Assembly (NCBI GenBank): GCA_900065925.1
Contig: LN890280.1
Location: forward strand, 674,451-738,450
Source: Nitrosotalea devaniterrae
GTDB lineage: Archaea; Thermoproteota; Nitrososphaeria; Nitrososphaerales; Nitrosopumilaceae
Direction of reading: 5' to 3'
DNA: 64,000 bases
Shown: positions 1 through 64,000 of the stretch, in pieces
Layout: the number at the start of each line of letters is the position of its first letter
How positions within the stretch are numbered: the stretch's first letter is position 1
The notes under the pieces: model-generated
Database searches by the model: none
What the model was told of the DNA's origin: nothing
The model's input: only the letters and a program-made list of their open reading frames with translations
Program-made: the position numbers and the translations under genes

Positions 1-1
1 G

Positions 2-316
2 GCAACTCACAATGATCAAGGGTATTACTATGATGAACAATCAACTAAGACTGGAAAGAAGTCAATCTCTAGTACTAATGTTGATCCCGCAATACACATT
101 CCGGTAGGAACACTTGTTGCATTGCATGTGATAAATGAAGACAAGGACACAAGTTCAGACCAAGACCTAAACATTGATGCGTTCAATGTTCACACAAAAC
201 ACTTGAAGTACTTTGAGGCTCAGACCATAAAGTTCCTTGCAAATAAGGCAGGTACATATTCATATTATTCTGTAATTCACCCTGAAATGAAAGGTACCTT
301 AACCGTGGATCCGTAA
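2..316 (+). CDS. Cupredoxin-like protein, C-terminal part, lacking the copper Cys
   Basis: The frame is open from the left edge, so the N-terminus lies outside the window. The visible 104 residues end in a plastocyanin-type beta-sandwich tail: a His in a DAFNVH segment, then KAGTYSYYSVIHPEMKG. In blue copper proteins the matching loop is YxFCTxHPxM, as in the intact homologue at 28955-29731. Here the Cys position is Ser (codon TCT), while the downstream His and Met remain. The fold is clear, but a normal type 1 copper centre is not expected. Small cupredoxins are abundant in ammonia-oxidising archaea, where they are thought to carry electrons outside the membrane. This one may bind copper differently or be structural. 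Confidence 0.75.
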   Translation, partial: ATHNDQGYYYDEQSTKTGKKSISSTNVDPAIHIPVGTLVALHVINEDKDTSSDQDLNIDAFNVHTKHLKYFEAQTIKFLANKAGTYSYYSVIHPEMKGTLTVDP

Positions 317-377
317 AATTGACTGGTAAAATGTTTTCTAGAACATCAAACCGCTTTGAACAGGAAAGGCTCAATTC

Positions 378-761
378 ATGAGCGAAGACAAGATCCAATC
401 CTCCCGTTTTGACGTACTTGATTTAATGGATAGTTTCATCAAAAAAATTCTTGAAATACGACGAACCCTTCTTGGAGTTTCAATCTCTGGTTTTATTCTA
501 GCGCCTTTTGCAATAGGACTCTCTATATTCCTGATAACTCATCAGCACTTTTTCATTGTTCTTGAACGCGAATATGACTTTGGCATTGCTCTGAGTATCT
601 TGCTTGGAGTAGTCATTGCAATATCTGTGGGCTGGATGATAACTGGATTCAAGCAATACAAGACACTAAAATCGTGGAATAAAAAATACCAAGAATACCA
701 ACAACAAAAAGACGATATTGACAAAAAGATTGCATCACAATACGGGCTAGACCAAGATTAG
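378..761 (+). CDS. Small two-helix membrane protein with basic C-terminal coil
   Basis: This 127-residue protein of unknown function has two hydrophobic segments, at about residues 35-57 and 69-90. They are separated by a short polar loop, and a charged Lys/Gln-rich C-terminal stretch (about 93-120) could form a coiled coil. The N-terminus is hydrophilic and there is no signal peptide. The last four bases overlap the end of the convergent winged-helix gene. I do not recognise the family; a membrane-anchored adaptor is possible but unsupported. Confidence 0.7.
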   Translation: MSEDKIQSSRFDVLDLMDSFIKKILEIRRTLLGVSISGFILAPFAIGLSIFLITHQHFFIVLEREYDFGIALSILLGVVIAISVGWMITGFKQYKTLKSWNKKYQEYQQQKDDIDKKIASQYGLDQD

Positions 762-1072
762 ATCTCTTTTTTTCCAGAGTCATTCTTTTTTCTTGGAAAT
801 AATGTTTCATATGGATCCAAAATAGTTTTACAGAATTCGATACCTTTTGCGGTTGGTTTGTACATTGTAATGATGCGTTTTCCAAGGTGTCTTTCTTCAC
901 TTTGAATAAGGCCGTTTGATTCAAGTTCTTCAAGTATTGACTTGTGTTTTTTCAGATTCAGTCCGCAAAAACTCACAAGGGCTGTCTGGTTGAGTTCTCC
1001 GTATTGAACCAATATGAGGATGATATCCTTGATTATGTAAATTCTGTCACGATATGATGCTGTCCCAGACAT
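758..1072 (-). CDS. Winged-helix transcriptional regulator
   Basis: A 104-residue protein with the layout of archaeal single-domain winged-helix regulators. An N-terminal helix (YRDRIYIIKDIILILVQYG) precedes a helix-turn-helix (LNQTALVSFCGLNLKKHKSILEELESNGLI), then a wing with RIITMYKPTAKGIEF, the typical 'T.KG..F' ending of such domains in Thaumarchaeota. No ligand domain is present. It probably binds DNA as a dimer; the target is unknown. It starts at ATG and converges on the preceding small membrane protein, overlapping it by four bases. Confidence 0.75.
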   Translation of the reverse strand: MSGTASYRDRIYIIKDIILILVQYGELNQTALVSFCGLNLKKHKSILEELESNGLIQSEERHLGKRIITMYKPTAKGIEFCKTILDPYETLFPRKKNDSGKKEI

Positions 1073-1136
1073 TAGCTATATCACAATCCACTTGGCATAA
1101 TATGATATCTTGTTTTCATGATTTCCCTAATCATCG

Positions 1137-2585
1137 TTAATAACTTCTTGCAAAAATTGCATATGTCTTGCTTGGATTGTTACATACAATGCATTTAGAA
1201 TCTTCAGTTTTTGCATCAAATGGAATTACTCTGATATCTGCCCCCGTTGATTCTTTGATTATTTCCTCACATTTTGTCTGTCCACACCATGGAGAATAAA
1301 GAAAAGCGCCCGCTTCCATCTCTAACTTGAAAACTTCAAGATCTGTAACTTCACGTGTCTTTTCTTTTAGCAATTTTTTAGCATTTTCAAAAAGACTCTT
1401 CTGAATCTCATCTAGCATGGTAAGAATTCCTGTTTCTATGTTTTCAAATACAAGATCAGTCTTTTTGAGATCATCTCTGCGGACAAGGACCACTTTGCCT
1501 TTTGCAATGTCTTTTGGACCTATCTCAATACGCAAGGGAACACCTTTCATCTCCCAATCATGGAACTTGTATCCCGGAGTCACTTCATCTCTTACATCCA
1601 TGTGTACACGAAGGTTGTGTTTTGCCAATGTCTGTTTTATTTCTGAAGCTTTGCTGAGTACTAGTTCCATGTCTTGTGGTGAATAGTAAATTGGTACAAT
1701 GACTACCTGGATTGGTGCAACTCTTGGTGGTAGTACTAGCCCCTTGTCATCTCCGTGGATCATGATGAGTGCTCCTATAAGACGCCATGATACTCCCCAT
1801 GATGTCTGCCAGGCAAATGTCTCTACATTTTGCTTGTCCAAGAATTTTACATCAAATGGTTTTGAAAAGTTCTGTCCCAAAAAGTGTGAAGTTCCCATTT
1901 GTAATGCTTTACCATCTGGCATGATTGATTCCATCGTTGTGGTGTATACCGCACCAACAAATTTTTCCTTCTCACTTTTTCTACCTGTAATTACTGGAAT
2001 TGCAAGTTCTTCTTCCACAGTTTTTTTATACATTTCAAGTATTGATGTGACTTCTTGTTCTGCCTCTTCTTTGGTTGTATGTACTGTGTGACCCTCCTGC
2101 CAGAGAAATTCTGATGTTCTCAAAAATGGTTTGGTTGCCTTGATTTCTGCCCTAAGAGCAGTATTCCAAAAATTAATCTTTAATGGTAAATCTCTCCAAC
2201 TCTTAATCCATTTTGAATACATGGAGTATGCCAAGGCCTCAGATGTTGGTCTTAACGCAAGCCTGTCTCCAATTTCTGTCTCGCCTGAATGGGTGACCCA
2301 AAACACTTCGGGTGTAAATCCGGCAAAATGATCAGACTCTTTGCTTAGCAATGACTCTGGTATCAAAACGGGAAGAAATCCATTTTCATGACCTGTTGCT
2401 TTTAATTTTTGGTCAAGTGATGACTTCAAGGATTCCCATATGGAATATCCATATGGCCTAAGAACAATGAGGCCTTTCACTGGTGCATAATCTGCAAGAT
2501 GTGCCTTTAGTACTGTCTGTGTATACCACTCACTAAAATTTTCACTTTTCTTAACTGTGATTCCTATCTCTTTGCTCAATTCCAA
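1137..2585 (-). CDS. proS: Prolyl-tRNA synthetase, archaeal/eukaryotic type
   Basis: Class II aminoacyl-tRNA synthetase charging tRNA-Pro with proline in the cytoplasm. The 482 residues match the short archaeal/eukaryotic type without the bacterial editing insertion. Visible parts are motif 2 (RAEIKATKPFLRTSEFLWQEGH), motif 3 (RLIGALIMIHGDDKGLVLPP), an anticodon-binding domain (about 300-400), and a C-terminal zinc domain with CGQTKC and CIVC cysteines. The terminal Tyr ends the protein as is usual in this type. The start is a TTG; no ATG lies near the expected N-terminus. Confidence 0.97.
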   Translation of the reverse strand: MELSKEIGITVKKSENFSEWYTQTVLKAHLADYAPVKGLIVLRPYGYSIWESLKSSLDQKLKATGHENGFLPVLIPESLLSKESDHFAGFTPEVFWVTHSGETEIGDRLALRPTSEALAYSMYSKWIKSWRDLPLKINFWNTALRAEIKATKPFLRTSEFLWQEGHTVHTTKEEAEQEVTSILEMYKKTVEEELAIPVITGRKSEKEKFVGAVYTTTMESIMPDGKALQMGTSHFLGQNFSKPFDVKFLDKQNVETFAWQTSWGVSWRLIGALIMIHGDDKGLVLPPRVAPIQVVIVPIYYSPQDMELVLSKASEIKQTLAKHNLRVHMDVRDEVTPGYKFHDWEMKGVPLRIEIGPKDIAKGKVVLVRRDDLKKTDLVFENIETGILTMLDEIQKSLFENAKKLLKEKTREVTDLEVFKLEMEAGAFLYSPWCGQTKCEEIIKESTGADIRVIPFDAKTEDSKCIVCNNPSKTYAIFARSY

Positions 2586-2623
2586 TCTTTCTTATAGTTA
2601 CACTAATGAGCTTTCTGATTTTT

Positions 2624-2908
2624 TTAAAGTGGATCGCCTTTGCAGAGCACTTTGCCTGATACTCTGCTCTGGAAATTAGGACATACAAAACATTGGATGA
2701 ATGGCAACTCTTTTTTCACAACTGGGCAGTCTACTGCTTCTTCTTTCATGCGTTTGAGCATCTTTGGACTAACACCTTTTAGCTTCAACTTTCCCTTGTC
2801 ATCCATCATGCCAGATGATTTGAGCTCTGTTTTGGTTTGGTCTGAGAGCTTGATTGCCTTTTCAACAACTTTTACTGGGACTTCATACTTGTGTGGAAGT
2901 TCAGCCAT
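2624..2908 (-). CDS. Small four-cysteine protein of unknown function
   Basis: A 94-residue basic protein with four cysteines (C61, C73, C76, C89) in the C-terminal third, including CFVC. The arrangement would suit a zinc site or a small iron-sulfur cluster. The N-terminal half is helical and Lys-rich, with a GVSPKMLKRMKEEAVDC segment. It lies 38 bases upstream of proS on the same strand, so the two may be co-transcribed. Function is unknown; a translation-linked accessory protein is only a guess from position. Confidence 0.7.
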   Translation of the reverse strand: MAELPHKYEVPVKVVEKAIKLSDQTKTELKSSGMMDDKGKLKLKGVSPKMLKRMKEEAVDCPVVKKELPFIQCFVCPNFQSRVSGKVLCKGDPL

Positions 2909-2972
2909 ATTCTACAACCTGAGAAGCTTGAATATATTACTAGTGGTAAAAAGATCTGGCAATCACTTAAGA

Positions 2973-2982
2973 TTAATATAAT
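2973..2982 (+). promoter_or_regulatory. TATA box of the HAD phosphatase gene
   Basis: An AT-rich element (TTAATATAAT) centred about 30 bases before the ATG at 3010 fits an archaeal TATA box serving a nearly leaderless transcript. Assigned by position and composition only. Confidence 0.5.
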
Positions 2983-3009
2983 CTGATTTGTGGTTGAAAG
3001 AAGAAACTG

Positions 3010-3660
3010 ATGTTAGCAATCTTTGATGTTGAAGGTGTATTACTTGATGCAGAATTTCTCCCGATACTTGCCGAAAAAATTAACAAGCAAGATGAAATTT
3101 GGGCTATTACTAGACAAGGTATAGAAGGAAAAATAAATTGGGAAAATGGATTAAAAAAAAGAATCGAGCTTCTCCGTGGAATAGATTACAAAACATGCAA
3201 AGAAGTCTCTGATTCACTACAAATAATGACTGGTGCAAAAGAGGCCTGCAGAGCATTAAAAGCTGCAGGATGGAAAATCATGGCTGTGTCTGGAGGATTT
3301 ACTATAATGACTGATAGATTAAAAGAAGAACTAGAACTTGACTATGTTTTCTCAAATGAATTGATATTCAAGGATGGCAAACTTGATGGCGTAACAATAG
3401 ACGTTGACTCTGACAAGGCCAAGTCTGCAATCATAAAAATAAATGAATGGAAGGAGAAAAAAGAGAACATCGTAGTGGTTGTGGATGGAGCAAACGACAT
3501 CAAGCTGTTTAATATTTGCGGGTTAGGTGTAGCATTTAGAGCTCAAGATATGGTAAAGGAGCTAGCAACTGTAACACTGGAAGAAAAAGATCTTTCCAAA
3601 CTTATTGGGTTGATTAACAAACATTATGGTCTAAAGATACCGTTACAGACAATTGCCTAG
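3010..3660 (+). CDS. HAD-family phosphatase, SerB/ThrH-like
   Basis: A 216-residue haloacid dehalogenase subfamily IB enzyme. Motif I is FDVEGVL (nucleophile Asp6, then Glu8), where classical phosphoserine phosphatases have DxD. The DxEGVL form is the one I recall from Pseudomonas ThrH, a phosphoserine:homoserine phosphotransferase. Motif II is VSGGFTIM and motif IV is VVDGANDIKLF, both close to SerB. The likely substrate is phosphoserine, giving serine, with possible phosphotransferase activity; the exact substrate cannot be read from sequence. It is followed 39 bases later by cofE on the same strand. Confidence 0.85.
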   Translation: MLAIFDVEGVLLDAEFLPILAEKINKQDEIWAITRQGIEGKINWENGLKKRIELLRGIDYKTCKEVSDSLQIMTGAKEACRALKAAGWKIMAVSGGFTIMTDRLKEELELDYVFSNELIFKDGKLDGVTIDVDSDKAKSAIIKINEWKEKKENIVVVVDGANDIKLFNICGLGVAFRAQDMVKELATVTLEEKDLSKLIGLINKHYGLKIPLQTIA

Positions 3661-3699
3661 CGGATATCATTTTAAGCAGTAAAAAATTAAACCTGTATC

Positions 3700-4440
3700 A
3701 TGTCATTGCAAATAATCCCCATCAAGATTTCAAAAGATATTGAGTATGGGGATGACCTAGTTGAAATTTTACTCAAGACAAAGGCTGGTCGTGGATTAAA
3801 AGAAGGTGACATTTTGGTATTTACGCAAAAGGTAATCTCAAAACAAGAAGGCAAAAAGATTGACCTGTCTAAAGTCCATCCGACGCTTCTTGCAACGGGA
3901 GTTGCCAGTGCATACAAAAAGGATCCGAGGATTGTTCAACTAATTCTTGATGAAACAAAAAGAATCATCCGAATGAAAAATGGAATAATAATATCACAAA
4001 CACGCCACGGCCTTGTTTGTGCAAATGCAGGAATCGATGAAAGCAATGTAGAGAAAGGATTTGCGACACTTCTTCCAAAAGATGCTGATGACTCTGCACA
4101 GAAACTAAAACAGCGCATAAAGACCAAGACTGGAAAAAATGTGGCAGTGATAATATCTGATACGTTTGGTAGGCCGTTCCGAGAAGGTCAAACCGATGTT
4201 GCAATAGGTGTATCTGGAATATCTTCAATTATTGATTATGAGGGAAAACAAGACAACTTCAAACGAATTCTTAGGGTTACGGCAATTGCAGTTGCTGATG
4301 AAATATGTTCTGCAAGTGAATTAGTTAGGGGAAAAACACTTCACACACCGATTGCAATTGTGCGAAATTACAAGTTTGATAAAAAAAATGGACGACTTGA
4401 AGATCTATTACGAGTCAAATCCCTTGATCTGTTCCGATGA
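3700..4440 (+). CDS. cofE: Coenzyme F420-0:L-glutamate ligase
   Basis: GTP-dependent ligase that adds gamma-linked glutamates to F420-0. The 246 residues match stand-alone archaeal CofE (about 250) without the bacterial FbiB nitroreductase fusion. Diagnostic segments are GDILVFTQKVISKQEG near residue 35, RHGLVCANAGIDESN near 103, and ISDTFGRPFREGQTDVAIGVSG near 150, which hold the metal and GTP ligands. F420 is a known cofactor in Thaumarchaeota. No other cof gene lies nearby; the preceding HAD gene may share its transcript. Confidence 0.96.
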   Translation: MSLQIIPIKISKDIEYGDDLVEILLKTKAGRGLKEGDILVFTQKVISKQEGKKIDLSKVHPTLLATGVASAYKKDPRIVQLILDETKRIIRMKNGIIISQTRHGLVCANAGIDESNVEKGFATLLPKDADDSAQKLKQRIKTKTGKNVAVIISDTFGRPFREGQTDVAIGVSGISSIIDYEGKQDNFKRILRVTAIAVADEICSASELVRGKTLHTPIAIVRNYKFDKKNGRLEDLLRVKSLDLFR

Positions 4441-4494
4441 GCAAAAATTTCAGAAACAAAGATTATATGCATTGATTGATGGATTCGATAAACA

Positions 4495-5415
4495 TTGGCC
4501 GGATTAAAAATTGATTTACACTGCCATAATGAATTTTCAAACTTTCAACTTGGACCAAAAGAGACACCATATGATTGTGGAGTTACCATAAGCGAACAAC
4601 TTGACAAAGCATATGAAATGGGTCTTGATGCATTTTTCATTACAAATCACAATACCTTGAATGGATATAGCTCTCTTTTGGAGTATCGTGAGAACCATGA
4701 AAAATACAAAAAGATCAAGGTGTATCCTGGAGAAGAAGTTACCACTGATAAAGGGATACACGTTCTTGCATTTGGACTCAACCAGACCATAAAAGCAGGA
4801 GGTACCTTGGAAGAAACACTTGATGCCATCAAGTCCCAGGGGGCAATCTCTTGTGCACCTCATCCCTTTGGCCTGAGTAATGGGCTAAGGGAAAGAGCTT
4901 CGCTATGTGACTTGATTGAGGTCTTTAACAGCAACAACGTGGACAGGTATTCTAATCTTCGAGCATATCATTTTGCAAAAGCAAATAATCTCATCGAAGT
5001 GGCTGGAAGTGATTCTCATGTCGCATCAACACTTGGCAGATGTGTGAATTTAGTTGATTCTGAAAACAACCTTGATGATGTACTTTATGCACTACGACGT
5101 GGAAAAGTTACAATCGGTGAAACTGGATATATCACAGGACAGGAAATGATATCTCACGCATTGTATAAAATTGAAAATTCTAAAGAAGATATCATCATCT
5201 ACTTTCAAGAATATCATCCTCACCTGACAGGACTGTGCAGATTTTTGATAAATGCTTTTGAATCAAATCCAAATAGTATCGTGTGGACAACTGCATACAA
5301 AGTTGCGGTACGCTTGATTACAAAACTTTCAAACAAGATAAACTTCAAAGATCAGGATCACACAGTTTTGTATGAGAGAAACCTCAGAGCCATACTTCCA
5401 ATGATTCTCAAATGA
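4495..5415 (+). CDS. PHP-domain metal-dependent phosphoesterase
   Basis: The PHP superfamily fold is shown by DLHCHNEFSN at the N-terminus, TNHNTLNG near residue 50, PGEEVT near 80, APHPFGL near 120 and GSDSHVAS near 172. Together these supply the His/Asp/Glu ligands of a multi-metal site. The 306-residue length and domain order resemble TrpH/YciV-like phosphoesterases acting on nucleotides or short nucleic-acid products. A C-terminal extension (about 215-306) is helical and unlike the core. The TTG start gives (M)AGLKIDLHCH. Substrate unknown. Confidence 0.85.
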   Translation: MAGLKIDLHCHNEFSNFQLGPKETPYDCGVTISEQLDKAYEMGLDAFFITNHNTLNGYSSLLEYRENHEKYKKIKVYPGEEVTTDKGIHVLAFGLNQTIKAGGTLEETLDAIKSQGAISCAPHPFGLSNGLRERASLCDLIEVFNSNNVDRYSNLRAYHFAKANNLIEVAGSDSHVASTLGRCVNLVDSENNLDDVLYALRRGKVTIGETGYITGQEMISHALYKIENSKEDIIIYFQEYHPHLTGLCRFLINAFESNPNSIVWTTAYKVAVRLITKLSNKINFKDQDHTVLYERNLRAILPMILK

Positions 5416-5476
5416 CGATATCTCGTTGTACCTATGAATAGATTTTAATATTGCGTGATCACTTTTTTGCTTACAG

Positions 5477-5725
5477 GTGGCCGATATTTCAGAAGCAACT
5501 CCAACAAAAACAATTGATGTAAGAGGTATGTTCTGCCCTGAGCCTGTCTTTAGAACAAAGATAGAGATGGAAAGAATGGCCGTAGGAAATATTTTAAAAA
5601 TAACTGCAGATGATCCTGCCTCTGAAGAAGACATATCAAGATGGGTAAATAGAATGGGTCACCAGTTAATTGGTATTAAAAAAACAGACAAAGACCTAGA
5701 GTTTACCATTAAAAAGGTGAAGTAA
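5477..5725 (+). CDS. TusA/SirA-family sulfur carrier
   Basis: An 82-residue TusA-like protein with the signature CPEPV at Cys20, the residue that would carry a persulfide. Two C-terminal strands (DLEFTIKKVK) complete the ferredoxin-like fold. It starts at GTG and ends five bases before the TTG start of a cysteine synthase, so the two are very likely one operon. The pairing suggests sulfur delivery into or out of cysteine metabolism, but the acceptor is not known. Confidence 0.92.
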   Translation: MADISEATPTKTIDVRGMFCPEPVFRTKIEMERMAVGNILKITADDPASEEDISRWVNRMGHQLIGIKKTDKDLEFTIKKVK

Positions 5726-5729
5726 CTCT

Positions 5730-6728
5730 TTGGCTGAAACACTAGAAGATGCCGCAGGGATGCCAATAAAAATTGGTGGCACACCAATTGTACCGCTAGA
5801 ATCTCTTTCAAAAAATCAAACCGAGTTTTATGCTAAATTAGAATTTTTTAATCCGTTTGGTTCTGTAAAAGACCGAGCTGCTTACTGGATGGTAAAGATG
5901 GCAGAAGAAGCAGGTCTGATAAAAAGAGGACACACCATAATCATAGAGCCCACCTCGGGAAACACTGGTATTGCACTTGCAGGGATTGCAAAGATTCTTG
6001 GATACAAAGTAGAAATTGTAATTCCAGAAAAAGCAAGTGATGAAACAAAGAAAATAATTGAATCACTTGGTGCTACATTATACCAAACAACTGACGACTT
6101 GTGTCCCAAAGTTGGTGCAGGAACTGATCAAAGTATAGCACTTGCCCGCTCTATTGCGTCTGCAAGACCTGACAAGTACTATTCTCCTAACCAGTATGCA
6201 AACGAGGCAAATTTCATGGGCCATTACAAAGGAACAGGTCCTGAGATCTGGGAGCAGACACAAGGAAAGATAACTCACTTTTTCACTGGTGTGGGAACAG
6301 GAGGGACCATAACTGGAATAGGTGCATACCTAAAAGAAAAGAATCCTAGTATCAAGATTATTGCAGTACAGCCACAGCAAAACCACCTGATTCAAGGCCT
6401 ACGAAATTTTGAAGAGTCTTCCAAGCCTGATTTATTTATCAAGCGTGAGAAAGTAGTTGATGACTGGATAACAATTACAAACGAAGAGGCATTTGTTTCT
6501 GTTAAAGAAATATTGCAAAAAGAAAAGATACTGGTCAGTCCATCGTCTGCTACTGTCTATACTGCAATGAAAAAATATCCTATTGCAAATGGATATGCCG
6601 TTGGAATATTTGCCGATGATGGAAGAAAATTCAAAAGTCTCTATACTCAGCAGAAAATATTCACTGAGGAAGAATACGAATCTGCACTAAAAAACTCAAA
6701 ATACATCTCAAAAGTACAGTCTACCTAA
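5730..6728 (+). CDS. PLP-dependent cysteine synthase family protein
   Basis: Fold-type II PLP enzyme of the CysK/CysM family (332 residues). The PLP lysine is K47 in FNPFGSVKDRA. The substrate loop PTSGNTGIA lies near residue 75 and the phosphate-binding GVGTGGTITG near 190. The expected reaction is beta-replacement of an activated serine (O-acetyl- or O-phosphoserine) with sulfide to give cysteine. A role in cystathionine synthesis cannot be excluded. It starts at TTG, five bases after the tusA-like gene. The ThrH/SerB-like gene upstream concerns the same serine pool. Confidence 0.92.
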   Translation: MAETLEDAAGMPIKIGGTPIVPLESLSKNQTEFYAKLEFFNPFGSVKDRAAYWMVKMAEEAGLIKRGHTIIIEPTSGNTGIALAGIAKILGYKVEIVIPEKASDETKKIIESLGATLYQTTDDLCPKVGAGTDQSIALARSIASARPDKYYSPNQYANEANFMGHYKGTGPEIWEQTQGKITHFFTGVGTGGTITGIGAYLKEKNPSIKIIAVQPQQNHLIQGLRNFEESSKPDLFIKREKVVDDWITITNEEAFVSVKEILQKEKILVSPSSATVYTAMKKYPIANGYAVGIFADDGRKFKSLYTQQKIFTEEEYESALKNSKYISKVQST

Positions 6729-6731
6729 TTG

Positions 6732-7694
6732 TTACTTGCGTTCTGACAAGTACTTGTCTACATCAATTGCAGCCATGCAACCAAATGCTGCTGCGGTAAT
6801 TGCCTGTCTATATCTATGGTCATGCACATCTCCTGCGGCAAATACTCCGTCCACATTTGTCTGGGTGTGGTTTTTCAATGCAATGTATCCTTGGGCATCA
6901 AACTCAATCTGACCTTGGAACAATTTTGTATTTGGTTCGTGCCCTATTGCTACAAAGAGACCTCCTACTTCTAATGTATCGACCTTGTTTGTAGTTACAT
7001 CTTTTACTGTTATCTGACTGACCTTCTGACTACCCTTTATCTCTTCAATTACAGTATTCCAGTGGAACTGGATCTTTTTGTTTTCAAAAGCCCTATCTTG
7101 CATTACCTTACTTGCACGAAGTGTATCCTTTCTATGTATCACGTGAACCTTGTTTGCAAATTTAGTGAGAAATATTGCTTCTTCCATGGCAGAATCTCCT
7201 CCTCCTGCAACAACAATTTCCTGATTCTTGAAAAATGGTCCATCACATGTAGCACAATATGAAACACCACGTGCGCTAAACTCCTGTTCTCCTTTTGCAC
7301 CAATTTTTCTTGGAGTGGCGCCTGTTGCAATGATCACTGCATCTGCCTCATATTCTTCAGAGTATGTCAATATCTTAAACGGCCTGTGTTTGAAATCAAC
7401 ATTTACTACCTCATCGTCAATGATTGTGGTGCCCATTCTTTCTGCCTGCTGTCTCATCGTTGTCATCAATTCTGGACCCATGATGCCGTTTGCAAAACCC
7501 GGAAAATTCTCAACTTCTGTTGTAAGCATAAGCTGGCCTCCTGGAAGAATACCTGATATGATAAGAGTTTCACGCTTTGCACGTGATGTGTAAATTGAGG
7601 CAGTGTATCCTGCAGGACCTGCACCGATAATTATTACATCAAACTTTTTTTTCGCTTCTGGTTTCTTGTTTTCCGATCTTATCTCAGCTTGCAC
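6732..7694 (-). CDS. trxB: Thioredoxin reductase
   Basis: Low-molecular-weight flavoprotein disulfide reductase of 320 residues. FAD binding is shown by VIIIGAGPAGYTASIYTSR at the N-terminus and by the C-terminal GVFAAGDVHDHRYRQ. The redox-active pair is CATCDG near residue 147. The NADPH-binding segment is VVAGGGDSAMEEA. It reduces thioredoxin-like proteins in the cytosol; a redoxin is encoded at 45996-46658. It converges on the cysteine synthase gene with a three-base gap. GTG start. Confidence 0.96.
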   Translation of the reverse strand: MQAEIRSENKKPEAKKKFDVIIIGAGPAGYTASIYTSRAKRETLIISGILPGGQLMLTTEVENFPGFANGIMGPELMTTMRQQAERMGTTIIDDEVVNVDFKHRPFKILTYSEEYEADAVIIATGATPRKIGAKGEQEFSARGVSYCATCDGPFFKNQEIVVAGGGDSAMEEAIFLTKFANKVHVIHRKDTLRASKVMQDRAFENKKIQFHWNTVIEEIKGSQKVSQITVKDVTTNKVDTLEVGGLFVAIGHEPNTKLFQGQIEFDAQGYIALKNHTQTNVDGVFAAGDVHDHRYRQAITAAAFGCMAAIDVDKYLSERK

Positions 7695-7724
7695 AAGTCA
7701 AACTCGTTCAAGTTCATATTTAAA

Positions 7725-8510
7725 TTATTCATGCTTTTTGATCGACTCAATAATTCTTTGGTGATGTTCACATAGTTTTCCTAGATTGATTTGCGCATGG
7801 ATCAGATCTTCTTGCCAGTGTGCATTATACAAAATACAGTCCTTTGAATCACAAAATGGCTCTGCTGTAAGGTGGTAAAAAATTGCTTGTAATGCGTATC
7901 CATGTATGACCTTGTCTAGATTGCTGTCATGGTATTCTAGAAATTTTCCTTTGAACTGGTCCTTTAATGCGTCAAGGTTCAGACCTTGAGCGATGCTTTG
8001 TTGCATGATGATGTAATATTCACGTGGTTTTGCAGGTGCCTCTATTATTCCTGTAGTTGAGATTATTGCAGGATTGGCACAAATCACTGCTCTTCCATGA
8101 TATCTGTAATCTTCATAATCATATGTACAACCAAGTCTTGTGGTAAAAGCAAGATGAAACGTATCATCTGATAACTCTTCATTTGGAATTATTTCATTTA
8201 TGATCTTTTGAATCTCAAAACCATCATACAGTATGATGTTGCCTGATTCCAAATTGTTTTCAAATGACTTTGCCTCAAAATTGACTTCTTCTTCTGTTGG
8301 TGTATGTGCTTCAAAGGGAATGTATGGATTGAAAACCCTTGATGATGCAAGCTTGTATGCTATACTTCTATCGGATTTGAAATGGGAAAAGAAATTTTTT
8401 CTTACATGCACTGGTACATCTAATGTTTCTTCTAGAAATTTTGCTAGATTGTTTATCTTGATTTCTGGAACAGATGGTTCATCATATATGAAAATTCTAG
8501 ATATTTTCAT
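7725..8510 (-). CDS. Archaemetzincin-like protein without HExxH (DUF6775-like)
   Basis: A 261-residue cytosolic protein. The C-terminal part keeps a metzincin-like scaffold: LAFTTRLG, a central ISTTGIIEAP, then CDSKDC and LCEHH. This resembles the C-x4-C ... C-x2-C zinc scaffold of archaemetzincins. The catalytic HExxHxxGxxH is absent; the matching helix reads HGYALQAIFYH, with no Glu after the first His. Peptidase activity is therefore doubtful. It lies 25 bases before the Thi4 gene on the same strand. Family placement rests on motif resemblance alone. Confidence 0.6.
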   Translation of the reverse strand: MKISRIFIYDEPSVPEIKINNLAKFLEETLDVPVHVRKNFFSHFKSDRSIAYKLASSRVFNPYIPFEAHTPTEEEVNFEAKSFENNLESGNIILYDGFEIQKIINEIIPNEELSDDTFHLAFTTRLGCTYDYEDYRYHGRAVICANPAIISTTGIIEAPAKPREYYIIMQQSIAQGLNLDALKDQFKGKFLEYHDSNLDKVIHGYALQAIFYHLTAEPFCDSKDCILYNAHWQEDLIHAQINLGKLCEHHQRIIESIKKHE

Positions 8511-8535
8511 CAAGTACTTTTGAAAGTGAATTGAT

Positions 8536-9354
8536 TTATCTTCTTAGTTCTCTTAGCTTTGCAGCTGTAACTTCTGCTGCCTTTTTACCTGATAGCAACA
8601 TGGAACCATAGGTTGGACCCATTCTTGCTAGGCCAAAAGTCTCAGTGACAGACATGCCAGAAATGACAAGTCCTGGGTAGAGTTCACCTGTCTTGTAAAC
8701 CACTCTGTTTTCTCCGTCATCTATCCACATTGGATCCATTCCCTTCCACTCTACAAGTTTTCTGTCCACCAGTCTTTTTACAGCAACAGAATCATGACCT
8801 GATGCATCAATTACCATTTTGGCTTCTAGTGCAATAGGATCTACACATGTTATGTTTCTTGGAAGTGCAGAAACTGGCATCCAGTTTACAACAACTCCTG
8901 CTACACGACCATTCTTCAAAACTAGATCATCAAACTTGGTTAATTGTAAGAACTTTACTCCGGCATCACATGCTGCTGCAATCAATTTGGATACTGCATG
9001 TGGGCCTGGTGTCAAAAAGAGACCTTCTGAAATTTGCTTGTATGGAATTCCTAGTTCGTCCCATATCTTTTGAGCTGGAGCTCTCACTGTTACAGGATTC
9101 ATCATGTATCCTCCAAGCCAGTAACCTCCACCTAGGTAGTTGTTCTGCTCAATTACGAGGACCTTGAAACCCAATAATGATAGTTCTCTGCTTGCAGTAA
9201 GACCAGCTGGGCCTGCACCGATGATTATAACATCAGAATCTGATCTGTCGATTAGTACTTCGTGAAACTCGTTTGCAATTGCTCTTGTTATCTCTACTTC
9301 TCTTAAATCTGCAAAAATCTTTGGTGCTTCGTCACTTAGTGTTGCTTTCTGCAT
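8536..9354 (-). CDS. thi4: Thiazole synthase Thi4, cysteine type
   Basis: Makes the ADP-thiazole precursor of thiamine from NAD and glycine. The 272 residues hold VIIIGAGPAGLTASREL (NAD/FAD-like Rossmann) near residue 42, GGGYWLGGYMMN near 75, and a C-terminal GMSVTETFGLARMGPTYGSM. The sulfur-donor position is Cys170 in NITCVDP. By recollection, methanogen Thi4 has His in the GLHVDP context and uses free sulfide, whereas yeast Thi4 uses the matching Cys as a suicide sulfur donor. This enzyme would thus be the Cys type. ATG start. Confidence 0.93.
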   Translation of the reverse strand: MQKATLSDEAPKIFADLREVEITRAIANEFHEVLIDRSDSDVIIIGAGPAGLTASRELSLLGFKVLVIEQNNYLGGGYWLGGYMMNPVTVRAPAQKIWDELGIPYKQISEGLFLTPGPHAVSKLIAAACDAGVKFLQLTKFDDLVLKNGRVAGVVVNWMPVSALPRNITCVDPIALEAKMVIDASGHDSVAVKRLVDRKLVEWKGMDPMWIDDGENRVVYKTGELYPGLVISGMSVTETFGLARMGPTYGSMLLSGKKAAEVTAAKLRELRR

Positions 9355-9391
9355 AAAAAATTAATCTCCATTTTGCACATTAATAGTTTGC

Positions 9392-10411
9392 TCAGTTTAC
9401 AAACGTCTGTTCAAAAGCCTCAATGCATTCTCTTATGTGCATCTTCTTTGATGGGCTCTTGAATGCATAGGCAGAAATGATATCTATTTTTGCAAAGTCT
9501 TTACTTGCCATTGTTTTCTTTGCAGCCCTTATGGAATCAACTATTACATTGCAACCGTTTGTACTGTCATTTGTTCGAAGAGACAAGTCAAGTTCAATTG
9601 GAGAATCAAGAAAACCTTTTGCTTCCATCCAATAGTAACTTACCCTGGAATCTCCAAGTTGTTCTGCATATTCTGTTGTACCTGCAGTAGACTTGAAAGG
9701 AATCGGGGATTCAATTGCAATAGAATCTGTCTTTATCTGTCTCTTTCTTTCTCTTGTCTCTTCTGCCATGGTACTCTGTGTATCTTGGTTGCCTCCAACG
9801 TCAAGCTGATATGCCTTTTGTAATAAAATACCACGACTTGCCATGAAATCTATCATGCCACGGTGAAACGCAGTGCCACCAAACTGGCTCATCAGGTCGT
9901 CACCTAGTATCAGTAACCCTTTTGATTCAAACGCCTTTCTTGTCTGCTCTGTGGCAGTCTTGGCAGATGTTGCGTTGAAAAAAGAACAACCTGCATCAAG
10001 TGCAGCTTTTGCATATTTTTCACCGCTTTTTTCCATTCCCGAAGAGATTAGATTTACAACAAAATCTGGCTTTGCTTTTTTGAGCGAATTTACAAACTCG
10101 TCATAGCTTGATGTTTTTACTTGTCCGCTTTGTGAAATGTGTGAAGGTGTAACATCATCTGAAATTCCTGGCTGGACTATGATACTTCCAAAGTCTGACT
10201 TGGAACCTTTTATCAGACTTGACACGTTCTTGCCAACCTTTGATGAATCAATGTCGTATGCTGCAACAACTGTGAAATCACCCAATGTCAATCCTGATAT
10301 CTTTGGATGCCACAAACCGTCAGTAGAATTTTTGTAAAACTCAAAACCTTTTACAAGTGTAATTGATACGTTACCAATACCGATTAGTGCAAGACTAATT
10401 TTATCTGACAC
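9392..10411 (-). CDS. ino1: Myo-inositol-1-phosphate synthase
   Basis: NAD-dependent isomerisation of glucose 6-phosphate to inositol 1-phosphate, feeding inositol phospholipids and compatible solutes. The N-terminal ALIGIGNVS is the Rossmann NAD site. NLISSGMEKSGEKYAKAALDAG and DDLMSQFGGTAFHRG are typical of archaeal/actinobacterial enzymes, followed by the catalytic-domain DVGGNQDTQ. I chose the GTG start at 10411 because a TATA-like GTTAAAT sits 25 bases upstream. A TTG at 10462 would add 17 mostly charged residues. It is divergent from the nitrite/sulfite reductase gene. Confidence 0.93.
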   Translation of the reverse strand: MSDKISLALIGIGNVSITLVKGFEFYKNSTDGLWHPKISGLTLGDFTVVAAYDIDSSKVGKNVSSLIKGSKSDFGSIIVQPGISDDVTPSHISQSGQVKTSSYDEFVNSLKKAKPDFVVNLISSGMEKSGEKYAKAALDAGCSFFNATSAKTATEQTRKAFESKGLLILGDDLMSQFGGTAFHRGMIDFMASRGILLQKAYQLDVGGNQDTQSTMAEETRERKRQIKTDSIAIESPIPFKSTAGTTEYAEQLGDSRVSYYWMEAKGFLDSPIELDLSLRTNDSTNGCNVIVDSIRAAKKTMASKDFAKIDIISAYAFKSPSKKMHIRECIEAFEQTFVN

Positions 10412-10435
10412 GTTATTTTTTTCTTGTCGGTCATC

Positions 10436-10442
10436 ATTTAAC
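10436..10442 (-). promoter_or_regulatory. TATA box of inositol-phosphate synthase gene
   Basis: GTTAAAT on the minus strand, 25 bases before the GTG at 10411. This is the usual archaeal spacing for leaderless transcripts and supports that start. Confidence 0.5.
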
Positions 10443-10457
10443 TCTTTTCTGGTTATG

Positions 10458-10490
10458 TGCAACTAACAAGTTTTTTCTGGACTAGTTGCA
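10458..10490. promoter_or_regulatory. Inverted repeat in divergent promoter region
   Basis: TGCAACTA (10458-10465) and TAGTTGCA (10483-10490) form a perfect 8-bp inverted repeat with a 17-base spacer. A further TGCAAC half-site lies at 10500-10505. The repeat sits between the divergent inositol-phosphate synthase and nitrite/sulfite reductase genes, upstream of both TATA boxes. That is a suitable place for a dimeric regulator. No regulator can be assigned. Confidence 0.4.
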
Positions 10491-10553
10491 GACAAAATAT
10501 GCAACTTTTGCCATAATCATACTGAATTTAGCGAAAATTCCCATAATACAAAA

Positions 10554-10560
10554 TTTATAT
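10554..10560 (+). promoter_or_regulatory. TATA box of nitrite/sulfite reductase gene
   Basis: TTTATAT ends 26 bases before the TTG start at 10586, typical of a leaderless archaeal transcript. Confidence 0.6.
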
Positions 10561-10585
10561 GCGTTCTGGAGACTAGCAAGAATAA

Positions 10586-12391
10586 TTGAGCAATACAAGC
10601 GTTAGCCAGTCAAAACCAGGCAATGCCCCCACGCATAAGGTAAACTGGGGACGATTAGAGGAAGCTGAAAGATTCTCTGAACTGGTAAAACAATATCGCC
10701 AAGGAAAAATTAGCCGTGATGATTTTAGACGATTCAGACTGCAGCATGGAGCCTATGGCAGCAGAATGACTGATGATTATAGTATGATAAGACTAAAGCT
10801 TCCAGCAGGCGAAGTTTATGCAGAACAATTAGAAAAAGTTGCAGATCTTAGTGAGCAATTTTCTATAGGTAGTGCGCATGTGTCCACAAGACAAAACTTT
10901 CAACTTCACTGGGTTGCACTAGAAGACGTATCTGAGGTTCTCAGAGGTCTTGCAGAAGCTGGCATGACAACAAGAGAAGCGTGTGGAAATTCCGTACGTA
11001 GTATAATGTGCAGTCCTCTTGCAGGTGTATGTCCAGACGAAATCTTTGATCCAACTCCTTATGCAGTTGCTGCAACAAAATTCCTTTTACGAAATCCAAT
11101 GTGCCAGTCGCTCCCAAGAAAATTCAAGATAAACTTTACCTGCTGTGAAAAACACGGCATGGCAAGAATGGTAGATATTGGACTAATTCCACAAATTGTA
11201 GAAATAAACGGTAAACCACAACGTGGGTTCAAAGTATTTCTAGGTGGTGGACTTGGTGCACAATCATTTGTGGGCCATCAGTTAGAACAATTTACTTCAG
11301 AAGATGAATTGTTGCATACTATCGTTTCAGTAATTAGAATATTTGACAGACTTGGAAACCGCGATAACATGGCAAGAGCAAGAATGCGTTATCTTGTAAA
11401 TGAAATGGGTTGGGAAAAATTCCAAAACTTGGTACTAAAAGAAAGAGCAATGCTAAAGATGCTTCTATCCATTTTGATAAAACTTGAAGTCGACAAGACA
11501 CCTGATGTCTTGCGAAAGATATCTATCAGTTCTGAGGTGCCATCTGTTCCACAAGGATTTGCAAGATGGAAAAAATCTAACACTTTCAAGCAAAAGCAGC
11601 CAGGCTTTAGCTCTGTATTTCTTACACTAGAATCAGGTGATGTAACGGCAACACAGCTGAGGGCTATTGCAGAGATGGCACGAGAGTTTACCGCAGATGG
11701 TCAGATAAGAAACGGCTTTACCCAAGATATGGTATTTCGATGGGTAAGAGATGAGGATCTTCCAAGGATATACTCAAAGCTTCTAGAGGTAGGATTGGCA
11801 AATCCTGGTGCACTTACAATGGCATCTGTTGTTGGATGTTCTGGAACTACTTCATGTAACTTGGCACTAACAAACTCACATAGGCTTGCAAAAGAAGTAC
11901 AAAGAAAATTCATAGAATTAAAAATTGATGAAGACGATGATCTGAGAAATTCAACTATCAAGATAAGTGGATGTCCAAACTCTTGTGGCCAGCATGAAAT
12001 TGCAACAATTGGATTTTATGGTGGTGGAGGAAGGCTTGGAAAAGACATGTACCCATTGTATACAATGTCGCTTGGAGGAAGATCTGATGAAGACACCACA
12101 CTTGGACATTCATGTACCAAAGTTCCAGCAAAAAGGGTCATCCCAACAATTCTCAAAATAGTGGAGATATTCAAATCTGAAAAAAAATCTGGTGAAACAC
12201 TTGACTTGTGGATTCGCAGAGTGATAGAAGGAAATGGAGGTCCTAACATAAAATCACTTGAAACTATCAAAGATCTGCTCAAGTCTGTTGTATCTGCTCC
12301 AACAAAAGATCAAGATGAAGACTTTTACGCAGACTATGGAAGCGATGGAAGCTATCACACCAAAACAGGAAGGGGCGAATGTGCAGCTTGA
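10586..12391 (+). CDS. Ferredoxin-dependent nitrite/sulfite reductase (siroheme)
   Basis: A 601-residue enzyme with the duplicated half-domain fold of siroheme/4Fe-4S reductases. The ferredoxin-like half contains HVSTRQNFQLHW near residue 95. The cluster ligands are C418 and C424 (C-x5-C) and C463 and C467 in SGCPNSCGQH (C-x3-C). The reaction is six-electron reduction of nitrite to ammonia or sulfite to sulfide; sequence alone does not separate them. The overlapping rhodanese favours a sulfur role, whereas Nitrosopumilus homologues are often annotated NirA-like. The TTG start has a TATA box 26 bases upstream. Confidence 0.92.
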   Translation: MSNTSVSQSKPGNAPTHKVNWGRLEEAERFSELVKQYRQGKISRDDFRRFRLQHGAYGSRMTDDYSMIRLKLPAGEVYAEQLEKVADLSEQFSIGSAHVSTRQNFQLHWVALEDVSEVLRGLAEAGMTTREACGNSVRSIMCSPLAGVCPDEIFDPTPYAVAATKFLLRNPMCQSLPRKFKINFTCCEKHGMARMVDIGLIPQIVEINGKPQRGFKVFLGGGLGAQSFVGHQLEQFTSEDELLHTIVSVIRIFDRLGNRDNMARARMRYLVNEMGWEKFQNLVLKERAMLKMLLSILIKLEVDKTPDVLRKISISSEVPSVPQGFARWKKSNTFKQKQPGFSSVFLTLESGDVTATQLRAIAEMAREFTADGQIRNGFTQDMVFRWVRDEDLPRIYSKLLEVGLANPGALTMASVVGCSGTTSCNLALTNSHRLAKEVQRKFIELKIDEDDDLRNSTIKISGCPNSCGQHEIATIGFYGGGGRLGKDMYPLYTMSLGGRSDEDTTLGHSCTKVPAKRVIPTILKIVEIFKSEKKSGETLDLWIRRVIEGNGGPNIKSLETIKDLLKSVVSAPTKDQDEDFYADYGSDGSYHTKTGRGECAA

Positions 12392-13188
12392 GCAAAGAAA
12401 AAACCACTCAAGTTACAGTTGATGCCGACAAGCTACGTTCTGAAATACGCGACAAGAGTGTCAAGGTTCTTGATATAAGAAAAGAAGACGATTACAAACA
12501 AGGTCACATCCCTGGTGCAATCAACTTGCCACTTGCATCGCTTTTAGCAGATGACAGTCCAGAAAAAGTTCTCCAGTATGCACAATCATTTGGAATTGGC
12601 GATGAGACTTCAGTTGTGGTATATGATGATACATTTGGAGCACTTGCATCAAGGGTTGCCTGGACACTTGAATACATTGGTCACAAGGATGTCTCTTTAC
12701 TTGATATTACATATGGTACCTGGAAAAAACTCGGACTAGAAACAAGCTCTGAAACACCATCTGCTGTAAAAACAAGCCATTCTCTAAAACTACAGCCTCA
12801 GATACTTGCAACTTCAGATTATTTAGTACCTGCCAAGGAAAAGGGCGCAATTCTAGTTGACAACAGAGAGCGACTAAACTTTTTAGAGCAACACATCCCT
12901 GGTGCAATAAATATTCCATATCGAATGTTGGCATCTGGACAAAACATACTACGACCAAAAGATGATCTCAAAAGGCTGATGCAAAACAGAAACATCAATG
13001 CAGATTCTGAAATTATAACCTACTGTGGAAGTGTTGGGACACTCTCAGGCCTTGGATATTATGCACTAAAGTCACTAGGAATGAACAACGTCAAACTATA
13101 CGTCCGCTCATTCAAAGAATGGAAGTCTCTTGAAAAACCCATAGAAAAGCAAAATGATGCAAACTATTGGGATTTGTCTGCAGAATAA
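12388..13188 (+). CDS. Two-domain rhodanese sulfurtransferase
   Basis: Tandem rhodanese domains, as in thiosulfate or 3-mercaptopyruvate sulfurtransferases. The first is VLDIRKEDDYKQGHIPGAINLP and the second VDNRERLNFLEQHIPGAINIP. Only the second has the active-site Cys, in TYCGSVGT near residue 210; the equivalent site in the first is VVYDDTFG. This is the normal catalytic/non-catalytic pair. I chose the TTG at 12388, which overlaps the reductase stop as TTGA; an in-frame ATG three codons earlier is also possible. Coupling to the reductase suggests sulfane-sulfur handling. Confidence 0.92.
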   Translation: MSKEKTTQVTVDADKLRSEIRDKSVKVLDIRKEDDYKQGHIPGAINLPLASLLADDSPEKVLQYAQSFGIGDETSVVVYDDTFGALASRVAWTLEYIGHKDVSLLDITYGTWKKLGLETSSETPSAVKTSHSLKLQPQILATSDYLVPAKEKGAILVDNRERLNFLEQHIPGAINIPYRMLASGQNILRPKDDLKRLMQNRNINADSEIITYCGSVGTLSGLGYYALKSLGMNNVKLYVRSFKEWKSLEKPIEKQNDANYWDLSAE

Positions 13189-13190
13189 AT

Positions 13191-14336
13191 CTAATAACTC
13201 TGTCCGGCTTCAGTTCTAAGCTTCTTTGTAATCATCATCTCGATGTTGTCAAAGAGCTCAATCATCTTGTGCTTGTTTGCTTGGAGGTATTCTACACCCT
13301 TGTCAGTAAGTCTGACCTTGTACAATCTAATGTCTCGATGTTCTTCAAAAAAGTATTCAATCATCTGTCCGCCTTTCTTTGAAGGCTCGATGAACACATC
13401 TAACTTTGAAATTATTTCTGTAACGTCGCCTTTCTCAATTGCAGTCTTTGCACCTTGCACTGCCTCGTTTATCTCCTTGAGATTTTGTATGACAAGTGGC
13501 TGTGGTTTTTTTGCAGTTCCAAAAAAGCTCTTCTTTTCAACACCGATTTTCTCAGCAAGTTCTGGAACTATCTCATACTCTTCGACTTTTTGTAATCCTA
13601 AACTTTTCTCTGTCTTGATGAGCAGACCCTTTTCAACTAGTTTTCTTGCAGCATCTTCAACTTCGAGTTTTCCTACCATTGTAGTCCAGACAATCTGTCC
13701 TACTTTGTGGTAACCTTGTCTTACTGATTCTAAAACTACAACTTCAATAATTCTTCGGTATCCTTCATCTGTTCTAATGTTTTCAAAGTCCTTGTCCTTT
13801 ACTGCCTTTTTGGCATTTTTGACATCAACTTCAATTGAGCGTTTGAGTGCTTCAATTGATTCTGGTATGTGATTCAAAAGCGCATGATAACATGCCTTGT
13901 TGTACCATGACATTCCATCTGTTGAGTTGGAATCAATTGCTTTTTCTACACTGTCTAAAGCTTTATCGTAATTTTTCTGTCTATAGTAAATCAAGCCTTT
14001 CAAGTTCCATGCTTCAGCATTTGTAACATCAATTTCATGGACTTTATTGTAAGACTCCATTGCACTTGACAGGTCATTCATGTGAAAACGGGTGTATCCA
14101 AGCTTAAGCAATGACGGTATATGTGTAGGGTCAACTCGTAATGCGTCCTCAAAGGCCCTGGCTGCCTCATCCATCCTTTCGTCTGCCATGAGCGAGACTC
14201 CCTTCTTGAAGTGCTTGTTTCTGTTATAGTTTGGATCTGTTAGTTTATTGGATGATGATTCCTCTGGCACCTTTGCCTCTGACTTTCTTATCTCAGTGAC
14301 TTCCTTTTTATCGCCAAATAGTTTCTTCACGGTCAT
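13191..14336 (-). CDS. TPR protein with C-terminal winged-helix region
   Basis: A 381-residue protein. A charged N-terminal tail precedes about four tetratricopeptide repeats (residues 40-180), with signatures such as ADERMDEAARAFEDALRVDPTH and AEAWNLKGLIYYRQKNYDKALDSVEKAI. Next come a KDKDFENIRTDEGYR segment and two winged-helix-like parts (residues 200-380) ending near LTDKGVEYLQANKH. It probably scaffolds protein contacts and may bind DNA. It shares the KDKDF tail motif with the TPR protein at 57997-58524. It converges on the rhodanese gene with a two-base gap. Confidence 0.8.
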   Translation of the reverse strand: MTVKKLFGDKKEVTEIRKSEAKVPEESSSNKLTDPNYNRNKHFKKGVSLMADERMDEAARAFEDALRVDPTHIPSLLKLGYTRFHMNDLSSAMESYNKVHEIDVTNAEAWNLKGLIYYRQKNYDKALDSVEKAIDSNSTDGMSWYNKACYHALLNHIPESIEALKRSIEVDVKNAKKAVKDKDFENIRTDEGYRRIIEVVVLESVRQGYHKVGQIVWTTMVGKLEVEDAARKLVEKGLLIKTEKSLGLQKVEEYEIVPELAEKIGVEKKSFFGTAKKPQPLVIQNLKEINEAVQGAKTAIEKGDVTEIISKLDVFIEPSKKGGQMIEYFFEEHRDIRLYKVRLTDKGVEYLQANKHKMIELFDNIEMMITKKLRTEAGQSY

Positions 14337-14429
14337 CAAAATGTGGATTAGCCGTAGATAAATAGATTAGTTTGAAAGACAAACAGGTAGAAAACCGATT
14401 TCCAAGTATCTAAAAATTCACAAATGGGC

Positions 14430-14436
14430 TTTATAT
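14430..14436 (+). promoter_or_regulatory. TATA box of collagen-like gene
   Basis: TTTATAT lies 43 bases before the ATG at 14479. This spacing implies a leader of about 15-20 bases. Confidence 0.5.
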
Positions 14437-14478
14437 CATATTGAAAATACAAAAATACTTAGGAATTATACGTAGAAC

Positions 14479-16110
14479 ATGTCATCAAAAGATAACACTA
14501 TAGAGGTATCTGGCGAGTCACCCTTCAAACTGTCATCGGGTGTCTTTGAGGTACAGATTGCAATATGTGATGCCCCGCCATCACTTGATGATATCAAGCG
14601 AAGAAGTTTTCACTTGCTATGGAAAGAAAACTTTCATCTGCGGGTTAAAGATAAACAATTCTCCCAAGTATTAGGATCTGCAAAAAACCCATTGCCTGAT
14701 TCTGTATTTCAAAGAGGAACTGTCTGGGTTGTTGTAATTGATCAATTCTCTTCTATTCATTCAAGTTTTCAAGTTGATGTACCGCGAACTGCAGAGTATG
14801 TGGAGCATCGACAAGAACCCGAGCCTGTAACACATTCTACAAAATCTGATGCGGATAGTTCTAGATCAAAACCTACTGTTGAACATTATTCTGGTGAAAG
14901 AGGTTCTCGTGGCCCATCTGGTCCAATGGGTCCTGCAGGCCCTATGGGTCAAGCAGGTCCAATGGGCCCAGCTGGAGTACATGGCCCACCTGGTCCTATG
15001 GGTGTACAAGGAGACAAGGGTCCCCCAGGTCCAATTGGTGACAAGGGTGACAAAGGTCCTTCAGGTCCTCCAGGTGACAAAGGTGACCGAGGAGACAAGG
15101 GTCCAATTGGTGACAAGGGAATCACTGGTGACAAAGGTCCACTGGGTCCTTCAGGTCCACCCGGAGACAAAGGTCCACATGGTCCAACCGGTGACAAAGG
15201 TGACCGAGGAGACAAGGGTCCAATTGGTGACAAGGGAATCACTGGTGACAAAGGTCCACAAGGTGACAAGGGTCCTCGCGGTGATGAAGGAGAAAAAGGC
15301 GAAAAGGGCGATAAAGGTGACAAGGGTGATAAAGGCGATAAAGGATTAACTGGAGAAATTGGACCGCTTGGAGAAAAAGGTCCGACAGGTCCTCCAGGTC
15401 CACAAGGTGATAAAGGAATCATTGGTCCTCCGGGTGAACAAGGTCCAAAGGGTCCTCTTGGTACGCCGGGTGACAAAGGGTTGCCAGGTCCACAGGGTCC
15501 ACAAGGTGACAAGGGATTAACAGGTCCACAAGGTCCACTTGGAGAAAAAGGTCCACAAGGTCCCCAAGGTCCTGCCGGTGAAAAAGGTCTTACCGGAATT
15601 CCAGGTCCACAAGGTGACAAAGGTCCAAGAGGATTGCCAGGTCCAAGTGGTGAACAAGGTCCGCGTGGAACTCCTGGTCCATCCGGTCCTCCGGGTCCAC
15701 AAGGAATTCAAGGTCCACAAGGTGAAAAAGGTACAACCGGTCCACAAGGTGTACCCGGTGACAAGGGTCCTCCGGGAATCCAAGGTCTACCAGGTCCAGT
15801 TGGTCCATTAGGTCCACAAGGTCCACCAGGTGACAAAGGTCCACAAGGTGTACAGGGTCCACAAGGAGACAAGGGATTAACAGGTCAGCAAGGTCCACTT
15901 GGAGATAAAGGACAACAAGGTCCACAAGGACAACAAGGTATTCCTGGTGAATCAGGTCCACGAGGTCCTCCAGGTCCACCAGGTGACAAGGGTCCTACTG
16001 GATTTTCTGAACAAGAACGTGCATTGATAACTCAACTGCTTGAGATTTTATCTTCGAAAAATGTGTTGACAACTGAGCAACAAATAAAATTGATGAGTTT
16101 TCTTTACTGA
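14479..16110 (+). CDS. Collagen-like protein with 123 Gly-X-Y triplets
   Basis: A 543-residue protein in three parts. Residues 1-138 form a globular N-terminal domain ([10 protein letters not shown] and similar strands) ending in an acidic/Ser-rich linker. Residues 139-507 are 123 consecutive Gly-X-Y triplets without a break, rich in GDK, GPQ and GPP. Residues 508-543 are a predicted helix ([19 protein letters not shown]) that could trimerise the chains. There is no signal peptide or membrane segment, so export by the general pathway is not indicated. Charged GDK/GEK triplets may stabilise the helix without hydroxyproline. The downstream 94-residue gene is probably co-transcribed. Confidence 0.95.
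15073..15142 (+). repeat. 70-bp perfect direct repeat, copy 1 (collagen tract)
   Basis: Identical over 70 bases to 15190-15259, an offset of 117 bases (39 residues). It codes for part of the Gly-X-Y region around [19 protein letters not shown]. Perfect identity, including third positions, points to a recent tandem duplication. Confidence 0.9.
15190..15259 (+). repeat. 70-bp perfect direct repeat, copy 2 (collagen tract)
   Basis: Second copy of the 70-base unit at 15073-15142. The flanks diverge immediately, so the duplicated block is sharply bounded. Confidence 0.9.
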
Positions 16111-16148
16111 AAATATCTTCAAATAACTCAAACTAGTTCTCAATTGAC

Positions 16149-16433
16149 ATGAGTACATCAAAAGAAAAAATAGAATTCAAAATGCTAGATCATCAAAGAG
16201 TTGGAGAAGAACATGTCACTTTCAAGCTTGAAGATGGTACGATGGTCAAAGTAAAAGTTGATCTGGACAGAGTTGGAATTGCTACAAATTACAAAAATCC
16301 TGATGGCACACCACACTATGCAGTTAATGCATCGCTTAAGCTGTCGATAATTCCTAGTGAAAGAAAATTTTTCGTAGAACCTGATGCAGTCAAAGCAAAA
16401 TCGCCGTCTCCACCAGGTCAAATGTTTAGCTAA
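16149..16433 (+). CDS. Companion of the collagen-like gene, unknown function
   Basis: A 94-residue soluble protein, 38 bases after the collagen-like gene on the same strand. It has a beta-rich core (HVTFKLEDGTMVKVKVDLDRVGIA and YAVNASLKLSIIPSERKFF) and a Ser/Pro tail (KSPSPPGQMFS). There are no cysteines, signal peptide or membrane segment. I do not recognise a family. Its position makes it a candidate partner, chaperone or cap for the collagen-like protein, but this is inference. Confidence 0.7.
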   Translation: MSTSKEKIEFKMLDHQRVGEEHVTFKLEDGTMVKVKVDLDRVGIATNYKNPDGTPHYAVNASLKLSIIPSERKFFVEPDAVKAKSPSPPGQMFS

Positions 16434-16443
16434 AATATTACAA

Positions 16444-16467
16444 ATTATCGCCTACTAAAGCGATAAT
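16444..16467. terminator. Hairpin between convergent genes
   Basis: ATTATCGC (16444-16451) and GCGATAAT (16460-16467) form a perfect 8-bp stem with an 8-base loop. It lies exactly between the ends of the plus-strand companion gene and the minus-strand basic-protein gene, with T-rich sequence following. It may serve as a bidirectional terminator or 3' end stabiliser. Confidence 0.5.
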
Positions 16468-16479
16468 CTGTTTAAAATT

Positions 16480-16698
16480 TTATCTTCGTCTTTTTGGAGC
16501 TGCTCTTTTTGCTTTTCTTGTAGCTGATCTTCGCTTTGGTGCGGATCTTCTCTTAGGAGCAGATCGCTTTGGTGCAGATCGTCTCTTTGGAGCACTACGT
16601 TTTGGAGCTGATCTTCTCTTAGGAGCAGATCGCTTTGCAGCTGATCTTCTCTTTGGAGCTGATCTTTTTTTAGCAGCCCGTGTTGTTCGTTTTGCCAT
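16480..16698 (-). CDS. Lys/Arg/Ala/Pro-repeat protein, histone H1 tail-like
   Basis: A 72-residue protein made almost only of Lys, Arg, Ala, Ser and Pro: 14 Lys, 21 Arg and no acidic residue. Residues 11-54 are four tandem 11-residue units of the form KRSAPKRRSAP. Composition and PK/SAPK spacing resemble the C-terminal tail of eukaryotic histone H1 and bacterial H1-like proteins, so nucleic-acid binding or compaction is likely. I chose the ATG at 16698 (MAKRTT). A longer in-frame start would add 26 residues of quite different composition. A TATA-like CTATAG lies about 30 bases upstream. Confidence 0.8.
   Translation of the reverse strand: MAKRTTRAAKKRSAPKRRSAAKRSAPKRRSAPKRSAPKRRSAPKRSAPKRRSAPKRRSATRKAKRAAPKRRR
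16537..16668 (-). repeat. Four tandem 33-bp units in the basic-protein gene
   Basis: Residues 11-54 of the basic protein are four 11-residue units, encoded by 33-bp repeats that differ at a few synonymous positions. The repeat number may vary between strains. Confidence 0.75.
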
Positions 16699-16812
16699 TA
16701 CACAATTGTTGTGCCTACTTGTTTTTCTATAGTGACGCTTAAGAAAATTACACCAAATGATAAGTTCTATACACACATTTTTTTTACAAAAAATTAATTT
16801 TTTGATAAAAAT

Positions 16813-16986
16813 TTAGTAAACTGATTCTGCAGATGGTCTTCTTCCTTGCAACCATGATGTTTGTCCGCACTCTGTGCATTTGTATTGTCTTCTTCTTTTG
16901 TATGTCGCCATGTTTGGCATGAAAATAATTTCTTGTTTTGTTTTTGAAAAACATTTCTTGCACCACCTGTATTCAGCTTCTTCCAC
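16813..16986 (-). CDS. Zinc-ribbon microprotein
   Basis: A 57-residue protein with two CxxC knuckles: WCKKC at residues 8-12 and CTEC at 37-40. A Lys/Arg-rich turn (YKRRRQYK) separates them, as in small zinc ribbons. The GTG start gives (M)EEAEYRWCKKC; a shorter ATG start (MPNMATYK) would lose the first knuckle. It begins 37 bases after the DRG GTPase gene on the same strand and may be its operon partner. In Eukarya, DRG GTPases bind zinc-finger DFRP proteins, which makes this placement suggestive but unproven. Confidence 0.65.
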   Translation of the reverse strand: MEEAEYRWCKKCFSKTKQEIIFMPNMATYKRRRQYKCTECGQTSWLQGRRPSAESVY

Positions 16987-17023
16987 GATATTAGAAAATA
17001 TTTATCACACAAAAGAGTTTTTG

Positions 17024-18124
17024 CTATCTTGCTTTGATTATTGTAAGTACATCTTCGTCTTGTAACACATGATTGATGCCTACTCGTTGTCCGCCAAACT
17101 TTACACTTTTTCCCCACACCAATGCATATCTGAAATCTTTTTTGAGGTCACGGTGAAGCTTGTTGCAAATGTCAAGCACTGTGGACCTGTCTCTTATTAT
17201 CAATGGCTCTTTAAAGTCAGTCTCACCGCCTTTTGGCCTCATGTATACTCGAATAAAGTCTAGTCTCTCAAATATGGCATCTTTTAGTGCTGTTATGTTT
17301 ATGTCACTGTCTGCTGATATTGGAACAAATTTTGATTTTGATTTTTGTTGTAGTTCATTTACAAAGCCTTGGTTTACAAGATCAATTTTGTTCATTACAG
17401 TAAGGGACTGGACATAAAATTTGTTACCTGATATGAAATCTGTAAGTTGATCTGAATCCACATCTTCTCTTACTAGTACTCTACCGTTATTCATCCCGTA
17501 CAATCGTAATATGTCCTTCATCAAACTAATTGACATCTTGGTGAGTGGAACCTGCTGGCTTACGGCAAGTCCTCCATCTCCAGTTTTTTCTATTACAATA
17601 TCTGGAGGTTTTTGATCAAGTCTTATTCCAATATTTCCAAGCTCTGTCCTGATAACATCTTCAAGATATGGCTGGAATACATCTAAAATTATCAAAACTA
17701 AATCTGCACTTTTTGCAACTGCCAAAACTCTTTTTCCAAGACCCTTTCCTGTTGATGCACCCTTGATAATTCCGGGCAAGTCAAGCACCTGGATCCTAGC
17801 ACCACGATGCTCCATCATTCCGGGAATTACTGTTGTTGTAGTAAATTGGAATGCACCCACTGCTGATTTTGCACCTGTCAATTTGTTGAGCAGTGTTGAT
17901 TTACCAACACTTGGAAGACCGATGAACACAACTGTTGCATCACCAGTTCTTTTTACATCAAAGCCTGCAGAGCTTCCACTTGATCTTGATTTTACCTCTT
18001 CTTGCTCTCTTTTCAGCTTGGCAAGCTTTGCCTTGAGAAGCCCAACATGGTGCTCAGTAGCTTTATTGATCTGAGTCTTTGACATCTCGTCTTTAATGGA
18101 CTGGATTTTTTCTGGGATTCCCAT
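17024..18124 (-). CDS. DRG-family GTPase with TGS domain
   Basis: A 366-residue member of the Obg/DRG class, the archaeal counterpart of Rbg1/DRG1. A helical N-terminus (1-55, Lys-rich) precedes the G domain: P-loop GLPSVGKS at about 69-76, switch/G3 DLPGIIKGA near 116, and G4 NKID near 246. The C-terminal TGS domain starts at about LIIRDRSTVLD and ends DVLTIIKAR. Such proteins associate with ribosomes or tRNA during translation. A zinc-ribbon microprotein follows on the same strand. Confidence 0.95.
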   Translation of the reverse strand: MGIPEKIQSIKDEMSKTQINKATEHHVGLLKAKLAKLKREQEEVKSRSSGSSAGFDVKRTGDATVVFIGLPSVGKSTLLNKLTGAKSAVGAFQFTTTTVIPGMMEHRGARIQVLDLPGIIKGASTGKGLGKRVLAVAKSADLVLIILDVFQPYLEDVIRTELGNIGIRLDQKPPDIVIEKTGDGGLAVSQQVPLTKMSISLMKDILRLYGMNNGRVLVREDVDSDQLTDFISGNKFYVQSLTVMNKIDLVNQGFVNELQQKSKSKFVPISADSDINITALKDAIFERLDFIRVYMRPKGGETDFKEPLIIRDRSTVLDICNKLHRDLKKDFRYALVWGKSVKFGGQRVGINHVLQDEDVLTIIKAR

Positions 18125-18196
18125 CTGCAGAATTGGTAGTATCTTACTGAATAAAATCTTATTACTTGTGTCTACATGTGATTTTCTTTTCTGCGC

Positions 18197-18685
18197 CTAT
18201 GTTTTGATGTATTGAAGAAACATGTTGCCAAAGTAAACTGCTGCAAATGCACTGGCAGTCCTTGCTATACTCATTGAGATTACAAATTTCTTGAAATTGT
18301 ATTTCTTTACTCCTGCGATGACTGTTACAATTTCTGTCAGTATTGGCACCAAACTTAGAGCAAAAATTATGCCCCAACCGTACTTGCTTAGCCAGACAAA
18401 GCTCTTCTGCTGATGCTCTTCTCGGTGTGTTTTTCGCAAGATCTTGTACACTTTGCCACCGTCATAGCCAATGTAGTATGTCAAAACTCCCCCAATGACT
18501 GAACCTATTGACATGACGATGAACACCATTATCTCACTTTGACCATCTAAGAGCAATGCAGTGGATGTTACCACAATTGGAAACGGGACAAACGATGCAA
18601 AAACTGCATTAAGGAAAAGACCTAGCAATCCATATTTTACAAAAAAAGGATTTTCAAGTATGGGCCTTAGAGAGTCAATCAGCAT
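18197..18685 (-). CDS. VTT/DedA-type membrane protein
   Basis: A 162-residue inner membrane protein of the VTT (formerly SNARE-associated) family, YqaA-like branch. Hydrophobic helices lie at about 18-45, 52-73, 103-125 and 133-156. The re-entrant segment has FVPFPIVVTSTALLLDG and GSVIGGVLTYYIGYDGG, matching the family's F/Y-x-P-x-P and GxxxG features. Members are linked to lipid scrambling or small-molecule transport. The substrate is unknown here. Confidence 0.85.
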   Translation of the reverse strand: MLIDSLRPILENPFFVKYGLLGLFLNAVFASFVPFPIVVTSTALLLDGQSEIMVFIVMSIGSVIGGVLTYYIGYDGGKVYKILRKTHREEHQQKSFVWLSKYGWGIIFALSLVPILTEIVTVIAGVKKYNFKKFVISMSIARTASAFAAVYFGNMFLQYIKT

Positions 18686-18739
18686 AAACTAGGTCAATTT
18701 TAACCTGATAATAGAGCTAACTGATTTTTTAAAACCTGC

Positions 18740-18976
18740 CTAGATTTTGGGATCTTTTTTTCTGACTGATCTGCAATGTAGTATGTCATTTTCCTTTTTG
18801 ATGTATGCAATTCTACTCGCGGGAATTGTCTCAAAGTTTTCAGATAATTTCAGAAATTCTCCAAGCGGAACTTCTCTTGTTTTGGAAAAATCAATGTATC
18901 CTACTTGATATAATTCTGGGTTGTCATTGTATAACGCATTGCTGAGAATGTCTGCAACTTTTCCCTTTCTTGTCAT
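18740..18976 (-). CDS. DUF504/UPF0248-like protein
   Basis: A 78-residue protein starting MTRKGKVADILSNALYND, with GYIDFSKTREVPLGEFLKLSENF and ending IPASRIAYIKKENDILHCRS. The order (helix, beta strands, then an 'IP..RI..I' strand) resembles archaeal DUF504/UPF0248 proteins linked to RNA end repair. A TTG six codons upstream is an alternative start. Function is unproven. Confidence 0.65.
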   Translation of the reverse strand: MTRKGKVADILSNALYNDNPELYQVGYIDFSKTREVPLGEFLKLSENFETIPASRIAYIKKENDILHCRSVRKKDPKI

Positions 18977-19042
18977 GGATACATTGCACCTCAAAACTAT
19001 TTTAGATAGCAGTTATTATGACCCACGTCATACGTGATTTTG

Positions 19043-19738
19043 ATGAAGCCCAAGATCTTTGCAATAGACATTGATGGTACAATCACTGACAACAAGGGAG
19101 GCAGAGTTGATCTTGATGCACTTGCAGCTCTGAGATATCTTGTAAAACTTGGACACAAGGTCATCTATGTTACCGGAAGATCATCTGTTGAGGCCTATGT
19201 CTTGTCTGTATTTGGAGGAACTACGAGAATTGCAGTTGGAGAAAATGGAGGCATCATCACTACAGGTCCTGCAGAGCACAAGCTAATTGGAAATAAACAA
19301 AAATGTATTGATGCTTTTGAATTCCTAAAAACAAAGATACCAGAAGCAATAGAAAAGCCAGTCTTTCCAAGACTCACCGAAGTGGTGCTTGAGCGAAATT
19401 TTGATGTAAACTTGGGCAAGAAACTTTTTGCCGAAAATAATCTTGATGTAACTTTGACTGACAGTCAATATGCATATCATATCAATTCAAAGGGTGTAGA
19501 CAAGGCAAGTGGCTTTTTAGAGATAATGAACATGTTTTCTGCAAAAAAAGAGGATATTATTGCAATAGGAGACAGTGAAACTGATGTTCCTCTCTTCAAG
19601 TTGGCTGGAACAAGTGTGGCACTTGGAAATGCACCTCAAGATGTCCAGTCCAAGGCAACTATTACAGTACAGGGACATGCAGGTGATGGCATGATTGAGG
19701 CATTAGAGGCAGTCCAGCTGAAACTATTGGTAGAATGA
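19043..19738 (+). CDS. Phosphoglycolate phosphatase-like HAD hydrolase
   Basis: HAD subfamily IIB (Cof-like). Motif I is AIDIDGTITD (nucleophile Asp plus the second Asp), motif II is VTGRSS, the cap domain lies at about residues 80-150, and motif III/IV is IGDSETDVPLFKLAG. Length (231) and sequence match archaeal phosphoglycolate phosphatase, which removes 2-phosphoglycolate, though sugar phosphates are possible. I used the ATG at 19043; a GTG three codons earlier is in frame. argS follows seven bases later. Confidence 0.88.
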   Translation: MKPKIFAIDIDGTITDNKGGRVDLDALAALRYLVKLGHKVIYVTGRSSVEAYVLSVFGGTTRIAVGENGGIITTGPAEHKLIGNKQKCIDAFEFLKTKIPEAIEKPVFPRLTEVVLERNFDVNLGKKLFAENNLDVTLTDSQYAYHINSKGVDKASGFLEIMNMFSAKKEDIIAIGDSETDVPLFKLAGTSVALGNAPQDVQSKATITVQGHAGDGMIEALEAVQLKLLVE

Positions 19739-19745
19739 TGATATC

Positions 19746-21629
19746 ATGACACTAAGACTAGTTTATGACGAAATCAAATTAGGTGTAAAGCAGGCCTGTG
19801 ATGCATTAGGTTATCCCGAAACTGAATTTGACTTGTCTGAAGCATCAAGGCCAGAGTTTGGGGATGTAAGTTGTAATGCTGGATTTTTACTTGCAAAGGC
19901 ACTCAAGAAAAGACCATTTGATATTGCACAAGCACTTGCAGAGCAATACAAAAAAAATCTTGGAACATATGTATCTGAAGCATCTGCACACAGTTCGGGA
20001 TATCTGAATTTTACTGCAAACTATCAATTGTTTATTCCTCAAGTGATCCACTCTTCGCTACTTGCAAATTATGGTGCAGTGGATATTGGAAAAAATTCCA
20101 AGATGGTAATTGAACACACCAGTGTGAATCCAAACAAGGCACTTCATGTCGGGCATGTGCGAAACGTAATAGTCGGTGATACTATCGCACGAATCTTACA
20201 CAAGGCATCATATGATACAAGCGTACTAAATTATGTAGATGATTCTGGATTGCAAGTTGCAGATATCATAGTTGGTTTCAAGTATGGAGGATATTCTGAC
20301 AAGGCTCCAGAGGGACAAAAGTTTGATCACTATTGCGGAGACGTAGTGTATGTAAATATCACAGAACGATATGAAACTGACAAGGCTCTTGCAGAAATGC
20401 GTTCGCATGTTCTAAAAGAACTCGAGGAAGGCACATCAGAGCTTGCAAAATTTGGAGATGATCTTACAAGGCGGGTTCTTGAAGAGCAACTCAAAACATG
20501 CTGGAGGCTTGGTGTTACATATGATTGCCTTAATTTCGAATCCCAGATAGTTCGCTCTAACCTATGGTCAATTGCATTTGAAAAAATGAAATCAATGGGA
20601 ATCACAGAACTTGAAAATGAGGGCAAGCTTGCAGGCTGCTGGGTTATCAAGACAGAGTCTGATGAGGAGGATAAAGTTCTGGTGAGAAGCAACGGAACTG
20701 CTACCTATATCGCAAAGGACATTCCATATGCAGCATGGAAACTTGGAATTTTGGAAGATCCATTTCACTATAAACAATATGCTGTGCAAAATACCGACCG
20801 CGTATTGTGGCAGACAACACTTGATGAAAAAGACACCAAGATGCATTTTGCAGGAGACAGGGTGATTACAGTTATTGATTCAAGGCAGTCACGTCTGCAA
20901 AAACTCATCACAAAGATAATGTCTGATTTTAAATCAAAACCTGACTCGTATGTACACTTGGGATACGAATCAGTTACACTCAGTCCAGAGACTGCAAAGA
21001 CACTTGATCTTGATACTGGAGGAAAATCTGTGCAAATGTCTGGCAGAAAAGGAATCTATGTTAGCGCAGATTATGTCTTAGATGTTCTAAGCTCACGTAC
21101 ATTTGATGAAGCAAAGAAAAGAAATTCAGAACTAGATGAAATGAGTCTTGTAAAAATCTCAGAGCAGGTGGCAATTGGTGCATTACGTTATGCCATGATA
21201 AAGCAAGATCTAGACAAAATCATTACATTTGATCTGACAGAATCATTAAGCTTGGAAGGCGATACTGGACCTTACATCCAGTATGCACATGCGCGTGCGA
21301 TACGTATATTGGAAAAATCAGGCAAGACTCCAAACTTTGAGACAGGCCTTGATGGAATGGATTCTGTCTATGAAAAAGACTTGGCAAAAATCATTGGCAA
21401 GTTTGATCTCCAAGTAGAAGATGCTGCAAAGAATCTTTCTCCGAAAATAATTGCAAAATATTGTTACCAACTTGCAGTCTCATTCAATACATTCTACGAG
21501 CATGTGAAAGTGCTAACGGCAGGTTCCGAGTCTACAATAAACGCAAGACTCTGTCTTGTCTATTCTTTCAAGGAGACACTTGCCAAAGCATTATACCTTT
21601 TAGGGATTGATGCGCCGGATAGGATGTAG
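19746..21629 (+). CDS. argS: Arginyl-tRNA synthetase
   Basis: Class I synthetase charging tRNA-Arg. The N-terminal Add-1 domain spans about residues 1-110. The HIGH motif is HVGHVRN in SVNPNKALHVGHVRNVIVGDT. The KMSKS region is degenerate (QMSGRKGIYV), as is common for ArgRS. The DALR anticodon-binding domain forms the end (residues 500-627) with AHARAIRIL. At 627 residues it is a normal archaeal enzyme. It lies between the HAD gene and a small membrane gene on the same strand. Confidence 0.97.
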   Translation: MTLRLVYDEIKLGVKQACDALGYPETEFDLSEASRPEFGDVSCNAGFLLAKALKKRPFDIAQALAEQYKKNLGTYVSEASAHSSGYLNFTANYQLFIPQVIHSSLLANYGAVDIGKNSKMVIEHTSVNPNKALHVGHVRNVIVGDTIARILHKASYDTSVLNYVDDSGLQVADIIVGFKYGGYSDKAPEGQKFDHYCGDVVYVNITERYETDKALAEMRSHVLKELEEGTSELAKFGDDLTRRVLEEQLKTCWRLGVTYDCLNFESQIVRSNLWSIAFEKMKSMGITELENEGKLAGCWVIKTESDEEDKVLVRSNGTATYIAKDIPYAAWKLGILEDPFHYKQYAVQNTDRVLWQTTLDEKDTKMHFAGDRVITVIDSRQSRLQKLITKIMSDFKSKPDSYVHLGYESVTLSPETAKTLDLDTGGKSVQMSGRKGIYVSADYVLDVLSSRTFDEAKKRNSELDEMSLVKISEQVAIGALRYAMIKQDLDKIITFDLTESLSLEGDTGPYIQYAHARAIRILEKSGKTPNFETGLDGMDSVYEKDLAKIIGKFDLQVEDAAKNLSPKIIAKYCYQLAVSFNTFYEHVKVLTAGSESTINARLCLVYSFKETLAKALYLLGIDAPDRM

Positions 21630-21632
21630 AAA

Positions 21633-21818
21633 TTGGTCTCAAAGAAAGCAACAATTCCTGTAATCTGTGCTGCAATTGGTCTGGTGTTTACAGTCTGGGG
21701 AATGTTCACTGTATCTCAAGGGATGGTTTGGACCGGTGTGGGATTCTGGGTGGCATCTGTCATATCCGGAAGAATACTGAAAAAAAAGCCCAAGACTGGC
21801 GAAGAAAACAAAATCTAG
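21633..21818 (+). CDS. Small two-helix membrane protein
   Basis: A 61-residue protein with hydrophobic segments at about 7-27 and 31-47 and a Lys-rich C-terminal tail, a membrane hairpin. The TTG start lies three bases after argS, so it is probably co-transcribed. Function unknown. Confidence 0.6.
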   Translation: MVSKKATIPVICAAIGLVFTVWGMFTVSQGMVWTGVGFWVASVISGRILKKKPKTGEENKI

Positions 21819-21885
21819 TTTGCCAGAATATATTGTAAAATTTTTTGAAGTCAAGCTATTTATCCACATTTGATTAGGTTGAGTT

Positions 21886-22764
21886 GTGCGAAAAATAAAG
21901 CAAAACGACTATGTGTTGTTTTTTTATAATGATAGTAAAAAATGGCTGATGAAGGCTGCACCAAAACAAAAGTTCCACACACATGTTGGAATAATAGATC
22001 ACAAAAAAGTGATAGGCAAACCGTTTGGTAGTGCAATCAAGACCAACAAAGGAAAAATAATTTTTGCACTAGAGCCTACCGTCTATGATTATGTAATGAA
22101 AAGCCAACGCAGCACTCAGATTGTTTATCCAAAGGACTTGGGGTATATTGCAGCAAGAATTGGATTGCAGAGCGGCCAGACAATAGTTGAGATTGGTACT
22201 GGCAGCGGTTCTTTTACAACTTTTCTTGCAAGCATTGTAAAACCAAAGGGCCATGTGCACACGTATGATGTAGATGAAAACTTTATGGCAATTGCAAGAA
22301 AAAATATCGAAAAGGCAGGAATGTCAAAATATGTAACCATGACAAAACTTGACCTCAAGACAGCAAAGAAAATGCCTCAAAAAGATGTGGATGTGGTAAT
22401 TGTTGACTTGGGTGACCCGTGGGTAGTTGTTCCACAGGCAAGAAAAATGCTCAAGGGAAGTGGTGCATTTGTTGCAATATGTCCGACAATGAACCAACTT
22501 GAAAAACTTGCTGCAGCATTGAGACAAAATGATTTCTTTGATATTGAATGCACCGAGCAGATTGTAAGAACAATTGAAGCAAGAGATGGCAAGACAAGGC
22601 ACTCGTTTAGGGCAATAGGACACACAACATATGTTGCATTTGCACGTAAAGTCATCACTCCAGCAAGCTTGCGTAAAATCTTGGTACCTGTTGTAGAGCC
22701 AGAGATTGAATCTGAAGAGACAGAATCTTCTGAAGACGAAAGTTTATCATCTCTTAAAAAATAA
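21886..22764 (+). CDS. trmI: tRNA (adenine-N1) methyltransferase, TrmI type
   Basis: SAM-dependent enzyme making m1A at position 57/58 of tRNA. An N-terminal beta domain (GIIDHKKVIGKPFGS) is followed by the Rossmann methyltransferase with motif I VEIGTGSGSFT near residue 103. Motif IV is VIVDLGDPW, with Asp and Pro in the usual place. The acidic Glu/Ser-rich tail (260-292) is an extension. Archaeal TrmI is tetrameric and modifies A57 and A58. GTG start; nnrD follows after eight bases. Confidence 0.93.
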   Translation: MRKIKQNDYVLFFYNDSKKWLMKAAPKQKFHTHVGIIDHKKVIGKPFGSAIKTNKGKIIFALEPTVYDYVMKSQRSTQIVYPKDLGYIAARIGLQSGQTIVEIGTGSGSFTTFLASIVKPKGHVHTYDVDENFMAIARKNIEKAGMSKYVTMTKLDLKTAKKMPQKDVDVVIVDLGDPWVVVPQARKMLKGSGAFVAICPTMNQLEKLAAALRQNDFFDIECTEQIVRTIEARDGKTRHSFRAIGHTTYVAFARKVITPASLRKILVPVVEPEIESEETESSEDESLSSLKK

Positions 22765-22772
22765 AACGACTG

Positions 22773-23633
22773 TTGGCAAAAATTCTTCAAGTTCAAACTG
22801 TTAAAAGTTTCATACCGTCACGTAAGGCCTCTTCAAGAAAAGGAGAAAATGGAAAGGTCCTAGTCCTTGGCGGAAATTATCTTTATCACGGAGCTCCAAT
22901 ATTGTCATCTCTTGGAGCACTGCGAGCAGGATCAGACTTGGTATACACCTGTGTTCCAAAAATAAATGTCATGGCCACACGTGCATATTCTCCAAACCTG
23001 ATTGTAGTGCCACTAGTTGATGCCAAGCTAACCCGTGGCTCTGTTCAAAAATTACTTGGAATAATTCCAAAAGAACTTGATTCTGCTACCATAGGGATGG
23101 GCCTTGGAATCCAAGACAGAGAAGCACTAAAAATTCTAATTGCATCTCTTCTTGATAGAGCAGTTATGCTCTCACTTGACGCAAGTACGCTTGTACCCGA
23201 GATTCTTTCCCAGATAAATGACAAGAAGGTAATAGTCACACCTCATGCAGGAGAGTTTCGACGATTGTTTGGACAATCTCCTCCTGATGATACAAAACAA
23301 AGGTCTGCAATGGTTGAAAAATATGCAAAAGAAAACGGTGTAACCATACTTCTAAAGGGACCAACTGATATCATATCTGACGGCAAGCAAACGTATCACA
23401 ATCCAAAAAACATTGCTGCCATGACTGTTGGTGGAACAGGTGATGTTCTATCTGGCGTAGTTGCAGCAATGCTGTGCAAAAACAAAAACCCTGTACAGGC
23501 AGCTTCTGCTGCAGCATATGTAAATGGCAAGGCTGGATTTCTGGCACAAAAAAAATATGGCTTGCATATTGTGGCAACTGATCTGTTGGATTTTATACCA
23601 TATTCCATGAAGCCATTTGATAAAGTGAAATAA
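22773..23633 (+). CDS. nnrD: NAD(P)H-hydrate dehydratase
   Basis: Repairs hydrated NAD(P)H using ADP or ATP. This is the ribokinase-like C-terminal half of YjeF; the NnrE epimerase half is absent here. Signatures are GKVLVLGGNYLYHGAPILSSLGALRAGSDL near residue 28, VTPHAGEF near 150, LLKGPTDII near 190, and the anion hole GGTGDVLSG with catalytic Asp near 222. Length 286 is normal for a single-domain enzyme. TTG start; the M20 peptidase gene begins three bases after its stop. Confidence 0.92.
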   Translation: MAKILQVQTVKSFIPSRKASSRKGENGKVLVLGGNYLYHGAPILSSLGALRAGSDLVYTCVPKINVMATRAYSPNLIVVPLVDAKLTRGSVQKLLGIIPKELDSATIGMGLGIQDREALKILIASLLDRAVMLSLDASTLVPEILSQINDKKVIVTPHAGEFRRLFGQSPPDDTKQRSAMVEKYAKENGVTILLKGPTDIISDGKQTYHNPKNIAAMTVGGTGDVLSGVVAAMLCKNKNPVQAASAAAYVNGKAGFLAQKKYGLHIVATDLLDFIPYSMKPFDKVK

Positions 23634-23635
23634 TT

Positions 23636-24985
23636 ATGCAAGAAAATTATGTTGACAAGAATTTCTCTGGTCTGGTCTCAGACCTGCAGAAGTTGATTCA
23701 GCAACCAAGTATTTCTGCAAAAAATATGGGGCTAAAAGAATGCTCAAGACTGATTGTATCAATGATGAAAAAATCAGGAATTCATGCAGAGTTGCTTGAT
23801 GTTAAAAAAGGAGTTCCTTCTGCAATATACGGTGAGGTCAAGTCAAAACAAAATCCTGGCAAGACACTTTTATTTTATAATCATTATGATGTGCAGCCAG
23901 AAGAACCGCTTGAGCTGTGGGATGACAAGCCATTTAGCGGGAAAATAAAGGGAAACAAGATCTTTGGAAGAGGCTCTGCTGATGACAAGGGAGAGCTTGT
24001 CACAAGAATAAAGGCAGTAGAGGCATTTTTGAAAACAACGGGAGATGTGCCGTGTAACATCAAATTTTTCATTGAAGGTGAAGAAGAGATTGGAAGTGTA
24101 CACATTGAAGATTATTTAAAAAAATACCAGAAAAAATTATCATGTGACGCAGTAATCTGGGAGTTTGGGTATGTGGATGAAAAGGACAGACCAATAATCA
24201 GCCTTGGAATGAAGGGCCTACTGTATGTGGAATTGTCAAAGACAGAATCAATTCGTGACGCTCATTCAAGTTTGGCAGTGATAATAGAAAATCCTGCCTG
24301 GAGATTAATTGATGCACTGCAGACACTTCGTGATAAAAATGGTAAGGTGTTGATAAAAGATTGGTACAAGGAGGTGGACCAATTTACAAAAGAAGATCTG
24401 TCCATAATAGCATCAGAGCCATTTGATGAAACCTCATTTAAAAAAGAATATGGAATCAAAAAATTTGTTGGAAACAAAAAAGGTATTGCAATAAAAAAAG
24501 CACTTGTCGGAGAGCCAACATGCAACATTGCGGGATTTACATCTGGGTATGAAGGGCCAGGAGCAAAAACTGTACTTCCATCAAAGGCACTTGTAAAAAT
24601 TGATTTCCGACTGGTACCAAAAATGGATCCTACAAGACAACTTGCCAGGCTGAAAAAACACCTACAAGAAAATGGATTTGGAGACATTCAGGTAACATTG
24701 ATTCATGGAGAGGCCGCTGCCCGAACTAGATTATCTGATCCTTTTGTAAAAACTGTAAAAAAAGCAGCGGACGATTCCTTTGGAAAATCTATCCTCAGTG
24801 TCTCCTCTGCTGGAACTGGACCCATGTTCTCGTTTGTAAAATTTTTACACTCTCCCTGCATTGCGGTGGGGAGCACCTATGTTTTTGCAAGAATTCATTC
24901 TCCAAATGAATTTGCAAGAATTGATCTGTTAAAGAAAACCACAAAATGCATGTGCAAGATAATCAGAAATTTTGCATTGCAGTAG
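23636..24985 (+). CDS. M20 family metallopeptidase/deacylase
   Basis: Di-zinc M20 enzyme (449 residues) related to ArgE/DapE/carnosine dipeptidase. Zinc ligands and catalytic residues appear in FYNHYDVQPEEP (His, Asp), GRGSADDKGEL (bridging Asp), EGEEEIGS (catalytic Glu, then Glu) and the C-terminal FARIHSPNEF (His). The dimerisation domain spans about 190-300. The likely substrate is a dipeptide or acylated amino acid; it cannot be set from sequence. Confidence 0.92.
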   Translation: MQENYVDKNFSGLVSDLQKLIQQPSISAKNMGLKECSRLIVSMMKKSGIHAELLDVKKGVPSAIYGEVKSKQNPGKTLLFYNHYDVQPEEPLELWDDKPFSGKIKGNKIFGRGSADDKGELVTRIKAVEAFLKTTGDVPCNIKFFIEGEEEIGSVHIEDYLKKYQKKLSCDAVIWEFGYVDEKDRPIISLGMKGLLYVELSKTESIRDAHSSLAVIIENPAWRLIDALQTLRDKNGKVLIKDWYKEVDQFTKEDLSIIASEPFDETSFKKEYGIKKFVGNKKGIAIKKALVGEPTCNIAGFTSGYEGPGAKTVLPSKALVKIDFRLVPKMDPTRQLARLKKHLQENGFGDIQVTLIHGEAAARTRLSDPFVKTVKKAADDSFGKSILSVSSAGTGPMFSFVKFLHSPCIAVGSTYVFARIHSPNEFARIDLLKKTTKCMCKIIRNFALQ

Positions 24986-25106
24986 GCTATCAAATATTTT
25001 TAAAAAAGGTTGAAAACTTCAAATCCTTGATCTCTTGCCTCTGACCTGCTGATCCATGGGCAATTACACAGAAAGGCCTTTATTGTGCTCATTTTGCATT
25101 GCAAAT

Positions 25107-25700
25107 ATGGCTTACATGTACATGCCGGGAGCTACTGCGGTCGGTATTACATATGACGGCGGTGTCGTCATGGCAAGTGAAAGAAGAATAGCTTATGGCA
25201 ATTTCGTGGTAAGTAAGACTACAAAAAAGACATTCAAGATTACTGATTTTGTTGGCGCATGCTGTGCTGGAATGGTTGCAGACATGCAGGTTTTGGCAAT
25301 GCAGATGAAGGCAATGACCAAGATACGAAAGATGGAACTCAAAAGAGAAATTCCTCCAAATTCCGTAGCCAAGATGATGTCAACTATGATGTATGAAAGA
25401 CGATACTATCCTCTCATGACACAGGTTATCGTTGGAGGAGTAGATGGGGATGCAGTAATTTACACACTGGATCCACTAGGTTCAGTTTTACCAGATGATT
25501 ATGCCTCTGTAGGAACTGGTGCTGAAATGGCACTTGGAGTCTTGGACCAAGAATTCAAACCAAAGATGAGCGAAAAGGATGCAGTAAACTTGGCAGTAAA
25601 ATCCATCAAGTCTGCAATAATGAGAGACAATGCAAGTGGAGATGGAATAGACGTTCTAGTCGTTGACAAGAACGGAACAAGAGAATTTACCGCAAACTAG
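25107..25700 (+). CDS. psmB: Proteasome beta subunit, Thr1 replaced by Ala
   Basis: 20S core beta subunit by fold. The N-terminal strand is PGATAVGITYDGGVVMASERR, followed by KKTFKI, GVLDQEF and RDNASGDGIDV. Aligned with Thermoplasma beta (TTTVGIT), position 1 is Ala9 (codon GCT) and Thr is at position 2. The partners Glu17, Lys33, Asp166 and Ser169 are kept. It resembles the non-catalytic beta1 type of Sulfolobus (ATAVGL), so it is probably a structural partner of an active beta subunit elsewhere. I chose this ATG because CTTTATTG sits about 22 bases upstream; an ATG at 25056 would add 17 residues. Confidence 0.92.
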   Translation: MAYMYMPGATAVGITYDGGVVMASERRIAYGNFVVSKTTKKTFKITDFVGACCAGMVADMQVLAMQMKAMTKIRKMELKREIPPNSVAKMMSTMMYERRYYPLMTQVIVGGVDGDAVIYTLDPLGSVLPDDYASVGTGAEMALGVLDQEFKPKMSEKDAVNLAVKSIKSAIMRDNASGDGIDVLVVDKNGTREFTAN

Positions 25701-25703
25701 ATT

Positions 25704-26180
25704 TTACTTTTTAATTAACTTGGCAGCTTCCCAATACTTATCAGATATGTAATGAAGATTTTTTATGGCCTCACCTTTTGTTGTGTTTGCCATCTCTGTG
25801 CTTGATATCAGTGCCTTTCCAACTGCAAGAAACTTGTTGTGGACTTCTTCTACTACGCAAATGATATCGTCCTTTTGAAACTCGGTGAATTTTTTAATTC
25901 CAGGTCGCATGACATTTGCTCCGTTGCAGACAAACTTGATTGCACCTGAATCAACAATTGCTTTTGGAAATTTCTCAAGCAATCCCGTCTCTGATAGAAA
26001 TGGAAGGTATGTTTCTCCAATCTGTATTGCTGATATGCTGTCTCCAGTTATCATGCTGGTTTCATCATCAATCTCGTGCAGTACCAATGTCTTTGCCTTT
26101 GGAATGTCAATGTGCCACTGCAGGGACATCTTATCCACAACTGACGAGATGTCGCTTTTTGAAAGATTATGCGATTTCAA
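25704..26180 (-). CDS. PUA-domain RNA-binding protein, MCT-1/Tma20-like
   Basis: A 158-residue protein. An N-terminal alpha/beta domain (about 1-72) is followed by a PUA domain (about 75-150) with FPKAIVDSGAIKFVCNGANVMRPGI and EEVHNKFLAVGKALISSTEM. This order matches archaeal relatives of MCT-1/Tma20, which bind the ribosome or tRNA. The TTG start overlaps the end of homoserine dehydrogenase by 14 bases, so the two are translationally coupled. Confidence 0.88.
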   Translation of the reverse strand: MKSHNLSKSDISSVVDKMSLQWHIDIPKAKTLVLHEIDDETSMITGDSISAIQIGETYLPFLSETGLLEKFPKAIVDSGAIKFVCNGANVMRPGIKKFTEFQKDDIICVVEEVHNKFLAVGKALISSTEMANTTKGEAIKNLHYISDKYWEAAKLIKK

Positions 26181-27186
26181 TTCTCGACATTTCCTGTTTG
26201 ATATCTAGTAAATCCCTTAAAATTGAACTTGCAGTCTCAATACCGCCAGCACCACGGCCTGTGATTGTCTGCTGGCCAGAGTGTTCAGAGTTGAATGTGA
26301 TTGCATTCAGGGTTCCATTTACACACATTGGGTCATCAAGGGGTATCTCCTTTGGTGATACTATCAAGTCCCTATCACATGATGCAACAAGCTTTATTGC
26401 ACAATCTTTTGATGCGGCTTTTTTTATTTCTCCATTTGTAACGTCCCTGATTCCAGTCCTTTTGATGTCTTTGATGGTCACCTTCATGTCCATTATCCAG
26501 TTGGCAAGTATGACAAGCTTGGCTGCTGCATCAAATCCGTCAATGTCTAATGACTCGTCTGCTTCCACATACCCTTTCTTCTTGGCATCTGCAAGTGCAG
26601 CCTTGAATGTCAAACCCGTTGCCATGTTTGTCAGGATGTAATTTGTAGTACCATTTAGTATTCCTTGAAATGAAACTATTCTCTCTCCTCGCAAACTATT
26701 CTTTGCATAATCTAGAATTGGTGTTCCTCCACCCACTGTTCCACTGAATTTTAGCTGCACTTGGTTATATGTTGCAAGTTCTATCAATGATGGAAACGCA
26801 AGTGCAAGCGGTCCCTTGTTTACCGTAATCACATGCAATCCCTTTTTCATGGCATTTACAATGTGTGACATGCCAGGCTCGGCATCTTTGTAGTTACTAG
26901 GTGTTGTTTCGATTAATACTTCGGCGTCCATTCCGTTTATCATGTCAAGGCCATTTGCATCTTTTTCCTTGTTGTGGTATTTTCTTATGTTTCCATATTT
27001 TTTCTTGACCTCAAGTAGCCTGTTCAAGTCAAGTCCTGCAGAAGATGCAGCAGAGCCCTTTGAATCAAAGACTCCAACTATTCTTGGCTTTAGGCCATGC
27101 TTTGCATAAAGGTCCTCTGATCTAGAAAGTAAAAGTTTTGCAAAACTTTGTCCGACAACTCCAAAACCTGATAGTATTATTCGCAA
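26167..27186 (-). CDS. hom: Homoserine dehydrogenase
   Basis: Reduces aspartate semialdehyde to homoserine for threonine and methionine. The N-terminal NAD(P) site is LSGFGVVGQSFAKLL. NKGPLALAFP (near residue 120) holds the catalytic Lys region, and KFSGTVGGGTPILDYAKN is family-typical. The 339-residue enzyme has no ACT domain, so feedback control by threonine is not expected from this chain. TTG start; it overlaps the downstream PUA gene. Confidence 0.94.
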   Translation of the reverse strand: MRIILSGFGVVGQSFAKLLLSRSEDLYAKHGLKPRIVGVFDSKGSAASSAGLDLNRLLEVKKKYGNIRKYHNKEKDANGLDMINGMDAEVLIETTPSNYKDAEPGMSHIVNAMKKGLHVITVNKGPLALAFPSLIELATYNQVQLKFSGTVGGGTPILDYAKNSLRGERIVSFQGILNGTTNYILTNMATGLTFKAALADAKKKGYVEADESLDIDGFDAAAKLVILANWIMDMKVTIKDIKRTGIRDVTNGEIKKAASKDCAIKLVASCDRDLIVSPKEIPLDDPMCVNGTLNAITFNSEHSGQQTITGRGAGGIETASSILRDLLDIKQEMSRIEIA

Positions 27187-27253
27187 TATTCACAAGACAC
27201 ATTTTGGTATTAATTAAGATTGACGAATTCGCAGATTGCTTTATTAAAGCAAC

Positions 27254-27928
27254 ATGAAAATTTATCCCGTGCGATCAAAAAAGTATCTTTATGCAGGAAT
27301 AGTTGGCATAATTATTGTTGCAATTTCTATTGTAGTTATTCATTTTATTCCTTCAATGACTGGTCCGTATACCACTTCTAATACTTCAGACCAAGTGGCA
27401 TTTCTTGATTTCTCATACGATGAAGAAAACTCTGATCTAAAAACTCAACTTGCACTACATCACATCAACATGACAAAACCAATCCGACTGAGCAGTCCGG
27501 CTGATGTTGCCCAGTATTGCAACTTTTTGACTGACCCTAAAAAACAAGCACTTGTCACATATTGCACCTCTACTGTCCTTGCAAGCAAGTATGGAAATCT
27601 TGGGGAAATTAACATGGTGGGCTCTAATGATGTGCCCGGGCTTGTAGTGGTGGCATTACAATCTGACCCCACATTGCACAATTATGATGACGTGAAAACC
27701 GTTTTCAGTACTGTCATAAACAGTACCATATGCTCTTGCTGGGATTCAGCGGCACCTGATGGTTTTCTCACTTTGTCTGCATTTGTCGATAAACTTCGTG
27801 ATACTCATCTTCAAACAAAAGATCCTACAACCAGCACTCACGTAATACCACTTGGAAACAAACATTTCAAGATTGAACTTACTACAAATACAGACGGCTA
27901 TCTTTGGAAACTTCTAGTGTCCAAGTAA
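27254..27928 (+). CDS. Membrane-anchored extracytoplasmic protein, unknown
   Basis: A 224-residue protein with a basic start (MKIYPVRSKK), a single membrane segment at about 12-33, and a soluble domain probably outside the cell. The domain has several cysteines, including STICSCWD near residue 157. A conserved-looking core contains PSDPTLHNYDD-like and IPLGNKHFKIELTT segments. I do not recognise the family. It is divergent from homoserine dehydrogenase. Confidence 0.65.
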   Translation: MKIYPVRSKKYLYAGIVGIIIVAISIVVIHFIPSMTGPYTTSNTSDQVAFLDFSYDEENSDLKTQLALHHINMTKPIRLSSPADVAQYCNFLTDPKKQALVTYCTSTVLASKYGNLGEINMVGSNDVPGLVVVALQSDPTLHNYDDVKTVFSTVINSTICSCWDSAAPDGFLTLSAFVDKLRDTHLQTKDPTTSTHVIPLGNKHFKIELTTNTDGYLWKLLVSK

Positions 27929-28001
27929 TTAACTGCATATCTTAGTTTACGAAGGTTGACGTGACTCTTTAATCTAGGGAAAATGGATTTTGATGGTATA
28001 A

Positions 28002-28760
28002 TTGTTTGAATATCTGTGGCTCTTGCCACTTGGTTTTGTAGCTGGTGTAATAGGTTCCATGATAGGACTCGGAGGGGGATTCATAGTGGTACCTATATTG
28101 ACTTTTTTTGGATATTCTCCAACTCTTGCAGCAAGTGACAGCCTCTTTGCGGCATTTAGCAATTCAATAGCATCCACTGCATCCTATGCAAGGCAAAAAA
28201 GAATCGTGTATTCGCTTGGACTAAAGCTTGCAATGATATCAATTCCTGGAACAATTCTTGGTGCCTATATTTCAGACGGGGTATCGCCACCAGTATTCAA
28301 GATTTTATTTGCGATGGTGCTCGTATCATCAGGTGTCTACATTTATCTTCGAAGAAAAATGGAATCAAAGGAACATAACCTATCAAAACAACTCATGGTC
28401 TTTGCAGCCGGTGCAAGTTTTTTTGCTGGAATAATATCTAGCTTTTTTGGAATCGGAGGAGGCTCTGTCTTTGTACCTCTGATGGTGGTTGCAATTGGAC
28501 TGTCCATGAAACTTGCCGCTCCAACATCGCAGTTTATCCTAATGTTTGCAGCAGCTTCTGGCATGATAATGCACTCCATACTTGGACATCCGAATTATTA
28601 TGAAGCCGGAATGCTCTCAATTGGAGCATTTGCAGGTGGCCTGGTTGGAAGCAAATTGTCTACGCGAGTTAATGAAAGAAAACTCAGACTGGGTGTAACA
28701 CTAGTGCTTGGCACATCTGCAGCAAAACTTGTCATTGACGCACTGGCGGGTCTTTTTTGA
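28002..28760 (+). CDS. TSUP (TauE/SafE) family permease
   Basis: A 252-residue membrane protein with about eight helices in two repeats. Each repeat begins with a Gly-rich signature: GSMIGLGGGFIVVPIL near residue 18 and SSFFGIGGGSVFVPLM near 147. The family exports sulfite, sulfoacetate or related anions, or takes up organosulfur compounds. The substrate is unknown; the siroheme reductase and sulfurtransferase genes lie far upstream. TTG start. Confidence 0.9.
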   Translation: MFEYLWLLPLGFVAGVIGSMIGLGGGFIVVPILTFFGYSPTLAASDSLFAAFSNSIASTASYARQKRIVYSLGLKLAMISIPGTILGAYISDGVSPPVFKILFAMVLVSSGVYIYLRRKMESKEHNLSKQLMVFAAGASFFAGIISSFFGIGGGSVFVPLMVVAIGLSMKLAAPTSQFILMFAAASGMIMHSILGHPNYYEAGMLSIGAFAGGLVGSKLSTRVNERKLRLGVTLVLGTSAAKLVIDALAGLF

Positions 28761-28925
28761 TTTGGCATGAATCTTTTATCAGATGGAGAACTAGGTTAGT
28801 TCCCACAGTTTTTTGTAAGATTTAACTTTCAATCAAGTCAACACATGAACCATTAAACAAGAAAAACTAGCATTGGAATCAAAGGTGAAATAAGATGTTA
28901 TCATTTATGATATTCCAGTAAGTGC

Positions 28926-28932
28926 TATAATA
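28926..28932 (+). promoter_or_regulatory. TATA box of Met-rich cupredoxin gene
   Basis: TATAATA, 23 bases before the ATG at 28955. The 194-base gap between the permease gene and this one shows nothing else recognisable. Confidence 0.55.
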
Positions 28933-28954
28933 ACAAGATAGAGTACGATATTTT

Positions 28955-29731
28955 ATGGTAAATCTGTACGTTTGGATTGGAATTGTAGTAGGAGTTTTAA
29001 TTGCAGGAATAGGAATTGGTTATTCTGTTTTCATTAATACCTATAATCCGTATTCTATGATGGGAAATCCTACCATGTTTAATCAAATGATGGGTAATAA
29101 TCCTCAATTTACAGGTCAGTATATGGGATACATGATGCAGAATCCTCAGTACATGAACCAGTGGATGAATCAGAATCCGCAGTATGTGGGTCAGTGGATG
29201 GGAACTATGATGTCAGATCCTCATCTAAGACAACAGATGTTCAATTACATGTCACAAAATCAAACTTATACAAATTGGATGATGAACAATCCGCAATACC
29301 TGAACCAATGGATGACACAGATGATGTCAAATCCTAATTTCAGACAGCAGTACATGGGTCCCTGGGTGATGATGCAGAATCCAAGATACATGGGATCCAT
29401 GATGAACCAGTGGTATGGTCAAAGTCCAACACAGGGTAACTATACTAGTTCACCAATCAAGACAGATCAGGTATCAATAGCCAAAGATTCATGGGGATAC
29501 AATACTACGTTAACATACGTACCTCAGATCATACAAGTATCTCAGGGCACTAGTGTAACATGGACAAATAATGACTATGTCGTACATACTGTAACTGATG
29601 TCGGTGGCAAGTTTGATTCCCAGTTGATACAACCACAAGATACTTGGAAGTACACATTTGATACAAAGGGCACTTACAATTATTTCTGTACATTACATCC
29701 TTGGATGAAGGGAACTGTTTTGGTTCAGTAG
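28955..29731 (+). CDS. Membrane-anchored Met-rich protein with cupredoxin domain
   Basis: A 258-residue protein. An N-terminal membrane anchor (about 4-27) leads into a Met/Asn/Gln-rich region (35-150) with about 26 methionines in loose repeats such as NPQYMNQWM. A cupredoxin domain follows (165-258). Type 1 copper ligands are complete: H211, C245, H248 and M251 in FCTLHPWMKG. The topology puts both parts outside the membrane. The Met-rich stretch could hold Cu(I) and pass it to the cupredoxin site, a reading based on known Met-rich copper proteins. Confidence 0.88.
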   Translation: MVNLYVWIGIVVGVLIAGIGIGYSVFINTYNPYSMMGNPTMFNQMMGNNPQFTGQYMGYMMQNPQYMNQWMNQNPQYVGQWMGTMMSDPHLRQQMFNYMSQNQTYTNWMMNNPQYLNQWMTQMMSNPNFRQQYMGPWVMMQNPRYMGSMMNQWYGQSPTQGNYTSSPIKTDQVSIAKDSWGYNTTLTYVPQIIQVSQGTSVTWTNNDYVVHTVTDVGGKFDSQLIQPQDTWKYTFDTKGTYNYFCTLHPWMKGTVLVQ

Positions 29732-29776
29732 ATATCCCAGAGCATTTAGCCCTAAGAAAATGTGTGGGCATTAAAC

Positions 29777-29788
29777 TAATTTGATCAA
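29777..29788. promoter_or_regulatory. Perfect 12-bp palindrome
   Basis: ATTTGATCAAAT is self-complementary without a spacer. It lies in the 176-base gap between the convergent Met-rich cupredoxin and hotdog genes. Its location is unusual for an operator, so a role in 3' end formation or none is equally possible. Confidence 0.3.
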
Positions 29789-29907
29789 ATCCAACTCCTG
29801 GTATTTTGTTTATTGTATTTTAACTGAGAGAACTAGATGAACAAAACCACTCAAGGGTCCCTTTTTCTAAAGCAAGTCTCTAAACTAGTTCATCAGACCT
29901 ATGGACA

Positions 29908-30363
29908 TTATTGTTTAAAATTCAACTTCATCTGATACAGGTTTTTCCTTGATATCACAACCGTCTTGTCTTCTTGGTTGGTTCCCTCAAAATCTACTGC
30001 AATCAAGCCAAACTCTTCATTGATCTCTCGCTTGTCAGAGATTTTGAATTTTATTTTCAATTTTTCATCAGTATGGAGAGGTTTTAAAAATCTGGTCTGT
30101 CTGCTATTCCAGCTTGTATCACCATCTACCCCATAAAAAATCAAGAGATTACCATACATCTCATCTAGTCTTGTAAACTCGCCTTCCATCTTGGATAATA
30201 TCGCCCTACCTGAAACCATCTTTTTTTCATTGTCTGGTTTTTCGTTATCATAAATTATGTTTTTAATTCCAGAGAATTTCAGATATGTATCAAGTTCTGG
30301 AGCAGTTATCTTACACTCTGAATAAAATTCGTCGCCGACATTTAGCTCTGTAAACGTTTTCAT
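29908..30363 (-). CDS. MaoC-like hotdog protein with degenerate active site
   Basis: A 151-residue single hotdog fold: FTELNVGDEFYSECKITAPELDTYLKFSG, a long helix region, then strands ending VVISRKNLYQMKL. In MaoC/R-hydratases the loop GDxNPxH carries catalytic Asp and His. Here it reads GIKNIIY (residues 32-38), lacking both. Hydratase action on enoyl-CoA is therefore doubtful, and a binding or thioesterase-like role is possible. The ATG overlaps the TGA of the tandem-SDR gene, so the two are one transcription and translation unit. Confidence 0.75.
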   Translation of the reverse strand: MKTFTELNVGDEFYSECKITAPELDTYLKFSGIKNIIYDNEKPDNEKKMVSGRAILSKMEGEFTRLDEMYGNLLIFYGVDGDTSWNSRQTRFLKPLHTDEKLKIKFKISDKREINEEFGLIAVDFEGTNQEDKTVVISRKNLYQMKLNFKQ

Positions 30364-32150
30364 CAAGATCTGGTTTCGTCTGGATAGTAAATTATCTCTG
30401 CATTGTTTACTGCTTTTCCAGATGTGAAATAGCTGATTGCCTTCATGATATTGTCATTGTTTGATTCTGTACCTTCTACACTTCCAGGCAAAATCAACTG
30501 CATTCTGACTTTGGATTTTAGAACATCGCTTAGTTCCTGGTTTACAGTTGTTGCAAACGGTCTTAGTGCACCTCTGAACACTTCAACTCGTGCCCTTTCT
30601 GCACCTGTTACCTTTGCGCCTGCTGGCATGTCTGGACCAATGATTATCATGTTTCCTTCTTTTCCCTTGAAAAGTGGCGGATTCTTTGCTCCTCCTGGAA
30701 CAAATACTCCAAGTGATTCTTGCATGAATATTGCTGGTGTGTTTATGAACTTGTCAACCAAGCCATCCCAGTCTTTTCTGGACAAGTCTACAAATTTGCT
30801 GTTCTGTGGAACTTTTCCTGTTATGTAGATTACCGTATTAATTGGCCCGACTTTTTGTGTTGCAGTGTTTAGCATTCTCTTTACATTTTCCTGGCTTGTC
30901 AGGTCCATTACATGGGAATGAAACTTTGACAGTCTCTCTTCTGCAGCCTTGGAGCTTGTCTTTGAGATTAAAATTACTGTCTTTCCACCCGCGCTCTCAA
31001 TTTTTTGTGCAAGGGATTCAGTTCTTGTAACATCTGACTCGTCAGTTGCGTCAAGTGCCAAGACAACAACTTTAGAAGAAAAGTTAGCTTGAGTCTCTGG
31101 GATTGAGCATGCAATATGTGGTTTTACTGGATAAAATACTCTGTCTCCTGGTATGACCTTGCCGTTTAGAATCTGTGCTATGTTGTCATCACTTAGCATC
31201 AGTACAGTTTCTGCAACTTGCTGCTGAGTCAAAAACTGCTCGTCTGCAATCATTTTACTAGTATTGTTTTGTACCTTTTCTGCAATGCTTTGTATTTTTG
31301 CAAGCAATGAAGAGATTGTTGTACCAAGTTTTTCTATGTCAGACTCGGATGTGATTGATTTTGATTTTGCAAGTTTTGCAGCAGCTTGAGCGATTCCCTG
31401 CTTGACAGTATTTTCACTTTCTCCAAGCAATGGTAAAACGTCTGCATTTACTGATTCTACTTCTTCGGGTGTCAGACTTTCAAAACCGCTTACTCTCATG
31501 AATTCTGCTGCTGCTTTTGGATATACTGTCTTGTAAATTCTGTCAGAATGGACAGGTCCAGGATTTGTTGCAATTGAAATTATTTTCTTGTCTGTAATCT
31601 CCCATGACATGGCTTCTGCAAGTCTGTTCTTTGCACCCTGAGATGCAGTGTATGGACTGCGGAACCTGTATGGTCTTTGTTCATATGGTCTTTCTTCTGT
31701 AAAGAATGTGGATATTGTAACTATCTTAGAACCAGGTTTCATGGTTTTAATTGCCTGGGTTGATGTCCAGAATGTTCCAGTGAGGTGGATTCCAACAGTA
31801 CTCTTGAATTCAGAGATTGGAGCATTTGGAAAACAAGTGACAGGTCCTGATACTCCCGCATTGTTTACAACTATATCTACTGCACCGTGTGATTTTTTGA
31901 GGTCTTCGAACATCTTTGATACTCCTTCCTCATCGCTTACATCGACACCTGGGAAAATTTTCACAAATGAATTGCTCTTTGCATTGGCAATTACCTGCTC
32001 TAGTTCTTTTGCAGCTTCTTCTAGTGGCTCTTTTCTTCTTCCAAGGATTACAATGTTTGCGCCATTTTCAGCAAATTTTATGGCAATTGCTTTTCCTATT
32101 CCAGTTCCACTTCCTGTGATTACAACAATCTTATTTTGAAATTTTAGCAT
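30363..32150 (-). CDS. Tandem short-chain dehydrogenase, malonyl-CoA reductase-like
   Basis: A 595-residue protein with two SDR units. Unit 1 (about 1-270) has TGSGTGIG (12-19), NNAG (96-99), Ser147, and PYTASQ with Tyr167, where position +4 is Gln171 instead of Lys. A helical linker follows (about 270-345). Unit 2 (350-595) keeps the fold but shows no clear GxxxGxG or YxxxK. The segments VTISTFF, NPGPVHSDRI and the paired layout resemble, from memory, the N-terminal half of Chloroflexus malonyl-CoA reductase. The substrate could be a malonyl or 3-hydroxyacyl thioester. Paired with the hotdog gene. Confidence 0.8.
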   Translation of the reverse strand: MLKFQNKIVVITGSGTGIGKAIAIKFAENGANIVILGRRKEPLEEAAKELEQVIANAKSNSFVKIFPGVDVSDEEGVSKMFEDLKKSHGAVDIVVNNAGVSGPVTCFPNAPISEFKSTVGIHLTGTFWTSTQAIKTMKPGSKIVTISTFFTEERPYEQRPYRFRSPYTASQGAKNRLAEAMSWEITDKKIISIATNPGPVHSDRIYKTVYPKAAAEFMRVSGFESLTPEEVESVNADVLPLLGESENTVKQGIAQAAAKLAKSKSITSESDIEKLGTTISSLLAKIQSIAEKVQNNTSKMIADEQFLTQQQVAETVLMLSDDNIAQILNGKVIPGDRVFYPVKPHIACSIPETQANFSSKVVVLALDATDESDVTRTESLAQKIESAGGKTVILISKTSSKAAEERLSKFHSHVMDLTSQENVKRMLNTATQKVGPINTVIYITGKVPQNSKFVDLSRKDWDGLVDKFINTPAIFMQESLGVFVPGGAKNPPLFKGKEGNMIIIGPDMPAGAKVTGAERARVEVFRGALRPFATTVNQELSDVLKSKVRMQLILPGSVEGTESNNDNIMKAISYFTSGKAVNNAEIIYYPDETRS

Positions 32151-32176
32151 GAATAGTGACCTTGACGGTTTTGGAC

Positions 32177-32184
32177 TATTTATT
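32177..32184 (-). promoter_or_regulatory. TATA box of tandem-SDR gene
   Basis: AATAAATA on the minus strand, 27 bases before the ATG at 32150. Confidence 0.5.
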
Positions 32185-32217
32185 CGATTATGCTATTTTG
32201 GTAATGGTATGTTCTGG

Positions 32218-32244
32218 TTTGTACCTATTTTATGCTGGTACAAA
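32218..32244. promoter_or_regulatory. 8-bp inverted repeat, candidate operator
   Basis: TTTGTACC (32218-32225) and GGTACAAA (32237-32244) form a perfect inverted repeat around an 11-base spacer. The half-site centres are 19 bases apart, about two helical turns. It sits between divergent genes, upstream of both TATA boxes. This is the strongest operator-like dyad in the window; the regulator is unknown. Confidence 0.5.
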
Positions 32245-32287
32245 TTAGATCTGGGCTGTAAAATATACTACCGCGCATTCTACAGAC

Positions 32288-32296
32288 ATATTTATT
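32288..32296 (+). promoter_or_regulatory. TATA box of the 78-residue gene
   Basis: ATATTTATT ends 25 bases before the ATG at 32321, supporting that ATG over the upstream TTG at 32303. Confidence 0.55.
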
Positions 32297-32320
32297 TGTG
32301 GGTTGGGTAAAAGCCCACAC

Positions 32321-32557
32321 ATGCACGATTCCGAATCCGATACTTTTCATCCAGTAAACAAAAATGAAGAATACTCTGAGATGCTAAAAAAAATTGGTAT
32401 TGATGCCAAAGCAAATCCTATTGATACAGATGATACAGAAAAAGAAAATTTCTATTCAAGACATTATAGTAATACTCCTGTCATGGTTACAAATCACGGT
32501 ACCATAACACTCAAGGGTTCTAACATCGACGTTGTACAAATCATACAAAAGGGTTGA
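32321..32557 (+). CDS. Small acidic hypothetical protein
   Basis: A 78-residue soluble protein, acidic in its first half (HDSESDTFHPVNKNEEY), with a C-terminal beta-strand region (VMVTNHGTITLKGSNIDVVQIIQKG). No cysteines or membrane segment. The stop overlaps the start region of the next gene, pointing to a two-gene operon. Family not recognised. Confidence 0.65.
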   Translation: MHDSESDTFHPVNKNEEYSEMLKKIGIDAKANPIDTDDTEKENFYSRHYSNTPVMVTNHGTITLKGSNIDVVQIIQKG

Positions 32558-32559
32558 GC

Positions 32560-32961
32560 ATGGCACAAGATCTTAATCCTGTATCATGGGGCGCACAAGA
32601 CAGATACCAAGCACACTTTATTGTAAAAATTATGGTTGGCTGTGACGATGAAGATTTTCTTGCAAGACCAACACTTGCAACCAAGGGATTTTTTGCCTCA
32701 AAGAAAGTGACTGGGGTCAAGTGGGTTGGAGGAAAACTTGCTGATACTCTAAACGCTGATGATTCACTCAAAACCATGATGACAAAGTTGTCATACAAAG
32801 ATGCCCAGATAAACGTCGAGCCATCAAAAGGCGGAGTCAGAATTTTTGGCAAGTGGAAAGACAGTTATGACTTTACCATGACAAAAGAATTGTTTGCAGT
32901 CTATGATAGGATTGCATATGGAATCAAGACCATGTCATGCCCTCCACCAGTCCAAAGCTAG
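32560..32961 (+). CDS. Hypothetical soluble protein, thaumarchaeal type
   Basis: A 133-residue alpha/beta protein starting MAQDLNPVSWGAQDRYQ, with RPTLATKGFFASKKVTGVKWVGGKL and GGVRIFGKWKDSYDF. No catalytic motif is recognised. A TTG two codons upstream overlaps the previous stop and may be used instead. Its last 27 bases overlap the convergent endA gene. Likely an operon with the small acidic gene before it. Confidence 0.7.
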   Translation: MAQDLNPVSWGAQDRYQAHFIVKIMVGCDDEDFLARPTLATKGFFASKKVTGVKWVGGKLADTLNADDSLKTMMTKLSYKDAQINVEPSKGGVRIFGKWKDSYDFTMTKELFAVYDRIAYGIKTMSCPPPVQS

Positions 32962-33468
32962 ACAATCAACTTTATCTCCTTTTGGAATTGCCCAGATGAA
33001 CTGTTTTCTTACTGTAGTTGCAAGCCTTCCAGCTAGTACAACACTTGTTGCAGACATGGTATCGGTGGAATTGTACACCTGCAGCAAGTATGGTGCATGA
33101 TCAATTCCTGGTCCCTTTTGATATACTGCAAAATCACAACCAAATTTAATTCCGGGATTTACAATGTACCCCTTGTCCCGGAAATCTTTGTAGACTGTAT
33201 ATTTTTTATCAAAGTTATAGTACTCTTTTCTGCAAATCTCCAAGAGCTCTTTTGGAGTGACAGGTTTTTTTGACTGATATACTTTGAGCTTTGAATTTTC
33301 AAGTAAATAATATCCTTCAATTAAATCCAAAATCAACGGCACGTTTATCTCGTCAGGCTTTGGCTTTGTCATGCCAATTGGCTTACCGTAATATCCTGCA
33401 ACAAAGAGTGCTTTCGAGTCTGCAATGTTCCAAATTATTATCCTGTTTTCAAGCAGGTCGCCTTTCAT
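32935..33468 (-). CDS. endA: tRNA-splicing endonuclease
   Basis: Cuts introns from pre-tRNA at bulge-helix-bulge motifs. The 177 residues match the short subunit. The catalytic triad is visible as Tyr116 (GCDFAVY), His124 (GIDHAPYL) and Lys155 (TVRKQF). The N-terminal domain has the usual beta strands with GYYGKPIGM. The 3' end overlaps the convergent hypothetical gene by 27 bases. Confidence 0.94.
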   Translation of the reverse strand: MKGDLLENRIIIWNIADSKALFVAGYYGKPIGMTKPKPDEINVPLILDLIEGYYLLENSKLKVYQSKKPVTPKELLEICRKEYYNFDKKYTVYKDFRDKGYIVNPGIKFGCDFAVYQKGPGIDHAPYLLQVYNSTDTMSATSVVLAGRLATTVRKQFIWAIPKGDKVDCLALDWWRA

Positions 33469-33551
33469 GGAATTTAATTCAAAGTTAATTGATTTTAGTG
33501 TTTACAATTAATTGTTCAAAAAAGGAAAAAAGAATATCTTTTCCTAAAATT

Positions 33552-34208
33552 TTATAGGCTCAGAGCAAGTAAGATGAATGAATCTGATACTTGTAATACT
33601 TTATCTGACATTTCCTCAATTCCCTCGACGACATCCTTGAGAAGAAGCAATTCTTTTGTTGTTGCGGTTTCGTCCAAAACCCTGATACTCAGTGCTCTGT
33701 ACTTGTCATCAACCTGTCTTTCTATCTTCTGTGCCTCGTGGGCAAGATCAATTGCCACCGTACTATTGTTGCTTGCAAGGGCTCGGATAATTTCATTGAT
33801 TTTATGAATCTGGTCTACTGCAAGTTCGACTAGTTCTGTTAGGTCCTTGTCAAGTTTTTCCTTTTTGAGTGTGGCTGCCTTGATATTTGAGAGTTTGAAG
33901 GCAATGCCTGTGATATAGCCTGCAATTTCATCCATTGTATAGGCCGAGTTCAAAAGATTTTCTCTATTCATCATGAGACCACCTACGTCTGAAATCTCTC
34001 TTGTGATTTTTCTTCTAAGAGCCTCTACTTCATCTTCAGTATTTTTTATCCTTTCAAGTAGTTGTTTTATTTCAGCCTTGTCTGCCTTGATTATCAAACC
34101 TGGCAGAATTGATAGATCTCTGACAGCATTGAGAATTCTGTTTATCTCGTCTTGTAAAACTGCAAGGGCCTTTCTTTTTGCCTGAACTTCAAGTTCTCCG
34201 CTGTACAT
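33552..34208 (-). CDS. DUF47/PhoU-like helical protein
   Basis: A 218-residue all-helical protein of the DUF47/PhoU superfamily. It has E-x3-D-like segments in IEEMSDKVLQVSDSF at the C-terminus and DEVEALRRKI near residue 60, which in relatives bind metal clusters. Such proteins often sit beside PiT phosphate transporters, but none is adjacent. It may regulate phosphate or be structural. ATG start. Confidence 0.85.
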   Translation of the reverse strand: MYSGELEVQAKRKALAVLQDEINRILNAVRDLSILPGLIIKADKAEIKQLLERIKNTEDEVEALRRKITREISDVGGLMMNRENLLNSAYTMDEIAGYITGIAFKLSNIKAATLKKEKLDKDLTELVELAVDQIHKINEIIRALASNNSTVAIDLAHEAQKIERQVDDKYRALSIRVLDETATTKELLLLKDVVEGIEEMSDKVLQVSDSFILLALSL

Positions 34209-34282
34209 CTAGAGATTTTAGACTATGCCTGCAGCTAATAATCCTTGCGTAAATTAGATGAAAAGACCTAAAAAAAATTTCT

Positions 34283-36049
34283 CTAGTTTATTTTTTCGTC
34301 TTGCACAACACGTTTTTGGCTGTTATACAAAGTTAGTATTTCTTCAATGTTGGTTGCGTTCTCCGATGTTTTTTCAAATCTTATCTTTCCTGTAAACTTT
34401 GGAAACCGTAATGCAAGTCCACTACCTTTTCTGATTTTGTCCATGGCAACTTTGTGGATTGGACTGAGGGTTATCTCTGATGCCACTATCTCTATTACAA
34501 CTTCTGGATCAAACCACACATCTGCCTCAAGTCCACTCTGGATTCTGGGGTCTTTTTTGACAGTTATCTTATCTGCAAGAATTTGATAAAACTGGTCTAG
34601 GCTCTCATCTGTAAAGCCTGTACCGACTTTGCAAATACTTGGAAACATGTCTGCCTCGGTGTCATATGCAGACAGCAACAAAGCGCCATACCTCCCAGTC
34701 CTTCTACCTCTTCCATAAAATGCACCCACTACCACCAAGTCGAGGCTGTCTCCAAGCTCGTTTCTATACTCTCGCTTGAGCTTGAGCCAGTTGTTTGCCC
34801 TTGCACCTGCACGATATGGCGAGTCTAACTGCTTTAGCATTATTCCCTCACATCCAGAATTTATTGCATTTTCCAAACTGTCTTCAACTTCGCTGTCTGA
34901 TTTTACCAGAACCATTGGCATGACTTTGGCAAAAGTATCCTCTGTTACGTTTTTCTCCAACAGTTTTCTTCTTTCTGCATATGACAAGTCAAGGCAACTT
35001 TTCTTATCCACCAGTAAAACATCAAAAAAGTTTACAGTGATTGGATATTCTTGTACTGCTTGGGCAATTTTGTATTTTCGTCTACGATGCATCAATTCCT
35101 GGAATGGTAAAAACTCGCCAGTGTCATCGTTTATTGCAACAGCTTCTGCTTCTAAAATAATTTCATCAGACTTTAACGCCTTGCCGATGTTTTCTACAAT
35201 ATCTGGATAGTAGCTTGTTATGTTTTCAAGGCTGCGAGAATACAAAACAATTTTTTCTCCCTGTCTGTGGACCTGGACTCGCTCGCCGTCAAGCTTGTAC
35301 TCTGATGCAAACTCTAGTCCCATTTTTTCATGGGCCTCTTGCGGACTCTTTACCCTTTCAGCAAGCATTGGTCGAATCGGGCTGAATATGGTAACTTGAA
35401 AATCTCTTAGGGCGTCTAGTCCATTTTTTGATACTGCAAATGAAACTTTGCCCAAGTCACTGCAGACATTATACGCGTGCTCAAGTGCTGGTCTGTTTTC
35501 TTTGGAACCAGTATATGCAATGGATAGCGCATCAAGTATTGTATAGTCTGCAATTCCAAGCCTAAGATTTGATGTTATTATTTTTGCAATAAATCCACCC
35601 TCTGTTGGCGTGGCATCATTTAGCAGGCTTGAGATGTACTTCATCTTCATGTCTTGTGACCTTGCGCCTTTTAATTCTGCAATTTTGTATAGTGTCTCAT
35701 AGACTCGCTCGACTGTAATGTTTTCACTCAAAAAAGTTGTCTGGGTTTTTTGCTCTAGTATCTTTGATGCCACTTGCCCAAAGTCTCCGGTATCTTTGTA
35801 CTCGTCCTCAATTTTTCTAATTGAAATTCCAGATGATTTTGATAGTGCTTTTATTGCAATCTTTTCTGCAATGCCAATTTCTACTCCCTCGTGGTCAGGT
35901 CGTAGTTTTCCTTGGAGCAAGTAGACAACTTTTGGTATTATATCCGGCGGTGTAATTTTAAAAAGATCTACTAGATGTTGTGTAAGCTCTAATCTCTTTG
36001 TGGTATTTTCCATGTAACTTAGCGTATCTGCAACAAGGGAAAATTTCAT
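34283..36049 (-). CDS. lig: ATP-dependent DNA ligase
   Basis: A 588-residue archaeal replicative ligase. The N-terminal DNA-binding domain spans about 1-220. The nucleotidyltransferase domain has motif I EYKLDGER with the adenylated Lys, motif III-like VNFFDVLLVDKK, motif IV EGIMLKQLDSPY and motif V WLKLKREY. The OB domain follows with motif VI region ALRFPKFTGKIRFEKTSENA. It seals nicks in replication and repair. ATG start. Confidence 0.97.
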   Translation of the reverse strand: MKFSLVADTLSYMENTTKRLELTQHLVDLFKITPPDIIPKVVYLLQGKLRPDHEGVEIGIAEKIAIKALSKSSGISIRKIEDEYKDTGDFGQVASKILEQKTQTTFLSENITVERVYETLYKIAELKGARSQDMKMKYISSLLNDATPTEGGFIAKIITSNLRLGIADYTILDALSIAYTGSKENRPALEHAYNVCSDLGKVSFAVSKNGLDALRDFQVTIFSPIRPMLAERVKSPQEAHEKMGLEFASEYKLDGERVQVHRQGEKIVLYSRSLENITSYYPDIVENIGKALKSDEIILEAEAVAINDDTGEFLPFQELMHRRRKYKIAQAVQEYPITVNFFDVLLVDKKSCLDLSYAERRKLLEKNVTEDTFAKVMPMVLVKSDSEVEDSLENAINSGCEGIMLKQLDSPYRAGARANNWLKLKREYRNELGDSLDLVVVGAFYGRGRRTGRYGALLLSAYDTEADMFPSICKVGTGFTDESLDQFYQILADKITVKKDPRIQSGLEADVWFDPEVVIEIVASEITLSPIHKVAMDKIRKGSGLALRFPKFTGKIRFEKTSENATNIEEILTLYNSQKRVVQDEKIN

Positions 36050-36083
36050 CTTAGGATTATTGACACGCGGAGGATAAAAGAAG

Positions 36084-36371
36084 TTATTTCTTGTGAAGAT
36101 GTGCCTGGATCTTTAATTTGATTTCTGTAGTTCGCTTTGAAATTATTCCATGAAAGTCAGAGTATTCTTCTGAATCCAAGAACCTCTTGTTTCTCTTGAG
36201 AAATCCATCAAAAAAGACTCCACCGATATACCCTACGTATAATCCGGTTGCAAAGTCTTCGATATTTGTAACAGGCCATTCCTTTGCTTCTGATATGACC
36301 ATTTTTGGATAGTCCAAAGAATATGTTATGATGTCATTTAGGTTCTTTTCTTCTATCATGTCAAGGCCCAT
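36084..36371 (-). CDS. Hypothetical small soluble protein
   Basis: A 95-residue protein (MGLDMIEEKNLNDII) with a central hydrophobic, Gly-rich stretch (FATGLYVGYIGGVFFDGFL) that is too weak to call a membrane helix. The C-terminal part is charged and helical. A TATA-like TACTAAATAC lies about 25-30 bases upstream of this ATG; a TTG three codons earlier is also in frame. Family not recognised. Confidence 0.6.
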   Translation of the reverse strand: MGLDMIEEKNLNDIITYSLDYPKMVISEAKEWPVTNIEDFATGLYVGYIGGVFFDGFLKRNKRFLDSEEYSDFHGIISKRTTEIKLKIQAHLHKK

Positions 36372-36469
36372 GATACACAAGCAACTTTTTCTAGTATTTA
36401 GTATTTCTCAAAATTTGACCTTTGGGTATATCTGACACTTATAAACAAAAATTCTTTCTTGGGGGTTGT

Positions 36470-36685
36470 CTATACTACTTCGAAATTAGATAGTGATTTT
36501 CTGATTTTTATTGTCAGGTATAGGTCATGTATGGTTCTATATGACAGCCTATTTCGTGGATCAAGTAATTCACGTTTGATTCCAAACGCTTCAATGGTAT
36601 CCCACATTTCGTCCAAAGACACTTCAACTACTTGCATACTTGATTTTATTTCAATATCGTGAATACATACCTGTGTATGTATCAC
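36470..36685 (-). CDS. Possible small protein divergent from S25e
   Basis: A 71-residue reading frame from a GTG, (M)IHTQVCIHDIEIKSS, ending IRKSLSNFEVV. It has mixed helix/strand character and a charged middle part. An ATG at 36637 would give a shorter form. A longer frame would run through the S25e promoter and is unlikely. Not recognised, and moderate evidence only. Confidence 0.45.
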   Translation of the reverse strand: MIHTQVCIHDIEIKSSMQVVEVSLDEMWDTIEAFGIKRELLDPRNRLSYRTIHDLYLTIKIRKSLSNFEVV

Positions 36686-36704
36686 ACCCCTACACCTTGT
36701 TCTG

Positions 36705-36714
36705 ATGACGTCAT
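36705..36714. promoter_or_regulatory. ATGACGTCAT palindrome near the S25e promoter
   Basis: Perfect 10-bp palindrome, eight bases upstream of the TATA box for S25e and between divergent genes. Position fits a regulator or BRE-proximal site. Confidence 0.35.
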
Positions 36715-36722
36715 TTTGTTCG

Positions 36723-36730
36723 TTTATAAA
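36723..36730. promoter_or_regulatory. TATA box of S25e gene
   Basis: TTTATAAA, 22 bases before the ATG at 36753. The element is itself a palindrome, so it could in principle also serve the minus-strand gene starting near 36685. Confidence 0.65.
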
Positions 36731-36752
36731 TAGGAGAAAAAAAGAATGCACC

Positions 36753-37064
36753 ATGGGCGGCGGCAAGAAGCAATCTCCAGCACAGGCAGAAAAGTCACAG
36801 ACAGCCGAGGCTGGAAAGAAAGATGGACAAAAGAAGGGAGACCGAAAAGATCAAAAGCCAAAGACCAACATTTCAGTCATCATTGATGAAAATCAAGCGA
36901 TGAACTTTATCAAGGGCGCAAAGGTCTTTACAGTTCAGGAATTATCAAGACAAACAAACGTCAAGATATCTGCAGCCAACGCATTATTGCAAACTTTACT
37001 CAAGAAAGGCTCTGTAAAAAGAATCGGTGGCTATAGCGGACACCACATTTACGTTCCAGCTTGA
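36753..37064 (+). CDS. rps25e: 30S ribosomal protein S25e
   Basis: A 103-residue small-subunit protein specific to Archaea and Eukarya. A Lys/Gln-rich N-terminal tail (1-45) precedes the winged-helix core (KVFTVQELSRQTNVKISAANALLQTLLKKGSVKRI). The ATG at 36753 is favoured by the TATA box; an earlier in-frame ATG lies upstream of the promoter. The end overlaps the convergent cyclophilin-like gene by 16 bases. Confidence 0.94.
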   Translation: MGGGKKQSPAQAEKSQTAEAGKKDGQKKGDRKDQKPKTNISVIIDENQAMNFIKGAKVFTVQELSRQTNVKISAANALLQTLLKKGSVKRIGGYSGHHIYVPA

Positions 37065-37435
37065 GTTATAGAAAAAATATCTCCAGGTTTTACATTTCGC
37101 AACTCTTCGACATTTGATGCTATTTTGCCAATCAGTGTCATTGGCTTTATGACCGGTACATCGTCTATGAAAAAACAGATCGAGCCATTTGCGGCTAGGA
37201 ATCCAACATCTCCCTTTTTGAATTGCGTCCTGAGTTTTTCTCCGCCTGTCTTGATTGTAGTGTCTACATATGCAACACTAGTACCCATCATGTGCGCATT
37301 TCCCTCGACTGGAATTGATCTAATTACTCCGCCTACTGTCTTTGGAGCAAGATGGCGCTTTAATTCCAAGTTTAGAACCGCTTTTCCCTTCAAGGATAAG
37401 ACAAGATCGAGCTTGGAAACCGAGCCTGCACTCAT
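37049..37435 (-). CDS. Cyclophilin-like beta-barrel protein (DUF369/TM1367-like)
   Basis: A 128-residue protein rich in beta strands: GGVIRSIPVEGNAHMMGTSVAYVDT, KKGDVGFLAANGSICFFIDD and LIGKIASNVEELRNVKPGDIFSI. The last phrase matches the ending of the archaeal Cyclophil_like family as I remember it. The prolyl isomerase active site of true cyclophilins is not evident. It is convergent with S25e and divergent from rpoK. Confidence 0.65.
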   Translation of the reverse strand: MSAGSVSKLDLVLSLKGKAVLNLELKRHLAPKTVGGVIRSIPVEGNAHMMGTSVAYVDTTIKTGGEKLRTQFKKGDVGFLAANGSICFFIDDVPVIKPMTLIGKIASNVEELRNVKPGDIFSITQAGT

Positions 37436-37486
37436 TTTTGAGGAGAAGGATTATGAATATATAACGTTTCTTTATCCAAAACCTCA

Positions 37487-37996
37487 ATGTCGGATGAACC
37501 TGAGGAAGTAAGTGTAGATACCGAAGAGGTTCAGCCAGTTGAGGAAGAAGAACCAAATCTAGGTCCTGTTGTAGTTGAAACAACCGAAGCTCCAGCTGAA
37601 GAAGAGGAAGAGGCAAATCCAAAGGCAAAGAAAGGAAAGAAGGAGCTAAGTGCTGAAGAGATTGCAGAACAGGAAAGACTACGAAAGATAATTGACGCCC
37701 GTGAAATTATTGACATTGATCCAATACATGAAGCAATAGAATACGAGATGACTGGAAAGGGCAAGATAATGATAGGCCCTCCAACACTGACAAGATTTGA
37801 AAAAGCAAGAATACTTGGAGCAAGAGCATTACAATTGTCCCTTGGTGCACCACCTTTCATACCAATACCAAAAGATGTTGCAACATCACTAGATCTTGCA
37901 TATGCAGAACTTGAAAAACGTGTAATTCCAATTACAATCAGACGAGTTTTACCAAACGGAGACTTTCAGAATATTCCAATAGATCTTTTCGACTAA
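37487..37996 (+). CDS. rpoK: RNA polymerase subunit K with acidic N-terminal extension
   Basis: Archaeal RpoK (eukaryotic Rpb6, bacterial omega), which helps fold the largest polymerase subunit. The core is LTRFEKARILGARALQLSLGAPPFI, followed by LAYAELEKRVIPITIRRVLPNG. The conserved core is about 75-80 residues. Here residues 1-85 form a Glu-rich then Lys-rich extension, similar in style to the acidic tail of Rpb6. It is followed seven bases later by an Alba-family gene. Confidence 0.95.
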   Translation: MSDEPEEVSVDTEEVQPVEEEEPNLGPVVVETTEAPAEEEEEANPKAKKGKKELSAEEIAEQERLRKIIDAREIIDIDPIHEAIEYEMTGKGKIMIGPPTLTRFEKARILGARALQLSLGAPPFIPIPKDVATSLDLAYAELEKRVIPITIRRVLPNGDFQNIPIDLFD

Positions 37997-38003
37997 TGGA
38001 TGA

Positions 38004-38354
38004 TTGGTCGATAAGACTTTAATAGAATGCATAAATGGTGGTGGTAGAGTTTTGTTGAGTGGAGTAGAAAAAGTACAGCTAGATGGTAATCCTGAAGGAA
38101 AGACAATCACAATTTATCAACAAGATATCGTACCTTGTGCACTTGACTTGCTAACTGACTTGGTAAAATACAAGACTGTCACACTTTTTGCAAAAGGTCA
38201 AGCAATTCCTACTGCAGTTGCAGTTGCAAATATTGTAACTGAAAACATGATGAAGGGAAATTCAAAGATTGTAGATATCGTTGTAGACAGCGAAGAAGAA
38301 TCAAACAGGCCGCTTGTTTCACTTATCCGAATTACTGTAACTAAAACAAACTAG
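38004..38354 (+). CDS. Alba-family nucleic-acid-binding protein
   Basis: A 116-residue protein with the Alba fold order. The central YKTVTLFAKGQAIPTAVAVANIVTENMM matches the Alba helix region (aRGxAIxxAV), and a strand IVDIVVDSEEE and a C-terminal SLIRITVTK follow. Alba proteins bind DNA or RNA and package nucleoids. The N-terminal 40 residues are more divergent than usual and the acidic loop is uncommon, so RNA binding is possible. The TTG start lies seven bases after rpoK. Confidence 0.8.
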   Translation: MVDKTLIECINGGGRVLLSGVEKVQLDGNPEGKTITIYQQDIVPCALDLLTDLVKYKTVTLFAKGQAIPTAVAVANIVTENMMKGNSKIVDIVVDSEEESNRPLVSLIRITVTKTN

Positions 38355-38767
38355 TACGAGCTTCCAGGACCTTTGAGAAGCATATTTTCACATTCCTTAC
38401 ACACTGCTTCATCTATGTTTGATTCAAGCTTGTGGTGAATGTCACAAATTAGCAAGCTTGACTTGATGTAGTTGCACAAGCCAATGAATTTTGAAAGGCT
38501 TGCAGGTGTGTATGCCATCTTGGATGCCAGGTTGTTTGAAATGTCATTTATCATCTCAGAGACTTCTTTTACGGAAAGCAACTTGTTGATCAGGACTGGA
38601 TCGCCCCTTGTTCCTCTGACATAATTGCTTATGGCAGCCTGTGTTACTCCCAATAATTTTGAAACTTCCTCCTCTCGTATCTTGTGCTCTTCTATGAGTT
38701 TTTTTGCAAGAATTGCCCTTAATGCAGGTATGAGAGTCTTGGTTTCTATCTCTGACGGGAGAAGCAT
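38351..38767 (-). CDS. HTH regulator with C-terminal Cys/His site
   Basis: A 138-residue archaeal regulator. The N-terminal HTH is EEEVSKLLGVTQAAISNYVRGTRGD, a Cro/CI-like helix pair. The middle is helical. The C-terminus carries CDIHHKLESNIDEAVCKEC, likely a metal site. A TATA element (TTTAAATAT on the minus strand) lies about 20-25 bases before the ATG at 38767, supporting that start over a TTG two codons upstream. The last four bases overlap the Alba gene. Confidence 0.82.
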   Translation of the reverse strand: MLLPSEIETKTLIPALRAILAKKLIEEHKIREEEVSKLLGVTQAAISNYVRGTRGDPVLINKLLSVKEVSEMINDISNNLASKMAYTPASLSKFIGLCNYIKSSLLICDIHHKLESNIDEAVCKECENMLLKGPGSSY

Positions 38768-38784
38768 ACACAAAATGTCTCTGT

Positions 38785-38796
38785 AAAATATTTAAA
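38785..38796 (-). promoter_or_regulatory. TATA box of the HTH regulator
   Basis: TTTAAATATTTT read on the minus strand, about 20-25 bases from the ATG at 38767. Confidence 0.5.
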
Positions 38797-38851
38797 CCTA
38801 GTCATATTTTTCGTGATGACTTTTTTTAGAGGGTGTGAAATGATCCATTGA

Positions 38852-39802
38852 TTGCAAGAAATCATATCTCAGATCAAAAAACTCGTAACAAAATCTGTAC
38901 TGGAACATGACTCTGATTCCATTGCTCTATCAGGAGGACTAGATTCATCAATTCTTGCATCTTGTGTGAAAAACAAGAAAATGAAATCTTTTGCTCTTAT
39001 TGCAAAAGATTTTCCTTCAACAGATCTAGTGCATGCCCAACTTGTGGCAAAATCTTGTGATATTGCACTTGACATGATACCTGTAGATGTTGAAGTTTTA
39101 CTTGATGCAGCAGAAAAGACAATCCAGATCTTGCAAGTGTTCAATCCTATTGAAATTCGAAATAATGTTGTGGTGTATCTTACAATGAAGACTGCAAAAG
39201 AGGCTGGGTTTGCGTCAATTATGACAGGCGATGGGGCAGACGAGCTCTTTGCAGGGTATAATTTCTTCAAGAGGTTATCTGGAGAAGAACTGGAAAAAGA
39301 TCTAAAAAGAATATGGAGTGTAATGCATTTTCCGTCTCGCTCCATATCGCAATCAATTGGAATGTCACTACATACGCCATTTCTGGATGATGCGGTATCT
39401 GATTATGTGAAAACTATACCGGCAGACTTGAAGGTTCACGAAGAAAATGGTACAAAATATGGCAAGTGGATACTTCGCAAGGCGTTTGAAAGCGATCTTC
39501 CAGAATCCATAATCTGGAGAGAAAAGTCTGCAATGCAGGACGGCTCTGGCACAAGCGGCCTGACATCTTTTCTTGATGGCATGATATCAGACAAGTACTA
39601 TACTGAACAATCAAAGCATCACCAAGAAAAGGATCTAGTCAAGATTTTATCAAAAGAGTCACTATACTATTATGAGATATATAGAAAATACTTTGATGCG
39701 CCTCACACGTTAGGAAAATTTGAGGTACGGTGTCCAAACTGTAATTATTCTCTAAAACAAGGCTCTCATTTTTGCCGCATGTGCGGAAGTTATCCTATTT
39801 AG
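38852..39802 (+). CDS. Stand-alone asparagine-synthetase-like enzyme with zinc ribbon
   Basis: A 316-residue protein carrying only the PP-loop ATPase half of asparagine synthetase: SGGLDSS (27-33), TGDGADELFAGYNFF near residue 133 and LHTPFLDDAVSDYV. The glutaminase domain is missing, so ammonia or another amine would be the nucleophile. The C-terminus adds a zinc ribbon with C294, C297, C308 and C311 (CPNC and CRMC). The substrate may be aspartate or something else. The TTG start gives (M)QEIISQIKK. The stop runs into a convergent YHS gene. Confidence 0.85.
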   Translation: MQEIISQIKKLVTKSVLEHDSDSIALSGGLDSSILASCVKNKKMKSFALIAKDFPSTDLVHAQLVAKSCDIALDMIPVDVEVLLDAAEKTIQILQVFNPIEIRNNVVVYLTMKTAKEAGFASIMTGDGADELFAGYNFFKRLSGEELEKDLKRIWSVMHFPSRSISQSIGMSLHTPFLDDAVSDYVKTIPADLKVHEENGTKYGKWILRKAFESDLPESIIWREKSAMQDGSGTSGLTSFLDGMISDKYYTEQSKHHQEKDLVKILSKESLYYYEIYRKYFDAPHTLGKFEVRCPNCNYSLKQGSHFCRMCGSYPI

Positions 39803-39941
39803 ATTTCTTCCACTTGTTTGGTTTTTTGGAAAATATTCTCTTGCATCCATGGCAGCAAAAATAATACTTTTTGCCTTCATATTCGTGGACAAGAGCAAGA
39901 CTCTCATCTAGTTCGATTCCACATACTGGATCAACTGGCAT
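39795..39941 (-). CDS. YHS-domain microprotein
   Basis: A 48-residue protein that is almost only a YHS domain: DPVCGIELDE at the N-terminus and YYFCCHGCKRIF, followed by a Lys-rich tail. YHS domains bind metal and occur in copper ATPases and stand-alone proteins. Cysteines are at 7, 29, 30 and 33. The 3' end overlaps the asparagine-synthetase-like gene by eight bases. ATG start. Role could be metal binding or storage. Confidence 0.8.
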   Translation of the reverse strand: MPVDPVCGIELDESLALVHEYEGKKYYFCCHGCKRIFSKKPNKWKKSK

Positions 39942-40038
39942 ATTGAGATTCGTCTTGCGTTTGTATTTAAAACTTACAATTAAAGAATTAATGTAAAGTT
40001 ATGATCTCTGGTTATGGCGTATGACTGTAAATCATGTC

Positions 40039-40185
40039 TTAATCTAGATTCTTTATGAAATCCTGCATCTTCTGAATACTCTTGGAATTTAGCATCAACT
40101 CATTTAGATAACTCTCTTCTCCGACACATGCCATGTTTTTTGTTCTTTTGTGCGATTTTTCACTCTCGCATTTGATCTCATTCAT
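40039..40185 (-). CDS. Possible 48-residue microprotein
   Basis: An ATG-initiated frame of 48 codons, MNEIKCESEK to FIKNLD, with a charged start and a helical C-terminus (SYLNELMLNSKSIQKMQDF). It resembles in style, but not clearly in sequence, the 71-residue protein at 41093-41308. No promoter is obvious. Moderate to low support. Confidence 0.4.
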   Translation of the reverse strand: MNEIKCESEKSHKRTKNMACVGEESYLNELMLNSKSIQKMQDFIKNLD

Positions 40186-40260
40186 GATGATATCACTACA
40201 AACTTGCTAGTATTATCTCCGTGTATTTTATTTTAAAAATACATGACATGAATTGTTTTC

Positions 40261-40539
40261 TTACCTGATTCTTTCCAAAAGCAACTTCTTGTCTTCATAA
40301 TACATGCGCAAGATAGGGTTTTTTTCAAGGGATTTTAGCAGGTATAAAATTCCTCCTTTTCTTGTTGTCTTGATCTTTTTTATTTTGTATACCTTGTTTG
40401 GTTCATCAACTGATGTTATACGTACTCTTTCTCCACTTCTAAATACTGACAATTTCTCTCCAACCTGTAATATCCGGTACAATTGATAAGCGCTATCTAT
40501 AGTTTTTATAAATTGTATATAGTGAACATCGTCAGACAT
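40261..40539 (-). CDS. Hypothetical 92-residue protein
   Basis: A basic protein with a helix (YIQFIKTIDSAYQLYRILQVGE) followed by beta strands (SGERVRITSVDEPNKVYKIKKIKTTRKGGILYLL) like a small SH3 or OB barrel, and a charged end. Family not recognised. The 156 bases upstream to the C2H2 gene (40540-40695) show no feature I can support. Confidence 0.6.
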   Translation of the reverse strand: MSDDVHYIQFIKTIDSAYQLYRILQVGEKLSVFRSGERVRITSVDEPNKVYKIKKIKTTRKGGILYLLKSLEKNPILRMYYEDKKLLLERIR

Positions 40540-40695
40540 TTACCATCATAGGTGCATAGGTTTAGTGTCTCATTATCTTACAGTATGATGGCAACTTTTT
40601 TTTCTATCAGTTCATCATATTTTTCTATGATGTTGATCTCTAGCTAAATGAATTTCAATCAAATCGATTAAATCAAAAATCTCTGATTTAATACC

Positions 40696-40794
40696 ATGCC
40701 AACTTGTAAGGAATGCAACACGCTTTTCTATTCCAATGAAGGTCTAGAAGTGCACCTAATTCATGCTCATAAAAAAGGCAAGATGCTAAACTAG
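40696..40794 (+). CDS. Single C2H2 zinc-finger microprotein
   Basis: A 32-residue protein that is a complete C2H2 finger: Cys4, Cys7, Phe11, Leu17, His20 and His25. This gives C-x2-C-x3-F-x5-L-x2-H-x4-H, the classical spacing. It starts MPTCKEC and ends with a Lys-rich tail. Stand-alone C2H2 fingers occur in archaea, but their roles are poorly known; nucleic-acid binding is the likely one. ATG start. Confidence 0.7.
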   Translation: MPTCKECNTLFYSNEGLEVHLIHAHKKGKMLN

Positions 40795-40869
40795 TCTGCA
40801 GGACTTGTCCTGTAGTTCTTGCAGTGCCTGAACCGATGGTTTAGATGATTCCATGACGTACTATGTCCC

Positions 40870-41082
40870 ATGGACATGATACGACTCAAGTCAAATGACT
40901 TGCAGTCCGTTGGCTATGATGAATCGTTACAAATAATGGAAATACAATTTCATCGTGGAGGATTATATCGATACTTTGATGTGCCAAAAAAGATCTACGA
41001 TGGATTGGTAAAATCTGTTTTATCTCATGGACAATATCATACAAGATACATCAAAAACAGATATCGACACGAAAAGATCTGA
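40870..41082 (+). CDS. KTSC-domain protein
   Basis: A 70-residue protein matching the KTSC domain, seen at the C-terminus of some lysyl-tRNA synthetases and as stand-alone phage and archaeal proteins. Core: SVGYDESLQIMEIQFHRGGLYRYFDVP, then YDGLVKSVLSHGQYHTRYIKNRY. The RNA or protein partner is unknown. An ATG two codons later is an alternative start. Confidence 0.85.
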   Translation: MDMIRLKSNDLQSVGYDESLQIMEIQFHRGGLYRYFDVPKKIYDGLVKSVLSHGQYHTRYIKNRYRHEKI

Positions 41083-41092
41083 TTTGATTTTT

Positions 41093-41308
41093 TTACAGCT
41101 TGACGCTTTTTGATAGATCGTTTTTCATTTCAGGTTGATTGCCTGATTCTTTTTCTGCAGCATCGCTTTTGTTCAAGTCCAGTATTTTCTTCATTATGAT
41201 ATCTCTCTTGTCAAAATTGGTGTTCTTGTCAAAGTATAGTTCGCTATCGCATTTGTTTTGCTCTGAAATTAATTCATGCAACAATGTTGTTAGTTCGTGT
41301 GTGTTCAT
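41093..41308 (-). CDS. Hypothetical 71-residue helical protein
   Basis: It starts MNTHELTTLLHELISEQNK and continues as a charged helical protein ending LSKSVKL. No metal motif or membrane segment. It is convergent with the KTSC gene. An ATG eight codons upstream is also in frame. Confidence 0.5.
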   Translation of the reverse strand: MNTHELTTLLHELISEQNKCDSELYFDKNTNFDKRDIIMKKILDLNKSDAAEKESGNQPEMKNDLSKSVKL

Positions 41309-41342
41309 GGTATGATGATACCACCATGACATCTAAACTCAT

Positions 41343-42443
41343 CTATGATGAGAGTTTTTTGATAAGGTCTGAAAATTCTGTCTCACTTAGTACAGGTGTG
41401 CCCAAAACCTCAAGATTTTCCTGTACATGGGCCTGTGACTTTTGTCCAACAAGGGGTGCAATGATTCCCGGTGTTGACCTGACAAACTGCATTGCACGAT
41501 GAGACGGTTTTGACATTTGGCCAAACTCTGGCAAAACATTTGGTGCAAGCAATTTTGCCTGCATTAGTGGAACGCTTGCAAATACACCGATGCCAAGTTG
41601 TATTGCTGCCTCAAGTATGGTATACTGGTTTGCGTCTCCCTGGTTTTTCACAGTTAGTGCTTGATCAAGATACATGTTGTATGGCAACTGGATGAACCTA
41701 AACCCATGGTCTTGTCCTCCGACATCTTTTGCTATTTTTACCATGTCAAAGATTGAAAGATACTGTGCGTGATCTGTTGCAACCCTGAAACATTCCCATG
41801 TTGCCATGCCGTAATATTTTATGGCGCCCTTCTTTCTTTGGCCCTCGTAAAACTCGAATACATCATGTAGTTTTTTTGAAAACTCTTCTTTTGAAATATC
41901 TTGTAGCTGACCTTCTGCAGCGTTATGCAAATACATCAAGTCGATGCAATCTAGTCCGAGATTTTTCATACTGCGCTTTAGGTGGTCTTCCAAGTATGGT
42001 ACAGTCATGCAGTGATATCCTGATGAAATGTCGCCTGATTTTATCACGCCAGGTTTTACAAGTGTATTTTGTATGTTTACCCAAAAATCTTCATTGATGT
42101 CTCCATCATTTGTAACGTATCCATTTTTTGTGCTGACAAAGATCTCTTCTCTTTTTACATCACCTGATTCCACAAGTTCTGCAATTGCCTTTCCAACCGA
42201 CCTTTCTGCTTTTTGGGACCGATAGTTGATTGCAGTGTCTATTACATTGACTCCTGTCTTGACTGATGTTTTTATGGCATCCTTTACTAGAATATCTGTA
42301 GCATCATCTGGATTGCCAAGGTATGTGCCAACTCCGACAGATGAGAGAGTTAGGCCTGCAAAATTTTTGTAGTGGTTACTTGCTGTCTTTTGCCTTTTTG
42401 CAAAGTTTGCAGTGCCTTCTTGAGTTGCAAAGCCTGGAATCAT
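41343..42443 (-). CDS. Aldo/keto reductase
   Basis: A 366-residue TIM-barrel oxidoreductase. The catalytic tetrad is visible as Asp and Tyr in NVIDTAINY, Lys in VSTKNGYV and His in LMYLHNAAE. The C-terminal half has an NAD(P)-binding loop with RSTPGIIAPLVGQKS. It reduces an aldehyde or ketone, but the substrate is not known. ATG start; the prenyltransferase gene lies 31 bases upstream on the same strand. Confidence 0.92.
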   Translation of the reverse strand: MIPGFATQEGTANFAKRQKTASNHYKNFAGLTLSSVGVGTYLGNPDDATDILVKDAIKTSVKTGVNVIDTAINYRSQKAERSVGKAIAELVESGDVKREEIFVSTKNGYVTNDGDINEDFWVNIQNTLVKPGVIKSGDISSGYHCMTVPYLEDHLKRSMKNLGLDCIDLMYLHNAAEGQLQDISKEEFSKKLHDVFEFYEGQRKKGAIKYYGMATWECFRVATDHAQYLSIFDMVKIAKDVGGQDHGFRFIQLPYNMYLDQALTVKNQGDANQYTILEAAIQLGIGVFASVPLMQAKLLAPNVLPEFGQMSKPSHRAMQFVRSTPGIIAPLVGQKSQAHVQENLEVLGTPVLSETEFSDLIKKLSS

Positions 42444-42474
42444 GTGACTTGATTAAAACGTGGACGATTTAATC

Positions 42475-43377
42475 CTACTGTGGTGCTTTTAGCAAAACAT
42501 CAATTAGAAATGCTGCAACAAACAATGCGCCTGTGATTCTGCTGTATGTGACAAATCCTTGCATTACAGGTTCAAGTTCTTGGATTTGATTATATTTTTC
42601 CTTTAATGCTTTTGCTGATCGTATTGCCAAAGGTATTGTTGCTAATGTGATTATAGTAATAACAGGAAAAATTCCTAATATCACCGATACAATAATTATT
42701 CCATATATCATAACTGGAAATATCCAGACAACTGTTGCAGCCTTTTGTTTTCCAAGTAGTATGACCAAGGTTTTTCTACCATGTTTTTTATCTGCATCAA
42801 AGTCTGGAAATGAATTTACAAACAAGACAGTTGATGATAGGACTCCTGAAATAATCCCTGCAATGACTGGCTCTAGTGTAATGTGAGAGCTCTGGACAAA
42901 GTACGTTCCAAGAACTATCATAGAGCCCTTGACTGCAACAAAGACTTCTCCAAGACCTGAATCAACAATTCTTGTAGAATAAAAGTAAATTGAAACAATT
43001 GCAAACCCCAAAATCACTGCAATGGTTATTCCTCGCTCCAAAACAAAAAATGCTCCAACTGCAGAGCCGATTATTAACATCAATACTCCTGCGCGGTACA
43101 CTTGGCTTGGCTTGAGCAGACCTTCTGGCAAGACACCTGTTCCACCACTAAACTTGGTCCTGTTTGTATCCGTGTCAATCTGTCGTTTATAGTCCCAGTA
43201 ATCATTTAGCAAGTCTACACTTGCATGCAGGGCTGCAACTCCAACAAATGTAAGGGCTGCAAATCCTACATCAATTGTCTTGTTCTGCCATCCGTTTATT
43301 GCAAGCCCAAGACAGACTGAGATGATTGACGCTAAAAGAAATCTAATTCTTATTGCGCGAAGCCAGACTTTGATCAT
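42475..43377 (-). CDS. UbiA-family prenyltransferase
   Basis: A 300-residue membrane enzyme with about nine helices. The two Asp-rich motifs that bind Mg-diphosphate are NDYWDYKRQIDTD (near residue 58) and DFDADKKHGRKT (near 193). The sequence is MenA-like, so it may prenylate an aromatic ring in quinone synthesis, but lipid or heme substrates are possible. It starts at ATG and is followed by the aldo/keto reductase gene. Confidence 0.92.
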   Translation of the reverse strand: MIKVWLRAIRIRFLLASIISVCLGLAINGWQNKTIDVGFAALTFVGVAALHASVDLLNDYWDYKRQIDTDTNRTKFSGGTGVLPEGLLKPSQVYRAGVLMLIIGSAVGAFFVLERGITIAVILGFAIVSIYFYSTRIVDSGLGEVFVAVKGSMIVLGTYFVQSSHITLEPVIAGIISGVLSSTVLFVNSFPDFDADKKHGRKTLVILLGKQKAATVVWIFPVMIYGIIIVSVILGIFPVITIITLATIPLAIRSAKALKEKYNQIQELEPVMQGFVTYSRITGALFVAAFLIDVLLKAPQ

Positions 43378-43426
43378 AAAACTTGTACCAAGTCTGGATT
43401 ATTTTGATATATGCCCAAGTGTGATT

Positions 43427-43831
43427 TTACCTTAGTTTTTCCAAATCTACGCTTTCAATTGGCTTTCTTCCATTGAACCCCTCATCTTTTCCATGCCAGA
43501 ATTTTATTACAGTCTCTCCCTGCTTCCAGCATAGCCATATCTCTTCGTTGAACATCAATGACGGAAAATCAAGCAAGCCCTGGTCAATGCTTTTGACTGA
43601 TACTCCTGTTGCCTCCAAGTCTTCGATTGATTTGTAAAAGCTAGTTATTGCAGAGTTGAGCTCTTGCTTTTTTATGATATAATCCTTAAAGCTTGCCATG
43701 TATTTTGGATTTGTCTCAAAGTCTGACTGGATTCTTACCACTTCATTTTTTGCATCAACTACCGCGTTGAATTTTTGAATAACTGACGGTAGCAACTTGT
43801 TTGCTTGCTCTAGTGTAAAATGGGAAAACAT
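43427..43831 (-). CDS. DUF2203 protein
   Basis: A 134-residue protein of the DUF2203 family: FTLEQANKLLPSV at the N-terminus, a central helical hairpin, and FNEEIWLCWKQGETVIKFWHG with the conserved 'CW..GE....WH' ending. Function unknown. It sits between the prenyltransferase and agmatinase-family genes on the same strand. Confidence 0.88.
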   Translation of the reverse strand: MFSHFTLEQANKLLPSVIQKFNAVVDAKNEVVRIQSDFETNPKYMASFKDYIIKKQELNSAITSFYKSIEDLEATGVSVKSIDQGLLDFPSLMFNEEIWLCWKQGETVIKFWHGKDEGFNGRKPIESVDLEKLR

Positions 43832-43876
43832 TATTTTCTAAAATATTGCGGGTAGTTAAAAGTATTAGCAGTCACA

Positions 43877-44716
43877 TCATGATATGGATGATACTATCTC
43901 TGAAATTATCCTTGATGCAAGATGTGATGTCCTGTCTTTAATGTCATAATTTGGACAGACCTCCATTATGTCAAATCCACAAATACCTTTTCTTGCCATT
44001 GCCTTGAGTAAAAATGTGACATCAATACTTGTCAGTCCCAGTGGAACTGGTACTGAAACCCCTGGTGCAAACGCAGGATCAACTGCATCCATGTCAAGTG
44101 AAATGTACACATTCTTGCCTAGTGTGCCCAGAATATTTTCACATGTCTTTTGCATGCCGTCTTGGATGATATCAAACGGAGTGACAACCTTTAGGCCATA
44201 TTTTTTTATGTTGTCGATTTCTTCTTTTTCTGGAGTCCTGATTCCTATCTGTACGCTAGTCTTTGTGTCAATGTATGGTAATACATCATAAAACACAGAG
44301 CCATAGTATCCATGAATTGAGCTTACAAAGTCTGGATGTGCATCAAAGTATACCAGTGACAGCGGGCCATGCTTTTTTGCAACTGACTTTATTATTTCGG
44401 TTGTAATGGAGTGGTCACCTCCAATTGACATTGGAATTTTACCACTTGAGACGATTCTATCAATGGTATTTTCTATCTGACTTCGTTCGATATTTCCATA
44501 ATCATACACTTTGCTTGAAATTCCGCCTAGGGGCAAGCCAGGTGAGACATCGTCTCCTCTCTTGTACGTGTCCCTGATTGATGAAATCTCGCGTATCTTG
44601 TGAGGCGCTTCAGATGTTCCCTTTCGTAGTGCATGCGATTTTGATTCATCAGGAATTCCAACTATGACCACATCTGCATCATCAAAACTGTCTGTGTTTG
44701 CCCAGCAGATCTTCAT
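43877..44716 (-). CDS. speB: Agmatinase/arginase family ureohydrolase
   Basis: A 279-residue di-manganese enzyme. Metal motifs are IGGDHSI near residue 98, YFDAHPDFVSS near 124 and SLDMDAVDPAFAPG near 203. These are the three ureohydrolase signatures. The expected reaction is hydrolysis of agmatine or another guanidino compound to urea and an amine. The gene symbol is provisional because the substrate is unproven. ATG start. Confidence 0.88.
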   Translation of the reverse strand: MKICWANTDSFDDADVVIVGIPDESKSHALRKGTSEAPHKIREISSIRDTYKRGDDVSPGLPLGGISSKVYDYGNIERSQIENTIDRIVSSGKIPMSIGGDHSITTEIIKSVAKKHGPLSLVYFDAHPDFVSSIHGYYGSVFYDVLPYIDTKTSVQIGIRTPEKEEIDNIKKYGLKVVTPFDIIQDGMQKTCENILGTLGKNVYISLDMDAVDPAFAPGVSVPVPLGLTSIDVTFLLKAMARKGICGFDIMEVCPNYDIKDRTSHLASRIISEIVSSIS

Positions 44717-44831
44717 TATATCATTGGAATTTTATAATTATTAAAAATTCGTATTATATCAGATCGATGATACTACTAGCCATAAAACAAGAAAACTAGC
44801 TGAGTTTTAATGATTCCAGCTGATAAAACAC

Positions 44832-44839
44832 TATTATAC
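44832..44839 (+). promoter_or_regulatory. TATA box of the 37-residue membrane gene
   Basis: TATTATAC, 21 bases before the ATG at 44861; supports this as a real small gene. Confidence 0.45.
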
Positions 44840-44860
44840 TGATTTTCAAACCGTTGTCAT

Positions 44861-44974
44861 ATGGTACAAGGCGCCGGAGAAACTATCCTTAGACGACTGT
44901 TATTTCCACACTGGATGGAAATAATCGCAGGAGTTCTAATTGGAACAAGTCTCATTTTGATCTCTCACAAGTAA
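44861..44974 (+). CDS. 37-residue single-helix membrane protein
   Basis: MVQGAGETILRRLLFPHWM followed by a hydrophobic helix (EIIAGVLIGTSLILIS) and HK at the end. Translation starts at an ATG with a TATA box at leaderless spacing. A short amphipathic N-terminus plus one transmembrane helix is typical of small membrane subunits or regulators. Function unknown. Confidence 0.6.
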   Translation: MVQGAGETILRRLLFPHWMEIIAGVLIGTSLILISHK

Positions 44975-44987
44975 GATTCTACTAATT

Positions 44988-45986
44988 TTATCTCTTGTAT
45001 GCAATGTCGCCAGCTAGCACTCGCTCGACCTTGCCCCTGCTTGACAACAATAATGCACCAGTCTTGTCAATTCCTACTGCTTTACCCTTTATTGTTCCAG
45101 TAGTTGTTGTTGCAGTGACATTTTTTCCAATTGTTGATGATCTTTTCATCCACTCTTTTCTGATGTTTGCTGTACTGCCAGATATGATGTCATTGTAACT
45201 TTTCTCTAATTCTAGCAGGAACTGTTGTATCAGTTTGACAGGGTTACCATCTTGGTTTTTTTTTACAAGTGTGGTGATGCCATATTTTTTACCCTCCTTG
45301 ATTTGGCTTGTTATCTTACTTGGCTTGATTTTAAAATTAATTCCTATTCCTATTACGAGATAGTCTATCTTGTTTGATTCAATTGATGCATCAATTAGGA
45401 TGCCTGCAACTTTGTCCCCGTTGATTGTAACATCGTTTGGCCACTTGAGTTCAGTCTTGATCTTTAATGTCTTTTGAATTGCAACCGACAAGGCAAGTGA
45501 TGTTAACATGGGAAAAAGCGACGTGTATGACGGCTCAAAGTTTGGCCTCAAAAGTATGGATAACCATATTCCACCCTTTGGCGATACCCATTTTCGGTCA
45601 AGCCTTCCCCTTCCCTGTGTCTGTCTTTCTGCAATCACTAGAGAACCGTTCTCATGTGGCTTGCGGGATAATTCCAGTGCAAAGTTTTGTGTGGAATCAA
45701 TTGAATCAAAATAATATATTTTTGTACCAATAGTATCAGTTTGTAGTCCGTCAGAAATTTCCCATGGAAACAAAAGACTGGTATTTGGATAAATTTTATA
45801 GCCTGAATTTGGTTTTGATTCTATTTTATATCCTAAAGACTTGAGTTTTTTGATATTTTTCCAGACTGCAGCTCTGCTTAGTCCAAGTGACTTGCTTAGT
45901 TTTTCTCCTGACAGAAATTTCATTTGATGTGATTTTAGCAGCGTAATTATTTTGTCAAGAGTTGTATTATCAAAAGACGTGTACAT
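44988..45986 (-). CDS. birA: Biotin protein ligase with N-terminal HTH
   Basis: A 332-residue bifunctional BirA. The N-terminal winged helix (FLSGEKLSKSLGLSRAAVWKNIKKLKSLGYKIE) is followed by the catalytic domain with QGRGRLDRKWVSPKGG near residue 122, LKWPNDV and GILIDA. A C-terminal SH3-like domain (about 285-332) completes it. It biotinylates the carrier protein of acetyl/propionyl-CoA carboxylase, an HP/HB cycle enzyme, and may also repress. ATG start; the redoxin gene lies nine bases upstream on the same strand. Confidence 0.95.
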   Translation of the reverse strand: MYTSFDNTTLDKIITLLKSHQMKFLSGEKLSKSLGLSRAAVWKNIKKLKSLGYKIESKPNSGYKIYPNTSLLFPWEISDGLQTDTIGTKIYYFDSIDSTQNFALELSRKPHENGSLVIAERQTQGRGRLDRKWVSPKGGIWLSILLRPNFEPSYTSLFPMLTSLALSVAIQKTLKIKTELKWPNDVTINGDKVAGILIDASIESNKIDYLVIGIGINFKIKPSKITSQIKEGKKYGITTLVKKNQDGNPVKLIQQFLLELEKSYNDIISGSTANIRKEWMKRSSTIGKNVTATTTTGTIKGKAVGIDKTGALLLSSRGKVERVLAGDIAYKR

Positions 45987-45995
45987 GCAAAAATA

Positions 45996-46658
45996 CTATT
46001 CACTCAAAAGTTTCTTGATGTTCTCTTCTAGAAAATCATTTGTCCCAAATGCAACATCTCGGAGTATTCCTTTTTTGTCAATTAGTATGGTTGATGGAGT
46101 GCCACGCAATGCAAACTCGTCAAATGTATGTGCAGAATATTCCTTGCTCTTGAGGTACTGCTTGACTCGCTCGATAATGTCTGCTTTCTGACTTGGACTG
46201 TATGACTCGTACCCTGGAACATTTGCTTGTATGATTTCATCAATTTTTGTCTGGCTTGTTTCTCCTTCTTCTTTATTGAGAAAATCCATTGCAACTGGAA
46301 ACGGGATTTTATATGGCAACTTGTCCCCGTCAACTAGCTGGCCGTATTGACCTAACGCCTTTAGTGTCTCGCCAATTACTTTGCCTTCTGTAAGTAACAG
46401 TCTGAGATTCTCAGTTGTGTTCTTGTCAAAATCTTCAAACGCTGTTGCAACTCCCAAAACTGTAACTCCTTCTTTTCTATATTTTTGATAAATGTCAATT
46501 GCCTGTGGAATGCCGTACATAAAGCAACCCGGACAGTTGACCTGAAACACTTCGATTAGAACAACATTATCTTTTTCTTTATCAATATTGGTCGGTAATC
46601 CTTGAATCCATTCTGACACTTTGAGATTTGGAGTCTTTGCACCTATTTGCACTGCCAT
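45996..46658 (-). CDS. Thioredoxin-fold redoxin with CPGC motif
   Basis: A 220-residue AhpC/TlpA-like protein. The redox motif is NCPGC in VFQVNCPGCFMYGIPQAI near residue 46. The thioredoxin cis-Pro segment is RGTPSTILIDKKG near 188. A long helical insertion (about 90-170) separates the two halves. No signal peptide is visible, so a cytosolic thiol reductase is likely, reduced by TrxB. The ATG at 46658 is preferred to a TTG four codons upstream. Confidence 0.85.
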   Translation of the reverse strand: MAVQIGAKTPNLKVSEWIQGLPTNIDKEKDNVVLIEVFQVNCPGCFMYGIPQAIDIYQKYRKEGVTVLGVATAFEDFDKNTTENLRLLLTEGKVIGETLKALGQYGQLVDGDKLPYKIPFPVAMDFLNKEEGETSQTKIDEIIQANVPGYESYSPSQKADIIERVKQYLKSKEYSAHTFDEFALRGTPSTILIDKKGILRDVAFGTNDFLEENIKKLLSE

Positions 46659-46739
46659 GTCAGAACACAAATTGTGAATTATTCATATCTGTTTCTCTGG
46701 GAAACATTAGTTTTTTGAGTCAGGTTGATTCATAAATCT

Positions 46740-46747
46740 TTTATATA
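46740..46747 (+). promoter_or_regulatory. TATA box of first secreted paralogue
   Basis: TTTATATA within CTTTTATATACCC, 20 bases before the ATG at 46768. The second paralogue has a very similar element at 47205-47211. Confidence 0.65.
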
Positions 46748-46767
46748 CCCTTAGCGAAGCGTGATCG

Positions 46768-47145
46768 ATGTCTAACAAAATAGCATTGCTCTTGTTTACA
46801 GTATCTGTTCTTATGACATCTTTGTTGGCAATTAACGTGCCACAAGTAAATGCCCTGACCCAAAGAGACTTTTCAGTATATGATGATAGTCATACTACTG
46901 CAAGCTATGGTGCCAGCAAAGTATGTGGTAACCACCTATGTTCATTTGGTGAACATGCACAATGGATTAACACATTATGGCAGTCACAAAAAACAGGCTA
47001 TGGTAAAGTTGGAAATGCACCACATGGTGAAGATGTCATGCACAATATGGCAGGCTCTACAGCACCACCAATGACAGCTCATGGAAACATGAAAATGTCT
47101 GACAACATGACCATGACCGGAAATACTACCAAGAGTACAAAATAA
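46768..47145 (+). CDS. Secreted small protein with CGxHxC motif, paralogue 1
   Basis: A 125-residue protein with a signal peptide (MSNKIALLLFTVSVLMTSLLA, cleavage near NVPQVNA). The mature part has KVCGNHLCSFGEHAQW, in which two Cys and two His could bind a metal, then WQSQKTGYGKVGNAPHGEDVMH and a Met-rich tail (GNMKMSDNMTMTGN). It is a tandem paralogue of the next gene. Function unknown; extracellular metal binding, perhaps copper, is suggested by Met, His and Cys content. Confidence 0.8.
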   Translation: MSNKIALLLFTVSVLMTSLLAINVPQVNALTQRDFSVYDDSHTTASYGASKVCGNHLCSFGEHAQWINTLWQSQKTGYGKVGNAPHGEDVMHNMAGSTAPPMTAHGNMKMSDNMTMTGNTTKSTK

Positions 47146-47204
47146 TTCTACAGTGGGTTTACCACTATCCATTTTTATCTGATAAACCAATTCATCATAA
47201 TTCT

Positions 47205-47211
47205 TTTATAT
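47205..47211 (+). promoter_or_regulatory. TATA box of second secreted paralogue
   Basis: TTTATAT within CTTTTATATGCCC, 21 bases before the ATG at 47233; nearly the same promoter core as the first copy, so the pair was duplicated with its promoter. Confidence 0.65.
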
Positions 47212-47232
47212 GCCCCCAAGTCAAAACAACTC

Positions 47233-47583
47233 ATGTCTCACAAAGTGGCATTACTCTTGTTTACAACATCTGTGCTTTTGACATCATTTGCAGCAGTGTT
47301 TGTTCCACAAGCTAGTGCTTTGACAAAAAGTACTTGGAATGACAACATATCGACTGCAAGCTATGGCAACAGCGTAGTCTGCGGTGATCACAAGTGCGCA
47401 CCTGGTGAACACACCAAGTGGGTAAATGCGGTATGGCAGTCACAAAAAGTAAGCTATGGTAAAGTCGGCTCTGCACCACACGGTGAAGATGTTATGCATG
47501 AATTGGCAGGTTCTGATTCATCACCAATGACAGCTCATGGAAACATGAAAATGTCTGGTAACATGACAATGCCATCAAAATAA
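47233..47583 (+). CDS. Secreted small protein with CGxHxC motif, paralogue 2
   Basis: A 116-residue protein closely similar to the gene before it: signal peptide (MSHKVALLLFTTSVLLTSFAA), VVCGDHKCAPGEHTKW, WQSQKVSYGKVGSAPHGEDVMHELAG, and a Met-rich end (GNMKMSGNMTMPSK). The Cys/His spacing is identical in the two. They differ most just after signal cleavage. Confidence 0.8.
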   Translation: MSHKVALLLFTTSVLLTSFAAVFVPQASALTKSTWNDNISTASYGNSVVCGDHKCAPGEHTKWVNAVWQSQKVSYGKVGSAPHGEDVMHELAGSDSSPMTAHGNMKMSGNMTMPSK

Positions 47584-47646
47584 ATTTCCACTAACGGAAA
47601 AACAAAACCGTTTTTTAATTTCTATTATTATATTAGAATATGATTT

Positions 47647-48222
47647 TTAAAAGTTGACGTCAAAGCCACCCATGTCTCCTGGGCCGCCATCTCCGAATCC
47701 GCCTCCTCCGCTAAAGTCCTGTCCTGAACTTGCATCTTGGCCAGAGCCTGCATCGTGTCCTCCACTCATGTCATGGCCGCCGCTGTCCATGTACTGGTCT
47801 GGCATGAAACTAGTCATTGCCATGCCCATAAAACCCATCATTGTTGAAAACATCATCATGTCCATTATTCCCATAAACATCATGGATGGCAAAATGGACT
47901 TGTGATCTTCCATGTGCTGCTGGAGTTTTTGCTTGTCGCCTGATTTCCACATGGATACCATCTGGTTCCAGTTTTGTTGTAGCTCAAATCTTCGCTCTTC
48001 GAGTTCCTTTGTGCCCTTGTCTGTAAGGACAAGTTCTTTTTTAGAGCCAAGCCAGCCTTTTTTCTCAACTAATATGATCAGACCTTTTTGTTCTAATCTC
48101 TCAAGTAGTGTATTAAGTTCTTGACCATCGATTTTTGTCTTTTTTAAAATCTTGTCGAACTTTTTTGCGCCCTGGCTTATTGCACTCAATACGATTACAT
48201 CGTTGGGCTCTTCTTGCTCCAT
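47647..48222 (-). CDS. Winged-helix protein with Met-rich and Gly-rich tail
   Basis: A 191-residue protein. The N-terminal winged helix (about 1-75, KIDGQELNTLLERLEQKGLIILVEKK) ends in a wing with ELVLTDKGTKEL. A short helix follows, then a Met-rich hydrophobic stretch (PSMMFMGIMDMMMFSTMMGFMGMAM, about 110-135), and a disordered Gly/Asp/Ser tail with HDMSGGHD repeats. The Met-rich part might bind copper or insert in membranes. It probably regulates genes nearby in response to metal, an inference. Confidence 0.7.
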   Translation of the reverse strand: MEQEEPNDVIVLSAISQGAKKFDKILKKTKIDGQELNTLLERLEQKGLIILVEKKGWLGSKKELVLTDKGTKELEERRFELQQNWNQMVSMWKSGDKQKLQQHMEDHKSILPSMMFMGIMDMMMFSTMMGFMGMAMTSFMPDQYMDSGGHDMSGGHDAGSGQDASSGQDFSGGGGFGDGGPGDMGGFDVNF

Positions 48223-48297
48223 GGTACAATTATTCCAAGTTGCCCTATAAATCGGTTATTCCGCAAGATATTAAGACGCATTATACTATATCATATC

Positions 48298-48711
48298 ATG
48301 GAACGCGATTCTTTTACAGATGATGACATTAGAAAAATTTATTCTCTGAAAAATATTGCAGTTGTTGGCATGTCAAAAAATCCCGACAAGGCAGCACACT
48401 ATGTACCAAAATATTTGATTGACAATGGGTATAATGTAATTCCGGTAAATCCAACTGCAACAGAAATACTTGACAGAAAATGCTATCCAAGTCTGCTTGA
48501 TGTTCCAGGAACAGTAGATGTTGTAGATGTTTTCAGGCCGTCTGACCAAGTCTTACCAGTAATAGAAGAGGCTATCAAAATAAAACCCAAGGTAATATGG
48601 CTCCAAGAAGGAATCCACAATGAATCTGCAGAAAATATAGCAAGACAAGCAGGAATCCCAGTTGTGGTCTTTAACAGATGCATGTTGGCTGAGCACCAGA
48701 GATTGTTCTAG
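48298..48711 (+). CDS. CoA-binding-domain protein
   Basis: A 137-residue Rossmann-fold protein of the CoA_binding (YccU-like) family: IAVVGMSKNPDKAAHYVPKYLIDNGY near residue 17, IPVNP, and VDVVDVFRP. It binds CoA or a related nucleotide; the biological role is unclear. The ATG at 48298 is used; the longer upstream frame is poorly supported. The next gene starts five bases after its stop. Confidence 0.9.
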   Translation: MERDSFTDDDIRKIYSLKNIAVVGMSKNPDKAAHYVPKYLIDNGYNVIPVNPTATEILDRKCYPSLLDVPGTVDVVDVFRPSDQVLPVIEEAIKIKPKVIWLQEGIHNESAENIARQAGIPVVVFNRCMLAEHQRLF

Positions 48712-48715
48712 GGAC

Positions 48716-49081
48716 ATGTCAGACGATTTTGAGGAATTTTACAAGTCCTTGCTTGATCTTGTCGAGTCTTTTAAAAAGAAAAATGTCCTTGTAAAAATGC
48801 ACTCTGATCCCGGCTCTAATATAATACGAATCTACGGCGAGCGCTCAGATGGGCTAACACTTGCAAAGACAGGTCTTGAAGAAATAGAAGAACTTGCACT
48901 CACAACTGCAGAGCATCATCCATACTGGGCATTACTGTATAATAGCTCTGAAATCATCAAAACAGTTCTTGAAAAATGGAATGGCACACTATCAGAAGAT
49001 GAGATAAAACAAATCATGTGGTGTTCAGACGAGATAAAAAATTCGTCAAGCCATGCAGCCTCTCATGGACATGATGAATAA
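48716..49081 (+). CDS. Hypothetical soluble protein
   Basis: A 121-residue protein: MSDDFEEFYKSLLDLVESFKKKN, then NIIRIYGERSDGLTLAKTGLEEIEELALTTAEHHPYW and a His-rich end (SSSHAASHGHDE). The C-terminal His residues could bind metal. It directly follows the CoA-binding gene and precedes YchF by 41 bases. Family not recognised. Confidence 0.65.
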   Translation: MSDDFEEFYKSLLDLVESFKKKNVLVKMHSDPGSNIIRIYGERSDGLTLAKTGLEEIEELALTTAEHHPYWALLYNSSEIIKTVLEKWNGTLSEDEIKQIMWCSDEIKNSSSHAASHGHDE

Positions 49082-49122
49082 TCTACAACAGAGATAAATA
49101 GCAAGCAGCATCAGATGTTTTC

Positions 49123-50340
49123 ATGCCAATAAAGATTGGCCTTTTAGGTAAGACAAATACTGGAAAAACTACTTTTTTCAATGCAGCAACACTTGCAGGC
49201 GCTGAAGTTTCCACTTATCCATTTACAACAAAAAAACCTGAACGCGCACTAGGAAACGCAATTACTCCCTGTGTCCACACTGAATTTAACATCCAAGACA
49301 ATCCCCAAAATTCAAAATGCACTGATGGCTGGAGGTTTATTCCAATTGAATTAATTGACCTTCCTGGACTGATAAAAGATGCATGGGCAGGCAAGGGACT
49401 GGGAAACCAATTTCTTTCAGTTGCAACACAATCTGATGCCATACTGCATGTAGTTGATGTATCTGGAAGCGTTGATGCTGCAGGACGAATTGCTGAAGTT
49501 GGAAGCGGTGACCCAATAGCTGATGTCTCTGATATTGAAGAGGAGCTCATCATGTGGTATCTCAAACTCTTGGAGGGAAATAGGGATAAGATATCAAAAC
49601 TAATCCAGTCTGAAACAGAACCTGTTATTGCAATAACTGATGTATTTCGTGGAATAGGTGTCAAGGAAAGTCACGTAAAAGATGCGCTAAAGACAACAGG
49701 ACTTGAAGACAAGCACTTTGAAAACTTTGACATGCATGACAGCAAAAAGTTTGCAGCATATCTTAGAAAGATATCAAAGCCAACCTTGATTGTTGCAAAT
49801 AAAGTCGATGTTCCTGGTGCAGAAAAAAACTTTGATAGGTTACGGGAGAAATACATTGATACAATAGTTATTCCTGCAAGCACTGACAGTGAGCTCTCAC
49901 TGAGAAAGGCAGAGAAAAAGGGTCTCATAAAATATGTCCCAGGTTCAGAACAGTTTGAGATATTGCACAAGGAGCAGCTAAACAAAAAGCAGATAGATGC
50001 ACTTGACTTTATCACGCAAGGAATACTTGGAGAATACATGAGAACTGGTGTCCAGTTTGCAATCAATGTTACAGTATTCAAGTTGCTAAAGATGAATTCG
50101 ATATATCCAGTGGCAAATGCCGAGAATCTCTCTGACAAAAAGGGTAGAATCTTGCCTGACTTGATTTTACTCAAAGACGGTGCAACTGTAGAAGACCTGG
50201 CAAAAGAGATACACACTGACTTGACAAAGGGTCTGCTTTATGCAAAAGATGTGCGGTATGGAGTGAGGCTTCCTGTAAACTATCAGTTGCGAGACAGAGA
50301 CATTGTATCACTGGTTAGTGCCCAGACAAAAAAATCCTAG
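49123..50340 (+). CDS. ychF: YchF/Ola1-family GTPase or ATPase
   Basis: A 405-residue Obg-like protein. The P-loop is GKTNTGKTT (9-17), G3 is DLPGLIKDAWAGKGLG near residue 80, and G4 is ANKVDVPG near 225. The TGS domain is at the C-terminus (ILPDLILLKDGATVEDLAKEI ...). In archaea this type often prefers GTP or ATP depending on the G4 residues; here NKVD suggests GTP. It associates with ribosomes. Its last four bases overlap the end of cysS. Confidence 0.93.
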   Translation: MPIKIGLLGKTNTGKTTFFNAATLAGAEVSTYPFTTKKPERALGNAITPCVHTEFNIQDNPQNSKCTDGWRFIPIELIDLPGLIKDAWAGKGLGNQFLSVATQSDAILHVVDVSGSVDAAGRIAEVGSGDPIADVSDIEEELIMWYLKLLEGNRDKISKLIQSETEPVIAITDVFRGIGVKESHVKDALKTTGLEDKHFENFDMHDSKKFAAYLRKISKPTLIVANKVDVPGAEKNFDRLREKYIDTIVIPASTDSELSLRKAEKKGLIKYVPGSEQFEILHKEQLNKKQIDALDFITQGILGEYMRTGVQFAINVTVFKLLKMNSIYPVANAENLSDKKGRILPDLILLKDGATVEDLAKEIHTDLTKGLLYAKDVRYGVRLPVNYQLRDRDIVSLVSAQTKKS

Positions 50341-51740
50341 TTTTCTATACCTATTTTTTCTTGTTTCATCCACAGTGTCTTGTTCTTGTGATCAATTAGA
50401 ACAATATTCTTGTCAGAGATTTGTTTTCGTATTGCATCTGCTTCCTGGAATTTTTTCTGTTCCCGTAATTCATTTCTCTGGTTAATCAAATTTGTAATCT
50501 GGTTTTTTTCATCATCTGTTACTTGTGGTATGACCAGTCCCAGAACTGAGAGCATCTCTTGAAATGTAGGCATGATGTAATCTGATAACTCTTTGTTGAG
50601 TTTTTCTGATGATGCCAACTGGTTGATGTTTTTTACCAGTTTGAAAAAGGCGCCCACTGCAAGTGGTGTGTCAAAGTCAGAATCAAGCGCTGATGCAAAT
50701 TCAGTTCTTGATTCTTGGATGAATTCTTTCACAGAGTCTAGTGATTCTGTTGTTTGCAAATTATCAGACAAAATCATCTCATAGTAACAGTTTTCCACCT
50801 GGCGCCATTTTGTGATTATTTCCTTTAGCATCTCTTCAGAATAATCAATTGGTTTTGTATAGTGGCCTGACAGGCAAAACAGCCTGATTATGTTAGGGCC
50901 CCACGTATTGAGTACATGATCAATTGATTTTGTATTGCCAAGAGACTTTGACATCTTTTCTCCGTTTATTGTGACCATTCCAACATGCATCCAGATCTTG
51001 GCAAAATTGATTCCAGAAAATGACTCTGACTGGGCTATCTCGTTTTCATGGTGGGGAAATATCAAGTCCCTTCCGCCCCCGTGTATCTCAAAATCATTCC
51101 CAAGATATTTCAGGCTCATTGCAGAGCATTCAATGTGCCATCCGGGTCTTCCTTTTCCCCATGGACTGTCCCATGAGGGAGAATCGTCAGAGAACTTCCA
51201 TAATGCAAAGTCAAGCGGATCTTTTTTTGTCTCGTCTACTTCGACTCGCGCACCTGATACTAGCTCATCTATTTTTTTCTTGGACAGTTTTCCATATCCT
51301 GCAAATTTTAGTACTGAAAAGTACACTCCATTTTTGGACCCATATGCAAATCCTTTTTCTACCAGTCCACTGATGAGTGAAATCATATCCTGTATGTGCT
51401 CTGTTGCCTTGGGGTACAAGTCAGCCCTTTTTACATTGAGCCTGTCAAAATCACTGAAATAATTTTTTATGTATCTTGTAGTAATGACATCAGCCGACGT
51501 GTTTTCGTTTTTTGCTCGGTTGATTATTTTATCATCAACGTCTGTGAAATTTTGTATGAGGTTTACCTTGGCTCCGTGCAGTTCCAGATATCTTCGAAGT
51601 ACATCAAAAATAATGATTGTTCTTGCATGCCCAATGTGGCTCTCGTCGTATACAGTAACACCGCACAGGTAGATTCTGACTTGATTTGTGGTATCAACAT
51701 TTTTTTCTGCTACTGATAAGGTATCAAAAATTTTCATAGT
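50337..51740 (-). CDS. cysS: Cysteinyl-tRNA synthetase
   Basis: Class I synthetase charging tRNA-Cys. HIGH motif HIGHARTII near residue 36, zinc ligands in the Cys/His positions YLCGVTVYD, WHIECSAM and HHENEIAQSE, and KMSKSLGNT near 263. At 467 residues it is a normal length. I chose the ATG at 51740, just after the nadE stop; an upstream frame into nadE is unlikely. It presumably forms an operon with nadE. Confidence 0.96.
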   Translation of the reverse strand, partial: TMKIFDTLSVAEKNVDTTNQVRIYLCGVTVYDESHIGHARTIIIFDVLRRYLELHGAKVNLIQNFTDVDDKIINRAKNENTSADVITTRYIKNYFSDFDRLNVKRADLYPKATEHIQDMISLISGLVEKGFAYGSKNGVYFSVLKFAGYGKLSKKKIDELVSGARVEVDETKKDPLDFALWKFSDDSPSWDSPWGKGRPGWHIECSAMSLKYLGNDFEIHGGGRDLIFPHHENEIAQSESFSGINFAKIWMHVGMVTINGEKMSKSLGNTKSIDHVLNTWGPNIIRLFCLSGHYTKPIDYSEEMLKEIITKWRQVENCYYEMILSDNLQTTESLDSVKEFIQESRTEFASALDSDFDTPLAVGAFFKLVKNINQLASSEKLNKELSDYIMPTFQEMLSVLGLVIPQVTDDEKNQITNLINQRNELREQKKFQEADAIRKQISDKNIVLIDHKNKTLWMKQEKIGIEN

Positions 51741-51744
51741 CTTT

Positions 51745-52533
51745 CTATATGGTGCACTGGGTTGGTGTTGTTCTTTTATGTTCACTTTTTTTGTACATTC
51801 TGTAAATCTTGTCGACATCTGAAATTGGAATCTCTGTTATCTTTGCTGTTTCCTCAATGCTCTGACCTTTTTCTACTGTACAAAACAATATGGAATCAAT
51901 CTCTTCATAGTTTAGTCCAATTTCTGTCTCTGCGGTGTGTCCCTCCCACAAGTGAGGGCCGCTTGGTTTTGAGATGACATTTTGTGATATCCCAAGACTT
52001 TTTGCAAGTTCTCGTATCTGGGTTTTGTATAGTGATACTATGGGTAACAAGTCAGCAGCACCGTCTCCGAACTTTGTAAAATATCCAATGAGAAATTCAC
52101 TCTTGTCTGACGAGCCCAAGACAAGAGAATTTCGGGCGTTTGCATAATAGTATAACATGTTTGCACGAATCCTTGCACCTAAATTTCCAAATGCCAGAGG
52201 ACTAGGCTCGATGTATTTAGAATATTCCTTGTGGATAAAACCAATATCAATTAACTTGTATTCTATTGATAGCGCATCAACTATTTTTATCGCATCTTCT
52301 GTCTCGCTGTTTGGTGTAATTTTTCCATTTGGCATTATAAGCGCAAGTGATTTTTCCTTGGCAAACTTGGCACACAAAAAAGCAATTACTGCAGAATCAA
52401 TTCCTCCGCTCAAACCAAAGACCAGTCCGCCTGATCTTCTTTTTTCTAGTTCACTTTTTAGAAAATCTCCAATCTTATCTTGTATGGTATTGTAATCTTT
52501 TGTGATGATATCTTCAATTATTTTACGGTTCAA
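51745..52533 (-). CDS. nadE: NAD+ synthetase, ammonia-dependent
   Basis: A 262-residue PP-loop enzyme converting deamido-NAD to NAD. The ATP motif is FGLSGGIDSAV near residue 38, with LGSSDKSEFLIGYFTKFGDGAADL near 140. There is no glutaminase domain, so ammonia is the nitrogen source, fitting an ammonia oxidiser. TTG start; the cysS gene follows four bases later on the same strand. Confidence 0.94.
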   Translation of the reverse strand: MNRKIIEDIITKDYNTIQDKIGDFLKSELEKRRSGGLVFGLSGGIDSAVIAFLCAKFAKEKSLALIMPNGKITPNSETEDAIKIVDALSIEYKLIDIGFIHKEYSKYIEPSPLAFGNLGARIRANMLYYYANARNSLVLGSSDKSEFLIGYFTKFGDGAADLLPIVSLYKTQIRELAKSLGISQNVISKPSGPHLWEGHTAETEIGLNYEEIDSILFCTVEKGQSIEETAKITEIPISDVDKIYRMYKKSEHKRTTPTQCTI

Positions 52534-52567
52534 CGTTTCTTAAAATGCCCTTAAGAAATTAAACTTA

Positions 52568-52870
52568 TCAAACGTCTAGATAGATTCCGTCTTTTTTTAC
52601 TTCGACTTTGTATGTCTGCAATTTCACTCCCTTCATGTAATCCAACAATTCTCCGGTCTTGATGTTATAGTGCCAAAAGTGTAATGGGCATTCTACTACA
52701 TCGCCTTCAAGCTTGCCTGGTGCAAGGGAACCGTCCTGGTGGACACATACTGAATCCAATGCGTGAAAACCGTTCTGGTTAAAGACTGCAATTCTTTTGC
52801 CGTCTACTGTAAACTCTCTTCCCTTTCCTGGGGCAACTGCATCTTTTTCTGCTACCTTTTTCCACGCCAT
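52568..52870 (-). CDS. Rieske-type [2Fe-2S] ferredoxin
   Basis: A 100-residue single Rieske domain. The cluster ligands are C42 and H44 in SVCVHQDGSL and C61 and H64 in VECPLHFWHY. No transmembrane anchor or signal is present, so it is soluble. It resembles NirD/dioxygenase ferredoxin components. The partner enzyme is unknown. ATG start. Confidence 0.93.
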   Translation of the reverse strand: MAWKKVAEKDAVAPGKGREFTVDGKRIAVFNQNGFHALDSVCVHQDGSLAPGKLEGDVVECPLHFWHYNIKTGELLDYMKGVKLQTYKVEVKKDGIYLDV

Positions 52871-52922
52871 ATTTTGTAAAACTAAATCAATCCAATATTT
52901 AGATTGTTATTTTTGATACTGT

Positions 52923-52929
52923 TTTATAC
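52923..52929 (+). promoter_or_regulatory. TATA box of ahcY
   Basis: TTTATAC, 22 bases before the ATG at 52951. This supports that ATG and not the one at 52933, which would lie only three bases after the box. Confidence 0.6.
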
Positions 52930-52950
52930 CCCATGAAATTGTGTTTTGAT

Positions 52951-54192
52951 ATGAGCCAAGTAAAGGATCCAAGCCTTTCAGAAAAGGGACAAATGTCATA
53001 CGAATGGGCACGCGATCACATGCAGATTCTAACTAATACCATATCACGATTAAAAAAATCCCAACCCCTCAAGGGCCTACGCATTGGAATTTGTCTTCAT
53101 ATCACAAAAGAGACATCTGTACTAATCATGGGTGCAAAGGAACTTGGAGCAGATGTCAGCGCATGCGCTGCAAACCCTCTTTCAACACAGGATGACATTG
53201 CAGCATTTTTGGCTGAAAGCGGAATTCACATTTATGCGTGGACTGGCCAGACTACTGAAGAATATGACTGGTGCATTGACCAGATGCTCAGCCACAAGCC
53301 ACAGATTTTAACAGACGATGGTTCTGACAGCCACAGCAAGATTCATGGAAACAAAAAATTTGCTTCAATGAAAGTCTTGGGAGGGACTGAAGAGACAACA
53401 ACAGGTGTCATACGACTAAAGGCACTTGCAAAAGAAAAGAAATTGAAGTATCCAGTAATTGCAGTAAATGACGCATATACAAAACACATGTTTGATAATA
53501 GATACGGAACAGGACAGAGTACCATTGATGGTTACCTGCGTTCAATGAACTTACTTTTCGCAGGCAAGCGTGTTGTTGTTGCAGGATATGGTTGGGTGGG
53601 AAGAGGAGTTGCATCAAGATGCCGTGGAATGGGTGCCAAAGTTTGTGTTACTGAAGTTGATCCAGTCCGAGCACTTGAAGCTCACATGGACGGCTTTGAC
53701 GTTGCACCAATGGCAGATGCTGCAAAAATTGGAGAGATATTCATTACAGCAACAGGCCAGACCGGAGTCATACGAAAAGAACACATTCTTTCCATGAGAA
53801 AGGGTGCAATCATGGGCAACGTGGGACACTTTGATGTTGAAGTTGATGCCAAGTTTTTGCTAACTGAATCAAAATCTGTAAGACAAGTCAGACCAAATCT
53901 TGACGAGTGTGTTCTCAAGAATGGCAATAAGGTATACTTGATTGGAAAAGGAAGGATTGCAAATCTTGTTGCAGCAGAAGGACATCCGCCAGAAGTCATG
54001 GCACAATCATTTTCAAACCAGTTGCTATCCATGATTTACATTGCAAAGAACCACAAAAAGATTGGAAAAAATGTTATAACTGTTCCACAAGAAATTGATA
54101 TCCAGATTGCAGTTGATGCACTACAAGCAATGGATGTAAAAATGGACAAGCCAACTGCAGCCCAGATAAAATACGGCCAAAGCTGGGCATAG
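52951..54192 (+). CDS. ahcY: S-adenosylhomocysteine hydrolase
   Basis: NAD-dependent hydrolysis of S-adenosylhomocysteine to adenosine and homocysteine after methyl transfers. At 413 residues it is the archaeal length, lacking the eukaryotic insertion. Signatures are DDGSDSHSK near residue 125, NDAYTKHMFDNRYGTGQSTIDG near 172, and the NAD loop GYGWVGRGVASRCRGMGA near 211. The ending QIKYGQSWA is near that of relatives. Start chosen from the TATA box. Confidence 0.97.
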   Translation: MSQVKDPSLSEKGQMSYEWARDHMQILTNTISRLKKSQPLKGLRIGICLHITKETSVLIMGAKELGADVSACAANPLSTQDDIAAFLAESGIHIYAWTGQTTEEYDWCIDQMLSHKPQILTDDGSDSHSKIHGNKKFASMKVLGGTEETTTGVIRLKALAKEKKLKYPVIAVNDAYTKHMFDNRYGTGQSTIDGYLRSMNLLFAGKRVVVAGYGWVGRGVASRCRGMGAKVCVTEVDPVRALEAHMDGFDVAPMADAAKIGEIFITATGQTGVIRKEHILSMRKGAIMGNVGHFDVEVDAKFLLTESKSVRQVRPNLDECVLKNGNKVYLIGKGRIANLVAAEGHPPEVMAQSFSNQLLSMIYIAKNHKKIGKNVITVPQEIDIQIAVDALQAMDVKMDKPTAAQIKYGQSWA

Positions 54193-54223
54193 CTTAAATC
54201 ACACACAAACTTTATTCCAAATA

Positions 54224-55870
54224 ATGAAAAAGGCAATCATTACTAGTGCACTACCATATGCTAACGGAGAGATACATCTTGGGCATGTTGCATCAACTTA
54301 CTTGCCTGCTGATATCACAACAAGATTTCTAAAACAAAATGGCACTGAAGCATATTATTTTTGCGCGTCAGATGATTTTGGCACGCCGATTTTGATACAA
54401 TCTGAAAAAGAGAACAAGACTCCAGAAGATTACGTCAAGGTGTGGAACAAGCGTGACTATGAAGATTTTACAGCCTTTGGGATTGGGTTTGACTTTTTTT
54501 ATCGTACTAGTTCTCCTGAAAATGTAGAATTTGTACAACAAGTCTTTAAAAAATTACAGGCAAACGGCCACATTTACGAAAAAGAAATAATCCAGTTTTA
54601 TTGTACCGTTGACAAAAAATTCTTACCTGATAGATATGTCCTTGGGAGATGCCCATACTGCAAGGCTGAAGAGCAATACTCTGACTTGTGTGAAAAGTGC
54701 GGCAGGGTACCTGAAGAAATCGAAGACCCAAAATGTTCCATCTGCAAAAACCCGCCAACTAAGGAAAAAACGCGACACTATTTTTTCAAGCTGACAAACT
54801 TTGTCAATGAACTAAACCAGTGGCTAGATTCTGATTCTCACTTGCAAAAAGATGTTAAAAAATACGTGCAAAACTGGATAAAAGAGGGACTGGTTGACTG
54901 GGATATCACACGAGACATGAACTGGGGTGTCCCAATTCCACTTGACTCTGCAAAGGGCCAGGTCTTTTACGGATGGTTTGACAACCACTTGGCATACATT
55001 TCAACTGCACTCAAATTCCTAAATGACAAGGGGATAGATGGAAAAGATTTCTGGAACTCGGCTGACATTTACCATTTTATTGGAAAAGATATTGTATATC
55101 ATCATTATCTGTTCTTGCCTGCAATGAGGATTGGAATTGGAAACGAGTTCAAGTTGCCTGATTACATCCCGACACGCGGCCACCTGATGTTACAGTCTAA
55201 AAAAATATCAAAGAGCAGAAATTGGTATATTGGACTCAAGGACTTTCTTGGAATTTATCCTGTAGATTATTTGCGATTCTATCTTGCACTGATAACTCCT
55301 TACAGCCAAGATGATCTTAATTTTGACTGGGAAGAATTTGCATCAAGGATTAATTCTGAATTGATTGGCAACATTGGAAACTTTGTCAACCGAGCGCTAG
55401 GGTTTACGCAAAAAAGTATGGAAGGCGTTGTACCTAATACAAACGAGTTTGATGCAAGCGACACTGAAGCGCAAGATAAAATAAAAAACTTTACAGGTGA
55501 GCTGACACAGTTGATGCAAGACAACAGCCTTGACAAGGCACTGAAAAAAATTATAGAGTTTTCTGCACACTTTAACCAGTATTTCCAGAAAAAGGAACCA
55601 TGGAAGGGTGGGCCTGGCGCTGCAAACTGTGTGTACATTTCAGTCAATGCGGTGCACAGTCTTGCAATAGCACTCTACCCATTTTTGCCTGAATCATCTC
55701 AAAGAATATGGGAGCAGATTGGTGCAAGTGGCTTGGTATCAGAACAACAATGGAGTTCCATGTCTGAATTGAAAATACCTCAAGGTCATAAAATTGGTCT
55801 ATCTTCTCCATTGTTTAAAAAAATAGAATCTGCTGACATTGAGCTCCACAAGGCAAGACTTGGAAAATAA
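54224..55870 (+). CDS. metG: Methionyl-tRNA synthetase
   Basis: Class I synthetase charging tRNA-Met. HIGH motif is HLGHVAST in ALPYANGEIHLGH. Zinc knuckles CPYC, CEKC and CSIC lie near residues 140-175. KMSKS variant is KKISKSR near 324. The 548 residues end after the anticodon domain, without the C-terminal tRNA-binding (Arc1-like) domain. The stop overlaps the next ATG by one base. Confidence 0.97.
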   Translation: MKKAIITSALPYANGEIHLGHVASTYLPADITTRFLKQNGTEAYYFCASDDFGTPILIQSEKENKTPEDYVKVWNKRDYEDFTAFGIGFDFFYRTSSPENVEFVQQVFKKLQANGHIYEKEIIQFYCTVDKKFLPDRYVLGRCPYCKAEEQYSDLCEKCGRVPEEIEDPKCSICKNPPTKEKTRHYFFKLTNFVNELNQWLDSDSHLQKDVKKYVQNWIKEGLVDWDITRDMNWGVPIPLDSAKGQVFYGWFDNHLAYISTALKFLNDKGIDGKDFWNSADIYHFIGKDIVYHHYLFLPAMRIGIGNEFKLPDYIPTRGHLMLQSKKISKSRNWYIGLKDFLGIYPVDYLRFYLALITPYSQDDLNFDWEEFASRINSELIGNIGNFVNRALGFTQKSMEGVVPNTNEFDASDTEAQDKIKNFTGELTQLMQDNSLDKALKKIIEFSAHFNQYFQKKEPWKGGPGAANCVYISVNAVHSLAIALYPFLPESSQRIWEQIGASGLVSEQQWSSMSELKIPQGHKIGLSSPLFKKIESADIELHKARLGK

Positions 55871-57096
55871 TGAATCTAGACTGGGTATCAAAAGACGGCA
55901 AGCTCTTACTTGGGGCACGAATTGTCAGGACATTTTCATATGGATTTCTTAGCGTAATTCTTGCAATCTATCTCAAACTCATAGGCTTTGGCGATATTGC
56001 AATTGGCTTGGTACTTACTACTACACTTGTAAACAGTGTATTTTTCAACCTGTTTTCTAGTGCGTATGCTGATAAGATTGGCAGAAAAAATACTCTAATC
56101 ATATTTGCAGTACTGATGATTGCATCATCTGTGATATTTTTTGTAACAGACAATTATGTTGCACTTGTAATTGCAGCACTTGTTGGAACAATAAACGTGA
56201 CAGGATCTGAGGTCGGGGCATTTTTATCACTCGAGCAAGCGCTCTTGCCACAAACCGTAAAAGATATCAAAAAAAGAAATTCGATATTTGCAATCTATAA
56301 TGCGGTTGGAACATTTGCCATGTCTGCAGGGGTGTTGGTGTCTGGACTGCCGTCTGTGTTACAAAATTATGGGCTAGATAAAATTGGTGCAATAAAATCA
56401 TTATTTTTAATTTATGCCGCATGTGCTGTTATAGTTCTTGCAATCTATTTGTTTTTATCAAAAAACATTGAAGTAAAAGACAATGCGCCAAAATCTAGTT
56501 TATCGCTAAAAAATATCTCTCCCAAATCGCGCGGAATAATTGCAAAAATGTCTACACTTTTTGCAGTGGACTCGTTTGGTGGGGGGTTTGTGATACAAAG
56601 CATTATCTCATTTTGGTTTTACACAAGATTTGGTGCAGACCTGACTTCACTGTCTTACATATTTGCAATCGCAGGTGTTCTCACTGCCATATCATACATG
56701 GCCTCTACCAAGATTGCCTCAAAAATTGGTCTGGTAAATACGATGGTCTTTACCCACATTCCGTCAAACGTATTGATGATACTTCTTGCATTTGCCCCTT
56801 CTTTTTCAATTGCAATTTCCTTGTTTTTTGCAAGGATGAGCCTATCCCAAATGGATGTGCCAACCAGACAGTCTTATCTTATGGGTGTAGTAAGTGAGGA
56901 CGAGCGAATTCCTGCGGCAGTCTTTACAAATACATCTAGAAACATATCCCAGGCAGTCAGTCCATCTCTTTCAGGGATTATAATATCCACACTTTCTCTT
57001 TCTGCACCTTTTGTAGTTGGAGGAGTCTTGAAGATTGTATACGATGTTGGAATATTTTTTAGCTTTAGAAAAATAAAACCGCCTGAAGAATTATGA
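55870..57096 (+). CDS. MFS transporter
   Basis: A 408-residue membrane protein with about 12 helices. The cytoplasmic loop between helices 2 and 3 has AYADKIGRKNTLI, the MFS signature (G-x3-D-x2-G-R-K style). Helices 1-6 and 7-12 form two halves with a central loop near residues 200-215. The substrate cannot be told. It overlaps metG by one base, but this says little about function. Its end overlaps the convergent dehydrogenase gene. Confidence 0.9.
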   Translation: MNLDWVSKDGKLLLGARIVRTFSYGFLSVILAIYLKLIGFGDIAIGLVLTTTLVNSVFFNLFSSAYADKIGRKNTLIIFAVLMIASSVIFFVTDNYVALVIAALVGTINVTGSEVGAFLSLEQALLPQTVKDIKKRNSIFAIYNAVGTFAMSAGVLVSGLPSVLQNYGLDKIGAIKSLFLIYAACAVIVLAIYLFLSKNIEVKDNAPKSSLSLKNISPKSRGIIAKMSTLFAVDSFGGGFVIQSIISFWFYTRFGADLTSLSYIFAIAGVLTAISYMASTKIASKIGLVNTMVFTHIPSNVLMILLAFAPSFSIAISLFFARMSLSQMDVPTRQSYLMGVVSEDERIPAAVFTNTSRNISQAVSPSLSGIIISTLSLSAPFVVGGVLKIVYDVGIFFSFRKIKPPEEL

Positions 57097-57954
57097 TTTT
57101 TCTAAATATGCCAAAATTCCTGTATAATCTGTATCCCCAAAACCTTTCTTGATTGCTTTTTTGTATATTTTATTTGCAAGCCCTGACATGGGCATGTTTG
57201 CACCAAACTTTTTTGCAGTATGGCTTATCTCATCAAGATCCTTTTGCATCATTTTCAAAAAGAAACTTGGCTCAAAGTCTCCTTTTATCATCTTGGGTCC
57301 CTTGTTTACACTCATTCCTGTCTTAAAGTACGTAGAGTTTAGGACATCCAAAAATGTCATCGGGTCTAGTCCTGATTTTTTTGCAAGTATGATTCCCTCT
57401 GATAGTGATAAGGCAAGGATTGCTATCTGAGAATTCATTGCAAGCTTCATTGCATGACCTGAACCGTTCTTGCCCAAATGAAATGTTTTTTCTCCGATTT
57501 TATCAAGGACAGGTTTGCATTTTTGGTATGTCTCAACTTTACCACCCACCATTAATACCATCTGTCCCTTTTCTGCCAAGCTTGGGCCTCCCATTACTGG
57601 AACATCAATCATTGAAATCTTTTTTTCTGCAAATTTCTTGGCAATCTTTCTTGATGCTATTGGGCTGATTGTACTCATGTCGGCAACTATCAGCCCTTTG
57701 CGTTTTCCATAAATTATGCCGTTTTTACCAAATGCCATTTTTTCTATAACAGGTGCATCTTTTAGTATTGTAATTATGACATCACACTTTTCTGCAAGCG
57801 ATTTTGGCGAGTCTTCAACGATAACTCTTGATTTTCTCAGAGATTCTGCCTTTCTTTTTGTCCTGTTGTATGCATGCACTTGATGCCCTGTTGAGGCCAA
57901 GCGTCTTGCAATTGCTCCCCCAAGGAGGCCTGTACCTATAATTCCAACAATCAT
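57091..57954 (-). CDS. 3-hydroxyisobutyrate dehydrogenase family oxidoreductase
   Basis: A 287-residue NAD(P)-dependent beta-hydroxyacid dehydrogenase. Dinucleotide site VGIIGTGLLGGAIARRL at the start; substrate-binding VPVMGGPSLAEKGQM near residue 118; catalytic Lys in GHAMKLAMNSQIA near 170. In HP/HB organisms a member of this family may act on short hydroxyacids, but the actual substrate is unknown. ATG at 57954; a GTG one codon earlier is possible. Confidence 0.92.
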   Translation of the reverse strand: MIVGIIGTGLLGGAIARRLASTGHQVHAYNRTKRKAESLRKSRVIVEDSPKSLAEKCDVIITILKDAPVIEKMAFGKNGIIYGKRKGLIVADMSTISPIASRKIAKKFAEKKISMIDVPVMGGPSLAEKGQMVLMVGGKVETYQKCKPVLDKIGEKTFHLGKNGSGHAMKLAMNSQIAILALSLSEGIILAKKSGLDPMTFLDVLNSTYFKTGMSVNKGPKMIKGDFEPSFFLKMMQKDLDEISHTAKKFGANMPMSGLANKIYKKAIKKGFGDTDYTGILAYLEKS

Positions 57955-57996
57955 CACTAGAGTAGTTTTTCTATTGGTATTTTTTTCTATTGGATG

Positions 57997-58524
57997 CTAT
58001 ACAGTAAGGGACTTGAATCTTGGGTCACTAGATATAAAATCAAAATCCTTGTCCATTGCAGCCTTTTTTGCATATTGCTCATCAAGTGTAATTGCTTTTT
58101 CAAGTAGTATCAAGGACTGGCCTGTATCTTTTTGCAAGGACTTGGTGCAAGCCTTGTGGTATAGTACACTTGCATTCTCTGGTGCGTTTGATAATATTCT
58201 ATCATAGCATGTAATTGCCTGGTCATATCTTCCAAGGTAATGTAATGCAAGGCCCTTGTTGAGAAGACATGTGACATGCTCTGGGGTGTTTTTTAATATT
58301 TTATCATAGCATGTAATTGCCTGGTCGTATTTTCCAAGTTTTCCTAATACGTTGCCCATGTTTGCTAGTGCATTGACATGACCTGGCTCTACCTCCAAGA
58401 CTTTGTCAAAATAAAACATGGCATCACGTGGGTTGCCCCTTTTTGCGTGGGATAATCCAATATTGTACAGGTATTCGATATTTGCATTCTCGTCATCTGA
58501 TGAAAAATTGACAAATCCGCTCAA
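57997..58524 (-). CDS. TPR-repeat protein
   Basis: A 175-residue protein of three or four tetratricopeptide repeats (residues 12-150), such as GNPRDAMFYFDKVLEVEPGHVNALANMGNVL and two near-identical units containing YDQAITCYDKIL and YDQAITCYDRIL. It ends with AMDKDFDFISSDPRF, matching the motif in the protein at 13191-14336. It acts in protein-protein contacts. TTG start. Confidence 0.85.
   Translation of the reverse strand: MSGFVNFSSDDENANIEYLYNIGLSHAKRGNPRDAMFYFDKVLEVEPGHVNALANMGNVLGKLGKYDQAITCYDKILKNTPEHVTCLLNKGLALHYLGRYDQAITCYDRILSNAPENASVLYHKACTKSLQKDTGQSLILLEKAITLDEQYAKKAAMDKDFDFISSDPRFKSLTV
58192..58236 (-). repeat. 45-bp internal repeat, copy 1, in TPR gene
   Basis: Matches 58294-58338 in 42 of 45 bases at an offset of 102 bases, one 34-residue TPR unit. 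The conservation at DNA level suggests recent duplication or gene conversion. Confidence 0.8.
58294..58338 (-). repeat. 45-bp internal repeat, copy 2, in TPR gene
   Basis: Second copy of the TPR unit repeat; the three differences are all transitions. Confidence 0.8.
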
Positions 58525-58621
58525 GTGATAATTTCTTGCAAAAATCTTTTAGATAAACCCTGTTTTTTTATATGATTGAAAAAACGCAAGTCATATCTTT
58601 GTGATGGTATGATGATGTGAT

Positions 58622-58741
58622 GTGGATAAGATCAGAGCGTGCCCCATATGCCCCGGTTGCGGTTCAAAAAAGTTTGACAGGGTACCTTCTGAGCAAACAA
58701 TTGTCAAATGTACCTCCTGTGGAAAAGAGATCACACTCTGA
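58622..58741 (+). CDS. 39-residue zinc-ribbon microprotein
   Basis: The GTG start gives (M)DKIRACPICPGCGSKKFDR, then CTSCGKEITL at the end. Cysteines 7, 10 and 13 and 30 and 33 provide two knuckles, a zinc ribbon as found in small archaeal nucleic-acid-binding proteins. A TATA-like TTTTTTATAT lies about 55 bases upstream. No longer ORF uses this frame. It lies between the TPR and ilvC genes. Confidence 0.6.
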   Translation: MDKIRACPICPGCGSKKFDRVPSEQTIVKCTSCGKEITL

Positions 58742-58792
58742 GTCTTGGTATTATTTCCTGTTCTAGGTGCCGTTTTTTGGAACAGTTGTAAG

Positions 58793-58800
58793 TTTTTATT
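58793..58800 (+). promoter_or_regulatory. TATA box of ilvC
   Basis: TTTTTATT, 22 bases before the ATG at 58823. Confidence 0.5.
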
Positions 58801-58822
58801 TCCATGATTTCCAGTGTGATTC

Positions 58823-59821
58823 ATGGCTAAAAGTTGGAAAGATGCAGATGTTAATTTAGATTTGATTAAAAATCAGACAATAGCAGTGCTTGGCTATGGC
58901 ATACAGGGCCACGCACAGGCAAATAATCTCAAGGATTCAGGTCTTAAGGTCATAGTTGGCTTGCAAGAATCTGGTGCTAGCTGGAAAAAGGCACAGCAAG
59001 ACGGTCACCAAGTGATGTCAATTCCAGATGCTTGCAAAAAAGCAGACATTATTCATGTATTAATTCCAGACATGGTCCAGGCCAACGTCTACAAGGAATC
59101 AATTGGACCAAACTTGACTGCAGGTAAAGCACTTTCATTTTCACATGCAGCTGCAATCCACTGGAACTGGATATCTGCTCCAAAGGATGTTGATGTAATC
59201 ATGATTGCACCAAAGGGTCCAGGATCCAAGGTTAGAGAAACATACCAACAAGGATTTGGAACTCCATCAATTGTTGCAGTTTACCAAGACTATACAAAGA
59301 AAGCATGGGAAAGAACACTTGGAATTGCAAAGGGACTAGGCAGTACGCGAGCTGGTGTAATTGAAACTACATTCAAAGAAGAAGTAGAGACTGACTGGTT
59401 TGGAGAACAAGTAGACCTTTGTGGTGGTTCTGCATCAATGGTGATGGCTGCATTTGAGACTCTAGTTGAAGCAGGATATCAGCCAGAGATTGCATACTTT
59501 GAGGTCTTACATGAATTGAAACTAATTGTTGACATGATACAGCGATACGGAATTGCTGGCATGTATCGTAGAGTAAGTGAGACTGCAAGATATGGTGGAC
59601 TGACAAGAGGTCCAATGGTTATGGATAAAGACGTAAAAGAAAAAATGAAAAAGGCATTGAAGATGATCCAGGACGGTACATTCAACCAAGAATGGATCTC
59701 TGACTATCAAAAAAATGGCAAGAACTCGTTTGATAGATTCATGCAAGAGATAACTGCACATCAGATAGAAAAAGTCGGAAAAGACATGCGAAAGATGATG
59801 TGGCCTGACTCTACTGAATAG
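58823..59821 (+). CDS. ilvC: Ketol-acid reductoisomerase, class I
   Basis: Second step of valine and isoleucine synthesis: acetolactate rearrangement and reduction. The N-terminal NADPH site is AVLGYGIQGHAQANNLKDSG. The catalytic His is in LSFSHAAAIHW and the substrate/Mg residues in ETTFKEEVETDWFGEQVDLCGG. Length 332 fits the short class I form. It converges on mcmB with a one-base gap. Confidence 0.97.
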   Translation: MAKSWKDADVNLDLIKNQTIAVLGYGIQGHAQANNLKDSGLKVIVGLQESGASWKKAQQDGHQVMSIPDACKKADIIHVLIPDMVQANVYKESIGPNLTAGKALSFSHAAAIHWNWISAPKDVDVIMIAPKGPGSKVRETYQQGFGTPSIVAVYQDYTKKAWERTLGIAKGLGSTRAGVIETTFKEEVETDWFGEQVDLCGGSASMVMAAFETLVEAGYQPEIAYFEVLHELKLIVDMIQRYGIAGMYRRVSETARYGGLTRGPMVMDKDVKEKMKKALKMIQDGTFNQEWISDYQKNGKNSFDRFMQEITAHQIEKVGKDMRKMMWPDSTE

Positions 59822-59822
59822 A

Positions 59823-60242
59823 TTATTTTTTTGCCTTTGAAAGATTTGCTTGGATAAAATCAATTATTGCTGAAAGCGGAGTTCCGGGACCAAAGTTTCC
59901 TAATACTCCTGATTTTTCAAGATCTGGCTTGTCATCTTCTGGTATGACTCCTCCACCAATTACTAGGACATCATTAATCCCCTTGGCCTTGATTGCTTTT
60001 GCAACTCGTGGAAATAGTGTAAGATGTGCGCCATTTAGAAGGCTTAGTGCAACTACGTCAATGTCTTCGTCCTCTACTATCTGGGCTATTCTCTCAGGTG
60101 TTGCAAATAGTCCTGAATAGATGACTTCCATTCCTGCGTCTCGAAATGCCCTGCACAAGACAAGTGCGCCCCTGTCATGGCCGTCAAGGCCTAGTTTTGA
60201 GACAAGGATCCTTATTCTCTTTGCCTGAGACTTTTGCGACAT
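59823..60242 (-). CDS. mcmB: Methylmalonyl-CoA mutase, cobalamin-binding subunit
   Basis: The 139-residue B12-binding half of methylmalonyl-CoA mutase. It keeps the cobalamin signature DxHxxG (GLDGHDRGA, His22) and the SxL and GGG loops (VVALSLL; VIGGGVIPEDD). It works with the large subunit at 61278-62855 to make succinyl-CoA from methylmalonyl-CoA. It is divergent from meaB and is split from the large subunit gene by the intervening mutase chaperone. Confidence 0.95.
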   Translation of the reverse strand: MSQKSQAKRIRILVSKLGLDGHDRGALVLCRAFRDAGMEVIYSGLFATPERIAQIVEDEDIDVVALSLLNGAHLTLFPRVAKAIKAKGINDVLVIGGGVIPEDDKPDLEKSGVLGNFGPGTPLSAIIDFIQANLSKAKK

Positions 60243-60337
60243 GTACTTTCAGGTAAATTTTCTGTTTTAAAAGCTTTATTTGAAAAATCGGTCAAATCTA
60301 GGGTTTTGATTGTACCAGTCCAACAAGAAGATTTATT

Positions 60338-61276
60338 GTGGATTATTTGCGTGACCTCTCTATGGATATTGTATCTGAACTCAAAAAAGGCAACAGAAGA
60401 GCCATTGCGCGTGCTATTTCTATTATAGAAAATAATGAAAAAGATGCTAAAATAATAATAAAAAAGATCTTTAAAAATTCTGGCAAGGCCATGAAGATTG
60501 GTATCACAGGGCCTGCAGGGGCTGGAAAAAGCACTCTGATAAACCAAACCAGCCTTGAGCTCAACAAACTAGGTTACAAGACCGCGGTTCTTGCAATCGA
60601 TCCAACTAGCCACATCACAGGTGGTGCAATACTTGGAGACAGGGTAAGGATGACTGAATCCACTGACTCTGGTACGTATATTCGAAGCATGGCATCAAGG
60701 GGTGCAACAGGTGCCATATCGACATCATTGCGAAACAGCATCCGAATTTTAGAGTATGCAGGGTTTAATCCTATAATAATTGAAAGTGTGGGTGCAGGCC
60801 AGACCGAAGTTGATATTGAAAAAGTTGTAGACTTGACAGTTGTTGTATTCAACCCGCACACTGGTGATAGCATCCAGACCATCAAGGCAGGCTTGACTGA
60901 GATTGGTGATATATACCTGATAAACAAGAGTGACTTGCCGGGTGCACGTCAACTCTTTGACTCTGTACGAGACTTTATTGGCATGTCAGAGAAGAACCCT
61001 GATGTAATGATGGTGTCGGCAAAATCAAACAAGGGTGTAACTGATTTTGCAAAAAAACTTGAAGATCTCATGAAATTACGACAAAAGACCAAAGGCGCAG
61101 ACGAGGCATCACGATTGGACTCTGAGCTACGAGATATTGTTTTAAATAATGTTAAAAATAAAGTTACAACGATGCTTGATTCTAGCAAGTCATATGCAGC
61201 TTATCTTAAAAAAGTCCAGGCAAGAAAAATCGATCCATTTGAAGCTGCAGACAAGATATCAAAGGGGCTAGTGTGA
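60338..61276 (+). CDS. meaB: Methylmalonyl-CoA mutase-associated GTPase
   Basis: A 312-residue SIMIBI GTPase (MeaB/ArgK). P-loop GPAGAGKST near residue 55, switch [18 protein letters not shown] near 88, and NKSD near 194. It loads and protects the B12 cofactor of methylmalonyl-CoA mutase. The GTG start and the tight link to the mutase genes (one base before mcmA) support this role. Confidence 0.95.
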
Positions 61277-61277
61277 C

Positions 61278-62855
61278 ATGGTGGTAAAATCTGTCAAGAC
61301 TGATTCTAATATTGTCGTAAAACGTTTCTATGATTCAAAGGTAAAGCCAAAAAGCAAGACCGAAGAACCCGGAAAATATCCTTACACTAGAGGAATACAT
61401 CCTGGAATGTATCGAGACAGACTCTGGACGATGAGACAGTATACAGGTTTTGGAACTGCCGAGCAGACAAATAACAGATTCAAGTATTTGCTGGAACGAG
61501 GCCAGACAGGTCTTTCAATGGCATTTGACTTGCCAACACAGATTGGTTATGATGCAGATGATCCTCATGCAGAAGGCGAGGTGGGCAAAGTCGGTGTCTC
61601 CATTACTTCACTTAAGGACATGATGAAGTGCTTTAACGGAATTCCACTTGACAAAGTCAGTACCTCAATGACAATTAATTCTACGGCATCAACATTGCTT
61701 GCATTATACATTGCAACAGGGGCAAAGCAAGGAGTAGACAGCAAACAACTACGCGGTACTACACAAAATGATATCCTAAAAGAATACATTGCAAGAAACA
61801 CGTACATCTATCCACCGCGTCCATCGATGAGACTAATTGGTGACATGATTGAATATTGTTCAAAAAAAGTTCCTCAATGGTATCCAATATCAATATCTGG
61901 ATACCACATGCGCGAAGCAGGATGCAATGCAGTTCAAGAAGTTGCATTCACCCTTGCAAATGCAATTGAATACATTGAGACATGTGTTGACAGGGGATTG
62001 AAAATTGATAGTTTTGCACCAAGGTTGTCATTTTTCTTTTGTTGCACTAGTGAATTTTTAGAAGAGATTGCAAAGTTCCGTGCTGCAAGAAGAATTTACG
62101 CCAAGATACTAAAGGATAGATTCCATGCAAAAGACAAACGATCTATACAACTAAAATTCCATGTACAGACAAGTGGCGAGTCCCTTACTGCACAACAGCC
62201 TGACAATAATATCGTACGTGTTGCGGTGCAATCTATGGCTGCAGTTCTTGGAGGATGCCAGTCACTTCATACCAATTCAAAAGACGAAGCACTTGCATTA
62301 CCAACAGAGGCAGCAGTAAAAATTGCCTTGAGAACCCAGCAGATTGTAGGCCATGAGAGCGGAATAACAAAGACAGTTGATCCTCTTGCAGGTTCATACT
62401 ATGTGGAAAATCTAACTGATCAAATAGAAGCAGAGGCAAACAAGTATCTTAAAAAGATAGACAGGATGGGAGGCTCACTTGTTGGAATAGAGCGAGGATT
62501 TTTCCAGTCTGAAATTAGGCAAAATGCATATCGATTAAAGAAGGAAATCGATGGGGGAAACCGAGTCATAGTTGGTGTCAATAAATTCACTGATACTACA
62601 AAGGAAAAACCAGACATAATGAAAATCGATGACAGTATCCAGACACAACAGATGGCACATCTAAAAGAGCTCCGTAGTACACGTGATAATACAAAGACAA
62701 GTCATGCACTAGAAAAAATGAAGAGTGCTGCAGAAAAGAATGAAAACCTAATGCCGTTTATCCTGGATGCTGTAAACAACTATGCTACACTGGGAGAGAT
62801 TAGCAATACATTCCGTGAAGTCTTTGGAATTTACCAACCAAAGGAGACATTCTAG
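61278..62855 (+). CDS. mcmA: Methylmalonyl-CoA mutase, large catalytic subunit
   Basis: The 525-residue TIM-barrel subunit. Substrate-binding and catalytic segments are [29 protein letters not shown] near residue 37, [30 protein letters not shown] near 78, and [14 protein letters not shown] near 332. The B12-binding part is the separate mcmB. In HP/HB it converts methylmalonyl-CoA to succinyl-CoA. ATG start; mce follows immediately. Confidence 0.97.
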
Positions 62856-62856
62856 G

Positions 62857-63255
62857 ATGAGACTAGACCACGTTGCAATTGCAGTAAACAATCTAGATGA
62901 TGCAGTAAAACAGTACAAAGAAGCCCTGGGGGTTGACGAAGTAGAAATTGAAAATGTAGAATCAGAAGGAGTCAGAGTTGCAATATTGCATCTAAATAAT
63001 TCTAGAATTGAACTAATGGAGGCCACAAAAGAGACTAGCCCAATTAAAAAATTCTTGGCAACAAAAGGTGAAGGGCTACATCATATCGCACTTGAAACAG
63101 AGGGAATTGAAAAAGAAGTAGATAGGATGAAAGTGTGTGGGATACAATTTCTCGGAGAAATTAGACCTGGTTCACGTGGAACAAAAATAATATTCATGCA
63201 TCCAAAATCATTGCATGGTGTGCTTGCAGAGCTATGCTCTCATCCAAAATCCTAG
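62857..63255 (+). CDS. mce: Methylmalonyl-CoA epimerase
   Basis: A 132-residue vicinal-oxygen-chelate enzyme. Metal ligands appear in RLDHVAIAV (His), GLHHIALE (His) and the C-terminal LHGVLAELC (Glu). It interconverts (R)- and (S)-methylmalonyl-CoA, serving the mutase in the preceding gene. The ATG at 62857 lies two bases after the mcmA stop. Confidence 0.95.
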   Translation: MRLDHVAIAVNNLDDAVKQYKEALGVDEVEIENVESEGVRVAILHLNNSRIELMEATKETSPIKKFLATKGEGLHHIALETEGIEKEVDRMKVCGIQFLGEIRPGSRGTKIIFMHPKSLHGVLAELCSHPKS

Positions 63256-63806
63256 TCTACAAGCTTTAGTGTATCTGATGCAGTAATTATTCCAACAATC
63301 TTACTTTGCTTTGATACCAGGACACACTTTGAATATCGTATCAAAGATACTAGCGTCTTGACTGGAGTGTTATAGTCTACAATTGGGGGCCTTGCATCCA
63401 TGATTTCGGATATCTTGATTCGTTTTCGCTCAGTCTCATCGCTGTCCAAGATATGTTTTACAATGCCGTCCTCTGTTATGACACCTACAACTTCGGTGCC
63501 ATCAAAGATTGGCATCTGGCTGATTGACAACTCTTGCATCTTTTTTATTGCATCCTGTAGTGAATCATGGGCCTTGAGCTTGGCAATTTCTTTACTGCAA
63601 ATGTCTCCTGCTTTTGTAGATGATTGGCTATCAAGTGACCATAACACCTCGAATATTTTTCTTGCAGTGCCGTAGCTTGGCTGACATCTTCCAGACTCTA
63701 TCTGGTTTATCATCGAAGTGCTTACTCCTGTAAGTGACGCAAGTTTTTGCTGGGTAAGGCCTATCTTGATGCGAGCTTGTTTTATTGATTCTAGTCTTGG
63801 AAGCAT
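63252..63806 (-). CDS. HTH-CBS regulator
   Basis: A 184-residue protein. The N-terminal XRE-type HTH (SIKQARIKIGLTQQKLASLTGVSTSMINQIESGR) is followed by a pair of CBS domains (about 65-184) with MPIFDGTEVVGVITEDGIVKHI and VGIITASDTLKL. CBS pairs sense adenosine nucleotides. It may regulate the neighbouring carbon-fixation genes, an inference from position. The ATG at 63806 is chosen. It overlaps mce by four bases. Confidence 0.9.
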   Translation of the reverse strand: MLPRLESIKQARIKIGLTQQKLASLTGVSTSMINQIESGRCQPSYGTARKIFEVLWSLDSQSSTKAGDICSKEIAKLKAHDSLQDAIKKMQELSISQMPIFDGTEVVGVITEDGIVKHILDSDETERKRIKISEIMDARPPIVDYNTPVKTLVSLIRYSKCVLVSKQSKIVGIITASDTLKLVD

Positions 63807-63883
63807 GATGTGCAATAAAGGTCTGATTCAATATTTCAAGCCTTGCTATGTTTTCTGATGATATTTTGAAAAAATTAAGGGGG

Positions 63884-64000
63884 CTACTTCAAGCCCGCTT
63901 TTCGAGCAAATTTTGCTATCACAAAGATAACAAGGGCAATTATTAGAAAATCAATCACAACGCCTACAAAGTCTCCTATTCCAAAACTCATTCCGTTTCC
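63884..64000 (-). CDS. mscL: Large-conductance mechanosensitive channel, C-terminal end
   Basis: Partial; the gene runs off the right edge. The visible 38 residues include FVGVVIDFLIIALVIFVIAKFARKAG, matching the second transmembrane helix and following basic region of MscL (the family has 'FI..VIDFLIIAFVIF'). It would protect cells against osmotic downshock. Confidence 0.8.
   Translation of the reverse strand, partial: GNGMSFGIGDFVGVVIDFLIIALVIFVIAKFARKAGLK

Follow-up and report, generated by a model that had tools for sequence, protein, structure and literature searches.

Collagen counts as a protein of the extracellular space, and most of its prokaryotic representatives are accessory proteins of surfaces, spores or viruses. 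What, then, is a long collagen-like protein without a visible export signal doing in an archaeon, and on which side of the membrane does it work? The gene that raises this question lies in a 64,000-nucleotide stretch (the window) of the closed 1.805-Mb archaeal chromosome of Nitrosotalea devaniterrae. An open reading frame with an ATG start at 14479–16110 on the forward strand encodes 543 amino acids, and no upstream in-frame ATG, GTG or TTG start would lengthen it. The protein consists of an N-terminal domain, a linker, 124 Gly-X-Y triplets and a 33-residue tail, among which Pfam recognises the collagen repeat alone (PF01391; 204.5 bits against a cut-off of 27.2). This score, together with selection on the glycine frame described below, bears out the proposal of a first-pass annotation that the archaeon encodes a collagen-like protein. 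On the forward strand 5′ of the gene, comparison with the upstream sequences of relatives reveals a TATA-box-like element, TTTATATC (14430–14437), which is kept within the genus and may act as the promoter, followed by a conserved AAATACAAAAATAC stretch at approximately 14445–14458.

The Gly-X-Y tract and its C-terminal end

The tract (residues 139–510; 14893–16008, forward strand) is uninterrupted, as established by triplet count, Pfam match and glycine codon comparison. The long perfect repeat described in the first-pass annotation therefore stands, but its count of 123 triplets gives way to 124. Proline occupies the X position in 57 triplets and the Y position in 19, the net charge is zero, and the 26 GDK and 15 GPQ triplets match the abundance of these two types recorded earlier, with a further 11 GPP. 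A set of 69 distinct full-length relatives, selected for runs of 40 triplets or longer, comprises 7,597 triplets, among which there is neither an interruption (no second run) nor a cysteine. Tracts in this set have 68–163 triplets; members of one genus tend to be alike in length, with peaks near 101 and 120–124, and one further relative (locus L222 in genome G005) reaches 185. In pairs of equal-length relatives, glycine codons carry 23–62 synonymous and 0 nonsynonymous differences per pair, with 9–48 replacements at the X and Y positions of the same pairs. Because the glycine codons differ between relatives by synonymous changes alone, the tract is not a product of chance; this test rules out a chance or low-complexity artefact, and glycine at every third position is maintained by selection.

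Salt-bridge pairs of the KGD/KGE type are not enriched over triplet shuffles, and a conserved charged block, considered as a general feature, was set aside since it is present in two tested loci of the source genus and is not general. An internal 117-bp repeat at 15049–15259 (93% match, 1.8 copies) is a sign of earlier change in tract length. In the small 0.8-Mb genomes of one genus (g22), the N-terminal domain is kept and the tract is short and broken (locus L086). In genome G041 (locus L220), the tract is shifted between frames, reflecting either decay or an assembly error.

In 64 of 68 relatives a GPP-GPP pair falls among the last six triplets, nearly always at a distance of exactly five triplets from the end. 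By comparison, 0.7% of internal adjacent triplet pairs are GPP-GPP. In N. devaniterrae the terminal pair forms part of a GPR-GPP-GPP cap (15955–15981, forward strand), a proposed triple-helix nucleation site whose position beside the tail is fixed among relatives. The tail itself (residues 511–543; 16009–16107, forward strand) is a conserved 33-residue segment that, judged from sequence, looks like a helical hairpin and is proposed to serve in trimerisation or docking. A profile of the tail retrieves, in essence, this one gene, with a single match per genome and in family members only, apart from one borderline 14-residue match outside; a SHOCT-like assignment was dropped, having no Pfam match in its support. 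Triple helices of animal collagens are nucleated by GPP-rich C-terminal ends, and the cap and conserved tail are therefore best read as a trimerisation and nucleation end. The uninterrupted tract and the cap are together suggestive of a trimeric triple helix, and the collagen-like rod protein is real and under selection, its rod being probably nucleated from the C terminus. At the textbook triple-helix rise of 0.286 nm per residue, the tract would measure approximately 106 nm if triple-helical throughout, and computed rod lengths are 58–140 nm in the distinct full-length set, one relative reaching 159 nm.

The same segment could instead be a flexible polyproline-like linker that forms no trimer, with the N-terminal domain and tail working as a monomer. 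The genome has no match to the oxygenase/hydroxylase family PF13640, the one hydroxylase family searched, and hydroxyproline is therefore not expected by that route; moreover, the reduced genomes that keep the N-terminal domain beside a short, broken tract suggest that the head may function without a long rod. However, hydroxyproline is dispensable for folding in bacterial and viral collagens, and prokaryotic collagens do not require prolyl hydroxylase. A flexible linker would require neither unbroken triplets nor glycine conservation nor a fixed cap, all three of which the relatives display, and we regard this explanation as improbable.

A gene of one archaeal family and its neighbours

Profile searches and predicted structure place a β-sandwich domain at residues 1–105 (14479–14793, forward strand). 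An AlphaFold2 model built with 47 homologues folds residues 8–100, approximately, into a compact β-sandwich (block pLDDT 93–98), in agreement with the globular N-terminal domain noted earlier, and leaves the following linker disordered; this low-confidence segment (residues 106–138; 14794–14892, forward strand; pLDDT about 50–60) is probably disordered in the protein as well. Invariant residues of the domain include G12, P15, F16, E24, W48, L54, F61, G66, P71, P73 and D88. Neither PDB nor viral structures match the predicted fold at E ≤ 0.001, the best PDB structures being generic β-sandwich proteins (TM ≤ 0.48), and a profile search of PDB sequences returned nothing better than E = 1. Judged from the model, the domain appears to be an undescribed one with generic Ig-like topology. 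Its best named relatives belong to Candidatus Nitrosotalea, a genus of acid-tolerant soil ammonia oxidisers.

Of 250 family genomes searched, 205 contain the domain, as a rule in one copy per genome; they represent all 22 genera, and among near-complete genomes the figure is 122 of 131. A 47-sequence profile was positive in 124 of 132 family genomes, including all 24 single-contig ones, and 168 genomes belonging to the order's other families gave no match; among 300 genomes across the phylum, all 43 matches fell inside the family. The eight negatives among the 132 are draft assemblies of 30–220 contigs, one of which (G206) has the tail on a cut-off contig; genomes G127 and G095 have neither an N-terminal domain nor a collagen match and may be true losses. 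The family is Nitrosopumilaceae in the GTDB sense, and within it the collagen gene is near-universal and single-copy. Collagen-like proteins had been called rare in archaea, which describes their sporadic occurrence elsewhere in the phylum but fails for Nitrosopumilaceae.

Most of 40 loci examined share the gene order SiR–rhodanese–TPR–collagen–(companion)–DRG GTPase–HAD–ArgS, in which the TPR-repeat gene, identified by Pfam and locus comparison, is the divergent neighbour of the collagen gene (13191–14339, reverse strand). Distances between N-terminal domains correlate with those of four neighbour genes (r 0.79–0.86, Mantel p 0.001), and this correlation and the conserved gene order argue for vertical descent. 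In five collagen-free outgroup loci from two other families, the TPR gene directly adjoins the companion at 69–387 nt; most probably, therefore, the collagen gene originated between these two genes, or inserted there, on the family stem, although it may instead have been lost in the outgroups. Two small reverse-strand open reading frames lie close by: one at 16480–16695 encodes an extremely basic, histone-H1-tail-like protein of 71 residues with KRSAPKRR-type repeats (33-bp repeat) and occurs near the collagen locus in several genera, and one at 16813–16986 is zinc-ribbon-like (CxxC...CxxC) and in many genera is kept at this locus. Farther along the window, a TPR-like gene (57997–58524, reverse strand) contains a 102-bp tandem duplication at 58173–58362 (79% match).

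Signal-less collagen-like fibres are found in phages and giant viruses, and the protein might accordingly be a domesticated viral component, for example a fibre of the tail or capsid. The N-terminal domain, however, has no homologues in viral contigs, phage or plasmid records or PHROGs and no viral counterpart in fold at the threshold given above, and the gene descends vertically at a fixed locus. A viral or plasmid origin was rejected on the missing sequence matches, and among the readings weighed here the domesticated virus part is the least probable. An anti-phage role was likewise rejected, as neither the collagen protein nor the companion has a PADLOC match.

The companion is a 94-residue open reading frame at 16149–16433 on the forward strand. 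It is real and conserved in relatives, as a neighbour gene found order-wide with the strongly conserved core KVKVDLDRVG..TNYKNPDGTPHYA; it has no Pfam, NCBIfam or PDB match, and its predicted model (pTM 0.50) yields no fold match. The first-pass annotation had placed both genes in one system, and they do share a strand and often stand 1–40 nt apart in several genera. Yet a joint search of other genomes, which that annotation had suggested as a check, revealed poor co-occurrence: whereas 124 of the 132 family genomes have the collagen gene, 44 have the companion, whose family also occurs in 29 genomes of other families, all without the N-terminal domain. Most genomes of genera such as g15, single-contig ones included, lack the companion and keep the collagen gene, and genome G153 has a companion remnant with stop codons beside it. 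This distribution and the collagen-free outgroup loci rule out the companion as a dedicated partner; on present genomic evidence it is an older neighbour, perhaps cotranscribed with the collagen gene where present, and a two-gene system is very improbable.

Cellular location

None of the 69 relatives contains a signal-like or transmembrane hydrophobic stretch (maximum 19-residue hydropathy 1.60, median 1.11), consistent with the earlier statement that the protein lacks a signal peptide, and none carries an LPxTG anchor. The other proteins with collagen repeats that were examined in this family and phylum begin with a hydrophobic signal-like or membrane segment. A separate protein of 404 residues, encoded on the reverse strand approximately 335 nt before the window start (locus L219; G000:C1:672902-674116), has an N-terminal hydrophobic segment and eight Gly-X-Y triplets and resembles, by eye, an HtrA-type serine protease with a PDZ domain, the triplets forming a short collagen-like linker outside the membrane segment.

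As a second line of evidence on location we compared acidic-residue content between the acidophilic source genus (g1) and genus g15. The acidic fraction of exported cupredoxin domains is 0.078 in g1 versus 0.148 in g15 and that of the exported AmoB core 0.081 versus 0.111, and these two exported families have 27–47% fewer acidic residues in the acidophilic genus than in neutrophilic relatives. Six presumed cytosolic neighbour proteins are 5–13% lower in g1. The collagen N-terminal domain (0.113 versus 0.110) and tract (0.105 versus 0.100) are like cytosolic proteins in this respect; the 33-residue tail (0.108 versus 0.158) is unlike them, being depleted as an exposed segment might be. Composition thus favours a cytoplasmic location of the protein, with the N-terminal domain mainly informative because the triple helix would constrain charges in the tract. 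The two genera provide one genus-level contrast, such that sequence-level p-values are pseudo-replicated and the test is support, not proof, of cytoplasmic location. On this indirect test, the protein is probably intracellular, one of the two roles first suggested for it (the other being non-classical export). Depletion of acidic residues in the exported domains of an acidophilic genus may also be usable as a general localisation test.

Could the protein nevertheless be a surface or extracellular fibre, exported independently of a signal and acting in envelope stabilisation or adhesion? Most characterised prokaryotic collagen-like proteins are found on surfaces or spores, and the signal-like or membrane segments of other collagen-bearing proteins in this and other archaeal families, as well as the acid-poor tail in the acidophile, are in keeping with such a fibre. 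The closest NCBIfam models are those of Scl adhesins, although the protein falls below the cut-offs of NF038330, NF038329 and NF046116: the model for the Scl/SclB LPXTG-anchored adhesin scores 224.5 bits against a cut-off of 325, and the best of seven relatives reaches 289.1. Full-text literature searches found no description of this protein and one possibly relevant mention: an 'LPXTG-anchored collagen-like adhesin', reported as raised at low salinity and detected in the proteome of Ca. Nitrosotenuis chungbukensis, where it is listed as a surface protein (PMC13037477, 2026). The adhesin may be a mislabelled member of the present family or another, signal-bearing protein; mislabelling is possible because the NCBIfam model of the same name is the best match here, below cut-off and without an anchor. 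Such a label, if acquired by similarity transfer, would mislead for proteins of this kind. Set against a surface fibre are the 69 relatives devoid of signal, membrane anchor or LPxTG motif and an N-terminal domain and tract without the acidic depletion of two exported families in the same genus, and on balance we consider it unlikely.

A candidate intracellular rod and its known counterparts

The reading that we prefer, and to which we would give close to an even chance, is an intracellular trimeric collagen rod that acts as a spacer, tether or scaffold. Three chains would come together through the short helical C-terminal tail, the adjoining GPP-GPP cap would nucleate a hydroxyproline-free triple helix, and the helix would zip from there towards the N terminus. 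The product would be a stiff rod of the length calculated above with three β-sandwich heads on flexible linkers at its far end; having no export signal, it would remain in the cytoplasm and might hold two different partners at a set distance, the heads binding one and the tail the other. We infer the trimer, its nucleation, the length of the rod and its role as spacer or scaffold from the features of the protein. A fuller proposal, that this cytoplasmic triple-helical rod is a length-setting spacer or skeleton element and a core component of the archaeal family in ordinary growing cells, is more tentative and falls somewhat short of even.

Nearly every member of a family to which very abundant ammonia oxidisers of sea and soil belong has one collagen-like gene at a fixed locus. 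The gene persists where genomes are streamlined, and its triplet frame, cap and tail are strongly constrained. If the protein is intracellular, archaeal cells would contain an architectural element that was not expected, with a length rule that can be tested; if exported, it would imply an unknown export route. Both outcomes would be informative.

Among known systems, the Bacillus spore-surface glycoprotein BclA offers a precedent in that its collagen-like filament is made intracellularly without a classical signal peptide. The archaea considered here have no spores, however, the N-terminal domain is different, and the Pfam scan gave no TNF-like C-terminal domain. Secreted archaeal collagen-like proteins of a Nitrososphaeraceae-type genus (g29) and of two other families (f18 and f40) share the Gly-X-Y tract, but those examined are sporadically distributed, are flanked by unrelated domains and contain hydrophobic segments of signal-like or membrane type. 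A signal-less collagen-like protein was also seen in another family of the phylum (f20, locus L151), with an N-terminal zinc-ribbon-like segment followed directly by approximately 90 triplets, and genome G222 has, besides the family gene, a second open frame with collagen repeats, 2,518 codons in length (L213; G222:C1:1249500-1259500). The streptococcal Scl1 and Scl2 and Legionella Lcl adhesins resemble the present protein in their hydroxyproline-free Gly-X-Y tracts rich in charged triplets; by contrast, it lacks a signal peptide and LPxTG motif, has other end domains and is encoded by a core gene rather than as an accessory adhesin. With PF01391 proteins at large it shares a long tract scoring above cut-off, charged and proline-rich triplets and a GPP-rich C-terminal end, and it differs from them in longest perfect runs that exceed many prokaryotic cases, in an N-terminal domain and tail of its own and in near-universal presence throughout one archaeal family.
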